Origin: Obelidium mucronatum
Taxonomy: Eukaryota > Chytridiomycota > Chytridiomycetes > Chytridiales > Chytriomycetaceae
Assembly: GCA_025765595.1 (NCBI GenBank)
Contig: JAIVFH010000090.1
Location: 62,001-126,000 of the forward strand
Length of the DNA stretch: 64,000 bases
Reading direction: 5' to 3'
This document shows positions 1 to 64,000 of the stretch, piece after piece. Position 1 is the first letter of the stretch. Each line of letters opens with the position of its first letter. A model generated the notes under the pieces. The model was not told the DNA's origin. It saw only the letters and a program-made list of their open reading frames with translations, and ran no database searches. The translations under genes and the position numbers were made by a program.

Positions 1-310
1 GCATTTGGGAATATTGGTGGAGAATCCTCGACTTGATGACATAACAAAAAGACGCGAATCAGTCATCCCAGAACCAAAAAAACGGACATGTTCATACCTC
101 GTCCTTCTCTGCCATCCTTATTATTTAAAATATAAAAATAATAAGTTGATGAAAGAGACATTGGGATTGGGACAATCACACAATGGCCCATTGTTCACAA
201 AAAAAAAAAAAAACACTATCGCAACTATAACAAAATATATTCAAAAACAACAATTGTAGACAATTGTTTGTACAAAGCCACAGGACTGAAAAGAAAAAAC
301 AAATAATAAT
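1..310. other. Intergenic, AT-rich
   Basis: No convincing gene. AT-rich sequence with A runs (about 199-213). It lies downstream of the minus-strand chitin synthase that ends at 311 and probably holds its 3' UTR and polyadenylation region. Confidence 0.5.
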
Positions 311-3300
311 TCACATGACAGCATCGGCACCACGTTCCAGCACCCATTGAACCCAGTATACCATAGACCCCGCAAACCGGATTCCAGTCAACCCAACAAT
401 ACTCCACAACAAAAAGATCAAGAATGGATTGGGTCCATTGATTTTAGTTCCATCCTTCAAGATGGTAACAGTGGCAGATGACATGGCCCGCATGACATAC
501 TCGTTTGTAAGAACAAACACAAGAATAAAGTTACTCAGGAACCAGAACATGAGAACATATGTACGATATGCCTTGAAGTGATCTTAAAAAAAATATCAAA
601 CATAGTTTGTTTTAGAATTCTTGAATTCCGATCGATAGACACGAAAGAGAAAAATAATAGAAACACACCTTCAGAAGTCTTACGTGAAGACGAACGCTCC
701 ACCACTGCATGTGGGTTACTCAATTCAATGGCCATTTCCTTCAACTTTGCCAACTCATTTCCATAGTCTGGAGCAGGTACTTCCGTCGTTGTGACTTGCT
801 TACCCTTTTCATTCTTGTTGGTTTGAACTGTAGGACCACTGGGTGTAGAATCTTGTCCTTTCGTTCCCCATGAAATATCGTGAATGTTACAGACTAATAA
901 AAGACATTTAGAGTTTAGTTCCGCCAGTCTAAATTTCATCAATAATAAACAAACTCACATGCATAAACCATCAAAATGTTTGAAAAGCTCGGTGTCATGA
1001 GCAAATATTGCAACAAACACGTAAATGGGTGCCACGGGTCCAAATAAATCAAACTACTGACAATGTAGAGCACGTAGGTGGAAAGCAATGAAATCACCAA
1101 GTTGTAAAAGTTTGGATTGGTGGGAAGATATGCCATCAAATCACTGAAGGACTCAACAAAGTCTGGAATGTCTCTGATTTGAATGTAAATTGTCCAAACA
1201 ATCAGCGTCAACATGAGGACCATGAGAAGAGCAAAGATAACGGCAATAATAACCAGGAGTGGACGAATTGTGTCTGGCTTGTTTCCCAGGGAGGCAATCA
1301 CCATGGTGATAAAAGTTCCAATGTAGACTCCACGCATAACTGTCGAAACGGCTCCAGAGTAAGGGTAGAAAAGATCTTGACCAGGCTTGGACACGATTCC
1401 GGATGTACAAGCTGCGATTAACTTGTCACTGGTAATGTTGAACATGAACTACCAGTTCTTTGAATAAGTACAACTCAAGTGGAGAACACACTAAAAACGT
1501 AATCCACAAACTCACGTAGAAACAGCAATAGATACTTCCAATGTTGAACCATGAATAAACCAAGTTGATTGCATTGTAAAAGGTTTCAACCAAAAGCATG
1601 AATTTTCTGAAGATGGTGTGGTCGGAACCGAAAATACGGTAAAAGTTTTGCACAGCGTAGACAGACGCAAAGAAGGACCCGTTGAACCAACGACGGCGCT
1701 GCTTAATCAAGTCGCTGAATTCAGTGGGGACATCGGTCTCTGCTTTGGCTGACTTGACGTATTTCAAAATGTATCGCTTTTCTCGTTTCATGACAAGTTC
1801 AAAACACAGAATACGATCCTCAGCAAGATACTAATCAAAGCATTTAGAAATTTGAAAGGCGGAACGGAAAATTTTTTTTAAAACTCACCATATTGCTTTC
1901 AGAAACATTCGGCTTTTCAATCGTGTGGTCATTGTGAAGAGCTTCTCCCTTGAAATATTGTGCCAAAGGTTGGCCCTGCAGGGCCTGGTAACGATAGGCA
2001 GAGAAGGCACCAGGAAGTACAGAAATGTAACCAAACACGGACTCCAAAGGCTTGTCCAAAATATTTGACATTTTGTATTCAAAGTTTTGGACCGCCACGA
2101 GAGGATTCATGAGATTTCTCCAGGCAGGTCCCAATTCCGCAGCGATTTCACCACAGGCACCAGCCACGTTTCCGTTTCGCTCGAATGCTGTTTGAGGGGG
2201 GGACAGACAGAAACCATAAGTATGACACCTTTTTTTTGACAATACAAGACAATACAATAGACACATACCTCTGTACAAATGGTAGAAACTTTGCTTTGTT
2301 GGTTTAGTTCCAACATCAATCAAAATACAGACTTCCGGGTCCAGCACTTTACAAACAGCATTAAAGAACCATCTATGCGAGTTGATTTTCTTGGCATTTT
2401 TTTCCTTGAGCAAAAAGATTGTTTGCATGGGAACAATCTTGTTGTTTTCGTTTGTGCAAAACTTTGGTTCCAACTTTTGACTGATTCGGACTTGAGTCGT
2501 GAATTCAAACAAATGGGCGTGCACGCTTTTTCCATTCACGACACCGCGTTGTAATCCTTCCATGTAGCAACCCATGGCGCCAAGAACTTCGAGTGTGCGT
2601 GGGTTGCATGGCTTGACACCTGATTGTTGTGGTTGAGTATCGAATGCGATTGGTGAAAGGCAGAGAGATGCATGGTGGTAGAACATAAACACTTTCAGTG
2701 TTGAACACCACCTTCGGTGGTGTGGAGAGAGGCGGCAGAATTCGGCAATGAGACTCACCGTCAGAAACAATAACAACAACAATGTCTCGCCAAGAATTGG
2801 CATCCCAACCCTTCTTTCCATTAAAAGTACAGAGGTATGCAATATTATCCATAACCGCACTCATAGTTTTGGTAAAAAGCTGTTCGTCTTCATTGTACAT
2901 TGTACAGACGACAGCAATCTTTGTGCGTCTTCCCTTTTCCTTTTGACGAAGAGTATATGAAGTAGCATAATCGTCAGCCTGTTGGGTAACAGCAGTGTAT
3001 CTACAAAACGCATAGACAATAAAAAGATTAAAGATTGTAAGGTCAAGAAAGAAATCAAGGTTCTCTGGAATGAACTTAAAGGGAAAATTTTTTTTTTGAT
3101 GGGCGGGGCAGGGCAACGCACCTTAAATGAGTGAATTCTTCGTCTTCCTTGTAGCGCACGTTCGCGGCATAGTCCGAGCTGAGGGGGACGTCCAGAATAA
3201 ACTCTCCTTGCACGAGTTCGATTTCCTGCTTGACCATCTTTGTGGGTTTGCGCAGGAAGGTGGTTCCCCGCCGAAAACCCAGGGTGTCCATCGGAATGCC

Positions 3301-3685
3301 GACGCTTTGAGACATCGGCCCAAAGGTGCCGAACTGGAACTGCTGGTGCTGCGAGGGCGGCGGCGGGTACTGGCTGTACGATTGCTGTGTGTGTGTGTTG
3401 GGTTAGACGGGACACGTCAAGCAAGTCCGAGACCCGACACGGACGCCCGCACTTGGCACTCACGTAGGAGCCAGGCGCGGACGGGCCGAGCAGCGGCTGG
3501 TACAAGTACTGCTGCGGCTGCTGCTGGCCCGGCGGCGGCGGCGGCGGAAAGCCGAAGAACGACGCGGCCGGCGACTGCGACGCCACGGGGTCCTTGTACG
3601 CCGCGGGCACGGCGGCAGCGGCGGCGGCGGCGGCGGCGTCGTCGGCGACGCGCTGGTACGGCTGCGAGGGCGAGGGCGACGACAT
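311..3685 (-). CDS. Chitin synthase, division 1 type (copy 1)
   Basis: Family 2 glycosyltransferase that polymerises UDP-GlcNAc into chitin and extrudes it through the plasma membrane. Modelled as nine exons: 3685-3464, 3384-3122, 3000-2759, 2619-2269, 2187-1889, 1830-1516, 1448-959, 893-669, 582-311, giving 892 aa in frame. The N-terminus is Pro/Gln/Ala-rich and GC-rich. The catalytic core carries LAEDRILC and the hallmark [10 protein letters not shown], followed by a multi-span membrane C-terminus. It is the most diverged of three paralogues here (others at 13805 and 17343). It shares most of their intron positions but has two extra introns, one just before the LAEDR block and one before the last transmembrane segments. 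Family assignment is firm; which class it belongs to within division 1 is not settled by eye. Confidence 0.93.
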
Positions 3686-4125
3686 TTTGGGTGCTTTTTT
3701 CTTTGCTTTCTTTTTGCTTTGTTTTCTTGAACCCAGAATATTTAAACGGAAGAAACGTGGCGGGTTCGACTGGCCGACTAGCGTGAACTTGATAAGGTTC
3801 TATCAGATTCGGATTCAGCCAAACAAAATCAAAAATTAATAAAACAACTGCAATCCACTTGCCTACTGACTGAACCCACTCCACTCCACTCCACTCCCCT
3901 CAGTAAAAGACATTAAAGTTACGAAAAGTAACAGAGCCAAGAAGAACTCAAAAAAAATCACTGCTGTCCTTTTACAAAAAGAAATACATCTTGCGCAACT
4001 CAAAGAAAGCATACACCGAGATAAAGAACACAGCCACATTTTCAGAAAAATGTTTTTTATTTTGTCTTTTTGTTTCATCCAAACCTCTGCGCCAAGCTCA
4101 AGCCCCCTGTCGAGTCAACACACAC
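3686..4125. promoter_or_regulatory. Divergent intergenic region, chitin synthase / ion channel
   Basis: About 440 bp between two divergent start codons. It contains a short repeated CCACT tract near 3878-3898 and A/T-rich stretches. It must hold both promoters; no specific motif is recognised. Confidence 0.4.
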
Positions 4126-5708
4126 ATGCAAGCCATGCACTCGATGGTCAATCTGTTGGTTGTTGTCCTGGGCATCCTCCACACTGCTTTCGCCCAGCAA
4201 GCTGGCCCCCTCCCAGCAACTGTCCAAACAGGTTTTCTCAACTTGACAGCTCTCCAATCTTCCCTCTTTTCCAAGTACGACGCACTTGCAAGACCCCTAG
4301 CAGGTACAAAGAACCAAACTGTGATTCAGTGCCAATTCCGCCTCAATAAGTTCATGGACCTTGATCCGCTTTCTGGGTCCTTCAAAATGGATCTCTATCT
4401 TCGGTTACAATGGGTTGATTCCAGACTGGCCTTTGACAACACTTCTGGAAGGAGAAGCATTCCGAATTGATCCTGCCCTTGTTTGGAAACCAGACATTTA
4501 CTTTTACAATGAGGCGGCCGAGATGAAAACCTTGGATTACAGCATGAAATTGAAAAAGGGAGGCACAGTTTTCTGGTCCAGGCACTATATTATGCAACTC
4601 AGTGCAGATCTCGATTTCCATGCGTTTCCTTTCGATGATCAGAAACTTGTACTGCAACTTGTCTCATATGGTTTCGAGTTGAGTGCCGTTTTATTGTCGG
4701 CTATCAAAATTTTTTTTAATCCAATTAAATATGTGTACATAAAAAAAACAGCAATTCAACAATTCTGCTGGAGATTATGCCGAACGGTGCCGTCTACCCT
4801 GACCCAATGTCAGACCCGGACTCACCTCTAAAGGCTGATCTGTGGACCGTAAACTCAATCGACAGTTTTGTCGAAAGCTTCAACGAAATCATGGGACAAA
4901 CAGACTATTCCCGCCTCTCTGTCACGATTTCGGTTTCTCGTGTCGCTACTTACTATGTCATTCGATACATTATCCCTCTTGCATTCATCTCTATTGCGGC
5001 AAGTGCTGGCTTCTGGATCGACAATATTGAAATCAAAATTGGTGCCGTGTTCACGCTTCTATTGGCCGTAGTGTCCTTCATGTTTTTGCTATCATCTGAT
5101 CTTCCCAAAGTCTCATGTAAGGAGACGTTTATTTTTTTCCTGCAAATGCATTTTTCTCACAACTTCCCCCGCACACAACAACCCCCCCAAAAAAATGCAT
5201 TACAGATAACACAAGAATGGACAACTTTGTACTCGCTTGCTTCTTCTTTACATTCCTGGGCCTCGCCGAATTCGCCGTAGTCCACGCCTTCTCAAACCCA
5301 ACCGCTACCCCTGTCGACGAAGAAATGGAACTCATCAAGGACCCTCAATTACCGCCTCATAATACTGACATTCGACCAGAATCATCCGCCAGCACAACAA
5401 CAACAGCAGCAGCAGCAGCGGCAACAACAAAAGAAGCCACCTCATCATCAATCGTCGAATCCAACTTGTCAAACAGCAAAACAAGATGGATTCCTGTCCT
5501 GTTGGACGTTTCATTGCGCGTGATTCAGCCGCTTGCTGTTTGTTTGGCAACTGTTGTCTGTTTTGCCGATTTGTCAACCGGCGCGCTCGTTGGTATTATT
5601 CTTGTGTTTGTGGCTGTGAGCGTGAGCGTGGTTGCAATTGTTTATCGAATGATTCTTGTCCCGGGAGGGGTCTTTTCGAAACTGGGGCCCAAAATTGGGC
5701 ATCGATGA
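4126..5708 (+). CDS. Pentameric ligand-gated ion channel (Cys-loop superfamily, Cys-less), with one frameshift
   Basis: Predicted plasma-membrane receptor channel. Exons 4126-4677, 4752-5116 and 5206-5708 give about 472 aa if one base is skipped near 4437-4450. A signal peptide (start chosen at 4126, followed by a hydrophobic stretch ending HTAFAQ) leads into an extracellular beta domain with RLQWVDSRLAF, LVWKPDIYFYN and FPFDDQKL. Four membrane segments follow: M1 after RVATYYVIRYIIP, M2 ending SSDLP, M3 after YNTRMDNFVLACFF, and M4 near the C-terminus. The M3-M4 loop is long and Thr/Ala-rich. The two cysteines that define animal Cys-loops are absent around FPFDDQK, as in bacterial homologues. 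The frame changes between DSRLAFDN and LLEGEAFRIDP with no room for an intron, so this is an assembly error, a strain-specific lesion or true frameshifting. Ligand and ion selectivity cannot be read from the sequence. Confidence 0.85.
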
Positions 5709-5955
5709 ATTATGTGGGGTTTGAGGAAATTAAAAAAGCGAACCTCTGTTTTCTCCAAACTGTATTTCATAACCATTTACTTTATTTTAATTTTTATTCA
5801 GATTCTTCTTACAGGTTATTTTTTCATTTAAAAAATGTGATTTTAAGTTCTCCCCCAATTTCAGACGGCAAACACCCATAAACAAACATCAGCATCAACA
5901 AAACAAAACCAATTGCTGACCAAAAGTTCAATTCCCCCCTCCCCAATCAAAAGAA

Positions 5956-7485
5956 ATGGCATCACTTATCGAACCGTACTTGACTTACCAAACGGCCACG
6001 TGGACGTTATTGGCTCTGCCCCTGTTGGCCACCGTCAAAGTCCTTGTGCACTACTTCATTGCTTCGCGGCTGAGTACATCCGCCTTGCGCAGAATGGTCT
6101 CGGGCAAAAACATTGTCGTTACAGGAGGAAGCAAGGGTCTTGGCAAGGTTTGGGTGATACTTTGTGATGTTCTTTTTTGTTTACTAATTTATTGGTTAAA
6201 ACCACCCCGCTCGCTCTTTGTCTTTCTTTGCTGTTGTTTTCTTCTTCTTCTTCTTCAAACAAAAAAAAAAGGGAATCGCGAAAGTTCTTGTTGAGAATGG
6301 AGCGAATGTGACCATCGTGGCTCGTGGGTTAGAATCACTCAAGGAAGCCCAGAAGGAGTTGCGCGCTATTGCCGGAGACCGCCAGGTGTTTGTCCAGGCA
6401 ATCGATCTCAGCAAGGCTGAGAAGGTTGTTGCTGGGGTCAAGGAGATCCGGAAAGTGATGGGTCGTGTTGATTGGGTGGTGAGTAGCGTACAATACCCAC
6501 AAGCTCAATGGAATTTATTTGTTCTCCACCGCTTCTTTCCCCCCCTCCCAAAAAAAAAAAAAATTATGTATTTAGATCCACAATGCTGGAAGTGCTGTCC
6601 CTGGATTCCTTGCAGACCAATTGAACCAAGAAGTTGAATCAATGACATCCCAGAACCTTCTTGCAACCGGAAATGTCGTCAAGGCGTTCCTATCGGTTGC
6701 CAAAGAAATCGCCGAAGACAAGAAGGTTGTTCCTGGATCGCGTACGTGGCCCATTTCGGGTCTCTCGGCGGCCGCGCAGGAAGAACTCCCGGCTAAATTC
6801 ATTTTTGTTGGAAGTCTTTGTTCGGCAATGTCTTTTATTGGGTTCAGTGCGTATTCTGCAAGGTGTGTGGTTTTTGTTGTTGGGTGAAAAAAAAAACTGA
6901 GAAAATTTTCTCAAACAACTAACAGTAAATACGGTCAACGTGGATTTGCTGATGCTCTTCGTTCGGAGTTTGCTCCTTTGGGTGTGGATGTTCATCTTTA
7001 CCTTCCGGTACAGCATTTTTTTTGTGTCTCCTCCTTCTGAACACTTTAAACGACTGACTGGCTTTATACAAAAAAGGCCAACATGGACACCCCAGGTTTC
7101 CAAATCGAAGGATCCACCAAGCCAGAAATTACTGCCCAAATTGAAGGCACCACTTCTACTGCTACACCTGAAGAAGCTGCCAAGGCTTTGCTCGCTGGTG
7201 TTCTCAACAACAGATATCAGATTTCTAATGATATCTTGGGAGAATTGATTCGTATTGGAGCTCAAGGAGGGGTTCCTAGACCTAATCCTATTACTGAGGT
7301 ATAAGAATTTTTTTTTGTGGGTGTGTGTGTGTTGTGTGTTTAACTGAATGGGGTTGCACGTCAAGGCTCTGGCAGCCCCGGTTGTCTCATTGGCTTTCAC
7401 CATCTGGGTTATGATTACGGAGTACGAAGTCAAGTCGTTTTTCAAGGCGGCGCGTCCAGCTACTCAGGCCAAGAAGTCAAACTAA
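5956..7485 (+). CDS. TSC10: 3-ketodihydrosphingosine reductase-like SDR (copy 1)
   Basis: NADPH-dependent short-chain reductase expected to reduce 3-ketodihydrosphingosine to dihydrosphingosine at the ER, the second step of sphingolipid synthesis. Exons 5956-6147, 6272-6478, 6576-6862, 6926-7007, 7077-7298 and 7366-7485 give 369 aa. An N-terminal membrane anchor lies at about residues 17-37, the nucleotide-binding motif TGGSKGLGKG at 56-65, then HNAG and the catalytic YSASK. The downstream block YLPANMDTPGF followed by KPEIT is typical of the KDSR subfamily. A hydrophobic C-terminal helix precedes a basic tail. A diverged paralogue lies at 12290-13554. Subfamily is inferred from these motifs; another membrane-bound SDR role is possible. 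Confidence 0.82.
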
Positions 7486-7661
7486 AAAGTTAAAAAGAGG
7501 AATTTTCCATGCATAAAAAGCGGTGTTTTGTATTTAGAACTCCAAATATATGTATTCAGTGTTTTTTTTGGGATGAGTGTGTGGATTTTTTGCTTCCTCC
7601 AATCATTTCACAAGGAAAAGAAACCCCACACAGAAAAAAAAGAATACGCGTTACAACAACC

Positions 7662-8581
7662 ATGACGACGGCACCTGGATTGAGTAACTTGACTTCAGCC
7701 ATCACAAACGTGAACAATGCAACCATCATTCCCACTGTTCCAGCCTCTGTCACACGTTTGTTTCATCTTCTTTTGGACATCTGAGAAACAAAAAAGAGAA
7801 TAACGTTACAAAACACACAATCAAAAACAACAGAAACAATTCATTACGTGACAGCAAACGATGGAGTCCTCGGAGGATTATGTATCGTTGCAGGATTTGT
7901 TATGCTTCTGTTTGGGTTTCGATTGTACAAGCCTACAATCTTTTTGGCTGGGACAATTCTGGGAAGCATCACGGTTTACTCGATTCTCGCGCACTTTAGG
8001 CCCGATTCTGGATACCAACCAAATGATGAAAATGTCATGACTTGGGTGCCAATTTGCCTTGGCGCTTTATGTGAGTCGGTTTTGTGACGGCTACTTGCCC
8101 CCATTCAATCTTTAACCAAAAAAAAAAATTAATGGGACAACAAGGTGGAACCATTCTCTTGATTCTACATAGTTTAAGTTTAGTTGTAGTTGGAGGCCTC
8201 GGAGGGCTGTTTTTCAGTTTCTTTATTCTTGGATGGAAACCGTTCGGCCTGATTGAACAAGGAGCCGGTCGAACCGTCTTTATCCTCGCTTTCATAATCA
8301 TTGGAATACTAGCAATATTTTACATTGAGAAAGTAATGGTGATTGTCTCAACGTCCATGTCTGGAGCATATGGAATCACGTTTGGGATCGATTGTTTTGC
8401 AAAGACGGGATTCACCCAGGATATGGGGATTGTTTTGAGTGAAGGGGCGGATGTCGCTTTGGACAAGTTTCAAAGTGATCCAAAGATTGTGGCGCTGGGT
8501 GTTTCGTGTATTTTTCTTGCGGTTGTTGGGATTGTTGTGCAGTTCAAGTCGAATGCGAATAAGGCGAAACATTCGCACTGA
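7662..8581 (+). CDS. Multi-span membrane protein, TMEM198/TM7SF3-like
   Basis: Exons 7662-7755, 7855-8070 and 8145-8581 give 248 aa. The N-terminus is polar with possible N-glycosylation sites (NLT, NAT). At least six hydrophobic helices follow, with Gly-rich helices such as LVVVGGLGGLFFSFFILG and a short basic, His-ending tail. The pattern of small glycine-rich helices separated by tight turns, with LYKPTIFLAGTILG, resembles the DUF4203/TMEM198-like family, whose fungal members are poorly characterised. I infer the family from this pattern only. The first exon boundary (donor after ACAC at 7755) is consistent in phase but supported only by splice consensus. Confidence 0.6.
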
Positions 8582-8724
8582 CTGTAGCTTTTTTTTTGTG
8601 TGTTCTTGTTGGTCTTCAAGTTTAATTCATGCATGGCCATATAAAAGTCTATTGTATAACCTTTTAAACAGTTATATTATTATTTTTTACTTTCTTTCTT
8701 TTTTTTTTTTTTTAAGATTCAAAA

Positions 8725-11700
8725 ATGCCACCAAAACCAACAGCATCCAGAAAGGACAAGACAACAAAACTTCCAGCATCGCTTGAAGCTATACTGGCGG
8801 ATCAAACATCAAACGTCACTGGAGGCGATGTGAGGCTGACACGTAAGTTTTTTTTAAGCCAACCCAAGGCGCCAAGGGACAGAAACGCTCAAAAAATCTC
8901 CTCCCATCATTTTTCTTTCCCCCCTCCCCGTAGACAAGCAACAGAAGGAACTCGATAAACGGTTCAAGTTCAGTTATTCAAAGAAACAGTTGTTTGGGCG
9001 GAAAGAAGAACGCAAACAAAAGCGCCTCGACAAGAAAAAACACCGCGTCGAAGCAATCCAAAAGAGATCACAAAAGAATAAGGAGAAGGGACAAGTTGGG
9101 GGAACGGCGATGACAAATCAAAAGGAAGCAGCAACCGTTAAAAGTACCTTGAAAACAACATCACCAAAAACTGCTGCTGCAGCAGCAGCAAACAACAGCA
9201 ACATCAAGAGTCAAACTATTCAGGACGATGCAGCAACGACTCGCAAGAAGCTCGAACGAATCCAACAGAAGAACCCCGCACTGTTTAAAATGCTCCAGTC
9301 CACCAGTGTTGGAATCGAAACTGGAATGGGTGGGAAATACGGCTTGGGAGGCGGTGTTGGTGCATGGAGTGCAGATGGAAGCACTCCTTACGATCGCGAT
9401 GATGAAGACATTGAGTACTATTCCAGGAAACTTGGAAAAGCGAAAATGTACAAGAATAGCTTAAAGAAGGACGGGCTTGATGGTAAATTGCACTTGTTTT
9501 TTTTTTTTGGCTTGTATTTGATTCTATTTGTTAACTCCATGCGTCATAGACTTGTACGAGAGTCTGGATCAGCCAACAACCAAAGCCACAACAGCAAACA
9601 ATAAATCAAACGATGCTCCTAATGCTGCTACTGTACCAGCCCCAGCACCCGTGATTTCAGATCTGAAGGCTCTCCAACAACGACCCTCCAAAGCCCAATT
9701 AGCTGCAATCAAGGAACAGAAGGAAACAGCTGCAAAGAAAGACAAGGCGAAAGAGACGAAATTGAGCAAGAACAAAAAACAACAGAAAGTGGATTCAGAT
9801 GAAGGCGAAGAGATGGAAGATGAGGACAACGAAATGGATGTCGATGACGATGACGACGATAACTTTGGATTGGGGAAAGCAAGCGACGATGACAGTGATT
9901 CGGAAGGGGACTTTGACTTTGGAAGCGAAGCAGAAGTCAGCGACATTGAAATGAACCATGAAAACGATGATGATGATGACGAAGACGACGAGGATGACAA
10001 CGACGATGAAGAAGACAACAGCGTGGATGACGCAAATGACAGTGAAGATGGCGATTCGGAAAATGACGAAGATACCGGAAGAAATGCCCCGAAAGCAAAA
10101 GCAACCAAAAAGAAATCAACCACCGAAGAAAAAGAGCAATCTCCAATTGCAGCACCCGTCTCTGCTGGAAAGTATATCCCCCCAAGATTGCGCGTCCAAA
10201 CAGAAAACAAATCTGAACAGTACATGCGACTAAAGCGTCAGATACAGGGTCTCTTGAACAGACTCAGTGACTCGAATATTGAAAGTATTATCACTGGTCT
10301 TGAAGAGTGCTATAGAAACAACAGTCGTCACGGTAAAGACTTAAGCTTGTTTTCCCTCTTCACAAAAAAAATCTAAATTTTTCTATCCCTTCCCTCCAAA
10401 GACGTTACGGAAATTATAACAGATGCAACAATTGGATTCATTAGTAACCACGCTAATCTGCTCGACTCATTTGTAATGACCTACGCCGCCCTCCTTTCCT
10501 GCATATTCAACTTTATTGGAGTCGAATTTGGAGCCCATCTCACACAAACAGCCGTCGAACTCTTCATCAAGTCAATGGAAGAAACAGCGACCATGAAGCC
10601 ATTACACGAAGTAGAAGCCGAAGCCGAACAAGAAAAAGCAACAAACCACCCATCGAAACGCGCCACCAACCTCGTCACCCTTCTCTCCCATCTCTACAAT
10701 TTTAGTATCGTAGGAGCTCCACTGATTTACGACATTGTTCGATTCTGCTTGAACCGCATGTTCGAACTGGACGTTGAAATCATTTTGAAACTTTTGCGGG
10801 TTTGTGGAGGACAAATGAGAAGTGACGATCCAAGTGCATTGAAGGAGATTGTAGCTCTGGTTCATGAACAAAGTGTCAAGAAACTGGATCCCGCGTTCAA
10901 CACGTAAAAAAAAAACTACTCGCCCCTTCATTTTTTTTTTCCCTTACAAAAATATTAAAATTTCCCACCACACACACACACACACAACAGCCCTCGTGTC
11001 AAATTCATGATTGAAACAATTATGGATCTTAAAAACAACAAACACAACAAGTCGTCATCGTCAAAGAAAATAACTGGTGCAACTGGTGGTGCATCGGGAT
11101 CTGCAACTGGACTACAACAAGAGAAATTGACCAAATTTATATCAAACCTGTTGCGGCGCCGTGGCGTGTCTGATCGAGAGCCGCTGCGTGCAACGTTGGA
11201 TGACATTCGGAATGTCCGAACGAAAGGAAAGTGGTGGCTTGTTGGTGCCGCGTGGGCTGGACACCAGGAAGATGGTAGCACCGTGAGGAAAAGTGATGGT
11301 ACTAGGGATGGCGATGGAGGGCTTGATATGAATTTGGAAGATGGCGGTGATGATGCGGCGGCGGCAGATTTATTGAAATTGGCAAAAGCTCAGAGAATGA
11401 CGACGGATATTCGAAGAAGTATTTTCGTTGCTTTGATGAGTGCTGAGGTAACTCAGATTTCTTTCTTTTGTAATTTTTTTTTCTTTCTTTGTTGTTGTTG
11501 ACAACAATCCCATCAGGACTTTGTGGATGCACACGAGAAACTCATGCGTCTCGGTCTCAAGCAAAAACAAGAACGTGAAATCGTTCGTGTCCTTCTCCAC
11601 TGCTGCACCAACGAGAAAACATACAACCCATATTACTACCTCGTAGCAACCAAATTCTGCAGCTCCTCCCACGGCTTCAAAATCACATTCCAATACGCAC

Positions 11701-12254
11701 TATGGGACTCTGTGCGGGAATTCGAAGCCGGTACAAGCACCGACAGTGATCAAGAAGACGAGGAAGAATCAGATGACCAACAACAACAACAACGAGTTGG
11801 AAGCAAAACCCTCCGCCGTGTTAGCCACCTGGCCAAATTCTATAGCGCGTTGGTGGCAGGTGGGTTCCTGGGGTTGACTATTCTCAAGAGTCTTGATTTT
11901 GCGACAATGAGTTTGTACCCTGCCTTGTGGTGTCAACTGTTTTTTTCGCATTTGTTGGTCAGTGTGCCGCCTCCATCGTCCAGTGCGCAGAACGCTGATT
12001 CCCATGTGAAGGGGATCTTTGATAAGTTGAAGGCAATCAAGGAGAGTATGGATCTTTGTGAAGGAATTGAGTTCTTTTTGGAGCAATATGTTGTTCCGCG
12101 AGGGAAAGACGGGAAGCCGAGGATGGGTGTGAATGTTGATTCGTTGGGAATTACGTTGCCACCTAAAAGTGGGGAGTCTCTGGCTGAAGTGTTGAAGAGG
12201 CGGGGAAAGATTGTGAGGGAGGTTTTGGTGGATGAGTCGAGCCATTATGAATAA
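8725..12254 (+). CDS. SGD1: Nucleolar MIF4G-domain protein NOM1/SGD1
   Basis: Ribosome biogenesis factor of the nucleolus, related to yeast Sgd1 and human NOM1. Exons 8725-8842, 8934-9482, 9550-10332, 10402-10903, 10991-11447 and 11517-12254 give 1048 aa. The N-terminal third is lysine-rich (KKQLFGRKEERKQKR) and contains IQQKNPALFKML. A long Asp/Glu-rich tract follows. YIPPRLR introduces the MIF4G domain (YMRLKRQIQGLLNRLSDSNI). The C-terminal MA3 domain begins near DIRRSIFVALMSAEDFVDAH and includes NPYYYLVATKFCSS. The order acidic tract, YIPP-R, MIF4G, MA3 is diagnostic. It ends 35 bp from the convergent reductase gene. Confidence 0.93.
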
Positions 12255-12289
12255 GTACCTCTTTATTAAAATAAAACAAAGTACTTTAA

Positions 12290-13554
12290 TCACGCAGTCT
12301 TGAATTTTGACTTCTTGAAGTGATTTGCAGTGTCCAAATCCGTGAAATAAATGTAAAAGTTGAAGATAAAACACAACAATCCGGCACACAATGGCTCAGA
12401 AAGTGGATTTGGCTTTGGGCCTGAACCACTGTTGACAACCCGCAAGAGTTCCGTCATGGGATCGTTGGTTGATGAATATCTGCCGTTCAAAACTCCAGCA
12501 AGGGCAGCTTTCGCGGCTTGCTCGGGAGTGGAAACAGTGGAAGCGCCATCAATTTTCTTTGTAATTTCCGGTTTCATTTCGTTTTCGAGCTTGTAACTGT
12601 CAGTGTCCACATTTCCTGGAGCATACATTTGTACAGAGATTCCAAGCGGGAGCAGTTCACTTCGAAGAGAGTCGGCCAAGCCTCTGAGGGCAAAGCGAGT
12701 TGCAGCATAGGACCCGTAACCCACAAAGGAGCAGAAGGTGAGAGTGGAAGTGATGAAGATGATTCTGGATGGAAGATAAGCAGCTTCTTTTTCGCTGACA
12801 CCAGAAATGGGATTCTCAAGCATCGACGATGAGGCACTGTCGCTTGGCAACGAAGTAGAAGTACCAGCAGCTGTTTTTGCAAATGAAAATGCAGCGCGGA
12901 TAACATTGACAGCAGTAAAGTAGTTTGAATTCATTTGCGCTTCGAATTGATTGTTGTCAACACTGAGCTGGTCGATAAGGAAACCTGGATAGGCGACTCC
13001 AGCAAAGCAAAAGATCCAATCAAACTTTCCACCCTGTATTCATTATATGAATTGTGATGAGCAAAAGGTGGATGCTAAGGATACCAAATTGACAAAACAC
13101 CCACCACTTCACACACAGCTTGAACGTTCTGGATGGTCTCCCTGTGTTGGATCAAGTCACCTGGCATAACTTGTACAGATACTCCAAGGGCTTTGACAGC
13201 TTCCAGCTCCTGCACGAGGGCATCCAAGTCACTGGACTGTCTCGCCGCAACTGTTAGATTGGCCCCATTCTTTGCGAGAAGGACAGCCAACGCACGGCCC
13301 ATTCCCCGGGAGGCGCCAGTCACAAGAACATGTTTGCCTCTGACTTGCTTCAGATGGGCGGCAGTCAAGATCATGGACAGCTGGTGAGCAACCAATATCT
13401 AAGCAGTTATGCACAAGACAAGTCAGTCGGCAACGGTCAAGCAGCATACTAGGAAGGGGCCAAGACAGATGATTCGTACCTTGGCCAGAGCCAGAATAGG
13501 CACAACCAGCAGGAGGAGAACGGCAAGAATCGCCAAAGCAGACCCAGTTTCCAT
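12290..13554 (-). CDS. KDSR-like short-chain dehydrogenase (copy 2), catalytic Lys replaced by Arg
   Basis: Exons 13554-13480, 13398-13105 and 13033-12290 give 370 aa. An N-terminal membrane helix precedes TGASRGMGRALA (cofactor site) and CFAGVAYPGF (in place of NNAG). Late motifs match the KDSR subfamily (APGNVDTDSY, then MKPEITKKIDGAST). The expected YxxxK active site reads YAATR: Tyr codon at 12709-12707, Arg codon at 12697-12695. In this superfamily that lysine orients the cofactor and lowers the Tyr pKa, so the protein may be weak, changed in reaction or non-catalytic. The paralogue at 5956 keeps YSASK. It is convergent with NOM1 and divergent from the chitin synthase at 13805 (250 bp between starts). 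Confidence 0.82.
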
Positions 13555-13804
13555 TTTCACCTAATTTTTTGTCCTTGCTTGCCCGGCAGTGCCAGGCTCG
13601 GACCGCGATACCAAGGGCAGAGAGGGGAAGAGGGGGGCTGGGAGAGCCCTGCAAGAAGCGGGGTTCGCCTGGCCCACGACGGACAGCGGACTCGAAGCCA
13701 TTTATTAATAACGGCGCAGGGTTCGACGCCGTTGATTGGCCAGCAGAAATTGCAAACGAATAGAAAACAAAAACACCCAAAACAAAACACCGAACACCCA
13801 AACC

Positions 13805-16800
13805 ATGTCGTACCCGCCGCCCCCGCCCGCCAGCGGCGCCCCGTACAACGCCCAGCGCCCGCAGCCGGGCCCGTACCAGCCGCAGCAGGGCGCGTACGCC
13901 GCGCCGCCCGGCGGCTTCCCGGCGCCGCCGCCCGCCGGCGCCCAGGCGTACCAGTACCAGCCGCTGGCGTCGTCGCCCGCCGCAGCGCCGCAGCAGGTGA
14001 GCGTCGTTCGGCTGTGTTGTGAGCGGCGAATGCCGTCTTCAATTTGCTTGATTGCCAAATGAGAGGGCGTCTGCAAAAATTTCATTCCCTTTCTTCGCAT
14101 GCGACTCTCACTGATCCCCATACCCACATAGTACCAACAGTATGCTGCTTCACAACCTCAGTATGCTGGCCCGCCCCCTTCCCACCAGCAACAGCATCAG
14201 TCTGGCCCCAGTCAGCAAAGAGTGCAAGGTTACGTCCCGTTTGCGCGGAAACAAACCAAAATGGTCAAGAAGGAAGTCGCCTTGACGGATGGCCAATTCA
14301 TTGTCAGTATTCCATTGGCCAAGAAATACATTGAGCATTGCAAGCACAAGGACAGTGAAGAATTCACCCACTTGAGGTAACAAAAAAAAAAAAGTCGTTT
14401 GCACTAAGTCGATGCCGCTAACCACGAGAAATAACCCCCCCTTTGTTTGTTGTGTAGATACACTGCTGCTACCACGGACCCAAACGATTTCGCTAGTACC
14501 TACACCTTGCGTCCCAAAAAGTATGGTCGCAAAACTAGAATCGCTGTCGTTGCGACAATGTACAATGAAGACGATGTCCTCTTTTGTAAATCCATGAGCG
14601 CGATTATGGACAACATCGCCTACTTGTGCAGTGGAAACTGTTTGGGGTGGGGACCTGACTCTTGGAAGGATATTGTTGTAGTCATTGTGTCTGATGGTTT
14701 GTTGTCTTCCTTCGAAAAGTTGAGATTAAAAACATAACGTAATAATTATCGAAATAGGTCGTGCCAAGGTGAATCAAAAGACTCTGGATGTGCTGTCGGT
14801 CATGGGTCTCTACATGGACGGTCTCCCCCGTGCATCAGTGAACGGCAAGCCTGTAACGGGCCACTTTTTCGAATTCAGCACGCAGGTCCGTATTGACAAG
14901 AACTTGGTGGCTCGTTTTGCGGATGACCCAGCCAAGCATATGGGGATTGTTCCGGTCCAGACGCTCTTTTTGTTGAAGGAAAAGAACGCCAAGAAGATCA
15001 ACTCGCACAGATGGTACTTTAGTGCAGTTTGTGAGCAGTTGGATCCGGAGGTTTGTATTTTGATTGATATTGGTACCAAGCCGACCAAGGAGAGTTTCTT
15101 CCACTTGTACCGAGGTTGGTTGTCATCTTTTTTTTGTGCTGTTTTTTTTTTTTTTTTGGCTTTCAGGCTTGCCAGTGATGTCTAATATTTTTGTGACAGC
15201 TTTCGAACGCAACGAACATGTTGCCGGAGCGTGTGGAGAAATTGCCGCTGAACTGGGTCCCTATATGAAGAACTTGCTCAACCCTGTTGTTGCCGTCCAA
15301 AACTTTGAGTACAAAATGTCCAATATCCTCGACAAGCCATTGGAATCTGTGTTTGGATACATTTCTGTGCTTCCGGGAGCCTTCTCGGCATACCGTTGGA
15401 AAGCTCTGCAGGGAAAGCCACTGGAGATGTACTTCAAGGGAGAAAAGCCACACGGAACCAATGTGTCTGAAGCCAACATGTACCTGGCTGAAGATCGTAT
15501 TCTTTGTTTCGAGCTCGTGATGAGACCTGATTCTCAGAATGTGTTGAAGTATGTCAAGAGCGCCAAGGCCGAAACGGACGTTCCAAGCGAATTGCACGAC
15601 CTTATTAAGCAAAGACGTCGTTGGTTGAACGGATCCTTCTTTGCCAGTGTCCACGCTATTATCAACAGTGCACGAATTTGGCGATCTGGACACACTCAAG
15701 GACGCAAGTGGCTTTTGTTTGCCGAGACAGTGTATAATGCCATCAATATTGGTTTCTCGTGGTTTAACATTGGTAACATGTATCTGTCCTTCTATGTGAG
15801 TTGCCTGAGTTTGTTTTGATTTTTTGTTTGGGTGTGGTATTAAGATTATATCCAGTTCCTCTTCAACATTGCTGGTGATGAAACCACCGCTGCATGTATT
15901 GGAGGCGTTACCAGTACTAAGGGTCTTGATCCCTTCTATCCCTATGGAGGAGCCGTTTCTGCTGTTCTTCGTTCTATTTACCTCGGATCTGTTATGGCGA
16001 TGGTCATTGCATCTATGGGTAACCGTCCTGAGGCGTCGAAGCTTATGTACATTGGATTTTCCGTCATCTTTGCTATTTTGATGGGTTTTATGCTCTTCAT
16101 GGGTATTTGGACCATCAAGATCAGTATTGAGGTGTACGATGCCACGAACCCAAGCTCTGTGTTCTCATTCATCAAGTATGCTGCCACTGAACCTACGTTC
16201 AGGGATTTGGTTGTGTCTGTTTGCAGTACCTATGTGCTGTACTTTATTTCAAGTGCCATGTTTTTGGATCCATGGCACACGTTTACTTGCATGATTCAGT
16301 ATTTGCTCATGATTCCCACGTTCACCAATATTCTGATGGTTTATGCGTGTAAGTGGTTTTTTTTTTGTATTGTTTGTATTGCTCTTGGTTGATTCTCGAA
16401 TTTTCTAGTCACCAACATCCACGATGTTTCTTGGGGTACTAAGGGTATCACTGAAGCCTCTGCCCTTCCAGCCGTCACAACATCAGTGAATGCCTCTGGT
16501 GAAAAGATTGCAACAGTCGATCTCCCAGACCAAAACAAGGATGCCGATGAATACTACGTGAATGCCCTGCAAAAGCTTGACCACGAAGCAGCGCACCTGC
16601 GTGACCGTAGGGAAGACAACAGTGTCAAAACCGACGACGACGACTTTTTCAAGCAATTCAGAACCAACACTGTGCTCTTGTGGTTCTTTTCAAACTTTTT
16701 GCTTGTTTTCATCTTCACGAACGGGTGGGTTTTGAACAAGTTGTCGAAACCAGGGCAGGTGAACCCGTACCTGAGTTTCTTGTTGTGGAGTGTTGCAATT

Positions 16801-16893
16801 TTGAGTTTTATCCGTTTCGTTGCAAGTACCGTGTACATTGTGGGTTGGTTGAGGGAGTGGGCTACTGATAGTCATAAGAGAAGTGTTGTTTAA
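13805..16893 (+). CDS. Chitin synthase, division 1 type (copy 2)
   Basis: Exons 13805-13996, 14132-14376, 14458-14696, 14758-15114, 15200-15795, 15856-16348 and 16409-16893 give 868 aa. The N-terminus is rich in Pro, Ala, Gln and Tyr and very GC-rich. The catalytic core includes [34 protein letters not shown] and [13 protein letters not shown]. The C-terminal half has several membrane helices, ending in a two-helix hairpin close to the C-terminus. Exons 3-5 are nearly identical to those of the tandem copy at 17343. The second intron is identical between the two, while exon 1 and the C-terminal exons differ more. It presumably makes cell-wall chitin; different N-termini suggest different regulation or targeting. 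Confidence 0.95.
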
Positions 16894-16933
16894 AAAGTTT
16901 TTTTTTGAGGACCCCGCGATGTGATGGTGTGTG

Positions 16934-16986
<53 letters not shown>

Positions 16987-17342
16987 TATTTGGTCTTTTA
17001 TTTCTTTTTTGTTTTTGTTTCATTCATGTTAGTTTCTTTTTTGTTTTTTGAATACATGTGTGGCTGAGTATTTGTGTTGTCCTCAATTTATTCCTTACCG
17101 TGCAGTCATTAATTCGTTATCATCACCGCAGTGACCAGACGACATTCGTAAATCGTTCCAACTTGGAACGTTGGCGGCTTCAGTTTTTAGTGGACAAAAA
17201 AAATTATGTATTTGAACCTTGGTTGATGAACCTCGATTGGAATTAATTTATAACAGGACAGTCAACAGCAAAAAAAAAAAGCAGACCCACAGCCTGCACT
17301 CTTGCAAAGAAAAAAAAAAGACAACTACAGTTGCGAAAAAGA
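16894..17342. repeat. Intergenic region with (GT)n microsatellite
   Basis: About 450 bp between the two tandem chitin synthases. It contains an almost perfect GT dinucleotide run at about 16929-16985 and T-rich sequence. The 3' UTR of the upstream gene and the promoter of the downstream gene must lie here; no other feature is recognised. Confidence 0.7.
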
Positions 17343-20300
17343 ATGAGCTCCTACCACACCGGCAATCAGTACCCCAACAGCAATCAACCAGCTGGCAGCA
17401 GCAACCTCCAGCAACAGTATCAGAATGCACCATATTACCAACAAGCGTCTCAACAACAACAGCAGCAACAACAAGTATACCAATATCAACCCTTGGGAGG
17501 TTCTGCTGCATCCGGGGCTCAAGGTGGCCAGGTATGCCTTTTTTTTTTCTTTTGTCTTTTTGACGTCTCTCTCTCTCCCCAGTCCCCTTTCCCCATCATC
17601 GCAAATGCATTACCAAAAAAAAAACTTTGAAAGCTGAATCTTTTTTTTTTTTTTTTTTGGTATTCTTATTGACCAGGTATACCCGCCTCCTCCCCCGCAA
17701 GGAAGCAGTTATGTCCGACTGCAACAAACGGCTCAACCAGCCTCGCAACAACAACAGCCCGTCCAGCAACAAAGAGTACAAGGGTACGCTCCGTATGCGC
17801 GTAAACAAACCAAAATGGTCAAGAAGGAAGTCGCCTTGACGGATGGCCAATTCATTGTCAGTATTCCGTTGGCCAAGAAATACATTGAGCATTGCAAGCA
17901 CAAGGACGGTGAAGAATTCACACACTTGAGGTAACAAAAAAAAAAAAGTCGTTTGCACTAAGTCGATGCCGCTAACCACGAGAAATAACCCCCCCTTTGT
18001 TTGTTGTGTAGATACACTGCTGCTACCACGGACCCAAACGATTTCGCTAGTACCTACACCTTGCGTCCCAAAAAGTATGGTCGTAAAACTAGAATCGCTG
18101 TCGTTGTGACAATGTACAATGAAGACGATATCCTCTTTTGTAAATCCATGAGTGCGATTATGGACAATATCGCGTACTTGTGTAGCGGAAACTGTTTGGG
18201 GTGGGGACCTGACTCTTGGAAGGACATTGTTGTAGTCATTGTGTCTGATGGTTTGTTGACTTCTCTTCGAAAAGTTGGGATTTAAAAGTCATAACGTTTA
18301 ATAATTATCCAAATAGGTCGTGCCAAGGTGGATCAAGCGGTTCTGGATGTGTTGTCGGTCATGGGTCTCTACATGGACGGTCTCCCCCGTGCATCAGTGA
18401 ACGGCAAGCCTGTAACGGGCCACTTTTTCGAATTCAGCACGCAGGTCCGTATTGACAAGAACTTGGTGACTCGTTTTGCGGATGATCCATCCAAGCATAT
18501 GGGGATTGTTCCTGTCCAGACGCTCTTTTTGTTGAAGGAAAAGAACGCCAAGAAGATCAACTCGCACAGATGGTACTTTAGTGCAGTTTGTGAGCAGTTG
18601 GACCCGGAGGTTTGCATTTTGATTGATATTGGTACCAAGCCTACCAAGGAGAGTTTCTTCCACTTGTACCGAGGTTGGTTGTCATCTTTTTTTTGCACTG
18701 TTTTTTTTTTGGCTTTCAGGCTTGCAAGTGACGTCTAATATTTTGTGACAGCTTTCGAACGCAACGAACATGTTGCCGGAGCGTGTGGAGAAATTGCCGC
18801 TGAACTGGGTCCCAATATGAAGAACTTGCTCAACCCTGTTGTTGCCGTCCAAAACTTTGAGTACAAAATGTCCAATATCCTCGACAAGCCATTGGAGTCT
18901 GTGTTTGGATACATTTCTGTGCTTCCGGGAGCCTTCTCGGCATACCGTTGGAAAGCTCTGCAGGGAAAGCCACTGGAGATGTACTTCAAGGGAGAACAGC
19001 CACACGGAACCAATGTGTCTGAAGCCAACATGTACCTGGCTGAAGATCGTATTCTTTGTTTCGAGCTCGTGATGAGACCTGATTCTCAGAATGTGTTGAA
19101 GTATGTCAAGAGCGCCAAGGCCGAAACGGACGTTCCAAGCGAATTGCACGATCTTATTAAGCAGAGACGGCGTTGGTTGAACGGATCATTCTTTGCGAGT
19201 CTCCACGCCATCACGAACTCTGCCAGAATTTGGCAATCTGGTCACACACAAGGACGCAAGTGGCTTTTGTTTGCTGAGACCATTTACAACGCCATCAACT
19301 TGTTGTTTTCGTGGTTCAATATTGGAAATATGTACCTATGCTTTTACGTAAGTTCGCGTTTTTTTTTGTAAACAACTCAAGTGAGTAATGGCAAATTTTA
19401 GTTCCTGTTCAACGTGGCTGGAGATGCCGTTACCGCCGAGTGTTCCGGTGGTGTCGTCAGCAAAGAAGGCGTCGATCCATTCTTCCCACACGGAGGCACT
19501 GTTTCGGGCATTTTGCGATCCGTCTACATGGGATCTATCCTTGCCATGGTCATTGCATCCATGGGTAACCGTCCTGAGGCGGCGAAGCGCATGTTCGTTG
19601 GATTCGCAATCATTTTCGCAATTATTATGGCGTTTATGCTTTTTATGGGTGGATGGACAATTGTTCTCAGTGTGCGAGCATACCAAAGCACCAACCCAAG
19701 TGGCGTGTTTTCGTTTGCCAAGTATATGGTACAGCAGCCAAGCTTCAGAGATTTGGTGGTATCTGTTTGCAGTACCTATCTGCTGTACTTTATTTCAAGT
19801 GCCATGTTTTTGGATCCATGGCACACGTTTACTTGTATCATTCAGTATTTGCTCATGATTCCCACGTTCACCAATATTCTGATGGTGTATGCTTGTGAGT
19901 ATTTTTTTTTTCTGTGTTTTTGAAGGAGATTTTTTTTTTTTTTATCGTTCTTGGGTTTCTGATTACCGATTTTTTTTTATCGTAGTTACCAACATTCATG
20001 ACATTTCCTGGGGTACCAAAGGAATCACTGAGGCTACTACACTTCCAGCCGTCACAACATCAGTGAATGCCTCTGGTGAAAAGGTTGCAACTGTCGATCT
20101 GCCAGACCAAAACAAGGATGCCGATGAATACTATGTGAATGCCCTGCAAAAGATTAACCACGAGGCAGCGCACCTGCGTGGCCGTCCGCAAGATAACAAG
20201 ATCAAAACCGATAACGACGACTTTTTCAAGCAATTCAGAACCAACACTGTGCTCTTTTGGTTCTTTTCAAACTTTGTCTTGGTGTTTGTGTTTACGAATG

Positions 20301-20500
20301 GGTACATTATCAACAAGATCACCCCGAAAAATCAAGAAAAGGGTGTTGTTGCTGTGAACCCATATTTGAGCTTCTTGTTGTGGAGTGTTGCTGTTTTGAG
20401 TTTTGTTCGTTTTGTGGCTAGTACAGTGTATCTTGTGGAGTGGATGAAAGAGTGGGCTACGGATAGTCACAAGCGGGTTGGATTTAGCAGTGATGCATAG
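17343..20500 (+). CDS. Chitin synthase, division 1 type (copy 3)
   Basis: Exons 17343-17531, 17677-17930, 18012-18250, 18317-18673, 18752-19347, 19402-19894 and 19986-20500 give 880 aa, with the same seven-exon structure as copy 2. The N-terminus is Gln/Asn/Tyr-rich ([20 protein letters not shown]) rather than Ala/Pro-rich. [12 protein letters not shown] and [13 protein letters not shown] are intact, and the two-helix C-terminal hairpin is present. Sequence identity with copy 2 is highest from exon 2 through exon 5 and falls away at both ends. This points to a recent tandem duplication or ongoing gene conversion over the catalytic core. Confidence 0.95.
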
Positions 20501-20724
20501 AGCCGTTGTTAAATAAAAACAAAAGTGCGAATATCAAAAAAAAAGTTGTCTACCTTGAATCTTATCCTGGTTGTACTTCTATTGCATGTATGTATTGACT
20601 GCCTCGCGGAAGTATAGGATCAGTTGCTGCAAGGGTTTATTTAGCGAACGAGTTTGATTAAATTTGATATTTTTGGTCTTTTTCACTTTGGGCTTGTGTT
20701 TATTTTTTCTGCCGCCACAACAAA

Positions 20725-21895
20725 ATGGATCAGGAGCAGACTGCAGGCGAAACCCGCCTTATCGACAGGGCAGGAAACGTTGTTGACGGAAAGTTGACCA
20801 AGGATAAACTGATTATCCGAGTTGGTGAGTTGCATCTTGCATACACTTCAAGTTGAAAAGGGCTTGAACGCCACACCAATTTAAAGTCGATCGCCCCCAA
20901 CTCCCTTCCGAGAGTATGTTTTTCCAAGTTAACTAATTTCATCGTTTTTTTGTTAATCTTTGAAGGAGCTGTTGTTTTATTGATCCTCATGTGCTCTTGG
21001 GTTGCCCAATGGACCGCCTTTGTGCTTCCAAACTGGAGAGGGGATGACTTCCACACTGGCGGCCTCTGGCAGATCTGTGGGCACAATGACTTTGAGTATA
21101 AAAACATTACTCAAACGTGGTGCAAGTCGCCGGCAACTGGAGTCGATGTCTTGTGTGGTCCATCATCGGATCCACTTCATTCGAGAAATATAACAGACGT
21201 CAAATTGATTCCGGGGCCAAGACGAGAATACAAGTGTCAATCAATAGGAGATTATATTGAGGATTTTAAGAAGGTTGTTTGTGTGGAGCCCTATATGGAT
21301 CGCAGCTATTGTCAAGATTCACAAAACGATGAAGTGGTGACCCAGATTATTGTTTCTCGATGGTTTGAGGTATTGTATGCTGTTTATGTACAGTTAAAGC
21401 ATTTTTTTGATTTTCTATACATCGTTGTAGGCTGCGACAACATGTTTGGATATGGTTTTCGGAATCTCTACTCTTGTTTTTATGCTGTGGCCAGACAAGG
21501 ATCCGAAAAAGTCACGAAGGAACGGGCTTTTTGCGCTCATTGGCATTATTTTGACACCATGGTTTTGTTTCATTGACTTGTTTATCCAAAACAAGTACTG
21601 GTCTCGAATCGGAGTTGGAGCATTCATCAAAAGTGACTTGGAGTTTCTGGATGTAGGTGCAGAGATTGGGATTGTGACTTCGACGGTGGATATGGTCGTT
21701 CAATTTGCTTTTCTTTCCTGGGCCACAAGGAGACATGGATGGAGAGTTGTTGGAGATCATGCTGAATTAGAGAACACTGCCAGTGGAAGGATGGGACCGT
21801 TGATGTCAATGAAGAGCGTCAAGACAGCAAATAGCAGAAGGGACAGTTCGAAAGCGGCTAGTGCACATCGTGAAAGTCGTGTGGAATATATGTAG
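20725..21895 (+). CDS. Four-span membrane protein with claudin-like GLWxxC motif
   Basis: Exons 20725-20824, 20966-21369 and 21431-21895 give 322 aa. One helix (AVVLLILMCSWVAQWTAFVL) is followed by a large, Cys-containing external loop, then three more helices (around LDMVFGISTLVFMLW, GLFALIGIILTPWFCFIDLF and STVDMVVQFAFLSWA) and a Ser/Arg-rich cytoplasmic tail. Soon after the first helix the loop has PNWRGDDFHTGGLWQICG with further cysteines. W-(x)n-GLW-x-x-C in the first loop of a tetraspan is the signature of the PMP22/EMP/claudin superfamily, whose fungal members include SUR7/PalI-type proteins. Membership is inferred from topology plus this motif. Function is unknown; membrane domain organisation is a reasonable guess. 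Confidence 0.7.
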
Positions 21896-21949
21896 ATACT
21901 TTTCTTTTTGGCTGCTTGGGTTTTATCTTTTCACTTCACCAACACAAAA

Positions 21950-24900
21950 ATGAGCACCTTCACGCCTGACCCACAGGTATTGAACCAGCTTGTGGATGCG
22001 CTCTCCAAGAGCCAGCACCCGGACACGGCAGTCCAGAAGCAAGTGGAGCAGGTGATTGCCCGCCAGTGCATGTGTGTGTGTGTGCCGCTGCTGACCGTGT
22101 CTTAGTACCTCTCGCACTTCCGCGAAAACCCGCTCTTTGCGCACTACCTGGCGCTCGTGTTTGCCAGCGCCTCGGTTGCTGCCGATGTGCGCCGCATGGC
22201 TGGGCTGCTGGTCAAGACTGTTGTGCACAGCTCGCAGCAGTACTGGCGCCTGTCGCCCGAGACGATTGCGTTCATCAAGCAGGCTGTGTTCCAGGTGCGC
22301 TGCCCGTGTGTGTGGCTGTGTGTGTGGGTGTGGGTTGGGCCGCAGCCAAAAAGCGAAAAGCCAACCCGCTGTTTGTGTTTTAGGAAATCGAAGACGCCGC
22401 CAATCCCGCGCTGCAGAAGACTGCCGCCATCGTCATCACGTCGCTGGTCGGCATCGACGGCCGCCACGCCCCAGACATTCTGCACTCGCTGGTGTCCAAG
22501 GTCGACCACGCAAACGTGTCCGTCGGCGAGGTAAGACGCCGCGAACGGCCTGCGATATCCCTCTCTAAACAACTGCCTCTGTTGTCTAGGCTGCGTTTGG
22601 CGCGATTGCTATCGTGTGTGAAGATTCTGCCCAATCTTTAAGCCAAGATGCTCCGCAACTGTTGAATGGTCTCATCCCTTTCTTCATTTCAAAGTTTGAC
22701 CACCCTTCCCCAAAACTGCGGTCCCTTGCAATCGCATCTACAAACGAATTCGCCATCCACAATTGCCCTGTTCTTGATCATTATATGAATACGTATGTGC
22801 AAGGGCTGTATCGTCGGGCAACTGATAATGACAAGGATGTTATTAAAAATGTGTGCAAAGGGCTGGTTCTTTGTCTTGAGATGCGCCCTGATGCGCTTAA
22901 GGCTGAAATGGCTGCTTTGATCCAATTCATGTTGAAGTGTACCGAAAGTAGTGACGCCACTGTTGCTCTCGAAGCCTGCGAATTTTGGCTGACTTTTGCG
23001 GAGCAGAACGACCTGATGGATCATTTGGAGCCTTCTTTGAACGAGTAAGTTGTGACATGCGATTTAGGCGAGTTGTTGAACGGTGCTATTTTTCTTATTT
23101 TAGATTGGTGCGGGTCCTCTTGAAGGGAATGGTGTACAGCGAAAATGATTTAATGTCTATGGGGCCTGACGTCGAAGATTCTCATATTGCTGATCGCGTT
23201 GAAGACCTGAAGCCACGCCATGCGAAAGCGAAATCCCACACGTCTGAAATGACAGATGCCCAGAAGAAGCAGTTGAAAGAGCAGCAAAAAGCTGCAGGAC
23301 AGACCCCGGATGATGATGATGATGACGATGACTACGATGATGATGACGAGGATAGTGATGATGAAGCGAATGAATGGACATTGCGCAAATGCTCGGCCGC
23401 TGCATTGGACGTTCTGTCACACTTGTATACGAATGCCATTCTAGAACCTCTGTTGCCTCTCTTGAAAGGTTATTTAACGAGCCCTGACTGGAAGCTGCGT
23501 GAGGCGGGTGTTTTGGCGTTGGGAGCGATTGCAGAAGGCTGCAGCAATGGAATCGAGCCTCATTTGAGTGATTTGGTCAAGTTTTTGATTCAGTGCTTGG
23601 CAGACCCCAAGGTTCGAGCTCTTTTGGTGTTTTTGATGCAGATTTCTTATTGTTCATTGGATGCAGCCACTTGTCAGATCCATAACTTGTTGGACTCTTT
23701 TCCGATTCTCCCGCTGGATTGTTTATGGCCCTGAACGCACTCAACCTGAACCTAATCATGCAGAACTCTACTTTCACCCAAGTTTGCGAGGAGTATGTAC
23801 TTCAGATTTACAACTGCTAGCTCTTGTTTTTCTCTAAACGCAATTGTTTCTCCAGCTTCTTGTCATGGTTCTTGACAACAGTAAGCGAGTCCAGAATGCT
23901 GCTTGTAGTGCACTCGCTACGCTGGAAGAAGAGGCTTTGGATATGCTCAATCCATTCTTGCCTCACATTTTGCAAACCCTTTCTTCGGCATTCAACAAGT
24001 ACCAGGTACCAATGCATATAAACCATAATTTCTTTTCGATTCTAAACATTCGTGTTTGGAACAGAGCCACAATTTGCTGCTTCTGTATGATGCCGTTGGT
24101 ACTTTGGCTAATTCAGTTGGACCAGCCCTCAACAACGAGCAGTATATCCCAGTCCTGCTGGCCCCATTGATCGCAAAATGGGGTGTTATCCATGATGACG
24201 ATCGGGATATTTTCTCCCTTCTCGAATGCCTCGCTTCCGTTGCGATTGCATTGGGACCAGGATTCCGTGAAATGGCGCCACCAGTCTGGGAACGGTGCCT
24301 GCGAATTATTCAATCCAACTTGCACAAGCAAGTGCAATACAAGGAAGCCGTTGCTCAAGGTGCACCTGAGGCTGTTGAAGAACCTGACATGGACTTCGTT
24401 ATCGTGGCCGTGGATTTGTTGGCTGCTGTTGTACAAGGACTCGGCGAAAGTGCTATGGAGCTGGTGACGCGATCAAACCCTCCAATCATGAGTGTTGTAG
24501 AGTTTTGCATGAAGGTAATATTTTTTGGGATGATTGCAGCAGTTTCTGATATAGACTTTTTTTTTGCAGGATGAGCTGCCAGATATTAGGCAAAGTGCCT
24601 TTTCACTTTTAGGAGATTTAATTATTTCATGCTTCCCAGTCGTGAGACCCCACTTGGAGACCATTTTCCCTCTTATTATTCATCAAATTGGCCGGAAAGA
24701 TGAACCCCGTGAATTATCGGTTTGTAACAACGCCACGTGGGCAACCGGAGAACTTGCTTTGCAGCTTGGAGCAGATGCCAAACCATTCATTGGTCCGTTG
24801 CTCCCAGTTCTTGTCAGTGTCGTTAATGCAAACCCAATCCGCATTCGTTCATTGCAAGAAAATGCCGCCATTACTCTGGGACGATTTGGTTTAGTTTGTC

Positions 24901-25290
24901 CCGCAGAAATGGCGCCTGCCATACATGTTTTTGCCATGGGATGGTGTACGGCTTTGAGAGATGTGAGAGATAACTTGGAGAAGGAATCTGCGTACAAGGG
25001 TATGTGTATGATGGTTCAAGCGAATCCGCAGGGTATCTTTCAGCATATTGCGTACTTTTGTGATGCTGTTTCGAGATGGGAACGGCCTTCGGTGTCAATG
25101 AATGAGATGTTTAGAGTGGTAAGTTCATTTGGTGGGATTCGTTTTTTTTTCTCAACTCTGAATTTGTTTTTGTTTCCTATAGACTTTGACGGGATACCGC
25201 AATGCACTGGGGGAGGCACAATGGGCACAGGTGGTTTCTGGCTTCCCTACTCAAACTCGAGAGAAGCTTCAGGCAAGATATGGGTTGTGA
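21950..25290 (+). CDS. KAP104: Transportin / karyopherin beta-2
   Basis: Nuclear import receptor for PY-NLS cargos such as mRNA-binding proteins. Ten exons: 21950-22051, 22106-22294, 22384-22530, 22590-23044, 23104-23611, 23667-23792, 23856-24005, 24065-24514, 24570-25118 and 25183-25290, summing to 927 aa, close to yeast Kap104. HEAT repeats run throughout. The acidic loop that releases cargo upon Ran-GTP binding is the Asp-rich tract encoded at about 23305-23365. It is followed by [17 protein letters not shown], a transportin signature. Later blocks ([45 protein letters not shown]) also match. The first three exons are GC-rich compared with the rest. Confidence 0.95.
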
Positions 25291-25438
25291 GACCTTTTGC
25301 AAAGTGAGGGGGGCGGGTTCAAATATGTGTTTTGTGAAAAGGAGATCATCAGTATTTTTTTCCTGTGTTCATGTTTGCGAATGAATAATGTTTTTGAATT
25401 TCTATGCCTGTTGTTGGATTGGGAAAAAAAAAAAAACA

Positions 25439-26473
25439 ATGGAGCAAATTCAACAGGTGGCCAATACTCTGTTGGAGCCTCTTGTCGGCGACCAGTGCTC
25501 AACCAAAATTGTGGATCAACTATTTGCTTTGAATCCCGAACTGATCAAGGACAAGTGTTTCTCCCTTCTGATTTCCAAAGGTCTTGGTCTGGGGATTATT
25601 GCTGGTAGTGCTGGAGTCAAGGTGCCTCAGATCCTCAAGATTGTCAAGAGCGGAAACGCCAAAGGAATCTCTCTTATTTCTTATGTGTTGGAGACGTTGG
25701 CTTTGGTTATTACTTTGAGCTACAATGTGCGAAAGGAGAACCCTTTTTCGTGAGTTTGTTTTGGTCTTAATTCTTTGGAAGAGTTGACTGATCATTGATC
25801 TTTGTTATTATTGTTATTATTATACAGGACCTATGGAGAAGGTTTTTTTTTTGTTGTTCTTTCATTCATTGTCATGGGTGTTAGTTTAACCTCGCTCATA
25901 CAGTGGCATTTGTGTCAATCCAGAACTTTATTATCCTCTTGATGCTCACGACTTATTCCAAGAGCTACATTTCCCTGTTTGCAATCTCAACCTTGTTCAC
26001 TGCGGCCGCCTACGCGCTCCTCTCTGACATCCTCCCCTCAGAAATCCTCCTCTCGCTGCAATGGGTGTCAATTTTGACATCGACTGCATCCAAACTCCCA
26101 CAGATTTACACAAATTTGGTGAACGGAAACACGGGCCAGTTGAGTGCGATTACTGTCGGGTTACAGTTTATTGGAGCCGCTGCGCGGATTTTCACAACGT
26201 TGAGGGAAGTTCAGGATCAAGTGATTTTGGTTAGCTTTTTGGTTGCTACTGCGTTGAATGGGGTTTTGTTTGCTCAGGTTCTGTTGACTGGTGGTGGTGG
26301 TGCGGCTGGAGCCACGGGTTCAAAGAAGGCTTCAAAGGTTGGTGTTGCTTTGTTTTTTCCCACTGATCCATTGATATTTTTAGTTGTGCTTTTTTTTTTC
26401 TTTTCCTAATACTTTTTTTTTTTTCTTTTATCAGGCTGGAAAGAAGGGGTCCAAGAAAGGAAAGAGCGAATGA
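25439..26473 (+). CDS. MPDU1: Mannose-P-dolichol utilization defect 1 protein (PQ-loop)
   Basis: ER membrane protein needed for use of dolichol-phosphate mannose and glucose in N-glycan and GPI assembly. Exons 25439-25749, 25828-25841 (a 14-nt microexon), 25904-26337 and 26435-26473 give 265 aa. Two PQ-loop repeats are visible: VKVPQILKIVKSGNAKGIS and SKLPQIYTNLVNGNTGQLS, each in a multi-helix context. The N-terminus has the family pattern CFSLLISKGLGLGII. The tail is Gly/Lys-rich and could be an ER retention-type tail. The microexon supplies the residues between ENPFS and VAFVS and is needed to keep frame. Identification is strong; the helix count was judged by eye. Confidence 0.92.
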
Positions 26474-27099
26474 TTTGGTCATGATCAGGTTTTACGATGA
26501 AGGAGCGTGGGAATCGTGAGAGAGTGTTGGCGGGTAATGAGTTGACGAAAAATTAAACACTTCTGATTGGTCTGTATCTTGTCCGCATCATCTGAATTAA
26601 AAAATCATAATAAGAGTTCTCTGAATTCTGATATTGGCCCCTAAAAATGTTCCTATTCTGTAAACTCCGCCAGCGAATGCTATCAACTTGTTCGATTCGT
26701 CGAGCTTCGATTCCGTGGTCAAACTGCGCCAGAATTGCATGCTCGATCCTTCAACAAAACAAGGGTCCCATAGAATGCCCCAGGCCCGAATGTACTCTCC
26801 CCTTGCCAAAGAAGATAATGAAAGTCAGTCCGAGAGAAGCGCCGCCAGACAAGCAGGAAGATTCCACCTTTCAGGTTTTTTTTTTTTTTGGTGGTGTCTT
26901 TTTTCGAACTTGAGCTAACTACTTAAATCACCCCTACTACTATTCTCGACACGCGATTACCGCATATTGCAGCAGCGCAAGAAGTATGGCAAAAAATAGT
27001 GCATGGAAAATTCCATTGGTGTAATTGGTTCCAAAGAATAAACTCCATCCCTCCCAATTTAGAAGCAAAAACAACCCAAAAAAAACACACACACACACA
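26474..27099. other. Intergenic, no gene seen
   Basis: About 630 bp with no ORF that has coding character and no RNA gene recognised. It holds the MPDU1 3' region and the promoter of the small gene at 27100. Confidence 0.5.
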
Positions 27100-27415
27100 A
27101 TGTTCTGTCTTAACCAGCTTTCTTCAAGTGCAAAAGTTGCCTTGTGTGCCGCTGGGCAGAGAGCCCACGCCGTGCGGGAACTGTCAAGTTCCGTCAAGAC
27201 TCAAGCCTCGGTGGCACCGTCCCAGTCACAACAATCGCTTGCCATGTTTCTGCAGCGACACCCTCAAGACCAGTCACTGCGATCTGCAAAACCACACAGA
27301 TATGGCAAGAAGGAGAAGGTAAGCAAGCTCAATTTTGGTTGTGTAGAAATCTGATTCTTTTCCCCCGCAGCCTGCCATCATCAAGCAGAATCCTTCCTTG
27401 AAAGGCCGCAAATAA
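27100..27415 (+). CDS. Small basic protein with mitochondrial-type N-terminus
   Basis: Exons 27100-27318 and 27371-27415 give 87 aa. The N-terminus has few acidic residues and is rich in Ser, Ala, Arg and Lys (LSSSAKVALCAAGQRAHAVR), like a mitochondrial presequence. The C-terminal third is strongly basic and Pro-containing (KPHRYGKKEKPAIIKQNPSL, then KGRK). This resembles a small mitochondrial ribosomal or respiratory-chain protein, but I do not recognise the family. Splice sites (GTAAGC and CCGCAG) are good. The neighbouring gene converges from the right. Confidence 0.5.
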
Positions 27416-27512
27416 CTTAAACACTCCTCAGATTTTTGATAGGGTTTTAATTTCTCTCTTTTCGAATACACCTCAAGCAAAAAGATTTAAAAATAAATTG
27501 TATGTTACATGC

Positions 27513-28670
27513 TCACTTTCTTCCAGATCCAACTTTGCAACATCTTCTCAACCCTTCTTCAGAAACATGCGCAACTCCCTCTTTCAAAAACACGTACCCT
27601 AGAGAATACGCACGATGCTGAATATCCACAGGCAATTCATGAAACTTGCACATTTTAAAGTAGGTGGAATGTGTGGGTATCACATTTGGCGCGTTTCGAG
27701 TTGCGATTTCAATTTCTTGGTATTTACTCTTCTTTTCCTGTTGTTTTTGCGTTTGGTAGGGACTTTTCATTGAAACGTCTGGTGGCAATATCTGTCCAAT
27801 CGAGGAAGTTGGGGAAGAAAAGGAAGAAGAGGACGCAGACGAAGCTGGAAAAATTGCTATTGTAGCTGCTTCTGCTGCAGCTGGTGTAAATAAAGAAGGT
27901 TGTATCGGACTTGTGGAACTTGGCTCAGAGGAACAGGCTGTCATTGCCTCAAAATCAATATCGCTAACATACAGACATCCATTGTGAACGTGAACGAGAC
28001 CTGCAGACAAAGCGTACTGTTTAAATACAGAGGAGATGAATTGAATCGGAACTAGAGATTGTCGCGGATAGCTTGCAGAACGAGAGAGCCACCTGAGTTC
28101 ATGAACAGAGAGTTTCGCCAAAGAGTCTGGAAGAGCGAAAGGCAAAGAAGGAACTTCGAAATGCAGTCGCAATGTTGGATTAAACGCGGTGGACGAAACG
28201 AGTGGACCGAGGAGAGGGAATCTGCTATGACTGCTGCTGGGAATGGCTTCGAGATTTCTCTGAATGTTGAACGGAGAATCATTCGGTCTTTGAAAACTAG
28301 TCGTATTGTGTACAGTAGCAGAGTGAGCTTGTAGTTGAGGAGGCTCCACCGATTCTGACATTTGCTTCGCAAGGATTGGTTGCTTGTAGTCCGGAACAAG
28401 CAGCTTCTTTGCATCGCGCTCCTTCTTGGATAAAACTAAACCTTCCAGAGAATGCACTTCGCCGTCAGTTAGACTTTTGTTGCTGTCATCCACTAAGTTG
28501 ACCAGTGTCCAGTCAACCAGTGCTTGAACGCGTGTGGACAGTGTTTTGCGGTGTTCTTTCAGACTTGGACTGATGCTCATTCCTGCGCATTTCATAGCAG
28601 CATCCACCTGTGCTTTCGTTCTGAGAGACGATAGGGGTTTGTTGCAGTGCGTGAGTGATGTGGAATTCAT
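27513..28670 (-). CDS. Hypothetical protein, single exon
   Basis: Intact 385-aa reading frame, not recognised. It has two ordered parts joined by Ser/Thr/Pro-rich linkers. The N-terminal part (residues 1-110) is helical and charged, with TKAQVDAAMKCAGMSISPSL and SLEGLVLSKKERDAKKLLVP. A second part near residues 175-245 includes FALPDSLAKLSVHELRWLSR and AGLVHVHNGCLYVSDIDFEA. A lysine/glutamine-rich stretch and a final block around HELPVDIQHRAYSLGYVF follow. There is no signal peptide or membrane helix. It diverges from the phytochelatin synthase gene at 28948 (277 bp between starts). A nuclear or regulatory role is conceivable but unsupported. Confidence 0.6.
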   Translation of the reverse strand: MNSTSLTHCNKPLSSLRTKAQVDAAMKCAGMSISPSLKEHRKTLSTRVQALVDWTLVNLVDDSNKSLTDGEVHSLEGLVLSKKERDAKKLLVPDYKQPILAKQMSESVEPPQLQAHSATVHNTTSFQRPNDSPFNIQRNLEAIPSSSHSRFPLLGPLVSSTAFNPTLRLHFEVPSLPFALPDSLAKLSVHELRWLSRSASYPRQSLVPIQFISSVFKQYALSAGLVHVHNGCLYVSDIDFEAMTACSSEPSSTSPIQPSLFTPAAAEAATIAIFPASSASSSSFSSPTSSIGQILPPDVSMKSPYQTQKQQEKKSKYQEIEIATRNAPNVIPTHSTYFKMCKFHELPVDIQHRAYSLGYVFLKEGVAHVSEEGLRRCCKVGSGRK

Positions 28671-28907
28671 TTTATTTCGAAACGATCAAAGAGCAAGTAA
28701 AAAAATATAGACTAGTATAGACTAGTACTTAGTTGTAGTTAGAACCTGTTGTTGATTGAATTGAGCTGACTTGTATCCTTCTCTTGGCGTTGAAACTTGA
28801 AAGGCAATCATTACTGTAGGGGGGTCGTTCAGCCAATAGGATTCGAGGAGGATCGGAAACCTGTCGACCAATCAGAAACCGTTTAGATTTCACTTCACAA
28901 AAGGGCG

Positions 28908-28914
28908 ATAAATA
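28908..28914 (+). promoter_or_regulatory. TATA-like element upstream of phytochelatin synthase copy 1
   Basis: GATAAATACC-type sequence about 35-40 bp before the start codon at 28948. Its position suits a TATA element with a very short leader. Motif match only. Confidence 0.3.
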
Positions 28915-28947
28915 CCAGAATTTCCCCACTATAATCCTGAAACTCAA

Positions 28948-29923
28948 ATGTCTCTTGCAAGCACTGCGAAGCTGTCTATTCGTTCTCTGTCTTCCTCCAG
29001 TCTGGCCCGCCATGCTTCTGCCTGTGCTGCTATCCACTTGCATACCCTTCCACCACCACCCTCAACATTCTACCGACGGAAACTTCCACCAGTGAGTCTT
29101 GTATTATTTCAAGCCTGTGATTCGATGTTGAAAACTGAGTCTATGTATGCCAACAGATTCTTACATCGTTCAATTCGAAAGAAGGGAAACAGTTACTGAA
29201 AGAGTGCCTTGCCCGTGGATCTGCGGAATCCTTTCTTCAACTCTCTGGGAATCTTACACATCAGAGTGAACCATCTTTCTGCGGGCTAGGTGTGTTTCTG
29301 TGATCCCATCCTTAAAAATCAAAACTGATGTCAAAAATGGTTTAGGATCTCTTGCCATCGTACTAAATGCTCTCGAAGTTGATCCAAACCGGCCGTGGAA
29401 AGGAGCTTGGAGGTGGTATGACGAAACGCTGCTGGATTGCTGCAACTCTCTGGAAACAATCAAACAAAAAGGAATGACCTTTGATGAATTCGCAAACCTC
29501 GCACGATGCAACAATCTCGTAGTTCAGCCAAATCGAATTCAGAGTAACTCCCACTCCCTTGTTTCAAAGGAGCAGTTCATCAGCGATTTGAAGCGGGTTT
29601 GCACGGATCATGAGGGGCAAACGCAAATGGTTGTTTCATTTTGTCGAAAGATGTTGGATCAAACAGGAGATGGACATTTCTCGCCAGTTGGATGCTATCA
29701 CGAAGAGACGGGAATGGTCCTTGTGTTGGACGTTGCTCGATTCAAATACCCGAGTTACTTTGTCCACGTTGACGTCTTGTATGAGGCAATGAAGCCCTCG
29801 GATAAGGAGACTGGCAAAGGGAGAGGTTACTTTGTTCTTAGAAAGAAGGCTCAATCATCTTTGTCAACGTCGATTTTTGAAGATGCCGTTTCATCACGAC
29901 CGTCACAAATGCAATTGACATGA
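28948..29923 (+). CDS. Phytochelatin synthase (copy A, short form)
   Basis: Glutathione gamma-glutamylcysteinyltransferase, which makes metal-chelating phytochelatins from glutathione. Exons 28948-29091, 29157-29289 and 29346-29923 give 284 aa. The papain-like core is complete: PSTFYRRKLPP, catalytic Cys90 in EPSFCGLGSLAIVLNALEVD, PWKGAWRWYDETLLDCC, catalytic His in TGDGHFSPVG, and catalytic Asp in LDVARFKYP. It ends shortly after the catalytic domain, so it lacks the Cys-rich C-terminal domain of plant and fungal long forms, like bacterial short homologues. The Ser/Ala/Arg-rich N-terminal 30 residues could be a mitochondrial presequence. Two paralogues follow within 5 kb. Confidence 0.93.
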
Positions 29924-30104
29924 AAGGTCTGCGAACTCACGTCTTAAGCTTGATTCTGCTATTTGTTAATATTAAAAAAAAGTGAACTGATACTGCAATA
30001 AAAAAAATTTAATACCCATCAATACAGGGGTAACTATCCTCAAAGAATGTCTCGCAAGACGCTGGTTAGACGAAACCTTTATTCAATTCTTGATTTTTCC
30101 ACAA

Positions 30105-31123
30105 ATGGATGGCATAGCCACCCTCCTCATTGCTGTTAACGAGGAGATCGACGCTCAAAAGAAGAAGGTTGATCGCCGTGAATTGATGCTGGAGAATGCT
30201 ATCGAGGACGGGAAGCCAGCAGATATTCGGGCCAATCTTCAATCTTTGTTTGATGGTGCCGTCACTGAACTCAAGCGGCTTGGAGATGAGAAATTGGAGC
30301 TGATGAGACAAAAAGATCGGCTCGCTGCAGCGATGGAGGCGAAAGTCAAGATTCTACGTTTGAATCGAAAAGCAGGCAGTCGGACGTCGTCTGACTCCAG
30401 CCTATCAATCAAAGACCCACATGTTTCGCGGAAGCGTCGCTGGAACGAGCTCAATCGCATCTTGTCAGCAAACAAAAAGAAGTTGAAAACGAGTGATTCG
30501 GTGGGTTATTCCCATGTCACGTGGAACCAAGTGAAAGACATCTTCCAAACAACGCCATACGAGCAATCTGTTAAAGATATTCCTGAAGATACTATGAACC
30601 TCCTCTTCAACTACGTGTCTATCATCACGAAGTGCTTTGGACCCAGTACGAACGGAAAGGAATCTCAAAGGCTACATTTCATTGCTCCCATTATTATTTA
30701 CGTCTGTACTCTCTTCAACGGCGATGTGACTATCCTGGTCGAAGAGGATTTGGATGGGGTTGAACTAAAAGCTCACGGTCACTTTGAGTTTGTATTGCGT
30801 CGAGGCAACAAACGGGTATGTCTCAAAATACATATTTGTATCAACAATCTCTCCCTCATTAGGTTTATATCGTTGAAGCGAAGAAAGATGACATCGAACA
30901 AGGGATGGCGCAGGATTTGCTGGGATGTGAGGTGGCAGCTGAACTTGATAACTTGGATAAGGTGATGGGGATTGTCACCAATTTTGTTCAGTGGAACTTT
31001 CTTTGCAGTTTGGATGAAAGCATTGAAATGGAGCAGTGTTCGTTGCAACTGATGAACGGATGCCCAACTCGATCCTCATTGTCATGCATTGCTGGAAAGA
31101 TTTACTCAATGTTAAGTGATTGA
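30105..31123 (+). CDS. PD-(D/E)xK nuclease-like protein with N-terminal coiled coil
   Basis: Exons 30105-30815 and 30863-31123 give 323 aa. The start is the first ATG of the frame. Residues 1-100 are charged and helical (coiled-coil-like, KKKVDRRELMLENAIEDGKP). A basic stretch follows (SRKRRWNELNRILSANKKKL), possibly a nuclear localisation signal. The C-terminal half has GHFEFVLRRGNKRVYIVEAK followed by KDDIEQGMAQDLLGCEVAAE. The pattern E-x-K at the end of a beta strand with a downstream helix carrying G-x-A-Q is the core of the PD-(D/E)xK nuclease fold. It is common in expanded, often effector- or transposon-associated, families of early-diverging fungi. Family is inferred, activity unknown. 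It sits inside the phytochelatin synthase cluster, and a 61-base A run begins 58 bp after its stop. Confidence 0.65.
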
Positions 31124-31179
31124 CGAGGGAGAAACGCAAATGGTTCTTTAGGCTCTTTCACTGGATGGATGTAAAGAAC

Positions 31180-31180
<1 letters not shown>

Positions 31181-31241
<61 letters not shown>
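31181..31241 (+). repeat. Poly(A) run of 61 bases
   Basis: Uninterrupted A run between the nuclease-like gene and phytochelatin synthase copy B, ending 8 bp before the latter's start codon. It could be a slippage-prone homopolymer, the remnant of a retroposed 3' end, or part of a promoter. Confidence 0.9.
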
Positions 31242-31243
<2 letters not shown>

Positions 31244-31249
31244 ATAAAC

Positions 31250-32193
31250 ATGATGGACACAGTGTCTAAAACCACCCCTTGTCGTATCTCCCCCAATTGC
31301 AAAACTAGCCACGATCCAGATGCACCCAATACTTTCTACCGTAAAGATCTTCCACCGGTAAGCAAAGGCTGAGAAACAAGACACTCGTCAATCAACAATA
31401 TCTGCTGACGCCAAAATCTGATAGAATCTAATCTCCTTCACTTCCAAAGAGGGAAAACGCCTCCTCAAAGAATGTCTTGTACAAGGATCGGCAGAATCTT
31501 TTCTACACCTGTCAGGAAACCTGACACATCAAAGTGAACCAGCATTCTGTGGCCTTGGTTGGTTTTCATAAAAATATAAAATCCAAGTCCGTTTAGTCGC
31601 TCATCTTGTGTTTAGGATCTCTTGCCATTGTATTAAATGCACTTGGTGTTGATCCCAAAAGACCATGGAAAGGAGCCTGGAGATGGTATGACGAAACATT
31701 ACTCGACTGCTGCAACTCTCTGGAGACCATAAAGCAGAAAGGAATACCTTTTGATGAATTTACGTGTGTTGGCCAATGCCATGGTCTACACGTTGTTTCA
31801 AAGAGAATCTGCACACCACCTGATGATATCCCGGACAATACAAATATTACCCGGACGAAAGACTCCGCCGTGGTGGTGTCTCAACAGGAATTTATCGAGG
31901 ACTTGAAACGAATAGTGAAGGATGAAGAGGGTCGCTCTTTCATGGTCATAAGTTATTGCCGTACCGTTTTGGATCAAACAGGAGATGGGCATTTTTCTCC
32001 TATTGGTGGATTTCATGAAGAGACAGGGATGGTTCTTGTATTGGATGTTGCTCGATTCAAGTACCCGAGTTATTTCGTTCACGTGGATGTCTTGTATGAG
32101 TCAATGAAGCCTGTGGATCGGGAGACTGGCAAGAGTCGAGGTTACTTTTTATTGACGCGGGCGGAAAAGGAGAAGGCTAAGGAGAAGGTGTGA
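31250..32193 (+). CDS. Phytochelatin synthase (copy B, short form)
   Basis: Exons 31250-31357, 31425-31557 and 31616-32193 give 272 aa. The catalytic residues are intact: Cys78 in EPAFCGLG, His in TGDGHFSPIG and Asp in LDVARFKYP. Intron positions are the same as in copies A and C, so the three share an intron-bearing ancestor. Unlike A and C it lacks a long presequence-like N-terminus; the first 25 residues are short and polar with two Cys (TPCRISPNCKTSHDPDAPNT). A cytosolic location is therefore inferred. The tail ends in a Lys/Glu-rich stretch after GYFLLTRAEKEKAKEK. The whole promoter and leader would have to lie in or upstream of the A run. Convergent with copy C, 64 bp apart. Confidence 0.93.
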
Positions 32194-32257
32194 AAACACC
32201 CCATTCAAATAAATAAAAAACGATTCAACGTGCTTTATTTTACGAGTTCGACTTTAA

Positions 32258-34103
32258 CTATAGCTTGTTTATGAGGCTCGTTAGTTGTCCTTCCAGTCGC
32301 TCCACTTCGCTCTTGAGTCTAGATTTGGGTCCTTGCGAAACAGTATATTTGGCTTCCATGAAAAAGGTACGCAACTCCGAATTCTGAAGCGACAAATAGA
32401 CTGAACCAGGAAGAGACATGACAAGCAATGCAGACAAGGCGAGTCTATTTGTCTCTTCCTTTTGAAAATCTGGCGTCGCCTTTGCAGAATCGGATGTAGG
32501 CAATAAGGAATCTTTTGGATGTATGCTGGAAAGCGCCTTGACTTGCGCATATATTGGCATCGACTCGATTTGCTGCACCAAAAGAGCAATTTCGTCGTCA
32601 TGAGCTTTTTGGTGAGCGGCAGCTGCTGATTCTGATTCATCCGAAACCGCCAAATCCACAGCCGGCTTTCTAAATGACATTGCAAGCACTCCAGGGGAAT
32701 TCTGGGAGCCAATCAAGAGAGAGCAAATTTTCCTGATTCCATCATCCTTGCTACGACCCGCTCCTTCCAACGCTTCCGGTAACGTCTTTGTCAGAGCCTC
32801 TACAACACCTTCCGTCTTTGATAGTGACAATGGAGTAATCTTCACCAAAGCCATTTCCGCCACATCATGACTACACCCACTGGTTACGCAGTGACTTCCC
32901 TTTCCCGTTTTCAAATGTGCCTCAATCACAGACTTGTAGTTGCCACCTCTCTTGAAAATATCCACAACGTTTGAATTTTTTCCTCCCGCACCTGCCTCAT
33001 GCTTCTTGCTCAGCAAAAAATACCCTCGCCCCTTTCCGGTTACTTTATCCAACGGCTTCATGGCATCATACAGGACGTCAACGTGAACAAAATAACTCGG
33101 GTACTTGAACCTTGCAACGTCAAGAACAAGAACCATTCCACTTTCTTCATGGAATGCGCCAATCGGTGAGAAATGACCGTCTCCCGTTTGATGCAATACT
33201 TTGCGACTGAAGGAAACAACCATCTGTGTTCGGCCTTCGGCGTCACTGCAAACCAGCTTCAGATCTTTTTTGAATTGCTCCAGACTTGCGGCTGTTGTTC
33301 CCGGAGAAGATGCTACGCGTGGAACAGTTGCAGCTGACGTTGCTGTTCCAGATGCTTCCAATGTCTTGAATGTGGAAGCATTGCCGCTGCCGCCGCCGCC
33401 GCCGCCCATCTCGTTTTCGTCAGGCAGAACACGCATCGCAACCAATGAAAGACCATTGCATTTCGCCAACGACGCAAACTCATCGAACGTGATTCCCTTT
33501 TGTTTGATGGTTTCCAAAGGGCTGCAGCAATCGAGAAGGGTTTCATCGTACCACCTCCAAGCGCCTTTCCAAGGCCGGTTTGGATCGATTTCGAGAGCGT
33601 TTAATACGATTGCAAGAGACCCTGTTGTTTTTTTAATTTTTTTTTTTTTCTTGTCGTGGAAAGCGTTTTTTTTTTTTTTTTTTTTTTTTTTACCTAGTCC
33701 ACAGAAAGCAGGTTCACTTTGATGTGCCAGATTTCCAGAGAGATGAAGAAAAGCTTCGGCAGTTCCTTTGGCAAGACTTTCTTTGAACAGTTTCTTTCCT
33801 TCAGAACTGTTGAAGGATGTCAAGATCTACAAATAAAAAAAGAAGCCATTAAAAAACTAAAAACAAAAACAGAAGGGAAGAGAGAGAGATGGACAAGAGC
33901 TACAAAACTGGTGGAAGAGATCGACGGTAGAAAGTTGAGGCAGGTGGTGGTAGATTGTGTAAGTTCACTACAGCACAGGATCCTGGCGTGGATATTGGGA
34001 GAGACGGCTGGATAGAGGTGGTTGCTGGAGTTGTTGTTGCTGCTGTTGAAGTCCTTTGGTGTATCCTGAACGCAGCAAAGGCGTGAAACCTCGCCCTCTT
34101 CAT
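32258..34103 (-). CDS. Phytochelatin synthase (copy C, long form)
   Basis: Exons 34103-33909, 33826-33694 and 33621-32258 give 563 aa. The catalytic domain has Cys107 in EPAFCGLG, His in TGDGHFSPIG and Asp in LDVARFKYP. It is interrupted by a Gly/Ser/Thr-rich insertion after the LAKCNG block (about residues 165-205). Beyond the catalytic domain lies a C-terminal region of roughly 250 residues (GSHCVTSGCSHDVAEMALVK, LPGSVYLSLQNSELRTFF) like that of eukaryotic long forms, which modulates metal response and stability. A Ser/Thr-rich presequence-like N-terminus is present. The first donor (GTTTTG) is non-consensus, so exon 1 is less certain. The second intron carries a long T run. Confidence 0.9.
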
Positions 34104-34908
34104 TTTTGAATAATAAATAAATACAGTATTTAAATAGCATATTAAAAAAAAACTATAAGATATGTAAATTTAGTTCATTTAAATAATTGATAGATTGTTG
34201 CACTCTGTAGCTGCAATTTATTAGGGCTACCAGTTTCAGTGTGATTTTTTTAATGAACGCTATGAAGCATGCATGATATTCCTAGGCCTTTTATGAGAGA
34301 AAGAGCGAGAAGAAAAACTCACAGTTGAAGGGACCTCATTCAGCTACACTTTTCTCGGGTGTCTGATGAACTTGAAACTGAACAGAGCCACCATGAGCTG
34401 AAAACTTCCACCTTCTCTTCCCTTCAAGAACCAGGGACAACAGACGATTCTATTTCTGTCTCGTCTTTCAGAGTTGAAGATTTCAAATTCAGACACTCTT
34501 GTTTCTTATAACCCATGCTGATCAAAAATCTCTCCAACGCGAGGTTGGTTCAAAGTTCGGGGTGCTAGAAATACACCTCTTGTTTTGATGTTGAATTGAA
34601 GTAGTCTACCATTGTTTTTGGGGGTTTTTTTTGGTATAAGACCCCCCTGCCAAGACCAAGACACCCATTGCCTTTATTTGTTTCGATTTATTTATCAAGT
34701 CTTCAAGACAGGAATATTGAATACAAGTCCACTGTGTATTACTGTTTTGGAATCCTAAAACACCCACACATTCAGATATTAGGAATTTTAAGAACTGTCA
34801 AAAGAATTCGATAAAAACAAAAAAGAAAGAGCTTGTATCCCCAAGCCTTGGAAAATTTTTTCATTAAACAACAACAACAAGCACACACACACAACACAAC
34901 ACACGCAA
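34104..34908. promoter_or_regulatory. Divergent intergenic region
   Basis: About 800 bp between the starts of phytochelatin synthase C and the gene at 34909. AT-rich, without coding potential. It includes TATTTAAATA-like sequence near 34120-34135 that could serve the minus-strand gene. No metal-response element could be assigned. Confidence 0.4.
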
Positions 34909-35997
34909 ATGGACGTCCCCACTCTTTTGTCAGAAGCAACGAGCCCCAATCTAACGCCGTCATCATCAACATCGTCGTTCGGGTCCGAGGCAGGGACAGC
35001 GGCAGCAAAGACCTCGCATTCAGCCATCACAGATGCGTTGCTGGCGCTGATGCCTACAGCAGCCATGACAGCCAACATCCCACAGCCGTCCAACAAGCAA
35101 CATCTGGCGGCGCGGCAGTCGCAGGCGTCGTTCGGGACGACGGGGACTTTGGGGGCTGCCAATGAGGAGAAGGGCAAGAAGGTTCGATTTGCAGATCCGT
35201 TGGTGTCGTTTTGCATTGCGCATTCCAAGATTGAGCTGGATGACGTGGATTTAGAGTCTGTGTTGACGGTTGAGTATGAGGCGGATGATTTGGCTGCGCT
35301 TGATTTGGGTGGTGGTGGTGGTGTTGGCGGGTCTGAGTTGGAAGAGGGTGAGGACCAATTAGATCTTCTGGATCACTACTATTCCGATGAGGACGGTGAC
35401 AATGACGCTGATCTGACTAGCAAGGGCGTGCTTCTATCTGATGATGAAGACGAAGAGGACGATGAGGACGGGGAAGGCAGTGGTGGTGTCGGTGCTGCTG
35501 GTGGTGAGAGTACATTGAGCCCCACCTTGCTCCCATTGCCCAACACAACATCAAAACGTGGACTCGTTCGATCCACAAGACGCCCAATGCTGGAACCCAA
35601 AAAGAACCCGCATCATATGGTGGATGAATTGGATCTGCTGCGCAGCAAAAAGAAGGGTATTCTAAAGATCAGTGACCAACCACCACTGGTTCAAGCCCCG
35701 CTTTCTCCTCCTTCATCTCCCAAACGGACTCCTCGGTCGTCGCGGTCAACGCTGCTGGTCAGCATGGCGATTAATCCGTCGGCGCCTATCCCCACTTCGT
35801 CATCAGCATCTGTGTCATCCTCACTCATTACACCGAAAGGATCCCCAGTTTCTGCGGCGACGGACCCTGTGCCTGCAAGTAGACGTACTACAATGGGGCG
35901 CCCATCGAGTAACGGCACGTTGTCTGGAATCAGCAAAAAGAAAGCTCTTGTGTCTCGGACTACATTCGAACAGAGCGCAATGTATCTCAACTTTTGA
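34909..35997 (+). CDS. Disordered protein with PP1-binding motifs
   Basis: Single-exon 362-aa protein, largely low complexity: Ser/Thr/Ala-rich N-terminus, Gly and Asp/Glu tracts in the middle (residues 130-200), Ser/Pro-rich C-terminus. Two short motifs stand out. KKVRFADPL (KVRF at 91-94) matches the RVxF docking motif of protein phosphatase 1 regulators. KKKGILKIS (GILK at 250-253) matches the SILK motif [GS]IL[RK]. Several SP/TP sites (SPPSSPKRTP, TPKGSP) suggest phosphorylation by proline-directed kinases. A PP1 regulatory subunit is inferred; the motif order is the reverse of inhibitor-2-type proteins. No enzymatic domain is visible. Confidence 0.75.
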   Translation: MDVPTLLSEATSPNLTPSSSTSSFGSEAGTAAAKTSHSAITDALLALMPTAAMTANIPQPSNKQHLAARQSQASFGTTGTLGAANEEKGKKVRFADPLVSFCIAHSKIELDDVDLESVLTVEYEADDLAALDLGGGGGVGGSELEEGEDQLDLLDHYYSDEDGDNDADLTSKGVLLSDDEDEEDDEDGEGSGGVGAAGGESTLSPTLLPLPNTTSKRGLVRSTRRPMLEPKKNPHHMVDELDLLRSKKKGILKISDQPPLVQAPLSPPSSPKRTPRSSRSTLLVSMAINPSAPIPTSSSASVSSSLITPKGSPVSAATDPVPASRRTTMGRPSSNGTLSGISKKKALVSRTTFEQSAMYLNF

Positions 35998-36323
35998 GTT
36001 CTTTTTCCCCCCCCCCCCCTCTTCTTTCTTTGCTGGTACTTCTCCCTATTCTTTTTTCTTCTCTCGTGTAGTCATTTTCCCCCCCTTTTTTGTCCCACTG
36101 TTTGGGCAACCCTCCCGCCGCTCTCTGCTCTTTCTCTCGTCTCTTTTTCGTTCATCGGGACGTTGTTCCATCCATTTATCAGAATAGTTTGTTTTTTTTG
36201 GTTTGTTTTTTGTGTAAAAGAGAGAAAATGTATAAATATTGATTTTTTCGATCGATTCACAACTTTTTTCTTATCTAACTACTATTATTTATCGGATTTT
36301 TGAAATCACCAAAACCAAAAGAC
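35998..36323. other. Intergenic, pyrimidine-rich
   Basis: C/T-rich sequence with a C run at 36008-36018, then AT-rich sequence before HIS4. No gene seen. Confidence 0.5.
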
Positions 36324-37107
36324 ATGTTCATTCTCCAGAGCACTGAAATACCGACTGACGGAATCGCCACGATCGCAGCGCCCGTCCTCGTGCCCAGCAG
36401 CGCCGTGACAGGGACCGTGGCCAGCGGGGTCAGCGGCGGACACGGCGTGTGGTCGGGCGTCGACGGCGGCGCCAGCGTGGCGGACGTGTGCACGCAGCTG
36501 GACCGCGGGGCGGCGCGGGTCGTTGTCGATGCGGCGCAGTTTGCGGCATGCGTCGGCGCGGGGCTACCCGGCGCGCGCCTGGCCGTGCGCGTGGCGGCGC
36601 TGGCGCTGGCGCCGCCCGGCGCGCCGGTTGTTGTGCTGGAAGCGCCGCTGGCTGCCGTGCTGGACGCCGCCTTTGCCGCGCCGAAGAACGTGCGCGTCGT
36701 GCTTGCGCCGACGGATGCCGCTTCCGCTGCCGCCGTCACGGAAGACGTGGTCGCGCGGCTCGACCGGAAGGACGTCGATGTGCTGCTGCCGCTGGCTGCC
36801 GCTGCCGCCGGCTTCGACGTGGGCCGCGCCTTTGCGCTGTGTCTGGCGACGGACCGGCCCGATGCGCTGTTTGCCACCGCCATTGTCGATGAATTCGGCG
36901 TGTGTCTGGGCGTGGCCTATTCGAGCGTCGAGTCGCTGTCGCACACCTTGAAAACTGGCCAGGGCGCGTACCAGTCACGTTCGCGTGGCGGCTTGTGGGT
37001 CAAGGGTCTGACATCGGGTGCGACGCAGAAAGTGTATCAAGTCGATCGGGACTGCGATAAAGATACGGTTCGTTTTATCGTTCATCAGACGGATCCAGGT
37101 ACTCTCT

Positions 37108-37146
<39 letters not shown>

Positions 37147-39041
37147 CTATCTTGATTATTAATAATACCAAAAAAAACATGTGAAACCAAAAGGTTTCTG
37201 CCACCTTAATACTAGAACTTGTTTCGGCACCGACACGGGCCTAACTGCATTGGAATCAACACTTTTAAGCCGTAAAGCGTCTGCCCCACCTGGAAGCTAC
37301 ACTGCCCGACTCTTCAACGATACGACTCTGTTGCACGCGAAAATCCGGGAAGAAGCAGGAGAACTGTGCGACGCAACGACGCCCGACCACATTGCCTCTG
37401 AAGCAGCGGATGTGATTTACTTTGCGCTGACAAAGTGTGTGGCGAATGGAGTTGGGTTGAAGGAGATTGAGGCGCACTTGGAGAGACGCGCCAAGAAGGT
37501 GACGAGACGTGCTGGAGATGCAAAGCCAGGTGATTTGGAGAAGGAGAAGGCGTTGGAGGAGGAAAAGAAAAAGAAGGCTGCTGTTGCTGCTGCTGCACCT
37601 GCTCCTGCTGCTGCTCCTGTTGCAGAAACAAAACTTGCCATTCAAATGAAGGTACACGACCACGCAAGTCTGTCTTCCCAAGACCGCGAGCAGCTTCTAC
37701 AAAGACCCATCTACGATCTGGCCGAAATCAGTTCCCGCGTGAAACCAATCATTGCCAACGTGGAAGCCAACGGAGACGCGGCCTTGATTGAACTGACATC
37801 CAAATTTGACCGTGTCGAGCTCACATCTGTGGTCCTCAAAGCGCCGTTCCCCGAATCGTTGATGGATGAAGTCAAACCCAATGTGAAGGCTGCGATTGAC
37901 CAAGCGTTTGACAATATCCACAAGTTCCATGCCGCGCAGTTGGGCGACAAGGATAGTGTGTTGAGTGTGGAGACGATGCCTGGGGTTGTTTGTTCGCGGT
38001 TCTCTAGACCGATTGAGAGGGTTGGCTTGTATGTTCCAGGAGGCACTGCGATTCTTCCGTCGACTACCATGATGTTGGGTGTTCCAGCAATGGTTGCAGG
38101 ATGTAAAGAGATTGTTGTTGCGTCCCCGCCTAGAAAAGATGGAACGCCTGTTCCTGAAGTGGTGTATGTTGCAAACAAGATTGGAGCGAGTACGATTGTA
38201 CTTGCTGGTGGAGCTCAGGCGATTGCTGCGATGGCGTATGGAACAAAGAGTGTGCCAAAAGTGGACAAGATTGTGGGTCCAGGAAACCAGTATGTCACAG
38301 CGGCCAAAATGGCTTTGCAGAATGATACCAAGGCCATGATTTCGATTGATATGCCTGCGGGACCATCTGAATTGCTTGTAAGTGCTAATGAGGACACTAT
38401 TTTGGTTTTATTAAACATGTATGTTTGCTCCCCCCCCCGTCAAAAAGGTTATCGCAGACAATGACTCGAATCCAGCATACGTAGTGTCCGACTTGTTGTC
38501 GCAGGCAGAACACGGTGTGGACTCTCAAGTGATTCTTGTTGCAATCGCACCCACGGAAGCCTTCATTGCATCGATTCAAAAAGAGTTGGACGCACAAGGA
38601 GAAGCCTTACCACGAAATGACATTGTCCGCATCAGTATTTCCAAGTCGTACATTTTGAAGGTTCAAACACGCGAGGAAGCGCTCACCTTCTCCAACAAGT
38701 ATGCGCCAGAGCACTTGATTCTGCACATTGAAGAGCCTGAGAAAGTGATTGAATCTATTGATAACGCTGGCAGTGTGTTTGTGGGACCGTGGTCGCCAGA
38801 GAGTCTGGGAGATTACGCGAGTGGAACGAATCACACGCTTCCAACGTATGGGTATGCGAGAATGTATAGTGGAGTGAATACGGATACATTCTTGAAGCAC
38901 ATTACGAGCCAGACAGTGACGAGGGATGGGTTGGATTTGCTGGGGGATGTTGTAACTACTTTGGCGGAAGTGGAAGGGCTTGAAGCTCACCGAAATGCTG
39001 TTGCGATTCGATTGAAGGATATCCGTGCGGGGCGGGTATGA
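36324..39041 (+). CDS. HIS4: Trifunctional histidine biosynthesis protein HIS4 (HisI-HisE-HisD)
   Basis: Catalyses phosphoribosyl-AMP cyclohydrolase (step 3), phosphoribosyl-ATP pyrophosphatase (step 2) and histidinol dehydrogenase (last two steps). Exons 36324-37098, 37194-38377 and 38448-39041 give 850 aa. The order is an N-terminal extension of about 200 residues, HisI (DRDCDKDTVRFIVHQTDPG, then CHLNTRTCF with zinc-binding Cys/His), HisE (AKIREEAGELCDA, EAADVIYFAL), an Ala/Lys linker, and HisD (GLYVPGGTAILPSTTMMLGV, GPGNQYVTAAK, PAGPSELL, AEHG, GTNHTLPT). The first 650 bases are extremely GC-rich relative to the rest of the gene. The first intron contains a T run of about 35. Confidence 0.97.
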
Positions 39042-39266
39042 TGGAATGTTGATGGATGGGGATTTTTTGCATTTAGTTGTTTGTTGTTTGTTGTTGTCGT
39101 TTTTATGGGATAGTAATTGTGTTTCTTATGTGAGCTTGATTGAGTGACTGATTGAGTGAGTGACTGATTCGAAGTGAATTAAATGAACGTAAATGGGTTT
39201 AAAAATAATTGCTTTAAACATTTTTATAAATAACTTCTCCTTTTATTTATTTGAACAAGTAAATAA

Positions 39267-42200
39267 ATGGTAGAGTTTTCGAGTTTCGCAGACTTTGTGT
39301 ATGCGCTCGAAAGCAAACGCGCGGTGTGCGCCCCTGAAGAGTTTGGCGAGTATCTGTCTAGGCAGGAGACTGTACTGTGGCCGTTGCTGGACTGTGAGTA
39401 GTTTGTCTGTTTGTTTTGTTCGGCAGAGAGTTCAACGAGCGCAACACACACCAGACTACACGAAGCCAACGGCAGCCACGCGCGCGGCAGTGGAGGGACT
39501 CAAGATCGGCAGCCGGCGGCGCAGCGCGCTGTACGCAGTCAGCGGCGTGCTCGACGTGGCAGAGACGCTGGTGTACCGCGACGTGGTCGGGCTCGCGGCG
39601 GCGAACGCCGATTCAAACGCCGATTCAAACGCCGCCGACGCCGACGCGCTGCTGCTCTTTGCGCTGGCCGAGCGCTCGGCAAAGCTGCACGCCGTCGCGG
39701 CGCTCGTGCGCGCTGCCGGCGACGCGACGCACCCGCTGCACGCGCCCGTCGATGCGCACGTGCGCCGCATGCTGGCAACGCCGGCGCTCGTCGACGCTGC
39801 GCTGCGCCAGCTCGTGCGCGCAGCCCAGGCGCCGGCGCACAACCCGGCGCACAACCCGGCGCCGGCGCACACGCAGGCGCTGCTCGCGACGCAGGCGCTG
39901 CGCGACCAGCAGGCGCTGCTCGACATTCTGTTTGTCGTCTTCTACGACAGACTGCCGTGCACGCCCGCCGACGCCGTGCGCGTCGTTGCGACGCTCGAGA
40001 GCGTGCGCTTTGGCCTGGACCAGCTGAACGCTGCGCTGTTTGACGAGACCGCCCACGTGCTGTGGAAACACGTTGCGCATCTGTGTGTCGTTGTGTCGCT
40101 GACGGTGCTGGATCTGGAGCTGATTTCTTCGTCTCACTTGACTGCCGCTGGAACTCTAGTTGTTGATACAGAACAGGAAACTCTGTTGCAGTATACAAAC
40201 CATGTTTATGATCTGTCAAAGATGTTTGCAAAATACTCGCAGACGTCGAATCCGTTGGAGGGCGCGGCTGTTTCCCCTCTGCTGCTTGCTTGGGGCTCGA
40301 TTTTGCAGTGTATGGCCGATACTCCTGCGGCTGAAAAGCTAAAAGGGGATTATGGAATCAGTGCGGGTGCTGCGGCGGTCCGGTTTATCCAGTCTGCCAA
40401 CTCTTTTAAAGTCTTTGAATCCTTGATTGCCACGATAAAGTCTCTTGCCAACAGCGACAGCCACCTCAATATCCTGGGATACAAGAGTGTTTTTAAGGGC
40501 TTGCTGAAGCTATTTATTCAGTGCTTCAATGTGGATGATACCCCAAAGTTTGATGATTTGGTGGAGTGCTTTATTCAAATCTTTACAGACTGCCCGGAAA
40601 TCTCGGAACAATTTTGGATTCAAGATTACCCAATTGATGAATGCCGGTCGTTGCTGGATGCCGCCCGTGCTCGATTTCCCTATGAGCAACGCGCATTCAT
40701 TCGTCTGTTGGGTTCCCTCTGCGGGAACCACACTACCGCCAGCTTTGTCTTTGAATACTTGAAACAACTCCAAACATACACTGGACCATACCAAGAACAA
40801 ATGATTGAACCGTTTTCGGGATCTTCGACTCTTGCTGTCCCATATGATCTCGGCCAAGGAGGGTCAAGCCGTCTCCCCATTTACGCGTTACGCGGTTCTC
40901 CCATCCGAGTCATTTCTGTAAACCCTCCCGTCATGTTGATTCATGTCAGCTACAGCGCCTTTCATTTATTTGTGTCACAAATGGATGCCTTCTTGGACGG
41001 CTCCAAACCACCTCCAACAATGGCCGCCAATCATACAGCCATAGAAAACATGACGGACTGGCTACAACTCCTCAATAACCTTCTCATGCATGGCGACCCC
41101 GCGGACATTCCCATTCTTCTGGATCACCTCTGTGAACTTCCTGGAAGCGAGATTTCCGGATTCAGCAGCAGTGACTTGGTCTCCATGATTTGCCGCGTTT
41201 ATACGCGGGGCTGCAATAGTATCGGTAGCAGCGGTGGTGGTGGCAACAGTACTGGCGGCGGGAGCGCAACTTCCAGTGTGAACGGGGGAGGCAGTGGAGG
41301 CTTCGCTATACCCACAGATTTACTCACAGTCTGCTTAAAAACCCTGACTCTCTTGTTGCCAAGCCAACCCGTCATTTGGACACTCTTGCGCGGGGAGATG
41401 CCGATTCCAAGGTATATCAGCGATGGCACTATCGGCAATGATGTAACTCCGGCGTCTGGGGTGGGGCGGTATATGCAGCAGCGGTTGTTGCCGTATGAAA
41501 AGTCGGTGGGTGTGTATCACACGACGCTGGCGTTTTTGGATTTGGTTTTGGAAATGGTTGGGTTGGCGCAGCAAGTAGTTGTTGTTGATGATGTTTCTGC
41601 TACTGGTGCTGGTGGTGCTGATAATGCGGCTGGTGGCAATGGAGCAGATGGTATGCGTCTTGCGAAAAGTCAGGCAGAGGTGCTTACGAGTTGTGTCAAG
41701 CATGTCTATTGTGAGATTTTCCCAACGTTTGGGGGGTGGCGGTATAAATCGATTGGTGATAAATTAAGTATTGGGAATAAGGTGTTGCAGGTGGGGTTGT
41801 TTATCTTTTTTTGATTTTTTTGATTTTTTTTTTTTTTTTTTTGCATATTTATCTGTTGTATTTACAAACAAACACACATACACACACAGATATTCAACCG
41901 AGTTGTCCGCGATTCTACAGTCGTTGCTGCACCTTCCCTTGAAAATCAGGCACAGCTTCCTCACCTCCAAGATACCAACAACAAAGTTCTTGGCAACTTG
42001 CGGCATCTTTTGATACATGGATATCTGCAAGGATCCCTGTTTCAAATCTCTCCCCTTCTAGATATCCTGGCGACTGGATGTGAGGCACCTGTGGAGTACT
42101 TTCGCGCCTTGAAGTTAAAGGAGGGACTGCTGTTGCAAGACAGTGTTGTGCAGGCATTGCAATTTGTCAAGACATTGCTCTCTGAACGGCTAGTGTTGAG

Positions 42201-42327
42201 TCGTGGAGGCAATGGGGAGAATGGTGCAGCTGTTCAAACTTCCTTGCTGGAGCATGCTATTTTGGAGCACAGTGTCAAGAATGGAGGCGGTAAAGTGGTT
42301 GTGGGCCAAGAAAAACAACGTCAACAA

Positions 42328-42367
<40 letters not shown>

Positions 42368-45300
42368 ATCAGCATCAGGGACAAGACCAGCAAGATATTG
42401 TGGAATTAGTTCATATAATTGCATTGTACTCGACTTATGAGTATTGTTTGGAATTGCCTCGATTGTCTGCAGAGGTGAGAGTTGTCCTTGTTTTTATTTT
42501 TTTGTTTTGTTTGTCGCTGTGGGGGAAAATTTTTTCTCATTTAATTTTTTTTTTTTCCCAAAAAAAAGCTTCTCATTCTATTGTGCTCTGTAGCATCTGA
42601 ATGGACACCAAGACCTCCCTCGTTTATAGGATATTTTGGAAACGATGCACCAAAGATTGTGAATCATTTTGTTGAACTTGCGACCGGCGGCAATGTTTCT
42701 GATTTGAGCAGCAGTAGCAGCAGCAGTGACGAGGACAGCAGCAACAGCGCGTCGCATTCTTCTTGTGGCGAAGAAATGATCCAAGTTCGTGCCGTCCAGT
42801 TTGTGTCTGTTGTTCTTGAAACGCAGCCGGGACTGGCAACTTTGTTTCTGAATGGAACAACGACGTCAGCAAAAACTACAACGGCGGCGGCGGCGACAAC
42901 AGCTGCAGCAACGACGACGACGACATTAAGTAAACAGAAGGAAGACACCACAACGACCACCACCCAGACCAACAAGATTTCCAAATCCTCAATCTTGAAC
43001 TCTATCCAAACCATCCTAGTAAACTGGAAAGAGTATTTGAAAAAGCGACCGTCTGTGTTGACTGCAGTGCTCCAACTGACGCAAGTTTTGTGGCAGAGCA
43101 GCGGGCCTGCGTCTCCTGAATTTGCGATTGCAGCGGGGAAGCTTGTTGATGGCGGTGGCAGCAGCAGTAGCAGTAGGGTTTGGGAGATGTTGTATGAGAT
43201 TTATTGTGCTGATGATGAAGACGATAATGGAAATGCTGCTGCAACTGACGATGATGTAATGGATGGTCAAATGCGACATGTTGGTGGTCGTAGTAAAGGG
43301 GATTGGTTGCGTATATGTAAAGTGTATATTGGACATGTGTTTGCAAGCCATGTGTTTCATGGATCTGTTGGTGGAGCTGTGGCGTCGGCGGCGGCGGTAG
43401 CGGCAGCATCAGCAGCTTCTTTCACACCGGACTCTGTGATTGAGAAGGCGCTTATCAAGACAGTTGAATACGAAACCTTAAAAGTTTTATTTGCGAATGC
43501 GTTGAAGGATAATGTTGGGTTGATGAAGAGGAATTTGACTGAAGGCATGGAGAAGGCGTATGAAGGTGTGGTGGTGTATCTCGATTTGGATAGTTTTAAA
43601 ACGAGGGCTCTGCAGCAGCAGCAGCAGCCGAAGCTTCTGGAGCGACAGGAGTCGCAGTTGTTGTTACTTGAGGATGCGTATGACCTTGAATTATTGGCTT
43701 CCAAGTCCCGGAATGTATTGTTTGATGGTGGTGATGGGTATGATGATGAGGAAGGTGCTGAACGGGACTGGTGGTTGTATGTTGGGTTGAAGAGGTTGAA
43801 TGAAGCGATTGGGAGGGCTGATGTGAATGTAGCGGTTTTAAAGTCTGTGACTTCGTTTATCAAAGTGGCGACTTTGAAGCAGGTGGAAAAGACATGGCAT
43901 GGTTATGGTGGTCCTGGAAATTTGCAACGAGTGTGTCGGTTGATTTGTGAAACTGTGGCAGGTGTGGATGATTGGTCCATGAAGAAGCTACAAGTGTGTA
44001 TGGAACTGTGTTCGTTGCTTGTGCTGCTTTTATCGTTATGGTCGAAATCTGTGGTGGAACGATGCAAAGGAAGCGGGGTTTTGTTTTCCAGTGATTCTGC
44101 GATTGTTTCTGGAGTCGTTGAGTTTTTGGAGGCGTTGGAGTTGTGTGTGAGCAACTCTGGGTTCCAAGAGTTTTTGTTCACGAATGAGCCTTTGGCGCAT
44201 GCGTACTATAACCAAATGTGGTGTTGCCATTTGATTGCTGTGAAGGGGGTTTTTGCAATCGCCACAAAAAACGGCAAGATTGTTGAGATGAACCGAGCGT
44301 GTGTGTCGTATTGTCAACGCATTTTGCCACATGTGTTGAGACCGTTGGAGCAGATTTTGTCAAGCAGTCCCGTGTCTCCACGCACAGCCAATCACTCGAT
44401 TATAATGCTTGCTTTGGTGAATGAGATGTTGGTGGTAGTTGATCAACTCGGAGCGGATGAGAGTGTGCTTTGTTCGATGATTGGGCATTCCAGTTTGATT
44501 CCGATTCTGCTCAACTTTGTGTGTTGTGTGGGAGGGACGACAACGTCAATGTCAATGGAGGAGTCATCGACAGAGTTGTTTGAGTTGGAGTATTTGAATT
44601 GTGAGTCGTCGCTTCAACTACTGCTTTTGTTTTCGAGAATGCCAGCACTTGCGGATGCAGTTGTGTCGAATGGATTGATTGCGTCCTTCTGCAATAGTCA
44701 GATATCACAGTTGGTTGTGAGTGGCCAGTTGGCTGGTTATCTTGGACAAGACCGGAACCCATTGCATCGGTTATGGTGTTTGATGATGAATGTTGTGAGT
44801 GTTTGTTTGAGGAATGTGAATGGGGCGGCGGCGCCCCTTGCTCGGTTCCGACAAAGTGTGGTTGGGTTTTTGAAGTTGCATTGGACGCGTATCAAAACGA
44901 CGTTATCGGCTCCGTTTGAAGAGCTTTTGAATTGTGCTTCGTTGGAGGAAGTGGAATGTTATACAGAGTTGATGCATGGAGTTGTGTTGGCAGCAAGGTC
45001 GTCGTTGGTTGTTGATGATGACGTTGATGAAGCGTTTATTGTCCTTTGTAGGGATTTGGTGTCTCATTTGTATCGCAATAGTGTAAACTTTGTGAGGCAT
45101 CCAGCTACATTGCAGGCCCGTGCAGTGTATATGGGTCGCGAGTATATTGAAGGCGTGACGAGTGTGGCGGAGAAAGACTTTCATCAAGTATTTGTGAATC
45201 ATATTAAGGCATTGATTCTTCTCATAGGTAGCTCTTTTTATTTATGTTTTTTGGCTGCTTTTACTGTTGTTTATGGTTGTTTTTTTTTGAACCCTTCTTT

Positions 45301-45725
45301 TCTTAGATCGCAATATTGTCTCATTCTTTTGTGTTCTTTTCAATGCGGAAGCGTGTCTATCTGTTGGGGATTCATCTGCTGTTGTCAGCAAGGGTCTTTT
45401 GCCATTGAGTGTCCTGTTTGAAAGTCTTTCCCTCACTGTGGATGGCCTGTCGCAAAACTCTAGTACAACGTTATCGTCATCATCATCAGATTTAATGCAA
45501 GAACGCGCCTTCAGCTATGAGAACCTGTGTTTTGTCATTTCTCAAGTGACAAGTTTGATTTTGTGTCAAGTGATTGCAGGGAATGGGGAAGAAGGACGCA
45601 GAGAAGCGGTAGAAAACATTCAACAAGCCAAATCTGCATTGGATGTTTTAGTTCGTGAGAAGAAGGGAGGTCAGATTGTGAAGGAAACTGTGGGTGAACT
45701 GAATAGTTACTTGGGATGTATTTGA
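39267..45725 (+). CDS. NUP188: Large scaffold nucleoporin, NUP188-like
   Basis: Inner-ring nuclear pore scaffold protein of the Nup188/Nup192 family. Exons 39267-39393, 39431-41790, 41890-42474, 42569-45227 and 45307-45725 give 2049 aa of alpha-solenoid. The first acceptor is uncertain (39431 keeps frame). Evidence: ALRDQQALLDILFVVFYDRL and LLLAWGSILQCMADTPAAEK in the N-terminal solenoid, and a block near residues 520-560 (RGSPIRVISVNPPVMLIHVS) placed like the SH3-like insertion of Nup188. Low-complexity insertions are unusually many: Gly/Ser, poly-Gln (CAG repeat at 42319-42365), Ser/Asp and Ala/Thr tracts. It is longer than yeast Nup188 (about 1655). Nup205/192 is the main alternative. The 5' 700 bases are very GC-rich. 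Confidence 0.72.
42319..42365 (+). repeat. CAG/CAA repeat coding poly-Gln
   Basis: Trinucleotide CAG/CAA tract inside the nucleoporin gene, encoding about 16 glutamines. Likely length-polymorphic. Confidence 0.85.
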
Positions 45726-45834
45726 AGGGAGGGCTTGTTTTTTTATGGGACGGGGGGGTCTTGTTTTCCCCACCTTTAATATATATTATGATGGTTTTAT
45801 TATATTAATTGGGCTCAAATTATTTTTTTAAGTT

Positions 45835-45879
<45 letters not shown>
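45835..45879 (+). repeat. (GT)n microsatellite
   Basis: Pure GT dinucleotide run of about 22 units in the short convergent gap between the nucleoporin and IFT22 stop codons. It probably lies in the 3' UTR of one or both. Confidence 0.9.
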
Positions 45880-45880
<1 letters not shown>

Positions 45881-45885
45881 TTTCA

Positions 45886-46739
45886 TCAGTGGTTCAAGAC
45901 TTGTTGTTCTTCTCTGTCCCTGTTTTCATTGTGAGCATTGTAAGCAGAGAAGAGTAGAGTTTCAAAGTCTGAACGCGACGTATCGTTTTCGTCGAGTAAG
46001 TTTGTATGGTAAATTGGGATTTTGGAGAGCACTTTTCCTACAATCATAATTTTTTGGGGGTTAGTTGTTGTGTGTCGTGGTTTGGTTTTTACATACCGAA
46101 TTTAGGTTTGGGGACTTTAACAGCAGTTGCTCCTTGAAGTCCGATTTTGTTGAAGAATATACACATTTGCGTCGCAGGATTCAGGAATGAAAACATGGAA
46201 TACCTAATCCGCACAAACCAAAAAAAAAACATGCCAGCATTGTAAATGAATGGGTGTTGAATCTCTTTTTTTTTCTTTTACCATGCTTCGAGGTCCTTGT
46301 CTTGTTTCCGATCAGGTGTACAAACAAACACTACAGCTGCTGCTGAAGACGCGACGGCCGGCCATACACTCATGTACGAAGGATCACCACTGCAATCCCA
46401 TGCTTCGACTTGCGAATAAAGAGAGACAGAATCACGTTCAACAAAATTAAGTCTTGCATTCTTTCTATATTTTTTTTTACCTGAGATTGCAATGTCTTTA
46501 CCCTTTGATTGACTCAAGTGCTTTTCAAACTCCAATATTCTTGTGTGTGTGTGCGCGTTAAAAAGATTCCCAATATAGAGGCGGGGGAGGAATACTGGAC
46601 TCAACACAAACCTGACACCTTGGGTTGGATGGTACTCGTTCCCGTTCAATGAATCCGCCAGATCCGCCAGATAGTTTGTAATCGCAGTTTTCCCCGTTCT
46701 GGGAGGACCGACAACGAACACTGTGAGTTTTTGGGACAT
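45886..46739 (-). CDS. IFT22: Intraflagellar transport protein IFT22 (RABL5)
   Basis: Rab-like GTPase subunit of the IFT-B complex that works in building and maintaining cilia and flagella. Exons 46739-46612, 46539-46481, 46408-46282, 46203-46097 and 46037-45886 give 190 aa, the family's usual length (human 185). P-loop GPPRTGKT at residues 11-18, then YHPTQGVRILEFE. The G3-like block VEAWDCSGDPSYMSVWPA is characteristic of IFT22, as is VVFVCTPDRKQDKDLEAWYS. Its presence implies a flagellated (zoospore) stage, which is lost in Dikarya. It is divergent from VPS60 with only 52 bp between start codons. Confidence 0.93.
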
Positions 46740-46791
46740 TTTTTTATGTCGTTAAATAATTCACATAAATATTTATTTTTATAAAAAAAAA
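46740..46791. promoter_or_regulatory. 52-bp divergent gap IFT22 / VPS60
   Basis: AT-rich sequence between two start codons on opposite strands. The core promoters must overlap each other or extend into the neighbouring genes. Confidence 0.5.
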
Positions 46792-47873
46792 ATGGTTAGA
46801 ACACCCACATACTCAATCTCAAAAAAAAAACCGAAACCAAAACCAAAACCAAATTCTTATTTAGAATCGCATCTTTGGATCATCGAAACCAAAGACCCCT
46901 GGACCAACTGTGAACGATGCCATCAGAAGCGTGAGTTTTTTTGTGTGCTTGATACCCCGAGCCACTCAACTCAAAAACACTTTCTCTTGGCGATTGCTTT
47001 GAACTACAATATACTCGATACATAAAAAATAAGATTGACGAGCGGGCCGATAGCGTGGAAGTTAAAATCAAGAGGCTTGATGCTGAGCTGTTGAAGTATA
47101 AGGAACAAATGGCCAAGATGCGCGATGGTCCTGCCAAGGTGAATATAAAGATTCTTCAAAGCTATTCTTTATTGAAATAGATTGTTGTCTTTGCTAGGAT
47201 GCTGTGAAGCAGAAGGCACTTCGGATTCTAAAGCAAAAGAAGATGTACCCATTGTTTCGATTTAAAAGAAAAGACTAACCACCTATTTTCATCTTTTTTA
47301 ACCTTCCCTCCTTTCTCAGGTATGAAGGACAGAAGGATCAGTTGATGGCGCAAACATGGAATATGGAGCAAGCGAATATGACGACTGAAAACTTGAAGAA
47401 CACATTAGTAACAGTGGATGCAATGAAGGCTGCAAACAAGGAAATGAAGGCTCAATACAAAAAGATCAACTTGGACAAAGTCGAAGTAATAATGATGATT
47501 CTTTGAACATCAAACATAACCTCATCTACAAAATTCCTTCAACTTAGAAAATACAAGATGAAATGGAGGATTTGATGGAGCAAGCCAATGAAATTCAAGA
47601 AGTTATGGGTAGATCGTATGGTCTTCCTGATGGGATTGATGAGGACGATTTGGAGGCAGAGTTGGATGCACTTGGCGATGAACTAATGGAAGAGGATGAG
47701 GAAATTCCGTCCTATCTCCAGGACGATGTTCCTGAGCTCCCTGCCGCTTCTACGGCGGATCCCACTCAAGTTCCTGCGCAGGTATAGTTTTTTCCAATTA
47801 ATCCATCCTTGTGACTCTGAACGCACAATTCTAGACCAATGCACCCCAGGCGGAACCAGCTATGAGGGTATAA
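46792..47873 (+). CDS. VPS60: ESCRT-III associated protein VPS60/CHMP5
   Basis: Regulator of Vps4/LIP5 in multivesicular body sorting. Modelled as seven exons: 46792-46794 (ATG only), 46865-46930, 47034-47138, 47198-47244, 47320-47485, 47548-47781 and 47835-47873. The sum is 219 aa, exactly the length of human CHMP5. After the start Met comes [20 protein letters not shown], then [36 protein letters not shown], and the C-terminal EANEIQE-type region ([20 protein letters not shown]). The first exon consisting of just the start codon is inferred. It is needed to supply Met before the conserved NRxFG, and an acceptor (TTTAG) sits exactly there. The donor GTTAGA is weak. Confidence 0.9.
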
Positions 47874-48082
47874 TTAGTAATGACTTCAATGCAATGAGGG
47901 ATCCAAAGAATAAAGTAAAGCGCAATACGTCCATTTCCCTTGCATGCTGTCTATGTGGTAGGACACAATCGAATGTACCGGACGACTCTCTGACTCCGCG
48001 ACGCACGGCGAACGCGCGGCTGGTGGTACTCGTACTTAGACACAAAATGGGAATAATGTTTTATTTTATTGGAATCGCGTTT

Positions 48083-48517
48083 CTAATTTCCTGTCAGAGG
48101 AACGATAATCGTGTTTCCATTTGCATCCAAAACAGCAATTCCGCCAGTGGCCGCCGTGGACGCCTTTCCCGCAGCATCTGTCGTTGGATCTTGAGCGGCG
48201 GGCGGGGGTGTAACTGGTGGTTTGGCCGGTGTTTGCGTTCCAGCATTGCCGCCACCACCAGCGCCACCAGCGCCACCAGCAACTTTACAATTCTGTGCAA
48301 AGTCAATTTTTCCATTGTTGCAAACTGCTGCTGCTTCATCCAACGGTGCCAAGGCAACACCTGTCCCCACACCAGTACACTGAATCAGAACCTTCCCGCA
48401 TTGCACTTGGCACAAGAACTGGTTCACTGCCTTGCAGTCGGCAGGTGTAGCAGCGGAAACGAAAGTTGTTGTGGAAATGGCGAAAGCCAGCATAAGATGA
48501 GCAAAGAAGGGTGCCAT
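48083..48517 (-). CDS. Small secreted cysteine-containing protein
   Basis: Single-exon 144-aa protein. The signal peptide is clear (APFFAHLMLAFAISTTTFVS). A compact domain has six Cys with the blocks CKAVNQFLCQVQCGKVLIQC and AAAVCNNGKIDFAQNC. A Gly/Pro/Thr-rich tail follows. Six cysteines allow three disulfides. The spacing does not match CFEM or hydrophobins as I know them; a carbohydrate- or wall-associated role is only a guess. A TATATAA element lies about 65 bp upstream of the ATG. Confidence 0.7.
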   Translation of the reverse strand: MAPFFAHLMLAFAISTTTFVSAATPADCKAVNQFLCQVQCGKVLIQCTGVGTGVALAPLDEAAAVCNNGKIDFAQNCKVAGGAGGAGGGGNAGTQTPAKPPVTPPPAAQDPTTDAAGKASTAATGGIAVLDANGNTIIVPLTGN

Positions 48518-49361
48518 GATTTTTCAGTGTGGTTAAATACAAGCTCGATCGATAGACAAAGTCATTTTTAAGCTCTTCTCGTTATATAGAATTCAGCTTT
48601 TGGGTAATGAGTTTCATAATGAACTCTGATATATAAACTCATTCCACTCATTTATTCCCAATAATGGAATTTTTTTTAGGCTTGGATGGAATAAGAGATT
48701 GAAAAAATAGAGACCCAAAGTATAAATGACGTTAGAACAAACAGCAATAAAAACAAACAGTATCCGAATATACAAACTTACGGTGCTGGTCGCTCTGAGG
48801 GAGGCATGTGGACCAATAGTGCTGGGTGAGTGCTGGGTGCTCGGACCTGGCAATTTAAGTTGAATAACAATCAAGTCCTTTTGGCCATTTGTTTGTTCTT
48901 GAGTTTCTTGAATTAGAATCGAATTGAAAGCCGACGAAGAGGAGATATTTGGTAGAAGTCGGACAGGAGCTTGACAAAGTTGATACCTTGAACGAGTTAA
49001 GGTTAACTGAGTTTTGGTTGTGAGAAGGCGAGGGGAACCATTGTTGAAGATTCGATCCTTTGAGATGGATTGGTTTTGTAATGGTTCAGGGAGAAAAGCG
49101 GCTGGTTTAATAGACTTTTCTGATATGAAAATTGATACAACTCTTGAAATATCCAATGCTCTTTCGTAAATTCGTAATTATAAGTGTGCCATTTTGTGTT
49201 GAGATAAGTACGGTATTCAAAATTGGTTTGGGTCTTTCTTAATGACACAAACAGTAGCAAACAGTAATAAGGGAAGAACCCCCAAGTGCTCTATATATGA
49301 TGTGCATTGGCTTTTTTTTAAACTCCTTCGAAAATTGTCAACAACAAAACTCCACCCCAAC
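48518..49361. other. Intergenic, possible weak reading frame
   Basis: About 840 bp. A minus-strand open frame (49156-48614, 180 codons) has no internal ATG and only a TTG at its start. It contains one hydrophobic stretch (ILFVFIAVCSNVIYTLGLYF). It could be the last exon of an unrecognised gene, or chance. No other content is seen. Confidence 0.35.
48582..48588 (-). promoter_or_regulatory. TATA box of the secreted Cys protein gene
   Basis: TATATAA on the minus strand, about 65 bp before the start codon at 48517. Good consensus and spacing; motif evidence only. Confidence 0.45.
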
Positions 49362-51660
49362 ATGGCCCTAGTGACACCACTTGGATTGCCCTCCTTACAA
49401 CTGATCAAGCAGCCATCACTGATTCAAGTGATTAAATCCACCTTGTCTGGATTCACGGAAAAGAACGCATCAGCGCAAGCGTTTGTCGCGCCAGATGGCC
49501 TCTTTGAACAATCACACAAGCAGGAATCAGTACACGCTCTTGTGACCGCGTTCACAATTACTTGCGATGATGAGCAAAACGACAGAGATTTGAATCTGAC
49601 TGAAGATGACAAGTCCGCTTTGGGCGCGTCCAAGAATTGGCCAGATGAGGGTAAAAAAAAAGTCTTATTTGACCCAGTAGCTAAAAAACTGTTCAAATAC
49701 TCACACACACACCTAATACATGTAGTCGCCGTGCTTGGTTTTCAGGCGTTGAAGATTCTTGGTCGAGAAGTCAGCGGCAGTGACAGTTTGATGTCGAAAA
49801 ATGTTTGCCCCCGTTTCCTTCCTTTATCTTTGTTCGCGTACGCGTTTTTTAACGATAAAAAAACACACAACTATAAAACGACAGGGTATCAAAATGCTCA
49901 TGACACATGCCGGACTGTTTTCTGATTCAAAAAGCAATTCTCGTTCGAATGGAGTCACGCTGGAAGCAATGAAGTGCCTTGTAAATTGCATCCACGTGCG
50001 ACTCGAGTGTCGGGAGAGCTTTGTGGAGATGGATGGCATAAATCTCACAATCCAGCATTTGCAGGTGAAAAAAAGATCCATCCTCATCTTTTGATGAAAA
50101 AGTAACCCCCCCTCCCCTGCAGAACAAGAATCTAAGTTCAGATGCAAAATTTCTTGCTCTTCGATTCTTGTTTTTGCTTTCAGGACATTCTCCAGTGTAT
50201 GCAGCTGAAATGAGTAAGATCCAGGATTTGGGATCTCTCTTGAATCAGGTTTGGAAAAAAAAAGCAAAGAAAGAAAAGAATATCTGTGAAGTTTCTTGGA
50301 ATTTAATATCTTTTTTCTTTTTGCGGCAGATTGTGCTCCCCTATGTCAATCATCTAATTGAAGGAAAGCCAATCTCAAAAGGGCTTGGAAACGAATTGAA
50401 TATCCCCGACGAGGTCCTAAAGATTGTTTTCAATGTTACCATGGTTCGCGAATCGGAAAGTGCCGGGTTGGGAGGTTTACTTGGCGGCGGGATTCCAAAG
50501 ACGGCCGAAGAAAAGGCTGCGAAAAGAGATGCGGCAAACGAGAAAAAAATTGAAAGCGTAAAAGGCTTCGAAATGTGGGTTCTGCTTTTTTTTTTTTCAT
50601 AACTGGATGGGGGTAATTGTGAACTCATTGGAGCTCGAAACCACCAGGTTCCTCCCGATCCTAGTCGATCTTATCACATGCATTCCTGTCAAAGAAAGCG
50701 ATCCTCTTTCTGCTCCTCATTCATTTGCAATCAACTGCCTCCTCAATTTTCCAGCATCCCCTGAATTCTTCCTCCAATGGCTCCCCGGTCCAAACAAGGA
50801 CAAAATCCCTGAGCAGTTATGCAAGATTCTTGCATTTTCGCTTAAGCTCGCCATGCCTTATAACTCTGAAAACGCGATTCCTTTGGAGCCACTTGATCAC
50901 CCCCCACCACCAAAGTCCAACACGCCGGATTATTCCAAAAAGAAAGCTGATGAAATCATACCTCCTGTAGTTCTTGTATTGAAGGAGCTCGCCAACTGTC
51001 ATCCGAAATTGAGAGAGATTTTGAGAGGTTTCTTGACTCCAGAAGATATTGATCGAACTAGAAAACTGGACAGCACCGATACTACAGTCGCTAGACTCAT
51101 TCGTCTTATGACAAGCATTTCACTTGAAAATGTCAAGAATAGCGTTGGGGAGCTTCTTTACGCCTTGTTTGATGAAGACGGTGAGTATACTTTCCCACTC
51201 TATTTTTTTAAAACTTATCATACTGCTTAATCAAATAGCATCGAAATTGACTTCTTATATCGGATATGGAAATGCTGCAGGATTCCTTTTTCAACGAGGA
51301 ATCATGTCCGACCCAAACAGTGGAGGCGGAGGAGCTTCATCATCAGAGAGACCTTCATCGGCGTTATCCGATGATACGGTTAACGACGCTGACTCGTATG
51401 AAATTTATGACGGCCCCAAAGAACAAGCCCCAGCAGCGAGCAGCAGCAAGAAGGGGAAAGGAAAGGCACAGCCAAAGCTGAATCCAATCACTGGAGAAAT
51501 AATGAAAGACGAAAAGCAGACGAACGAGGAATGGGATCGTTTGAGCGATGCTGAGAAGGAATATGAGACTTACAAATTAATGGAGATGTTGGATAAGCTG
51601 AACAAGAGCGGTTTTATCAAAGCCGTCCACAAGAACGATATGGATGGTGCAAACAAATAA
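49362..51660 (+). CDS. RIC8: RIC8/synembryn, G-alpha chaperone and exchange factor
   Basis: Cytosolic guanine nucleotide exchange factor and folding chaperone for G-alpha subunits. Exons 49362-49650, 49726-49802, 49885-50064, 50123-50248, 50330-50574, 50648-51180 and 51239-51660 give 623 aa of armadillo-like repeats. Recognisable blocks: SNGVTLEAMKCLVNCIHVRL, FLALRFLFLLSGHSP, FNVTMVRE, SLENVKNSVGELLYALFDED, TSYIGYGNAAGFLFQRGI. The C-terminal NPITGE, then EEWDRLSDAEKE and MLDKLNKSGFIK, is a RIC8 signature. Introns are short. The gene implies heterotrimeric G-protein signalling, relevant to the peptide precursor at 62-63 kb, though no link is shown here. Confidence 0.93.
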
Positions 51661-51922
51661 GAAAAAGTAGATGATTTCAGTCAAACCGAATAAAGATAGA
51701 GAGAATTCTTCCGTCACAAAGGAACTTTGACTGCGGATTCTGGAATGAAAATAATAACAGTTGTACTTGAAAAGGTGGGCATGTTCAAAGGAGATCAAGC
51801 TGTTTATTCCTTTGTCAGGACTGAAGGAAACAACTCAAAATTCAGAAATCTTTGCCCCAACTTCGAAAGCAAATTGTACACAAGCAACCCAGACAACTTC
51901 CATTCCAAAAGAGGAAAATAGT

Positions 51923-53147
<1,225 letters not shown>

Positions 53148-53609
53148 TTAGATGTCGTCTTTGACGGATGCATACCAAATGCTAGAAAGCTGAGTACGTA
53201 GAGTAGATGCACGAACTAACGGACATGTTGGTGTTGACGCCTACAAAAAAAAACCACATTCGTTCAGTCAAATACTCGATACATTGAAGAAATTGATTGT
53301 ATTTTTGACGATGATTGTTCCTTGCTTCGTTCTGGAATTCTTCTCCCCTCCTCGATTCGCAATGCAACTAGGACTTACCACAATCAATGATTGAGTAAAT
53401 AGATTGGAAGATGACGGTGAATTCGCAGTGCCAAATGCGTTCTTTGGAGTTGATGTGGATTGGAATGAAGCGTTCGCTGAGGAATGGAACGACGAGCTCG
53501 AACCACCAGCGGCAGCTCCAGCTGCTGTTTGCGTAAATTGAGTAAACTGAGCTGTGCTGCGGGCTGTTGTCCTTGAAAAAATATTCGTGAATGATCGCAT
53601 GTTCTTCAT
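53148..53609 (-). CDS. Small protein with mitochondrial-type presequence
   Basis: Exons 53609-53379 and 53240-53148 give 107 aa. The N-terminus (MKNMRSFTNIFSRTTARSTA) is basic, hydroxylated and free of acidic residues, like a mitochondrial presequence. A Ser/Ala/Gly-rich stretch follows. The C-terminus from exon 2, LVRASTLRTQLSSIWYASVK followed by DDI, looks structured. Splice signals are good (GTAAGT and TTTGTAG) and the phase is kept. I do not recognise the family; a subunit or assembly factor of an inner-membrane complex is conceivable. Confidence 0.5.
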
Positions 53610-53740
53610 TTTGTTTGGATAAAACACGATAAAAAGAGCAAAAAATGTTTGACCAGTTTATTTGCAGCCTCCGAATTCCAAGCGTTATTTCACCAATACA
53701 ATACACCAATCACGGTCATCAAACAAAGCCAATTTCCTGT

Positions 53741-56700
53741 TCAAATCAGTGAGTTCTTTTTGCCTGGCGCGCCATAGCCTTGCTGTGGATGTCCATGCTG
53801 GGGTTGCGGCTGTCCATAGATTGGTTGTGGAGGCCCTTGCGGTGGGGCTTGCTGGCCCATTCCATAAGCCGCTGGTGGAGGTGGTGCACCATAAGCCTGT
53901 GGTGGTTGTTGATATCCCTGAGAGGAATATTGCCCGTATTGCTGTGATGGAGCATCTCCATATTGCTGTGGAGGTGGTTGTCCGTATTGAGTTTGACCGC
54001 CGTATTGGGCAGGGGCAGGAGTTTGTGGTGGACCATACTGATATTGCTGCGGAGAAATCTGTTGCCCCCCATATGTTGGTGCTTGACTGTATTGGTTATA
54101 TTGTCCTTGAGGTGGTCCAGCCTGTCCATACGGCACCGCTGATTGGTAAGACGGTTGCTTTTGTGGAACGGGTGGTGCTTGAGATACCGGTTGACTATAT
54201 TGCGGTTGGCCTCCATAGTGTGGTTGCGGGGGAGCTGGTTGCCCATATCCGCCGGAAGGTCTCTGCTGCTGAGGAGCAACACCGCCAAATGGCTGCGGTG
54301 GTTGCTGCTGCTGCTGGGGGTTTGCAGGATAATATGAATGCTGTACTGGGGCTGGAGGGCGTTGCTGGGGAGCTTGTTGCTGTGGGGTCTGGTTGTACCC
54401 ATGACTTGGTTGTCCACCATAAACTGGTGGTGGATTGGGTGCAGGGCGAGCAGAAGGTGCGCCGCCATAGACTGGCTGTTGGTTACTCGGGGCACCACCA
54501 TACACTGGCTGAGCATTGCCATATCCAGGTTGTTGTGGGTTAGGAGCTCCGCCGTAAACAGGTTGCTGTTGGTGTTGCTGTAAAGTTGGCTGTTGAGATG
54601 ACGGCATATATGCTACAGCCGGAGCGCCTCCATAACTAGGGCCTGGAGGTTGAGTTGGTGCCGATTGATATGATTGACCAATCGCAGATGAGTTTCCATA
54701 TGACTGAGCGACTGCATATTGCGGTTGTTGAGCAGGGGCAGCAGGAACGGCTGGGGCTTGTGGAAAACTGGGTCGCACAGCAGAGCCTGACACTGGGGAA
54801 GTAACAACAGGAGACCCAAAGCCCCCAGGGCCTGTTGGATAAGTTTGCAATGGAGTTGGGGGTGCCGTAGTTGATGCAAGGCTCAGTCTCGCCATCTCAT
54901 TTTGAAGCGTGCGCTGTCCCTTCATGGCTTCCTCAGCTTCAATTCGCTTGACAAGTGCAGAACTTTCCTCCCCTCTTCGGTTGACAAATCCAACTACAGT
55001 GTTCTTTAAACTCTGGGCCAGATCAGATAAATCAGTGTAGAACCTAACGCCTCGATTCAAACCCTCCTTTGCCTCCGTCCAGATATTGAAAGAAGTTTTC
55101 CAGTCCTTGATGATTTCATTTCGACGACGTTCACGAAGATCCAGAACTTTAATTGTTGTCGACGATGCCCGAAGTTTCTCATACTCAGTAGATATGTCAA
55201 CCAAGAGTTGATTGTGAGTAGCAATGTTGGTTGCAAGGCGAGATTGGTATGGCTTGAACTTGGCCAATTCAGTTTGAAACACTTGATTCTCTTTGTTCTT
55301 GTTGAGCAACAATGATGTCGAAATGTCATCCTCGCGAACCTATTTTAAAAATTGTTATGGCTATTTGCGCTCCATGCCTTTCTTCAACCCAAACCTTGGT
55401 CTTTAACTCTGCAAATGCGGTGGCTCGCTCCGTTTTCAATTTACGCAATTGTTGTATCATTCCATCCAACTTTTCCACAATGATCTGCTCTCCAAGCTTG
55501 CCTAAACCTTCACCGGAAGTCCCTGGACCATCATCGATCAAATTTCCAACAGCGACATCCGATTTTTTCAAAGTAGCAACCGCACGAATCAATTCTGCAA
55601 AAATTGACTGAACTTCATCAAGGGGCCGACTCATAGTTGCCACATCTCGACGACATTCATTAAGCCGAACCAAAAGAGTTTGGTCAGTTGCAAGAGCTTT
55701 TTCGAAAGACTCGCGGTGGACACGAATATCGTGTCTAATCTGTGCCGTCAATTTGACCGATGGTTCTTGGTTCCAAGAGTTCATATACTTGACCTAAACA
55801 GAACAACATAAGTGAGCTGCATAAATGAGAAACTATCCTACCCTGAGTGTTTCGCATTCATGTTGCTCCTTGTCCAACATCAAGCCGATTTCATCCAAAG
55901 TGCCCTTAATTTTGGCCTTCAGACCTTCCAATACACCCAACAATTCATCAGTCCCAGTTCCCCGACCGATTTCTTGTGAACGAATCGTTTCACACATAGT
56001 TCGAACTTCCTGGCCAAGTTCCAAAGACTCATCAGAACCCATTACATCTTGGACACCACTGCTGCCACCCTTCATTACTCTTTTAAGTTTATCCAAAGCC
56101 GCGACAATTCCCATCGATTCCAAAGATACTTTCATCTCTTGGTCGGCGGCTTCAACAGCACTGGATTCGCTTCGCAGGAGCTTTGCTTGTTCTTCTGAGT
56201 ATACGCTTGCAGCAGTGTGAACCGATAAGGGAACCAACTTTGCAAAAATGTCTGGGCCAACAATCTTAGGAACATCAGCAGCACCATTGGGGCACAGTTC
56301 AGCAAACGTAATATTTTTCGCCGCAGCCACCTTATCGATAGCAGGAAGTGAATCCACGCTTGGGGTCTGCTCGTGATAGATCAAGTCATTGTCTTTAACA
56401 ACACTGTTTTTTCGGTCAGAGACTTTCAAAGCAAGAGCTTTTGTCATCTCAATGAGGGCGGCTGCAGGAGAGCCAGCCGTTGCAGCGCCAAGAGATCCGA
56501 GAATGGCAAGGCTCGAGTTTTGCGCATTTGTGGCTGAGACCGAGAAAGAGGGGTATGTTCTGGCAAAGTACTTTGCAAGGGAATCCGCATCTTTGGCAAG
56601 GGTATCTGCTTTCTGCATATGGGAGACAACTTGGCCATATTTTGCATCTCCTTCAAGTTGAATAGAGCGATGATAATGGGACAAGGCGTCAAAGTAGTTT

Positions 56701-57624
56701 TGCTTGCACTGTTGGAGCTTCAGTAAATGCGAGACCGTACATGTGAAGCAATGCATACCTTGGCTAGATCAATCCAGGCCCTGCTGAACTGCTGTTTAAT
56801 AGCGTCAACTGAGAGCGCGTCTTTGGCAGTGAGATACAGGTTTGCTGCTTGGGCACTGAGTTTCGCAACAAATGCTCCCTGTTTGTTTTCAACAAGACAC
56901 TTTTCTACAACGAGTTCTTGTGCCTGAGCCAGCATCAAATGCTCAAGAGCCTTAACCGACTCACGCGAGAGATCGACTGAAGGTGGATGCAAGAAGTTAT
57001 CGTTGATGTAGGCAAAGAGTCCTGCTGCTGCCTTTTCTCACAACTTGTCAATAAAAACAAAGGGCTACTGTAGAATATGGAACAAAAACTCTATACCTGC
57101 AAGTGATTGAATGCAACCTTCAGTTGTAACGGATCAGACCGATCTTGAGAACCAGCAATAGCCCCACACGTGGCAGCAATCGAGAAGATGACGCAAGCCT
57201 TCTCATAGGCAACGGCATTTTGAGCTGTAGCTTTTCCAGAGAATGCATCATTCCTTTTCGCGCGTTAAAGACGTGGATTGAGGGGATCCAAGCACCATCA
57301 CACTTACCAAGTAAACAACACCTTCACATGTTTATCGTCAATTGGAAAGCGAAGATCAAGCAATTCTAGTTGTCCGTAGTAGCGATACAGAATATCTCTG
57401 CCAGTGATGTCTTTGCCCGCCCCTAGGTGGTCTGTTAGAATTCATCAAGAGCCAAGCAACCACCGACCGCGTGTATCGTCTCGCAGCCGGTTAAGAAGTC
57501 CAATCTCTCCCGAGTATTTGTCAGGGTCATCGCCATAGGCTGATATGATGTACGCGCGGAAGGGCGGTCCAAAATCAACCTCCTCTGTCTTCTTTGTTGG
57601 TGGAAACAGCAAAGGCGATTGCAT
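53741..57624 (-). CDS. BRO1: BRO1-domain protein, ALIX/Bro1 type
   Basis: ESCRT-associated adaptor at endosomes. Exons 57624-57468, 57422-57308, 57253-57097, 57031-56759, 56717-55842, 55793-55395 and 55339-53741 give 1191 aa. The N-terminal BRO1 domain has GRDILYRYYGQLELLDLRFP, WNDAFSGKATAQNAVAYEKA, AAAGLFAYINDNF and NYFDALSHYHRSI. A central coiled V-domain follows (residues about 330-720). The C-terminal 450 residues are Pro/Gln/Tyr/Gly-rich (repeated PVYGGAP, QQYGQ) like the ALIX/Bro1 proline-rich tail that binds partners. The acceptor of exon 5 could be 9 nt further in. The start lies only 33 bp from the stop of the upstream F-box gene. It fits with VPS60 in the same pathway. Confidence 0.93.
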
Positions 57625-57657
57625 TTTTTTTAAAGATTATTTATTATTTCTTATTTA

Positions 57658-58602
57658 TTATTTGAAAACAAGATCACAGTCTTCACCAATGATTCCCTTC
57701 AGACGCAAGTCATCTTCTCTCATGGATAGACCTTTTCTTCGGGAGGACTCTATCTCTAAAACCACGCGTTTTAATACCCCCTTCACAGTCACCCGAGCCA
57801 GAAAAGTTTCCACAAAGTAGTTCAAATCTTCTTGAAATGTAACCCATAACAGAAAATACACCTCTTCCAGGCATGGCAACTTTGAAATAGCCAATGTCGG
57901 AAGCCGCCGGAAGCCACCCGTAATGTCCACACCAACCAAATCCAGCCGACGCAAACATGGAAATACGCTGCTCTGACACACTAGCGGCATTCTTTCAAGC
58001 ATTGTGTTGTTTCCCGCTCGCACTGCCGTGAGTGAGAACCGTTTGATTCGTTTTGTGGGGCAGGTGTCCAAAAACCCAGAAAGATTAAAACCAATAGACC
58101 AGCCCAAACTAAGTGATTCCAGGTTTTGTAGATTTTTTAATAAATCAAGCAATGATTCTGCTTGTTCGTCATCGTTTTCCTCGGAATCGGAACTGTTGTG
58201 ATCTTGACCCACAAAGCGATGACTGTATTCGCGCAGATTGAGTGAAAATAAAGAGGACGAGAATAGTGGCTTCAGAAGTCTAGGATCAATGGAGAAGGTC
58301 CCCACAATTGTCAGATGTTGAACAGACAGTGCATCCATAAGGAAGTCATCTAGAGCAGAGCTTTCCTTGAAGGCAATAATTTGAAGACTTCGTATTGAAA
58401 ATTCAGCTAAGTTGGCGAGAAATGGTGTCATTTGACAAGGAACTGTAAAAGTGTGTCTGTGCCATATTGAAGAAGTTGAGAGCAGTACAGATCGGACGGA
58501 ACGGCAGAGCTGTGTACATCGAGCCAAGCACTTAAGAGGAACGAGCGATAGAATAGCAAGAAGAATGTCGACGGGTACTTGTGGCAGCAAAGAGGATTCC
58601 AT
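57658..58602 (-). CDS. F-box protein with LRR-like C-terminus
   Basis: 314 aa, single exon. The start is set at the Met before ESSLLPQVPVDILLAILSLV; upstream in-frame codons lack conservation. The F-box is clear: LPQVPVDILLAILSLVPLKC, then TQLCRSVRSVLLSTSSIWHR. It should recruit SKP1 and an SCF ubiquitin ligase. The rest shows degenerate leucine-rich repeats (LSLGWSIGFNLSGFLDTCP, LRRLDLVGVDITGGF) typical of fungal F-box/LRR proteins. The substrate is unknown. Its stop codon is 33 bp before the BRO1 start on the same strand. Confidence 0.8.
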   Translation of the reverse strand: MESSLLPQVPVDILLAILSLVPLKCLARCTQLCRSVRSVLLSTSSIWHRHTFTVPCQMTPFLANLAEFSIRSLQIIAFKESSALDDFLMDALSVQHLTIVGTFSIDPRLLKPLFSSSLFSLNLREYSHRFVGQDHNSSDSEENDDEQAESLLDLLKNLQNLESLSLGWSIGFNLSGFLDTCPTKRIKRFSLTAVRAGNNTMLERMPLVCQSSVFPCLRRLDLVGVDITGGFRRLPTLAISKLPCLEEVYFLLWVTFQEDLNYFVETFLARVTVKGVLKRVVLEIESSRRKGLSMREDDLRLKGIIGEDCDLVFK

Positions 58603-58719
58603 TTTTTTAAAACTATAAAATATGTATGTCTCTGAAGTCGCACATTCTGTGATATTGAGTGATTCTTTGGGTGATCTATTGCACATTAGGTGTATAGTCG
58701 CAGAGTAGGTGTATCAAAA

Positions 58720-58779
58720 GATCATTATTCATTTTCGCTTTTAGATGTACGTGATCATTATTCATTTTCGCTTTTAGAT
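58720..58779. repeat. Two 27-bp direct repeats in the LEU2 upstream region
   Basis: The unit GATCATTATTCATTTTCGCT continuing TTTAGAT occurs at 58720-58746 and 58753-58779, six bases apart, with a partial third copy (TATTCATTTTC) to about 58790. It lies 65-124 bp before the LEU2 start, in the divergent gap with the F-box gene. Confidence 0.85.
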
Positions 58780-58843
58780 TATTCATTTTCACCAACTTCA
58801 TAGACAAGAGCGTCTCATCTTCTATTTTTTAAAAACTTAAAAA

Positions 58844-60365
58844 ATGAGCGCCCCAATCGTTGTTCTACTTGCCGGAGGTACTGATACCTTCTCCACTGTA
58901 TTACATGCTTAATTCAATTCGTGCCCCTCGTTACATGACGGGAGACGAGTATGGGTTACAAAGCTTGAAGTTGATCGTCAAATCTCTGTCTGAATGCCAT
59001 ACTACACCATACGATTTCTAACTGATAGCTTTTTGCTTATGTAAAACAATAGATGGTGTTGGCCCCGAAGTTGTGGCTGAAGCCGCTAAAGTATTGAAGA
59101 CTGTGGCTCCCCAGATTATTTACAAGGATGAGTTGATTGGAGGATGTGCAATTGATGCAACTGGTAAGTTGAAATATTTCAAATATGAAGAATCGGTTCG
59201 AGGGCGGGGTGGTTGGGTGGTAGAAAGTGAATGTGAATCCCAAGTTGTTTCGATAACGGTAGATAACGAACTGCTGAGATAGTGAAACCCCCCTAACCCC
59301 ACAAGCAATAATTCGTAACTATATTTAAATCTATTTATTTAGGCGTTCCACTTCCAGCCCAAACTGTCGAGTCTTGCCAGAAGGCATCCGCCATTCTTTT
59401 GGGTGCTGTTGGTGGTCCACAATGGCCCCGTAAGGACCCAAAGACCAATACTCTTGGACCACGCCCAGAGCAAGGTCTTCTCGAAATTCGTAAAGTTTTG
59501 GACTTGTACGCAAACATTAGGTGAGGAGTTATCTTCCGTTTTTGCATCGAATTAAAACGTCGGTCTTAGACCTTGTGTCTTCCCGTCTGATGCCCTGTTG
59601 CACTACTCTCCACTGAAGCTGGAAACAGTCAAGGGCGCTGAGTTCACTGTTATTCGTGAACTCACTGGTGGAATCTACTTTGGTGAACGTCAAGAAGAAA
59701 ACGACGCTGGTGAAGCGTGGGACAAGATGGTGTACACTGTCCCAGAAATCCAACGTATTACCCGTATCGCTGGGCACTTGGCCACTTTGACCACCCCACC
59801 TCAACCAATCACTTCCATCGACAAGGCCAATGTTCTCGCCAGTTCTCGTTTGTGGCGTCGTGTTGTGACTGAGACTTTGACCAAAGAATTCCCAACGGTC
59901 CCATTCAGCCACCAGCTTGTTGACAGTGCTGCCATGATTATGGTCAAGAATCCCCGTGCCTTGAACGGAGTCTTGTTAACTGAGAATATGTTCGGTGATA
60001 TTCTGAGTGATGAAGCCAGTGTGATTCCTGGTTCGTTGGGTCTCCTGCCAAGTGCTTCTTTGAATGGAGTTCCTGGGTCTGGAAAGAATGTTATCGGGCT
60101 CTATGAACCAATTCATGGATCTGCACCGGACATTGCTGGCCAAGGAATCGCCAACCCAATCGGCACTATTTTGTCTGCTGCCATGTTGTTGCGTTACTCT
60201 TTGGGTTTGGAAAAGGAGGCTAAGGCAATTGAAGATGCTGTCAGAAAAGTATTGGACGAACAGGCTGATGGTGGTCGTGGTCTGCGTACCAAGGATTTGG
60301 GCGGCAATGCCACTACAGCAGAGATCGGTGACGCTGTCGTTCAAGAGTTGAAGAAGTTGTTGTGA
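58844..60365 (+). CDS. LEU2: 3-isopropylmalate dehydrogenase
   Basis: NAD-dependent decarboxylating dehydrogenase of leucine biosynthesis. Exons 58844-58877, 59053-59163, 59343-59520 and 59570-60365 give 372 aa, the usual length. Motifs: [71 protein letters not shown], and the NAD-binding [20 protein letters not shown]. The first exon is only 34 nt and the first introns are long for this window (175 and 179 nt). Convergent with the arrestin gene, 71 bp apart. Confidence 0.97.
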
Positions 60366-60436
60366 GCAACAAAATATACTAATATGTCGTTTTTATTGCC
60401 TGTGATGGCTTCTGCTATTCTCGTCACACCATCCTT

Positions 60437-61407
60437 TCAAGCACGCGCTTTCCCCTTAAAGTCATAGTCTGGGGGAAGTTGACCGTCTGGTAGAGTATCA
60501 TCATACGATGGCGCTGACAATGTCGTCTTACTGTCCATATACGGGGGAGCATCGTCGATCACGTATTCTGGGAGAGTCTCGCTTTCCAAATTGCCAGGCA
60601 GAACTCTTCTGATTCGAACAGCCTCCATCAGTGCAGCCACTTCCTTGTCACCCTCCTGAATTACAACTTGTAGTACATACTGCACTCGACCAGCCTGAGT
60701 TTCAGGGAGGGTGCCAGGAAGCTTGAAGGCAAAGCTGCAACACACATACGTTTAATAATTCGTCCACCGTTCAAACGCAAAGCAATCAAACCGAATATCA
60801 TGAGCCCCAGGAGCCAGAGTCTTTGGTGTACTTGAAGCGAAAACATTATGGAGACTTTCGTATATCATAATCGGGGCTTCGCCAGAGACAGGAATATTAA
60901 TGGCAGATGAGGATGCCTGAATCTTTTCCAGAGCGGCACCGTACAATTGAACTTCGATTTTCGAGGCCTTCAGTGGTTCTTTCAACGCCTACAATTGTCT
61001 TCAAGCATCAACCAAGATAACCAAGCACATTCAAACACGTACAAGGCAAATGGTCCCAGCGAGATCTGTTCCTTGCGCTTCTTCTGGAGTTCCTTTCAAA
61101 ACAGGAATGTCATCTGTTTCAATACGTCGCGGTTAGCAAGGGTATCCGCTGCAACCACGCGATCCCCATCTCCCCACAACACACATGAAACCACGCACCA
61201 ATCATGACCTCGAGAGCCAAGATCGCTGGATTTGCTGTTGCGGCTTTTGGCTTCACGGGATTCAAAATGCTGTTCAACGTGGAGGTTTGTCATGGGCGAG
61301 CGAGGGCAGAATTCAAAGTAAAGACATAAGACATAATCGCATCATTTGGCAGTCAGAACAAGTGATGGTGCAGAAAGCAAAGGGTCTTACTCTGCAGCGG
61401 TAACCAT
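60437..61407 (-). CDS. Small alpha-arrestin-like protein with PPxY motif
   Basis: Modelled as five exons: 61407-61391, 61269-61199, 61113-61043, 60988-60768 and 60734-60437, giving 225 aa. The arrestin N-fold reads ILALEVMIDDIPVLKG, DLAGTICLALKEPLKASKIE followed by VQLYG, then FKLPGTLPETQAGRVQYVLQ. It is short: only one arrestin lobe. The C-terminal tail has QLPPDYDFKGKARA, whose PPDY is a PPxY motif for Rsp5/Nedd4 WW domains, so an adaptor for ubiquitylation of membrane proteins is inferred. Exons 1-2 are the least certain. They overlap an antisense open frame, but phase, strong donors (GTAAGA, GTGCGT) and the beta-strand pattern favour this model. Confidence 0.7.
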
Positions 61408-62214
61408 GATGTTGTTTATTTACTTTTTTTCCTTCGCTATTATTGTGAGCGCAGCGCAAAATGCTCGATTTTTTGCGCGTTCCCCTCTATCACTCCAGCC
61501 AACCCATTTGCGCGTTGCCTTGCCGTCGGCCACCCACCCTTTGCAGCACCACCAGCCTTCCACCCATCGATAGATCGACATATTGGCTACGCATTGATAT
61601 GCAGCAGAGGAGTATATCTGATGAACCTAACGCATTCTATTTTTAGGTTGGCAACAGACTGTCGAATCAAGCAACCTCTCGAACACCATCAGCGAGCAAC
61701 GTCTTTATAATAATACCGAATAATAAATGCAAGACCACGAGGAGCATGTCCCAATCCCGATGTAATGCCGTTAGAATTTTTAAAAGGCCGGTTGACATGG
61801 TTGACAGAATAAAAGCACAGAACTGATATCTAGAAGCGGCTTGATCGACACTCGAAGCAACCCCTACTTCCCTGCCACCTGACGCCGCAGAGACCTTTTT
61901 GGCATAAGGGACACTGTTTCGCTCTGGAACGCGTTACCCCAAAACATTCCTGTTTGAGATTAAAACACAAACTCAAAAGAAAAACGAGCAGTCACAATGT
62001 CTAAAGTAAGAAATTTAAGTACAAGTACAGGATAAATAAGGAGAGTGTGAAGACATCGCTGACGATTCCATCGTTTTAGATAATTTTGTGAATGATTCAA
62101 AAAAGGTTTTATAGAGTGGTGATGAAAAGAAAGACCTTTATTGAAAACTATTGGCAAAATTAACGTAGCTGCTGGAGTCTAGAGGTTGTCCACGCGCTAA
62201 CTTTGACTGTCGGT
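61408..62214. other. Intergenic, no gene seen
   Basis: About 800 bp with no convincing coding or RNA gene. It holds the arrestin promoter and the 3' region of the repeat-peptide gene. Confidence 0.45.
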
Positions 62215-63121
62215 TTAGCGACGGTCAGCATGTTCCATGGAGCAGCCTTGAGCAACACACCAGGCTCCTGGCTCTCTCTTGGCTACTTCAACAACTGGTT
62301 CAGCAACGGCAACTGGAACTTCTTCAACTACCGGCTCGGCATCGCGACGGTCGGCATGTTCCATGGAGCAGCCTTGAGCAACGCACCACGCTCCTGGCTC
62401 TCTCTTGGCTACCTCAACAGCTGGAACTTCTTCAACAACTGGGACCTCAGCAACGGCAACTGGAACTTCTTCAACTACCGGCTCGGCATCGCGACGGTCG
62501 GCATGTTCCATGGAGCAGCCTTGAGCAACGCACCACGCTCCTGGCTCTCTCTTGGCTACCTCAACAGCTGGAACTTCTTCAACAACTGGGACCTCAGCAA
62601 CGGCAACTGAAACTTCTTCAACTACCGGCTCGGCATCCCGACGGTCAGCATGTTCCATGGAGCACCCTTGAGCAACACACCACGCTCCTGGCTCTCTCTT
62701 GGCTACTTCAACAACTGGTTCAGCAACGGCAACTGGAACTTCTTCAACTACCGGCTCGGCATCGCGACGGTCAGCGTGTTCCATGGAGCACCCTTGAGCA
62801 ACACACCACGCTCCTGGCTCTCTCTTGGCTACTTCAACAGTTGGAACTTCTTCAACAACTGGGACCTCAGCAACGGCAACTGAAACTTCTTCAACTACCG
62901 GCTCGGCATCCCGACGGTCAGCATGTTCCATGGAGCACCCTTGAGCAACACACCACGCTCCTGGTGCGCGTTTCACAATATCCCCCGTGATTTTGTCTGT
63001 GAACGTTGTCAACAAAACAGAGAACATGCAATAAGAAAAAGGAATCCTCACCAATAGGAGCGGGTGCGGCAAACGCCAACTGGGCAAGAGTAATCTGAAG
63101 AAGGAGGACAGTGAATTGCAT
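62215..63121 (-). CDS. Kex2-type repeat peptide precursor, alpha-pheromone-like
   Basis: Exons 63121-63052 and 62996-62215 give 283 aa. A signal peptide (MQFTVLLLQITLAQLAFA) and short pro-segment (APAPIDKITGDIVKR) lead into six peptide copies. Copies 2-6 read KR-EPGAWCVAQGCSMEHADRR and copy 1 reads KR-AP in place of KR-EP. Copies 1-5 are each followed by an acidic Val/Pro/Glu spacer of 28 or 21 residues; copy 6 ends directly at the stop. KR and RR are Kex2-type dibasic sites. EP (or AP) and GA before Trp fit Ste13-type dipeptidyl aminopeptidase removal, so a mature WCVAQGCSMEHAD with one disulfide is predicted (inference). The layout and the W-C...G-x-C core match ascomycete alpha-pheromones. 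A secreted antimicrobial or other Kex2-processed repeat peptide is the main alternative. Confidence 0.88.
62218..62965 (-). repeat. Six-copy intragenic tandem repeat of the peptide unit
   Basis: The peptide-coding segment recurs at 62911, 62764, 62638, 62491, 62344 and 62218 (left edges). The spacing is 147, 126, 147, 147 and 126 bp, all multiples of three. Copies are nearly identical at DNA level, differing by a few bases, and the spacers come in two length classes. Confidence 0.95.
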
Positions 63122-63186
63122 TTGTGGATTTATAAGGCTTGTTTGGAGCTTTGATTTTGATGGTATTTGATGTGACAGCGAACCTG

Positions 63187-63196
63187 CCTATTTATG
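63187..63196 (-). promoter_or_regulatory. TATA-like element of the repeat-peptide gene
   Basis: CATAAATAGG on the minus strand, about 66-75 bp upstream of the start codon at 63121. Motif and distance only. Confidence 0.35.
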
Positions 63197-63412
63197 CGTG
63201 TTTTGCTTGCTGCAAGCGGTCAGTATTTCATTGGATCAAGCTTTCAATGGGTCAATGGCTCCTTGTTGCCCGATATTTGGCGACTGAATTGTGATTGGCG
63301 GTTAACATTTGGTCACTGTTTGTATTTTCAAACGGATCAATGGGACAATGGGACATAGTCTCAGACCCAAATTTATCCCTCGGCAGACTAGTAGTGCCTC
63401 CAAATTTGAATA

Positions 63413-64000
63413 ATGTTCCTCTTCGACTATTGGACTCGCCCGGAGCTACCAGAGCTTTGGCAGTCCTGGGTCAACAGGGTCTATGTCTTTCAAGCGCTGG
63501 CCCTGATTCTCTTTTGTATGTTCCGACGCAGCGACGGCGGAGCACTCGGGAGTGGCAGCCGTTGGGTACCTTGCCGAGATCCACCACATTCTCACTGGAT
63601 CTTCCGTCAGTTCCGGTGGATGCTTGTGTCGCACATTGTCTATTATGTGTGTGAAATGGCTCTCACATCAATGTGGTCCAAGTACACAATCATGGGTATG
63701 GATCGATGGAATCATTCATAACACAAACTAAAAACCTGAATTGCGAACACAGGTACGCACCACGTTTTTGGAATCGTTATCATTGTGTGCTTTCTCCTTG
63801 ACCAAAACGTTATCTGCGTTTTTGCCGGTCTGCCCTTCTTCCTGCACACACTTTTGTGGGCCCTGAATATCAGTTCCCCTGTCCTACTCCTTCTGTACAA
63901 CTTGAGTCTGCTGTTTGGAGCCAGTTTTCTGTACTGTACATCCCTCGCACTCGACTTTGATGCACGTCCTGTCAAGTATGGCATACCCATGTGTCTCATG
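63413..64000 (+). CDS. Multi-span membrane protein, partial (runs off the window)
   Basis: Exons 63413-63695 and 63753-beyond 64000; 177 codons visible. Several hydrophobic helices: FQALALILFCMF, MLVSHIVYYVCEMALTSMW, VFGIVIIVCFLLDQNVICVF, SSPVLLLLYNLSLLFGASFL. A His pair occurs at the loop SKYTIMGTHHVFG. Conserved aromatic and His residues at a helix start recall TLC-domain (TRAM/LAG1/CLN8-like) proteins, but the fragment is too short to be sure. The start ATG follows an in-frame non-coding stretch and is followed by FLFDYWTRPELPELW. It is divergent from the repeat-peptide gene, 291 bp between starts. Confidence 0.65.

Follow-up and report, generated by a model that had tools for sequence, protein, structure and literature searches.

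A putative secreted repeat-peptide precursor of alpha-factor-like plan in the chytrid Obelidium mucronatum

The window, the 64,000-nucleotide stretch of DNA analysed here, comes from Obelidium mucronatum, a member of the Chytridiomycota (Chytridiales, Chytriomycetaceae); a preliminary description of this DNA had rightly placed it in a zoosporic fungus. The window contains a two-exon gene, g1, which runs from 63121 to 62215 on the minus strand and has a spliced product of 283 residues. Exon 1 (63052–63121) begins with the ATG at 63121 and encodes MQFTVLLLQITLAQLAFAAPAPI, whose hydrophobic start, MQFTVLLLQITLAQLAFA-AP, is signal-peptide-like when judged by eye. It is followed by a GT-AG intron of 55 bases (62997–63051) and by exon 2 (62996–62215), which includes the stop codon at 62217–62215. 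A start within the open frame from 63087 was considered and is unlikely, the intron-containing model being taken instead.

In the protein, MQFTVLLLQITLAQLAFAAPAPI is followed by a short linker ending in KR and then by six copies of the unit [A/E]PGAWCVAQGCSMEHADRR, which are separated by acidic, valine-rich spacers with KR at their ends. These spacers are 30 or 23 residues long, and one spacer in the related gene g2, described below, has 24. Copy 1 (APGAWCVAQGCSMEHADRR), immediately preceded by KR, occupies 62911–62967 and copy 2 (EPGAWCVAQGCSMEHADRR) occupies 62764–62820, while copies 3, 4 and 5 are found at 62638–62694, 62491–62547 and 62344–62400. Copy 6 (62218–62274) directly precedes the stop codon. 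The six copies reported in the preliminary description are therefore present, all on the minus strand. Repeat analysis of the DNA also returns the six copies of g1, spaced 126 and 147 bases apart. The public gene model, BDR26DRAFT_922618, is partial and has two complete peptide copies compared to six in the DNA.

Three precursor genes exist in the Obelidium mucronatum genome, with six (g1), three (g2) and four (g3) copies of the peptide, or 13 in total. A codon-degenerate WCVAQGC pattern occurs at 13 places genome-wide, compared to none for a control pattern, and a protein search of the genome found no place beyond g1, g2 and g3 at E 1. The g2 gene (plus strand, 128430–128919 of C90, the contig that holds the window) lies past the window end, approximately 3.3 kb from g1 and on the opposite strand, and encodes 144 residues. 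The g3 gene, on contig C149, encodes 199 residues. The exon 1 protein of g3 is identical to that of g1 and that of g2 differs at one residue, and the 55-base intron has the same position and length in all three genes. The dibasic flanks described earlier for g1 recur throughout, with KR before and RR ending every one of the 13 copies. The unit begins with Ala in each gene's first copy and with Glu in the other ten, so that the AP for EP already noticed in the first copy of g1 is shared by the first copies of g2 and g3. Both residues yield an X-Pro dipeptide.

The g1 and g3 genes belong to a recurrent block of approximately 4 kb (positions 4817–8715 of locus L011 on C149 and C90:124042–128141), in which the precursor gene is accompanied by a divergent membrane-protein gene and an XPA-type gene (XPA_C). 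The blocks on C149 and C90 are 94.5% alike over 3,718 aligned bases, with an additional 87% piece of 684 bases at the left end. Outside the block, a comparison of 28 kb of C149 with 78.8 kb of C90 lists no match of at least 150 bases except repeat and g2 cross-matches. One 99-base match (79%) lies left of the block, nothing matched in two more C149 samples of 5 and 4 kb, and, matches under 320 bases aside, the sequence flanking each block on the left occurs once in the assembly. Of the matching sequence upstream of g3, some 205 bases have a counterpart upstream of g2 as well. A mating locus was considered for the block, which recurs in different surroundings and is taken here as a dispersed duplication; it is also possible that the two blocks are haplotypes with unlike flanks. 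Elsewhere in the assembly, seven locus pairs in six regions were compared, and six of these pairs are 96.5–98.9% alike; the seventh is 88.6% alike over 1,952 and 96.0% over 1,238 aligned bases. The paired regions (C5/C399, C10/C115, C353/C109, C13/C430, C77/C116 and C15/C230) are mostly 96–99% alike, and look as if they were two haplotypes of a diploid, partly assembled.

Residues 2–19 are identical in all 13 copies of the three genes, an identity that is partly by construction, as the copies were gathered by exact match to the unit. It is unlikely that an altered copy was overlooked, because the printed spacers contain none and the protein search found no further place. Ten codons vary within residues 2–19, and since all 11 variants are synonymous and none changes an amino acid, the peptide is, as judged from its codons, under purifying selection. 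The probability of this outcome, which is far beyond chance, is 7e-8 to 4e-7 given that 22–26% of single-base changes are synonymous, a value that treats the variants as independent and that gene conversion could soften. In the 30-residue spacers (seven of the ten, the three shorter ones being left out), there are 9 amino-acid and 8 synonymous variants, which differs from the copies with a Fisher p of 0.004. This contrast indicates that the peptide, beyond the repeat as such, is the part that is kept. Gene conversion among the copies could also contribute to their likeness.

Among public proteins, the one reported match to the precursor is BDR26DRAFT_922618, a hypothetical protein, partial in sequence, from Obelidium mucronatum itself, and a search by shared five-residue words and similar length returned no orthologue in other species. 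For the full precursor, this search scored the 7,995 candidates with the most words in common, of which many were likely drawn by the low-complexity spacers; restricted to precursor residues 21–60, it gave a single candidate. A word-based search of this kind could miss a relative whose core had changed or whose length differed, and the g2 protein is absent from its results. Matches of the precursor to Pfam families below the cut-off (Phage_Mu_Gp37, LED_rpt, GBD_Hemicentin, FRP, Antimicrobial25, PcF and CFEM) were dismissed.

The plan of the precursor is that of the fungal Kex2-processed repeat proteins (KEPs), which likewise have internal repeats with Kex2 sites between them and which begin with a signal peptide, a feature that the start of the precursor resembles by eye (PMC6339444, PMC7329392). 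KEPs have at least three internal repeats, compared to six, three and four in the genes described here, and Kex2 sites accompany all 13 copies in a genome that also contains kexin. A 2020 survey counted 178 KEPs in Chytridiomycota, in 14 of 19 strains, and the word Obelidium is absent from its main text (PMC7329392). The class is therefore known already, including in chytrids, and it is this member that is new; no relative of its sequence was found in the word-based search.

In all 13 copies, the Kex2 site is followed by two XP/XA dipeptides, EP or AP and then GA. This plan of Kex2 site, XP/XA dipeptides and core has been described for alpha-pheromones (PMC6339444). Outside the Ascomycota, a 2019 survey reports STE13 signatures from Basidiomycota and from Rhizophagus irregularis, and names the latter as the sole early-diverging fungus that has them (PMC6339444). 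Like these non-ascomycete KEPs, the Obelidium mucronatum precursor has XA/XP after the Kex2 site, and it would add a chytrid to them. However, the Rhizophagus peptides are tyrosine-rich (PMC6339444), whereas the zoosporic Obelidium mucronatum has a W-C-x3-G-C peptide, and the Ste13-like leader before such a peptide appears to be new in a chytrid. A STE13 signature does not prove a pheromone, because Basidiomycota, which have sexual pheromones of a different type, also carry it in repeat proteins (PMC6339444). The pheromone chemistry of early-diverging fungi beyond Mucoromycotina and Blastocladiomycota is described as largely unknown (PMC6339444), and no gene for alpha- or a-factor is reported from arbuscular mycorrhizal fungi (PMC3834313). 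The preliminary description knew of no peptide pheromone of this type in chytrids, and no chytrid peptide pheromone is named in the open-access titles and abstract openings among the matches listed; tables may hold the sequence.

Processing by Kex2, Kex1 and Ste13 had been proposed for the precursor. Kexin loci are indeed present in the genome, where the kexin-type P domain (P_proprotein) exceeds the cut-off at five places, namely two on C5, two on C399 and one on C18. The kexin regions of C5 and C399 are 98–99% alike, like two copies of one region. The C18 gene also has a subtilase domain, and the kexin genes have tails that by eye resemble membrane anchors. The paired P-domain matches (C5:289196–290659 and C399:17485–18949) lie on opposite strands about 1 kb apart, with an inverted similarity of approximately 68%. 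For Kex1, the S10 carboxypeptidase family is present, its 37 matches being spread over 12 contigs, and none of these was singled out as Kex1 itself.

The proposed trimming by Ste13 found no such counterpart. DPPIV_N (PF00930) has no match in the genome at E 0.001; one candidate was scored and failed, and 5 of the 14 control genomes matched. This search might miss a gene divided among many exons. The catalytic S9 peptidase model matches 23 places. A domain scan of frames at nine of these loci (L020, L021, L022, L024, L025, L026, L028, L030 and L036), covering for some of them part of the gene, showed no DPPIV_N, and the S9 peptidases were rejected as Ste13 on this basis. Four of these loci (L020, L021, L022 and L024) carry the prolyl-oligopeptidase propeller PF02897. 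The other S9 places, which are contig partners, fragments and weak matches, lie outside the domain scan, and some were judged by eye. As no Ste13-type domain was found in these searches, EPGA may remain on the mature peptide. By BLAST, Ste13 is reported in nearly all of the catalogues surveyed, 15 of which are without at least one of KEX1, KEX2 and STE13 (PMC6339444).

The precursor had also been called alpha-factor-like, and this holds in part: the precursor plan, dibasic sites, kexin, S10 family and selection agree with it, but trimming by Ste13 is not supported and MF_alpha gives no match. Ascomycete alpha-pheromone precursors likewise have Kex2 sites, XP/XA dipeptides before the core and several copies, and many of their peptides share two Cys with that of Obelidium mucronatum. 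The precursor thus appears to be built like alpha-factor precursors, while its membership in the alpha-factor family lacks support. MF_alpha and MF_alpha_N give no match up to E 1 for g1 or E 10 for g3, and the ring is C-x4-C in Obelidium mucronatum compared to C-x6-C in the ascomycete motif RFCHLPGQGCSK. Because of this missing match and shorter ring, MF_alpha membership is not claimed. The best local alignment of WCVAQGCS with FCHLPGQGCS, from RFCHLPGQGCSK, was equalled in 242 of 20,000 shuffles, and that with the second of the two motifs tried was equalled in 7,464 of 20,000; a likeness of this order is too weak to indicate homology. In addition, a Ste2 profile search of the genome returned no candidate up to E 10, and none of the 14 control genomes matched either. 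STE2 is placed in Ascomycota only in two published accounts (PMC12842992, PMC9202105).

We propose that the precursors of the three genes would enter the secretory pathway, where kexin would cut them after KR and RR and a carboxypeptidase would then take off RR. Some peptidase may, in addition, take off EP/AP and GA. Each precursor would release several identical copies of WCVAQGCSMEHAD, or of the same peptide with EPGA retained, closed in either form by one disulfide. We consider it on balance probable, though by no wide measure, that this secreted, disulfide-closed peptide carries a signal from cell to cell within the species, whether to a mating partner, a thallus or a zoospore. Mating or zoospore attraction, as suggested in the preliminary description, may be its function; the mating role is a guess within the signal reading and a doubtful one. 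A peptide so defined, of 13 to 17 residues and calculable mass, can be tested directly; with the disulfide, the computed [M+H]+ is 1434.52 for WCVAQGCSMEHAD, 1562.58 with GA retained, 1788.68 for the EPGA form and 1730.67 for the APGA form. If it were active in mating or zoospore behaviour, Kex2-made peptide pheromones would go back much further in fungi, or would have multiple origins.

A peptide that is conserved exactly and has no relatives could also be toxin-like or antimicrobial. The processed peptide could then be a weapon against competitors, hosts or grazers, which we regard as unlikely, even though it is short and secreted-looking, has two cysteines and no relatives found elsewhere, and is encoded by three genes, and fungal repeat precursors include mycotoxins (PMC6339444). 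The peptide is acidic, with a computed pI of 4.4–4.6, and its 13 copies are alike, both of which argue against such a use. Most antimicrobial peptides are not acidic, and weapon peptides tend to diversify between copies.

It is distinctly less likely that the repeats stay uncleaved, or act as wall or surface peptides. Cleavage is here a prediction, and the structure of the cell wall is regulated by some of the Kex2-processed repeat peptides of fungi (PMC6339444). However, dibasic sites are kept around all 13 copies, and conservation is stricter in the peptide than in the spacers, which argues against this reading. Less likely again is a precursor of the ustiloxin kind of RiPP, in which the released core would be cross-linked by tailoring enzymes. 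Such precursors share the plan of repeated cores between Kex2 sites (PMC7329392), but UstYa (DUF3328) has no match in the genome, nor in any control genome, and the neighbouring frames scanned on C90 contain XPA, Iso_dh, BRO1, ALIX and F-box domains or belong to no family. Weakest of all, and very improbable, is true homology with ascomycete alpha-pheromones read by Ste2, for which the similar plan, the W-C...G...C peptide and one of the two motif alignments speak, and against which stand the missing MF_alpha match, the shorter ring, the second motif (no better than shuffles), the absence of a Ste2 candidate in a search that no control matched either, and the reported confinement of STE2 to Ascomycota.

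Within the preferred reading of a signal peptide, the precursor could encode a peptide pheromone, the first from a zoosporic fungus. This cystine-ring peptide would have arisen apart from alpha-factor, be made alike and be read by a receptor other than Ste2; we consider such a pheromone possible but rather unlikely. The divergent neighbour of g1 would then be a candidate receptor or pathway partner. Its start codon is separated from that of g1 by 291 bases (63122–63412), which are likely to be a shared promoter region, and the gene (63413–64000, plus strand) extends past the window end. The 286-residue product has 6 hydrophobic segments when one threshold is applied, and an AlphaFold model, whose mean pLDDT of 44.5 is too poor for comparison, shows 7 long helices. 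STE3 was also considered as a receptor in this genome, and its single match, of 51 positions and 18.3 bits (cut-off 29.2, with no control matched), was taken as chance; by eye, that locus resembles part of a hexokinase-type gene and repeats.

The neighbour protein matches no Pfam family, and its one reported relative, in Rhizoclosmatium globosum, is 48% identical over 76%. Paralogues occur in the Obelidium mucronatum genome on C21 (E 6e-8, distant) and on C16 (E 0.06, weaker). A two-member profile gave no match, and a four-member profile gave eight rows up to E 10, seven of them GPR4 chains (best E 0.02) and one FlhB (E 3.6). H74, E81, H97, H98 and H126 are among the positions conserved in the four-sequence alignment, and these look more like those of a membrane enzyme than of a receptor. 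The protein may be a TLC-like membrane enzyme, and the kept H, E, HH and H suggest a membrane-protein family that is as yet undescribed. At both places where this neighbour occurs, it adjoins a precursor gene.
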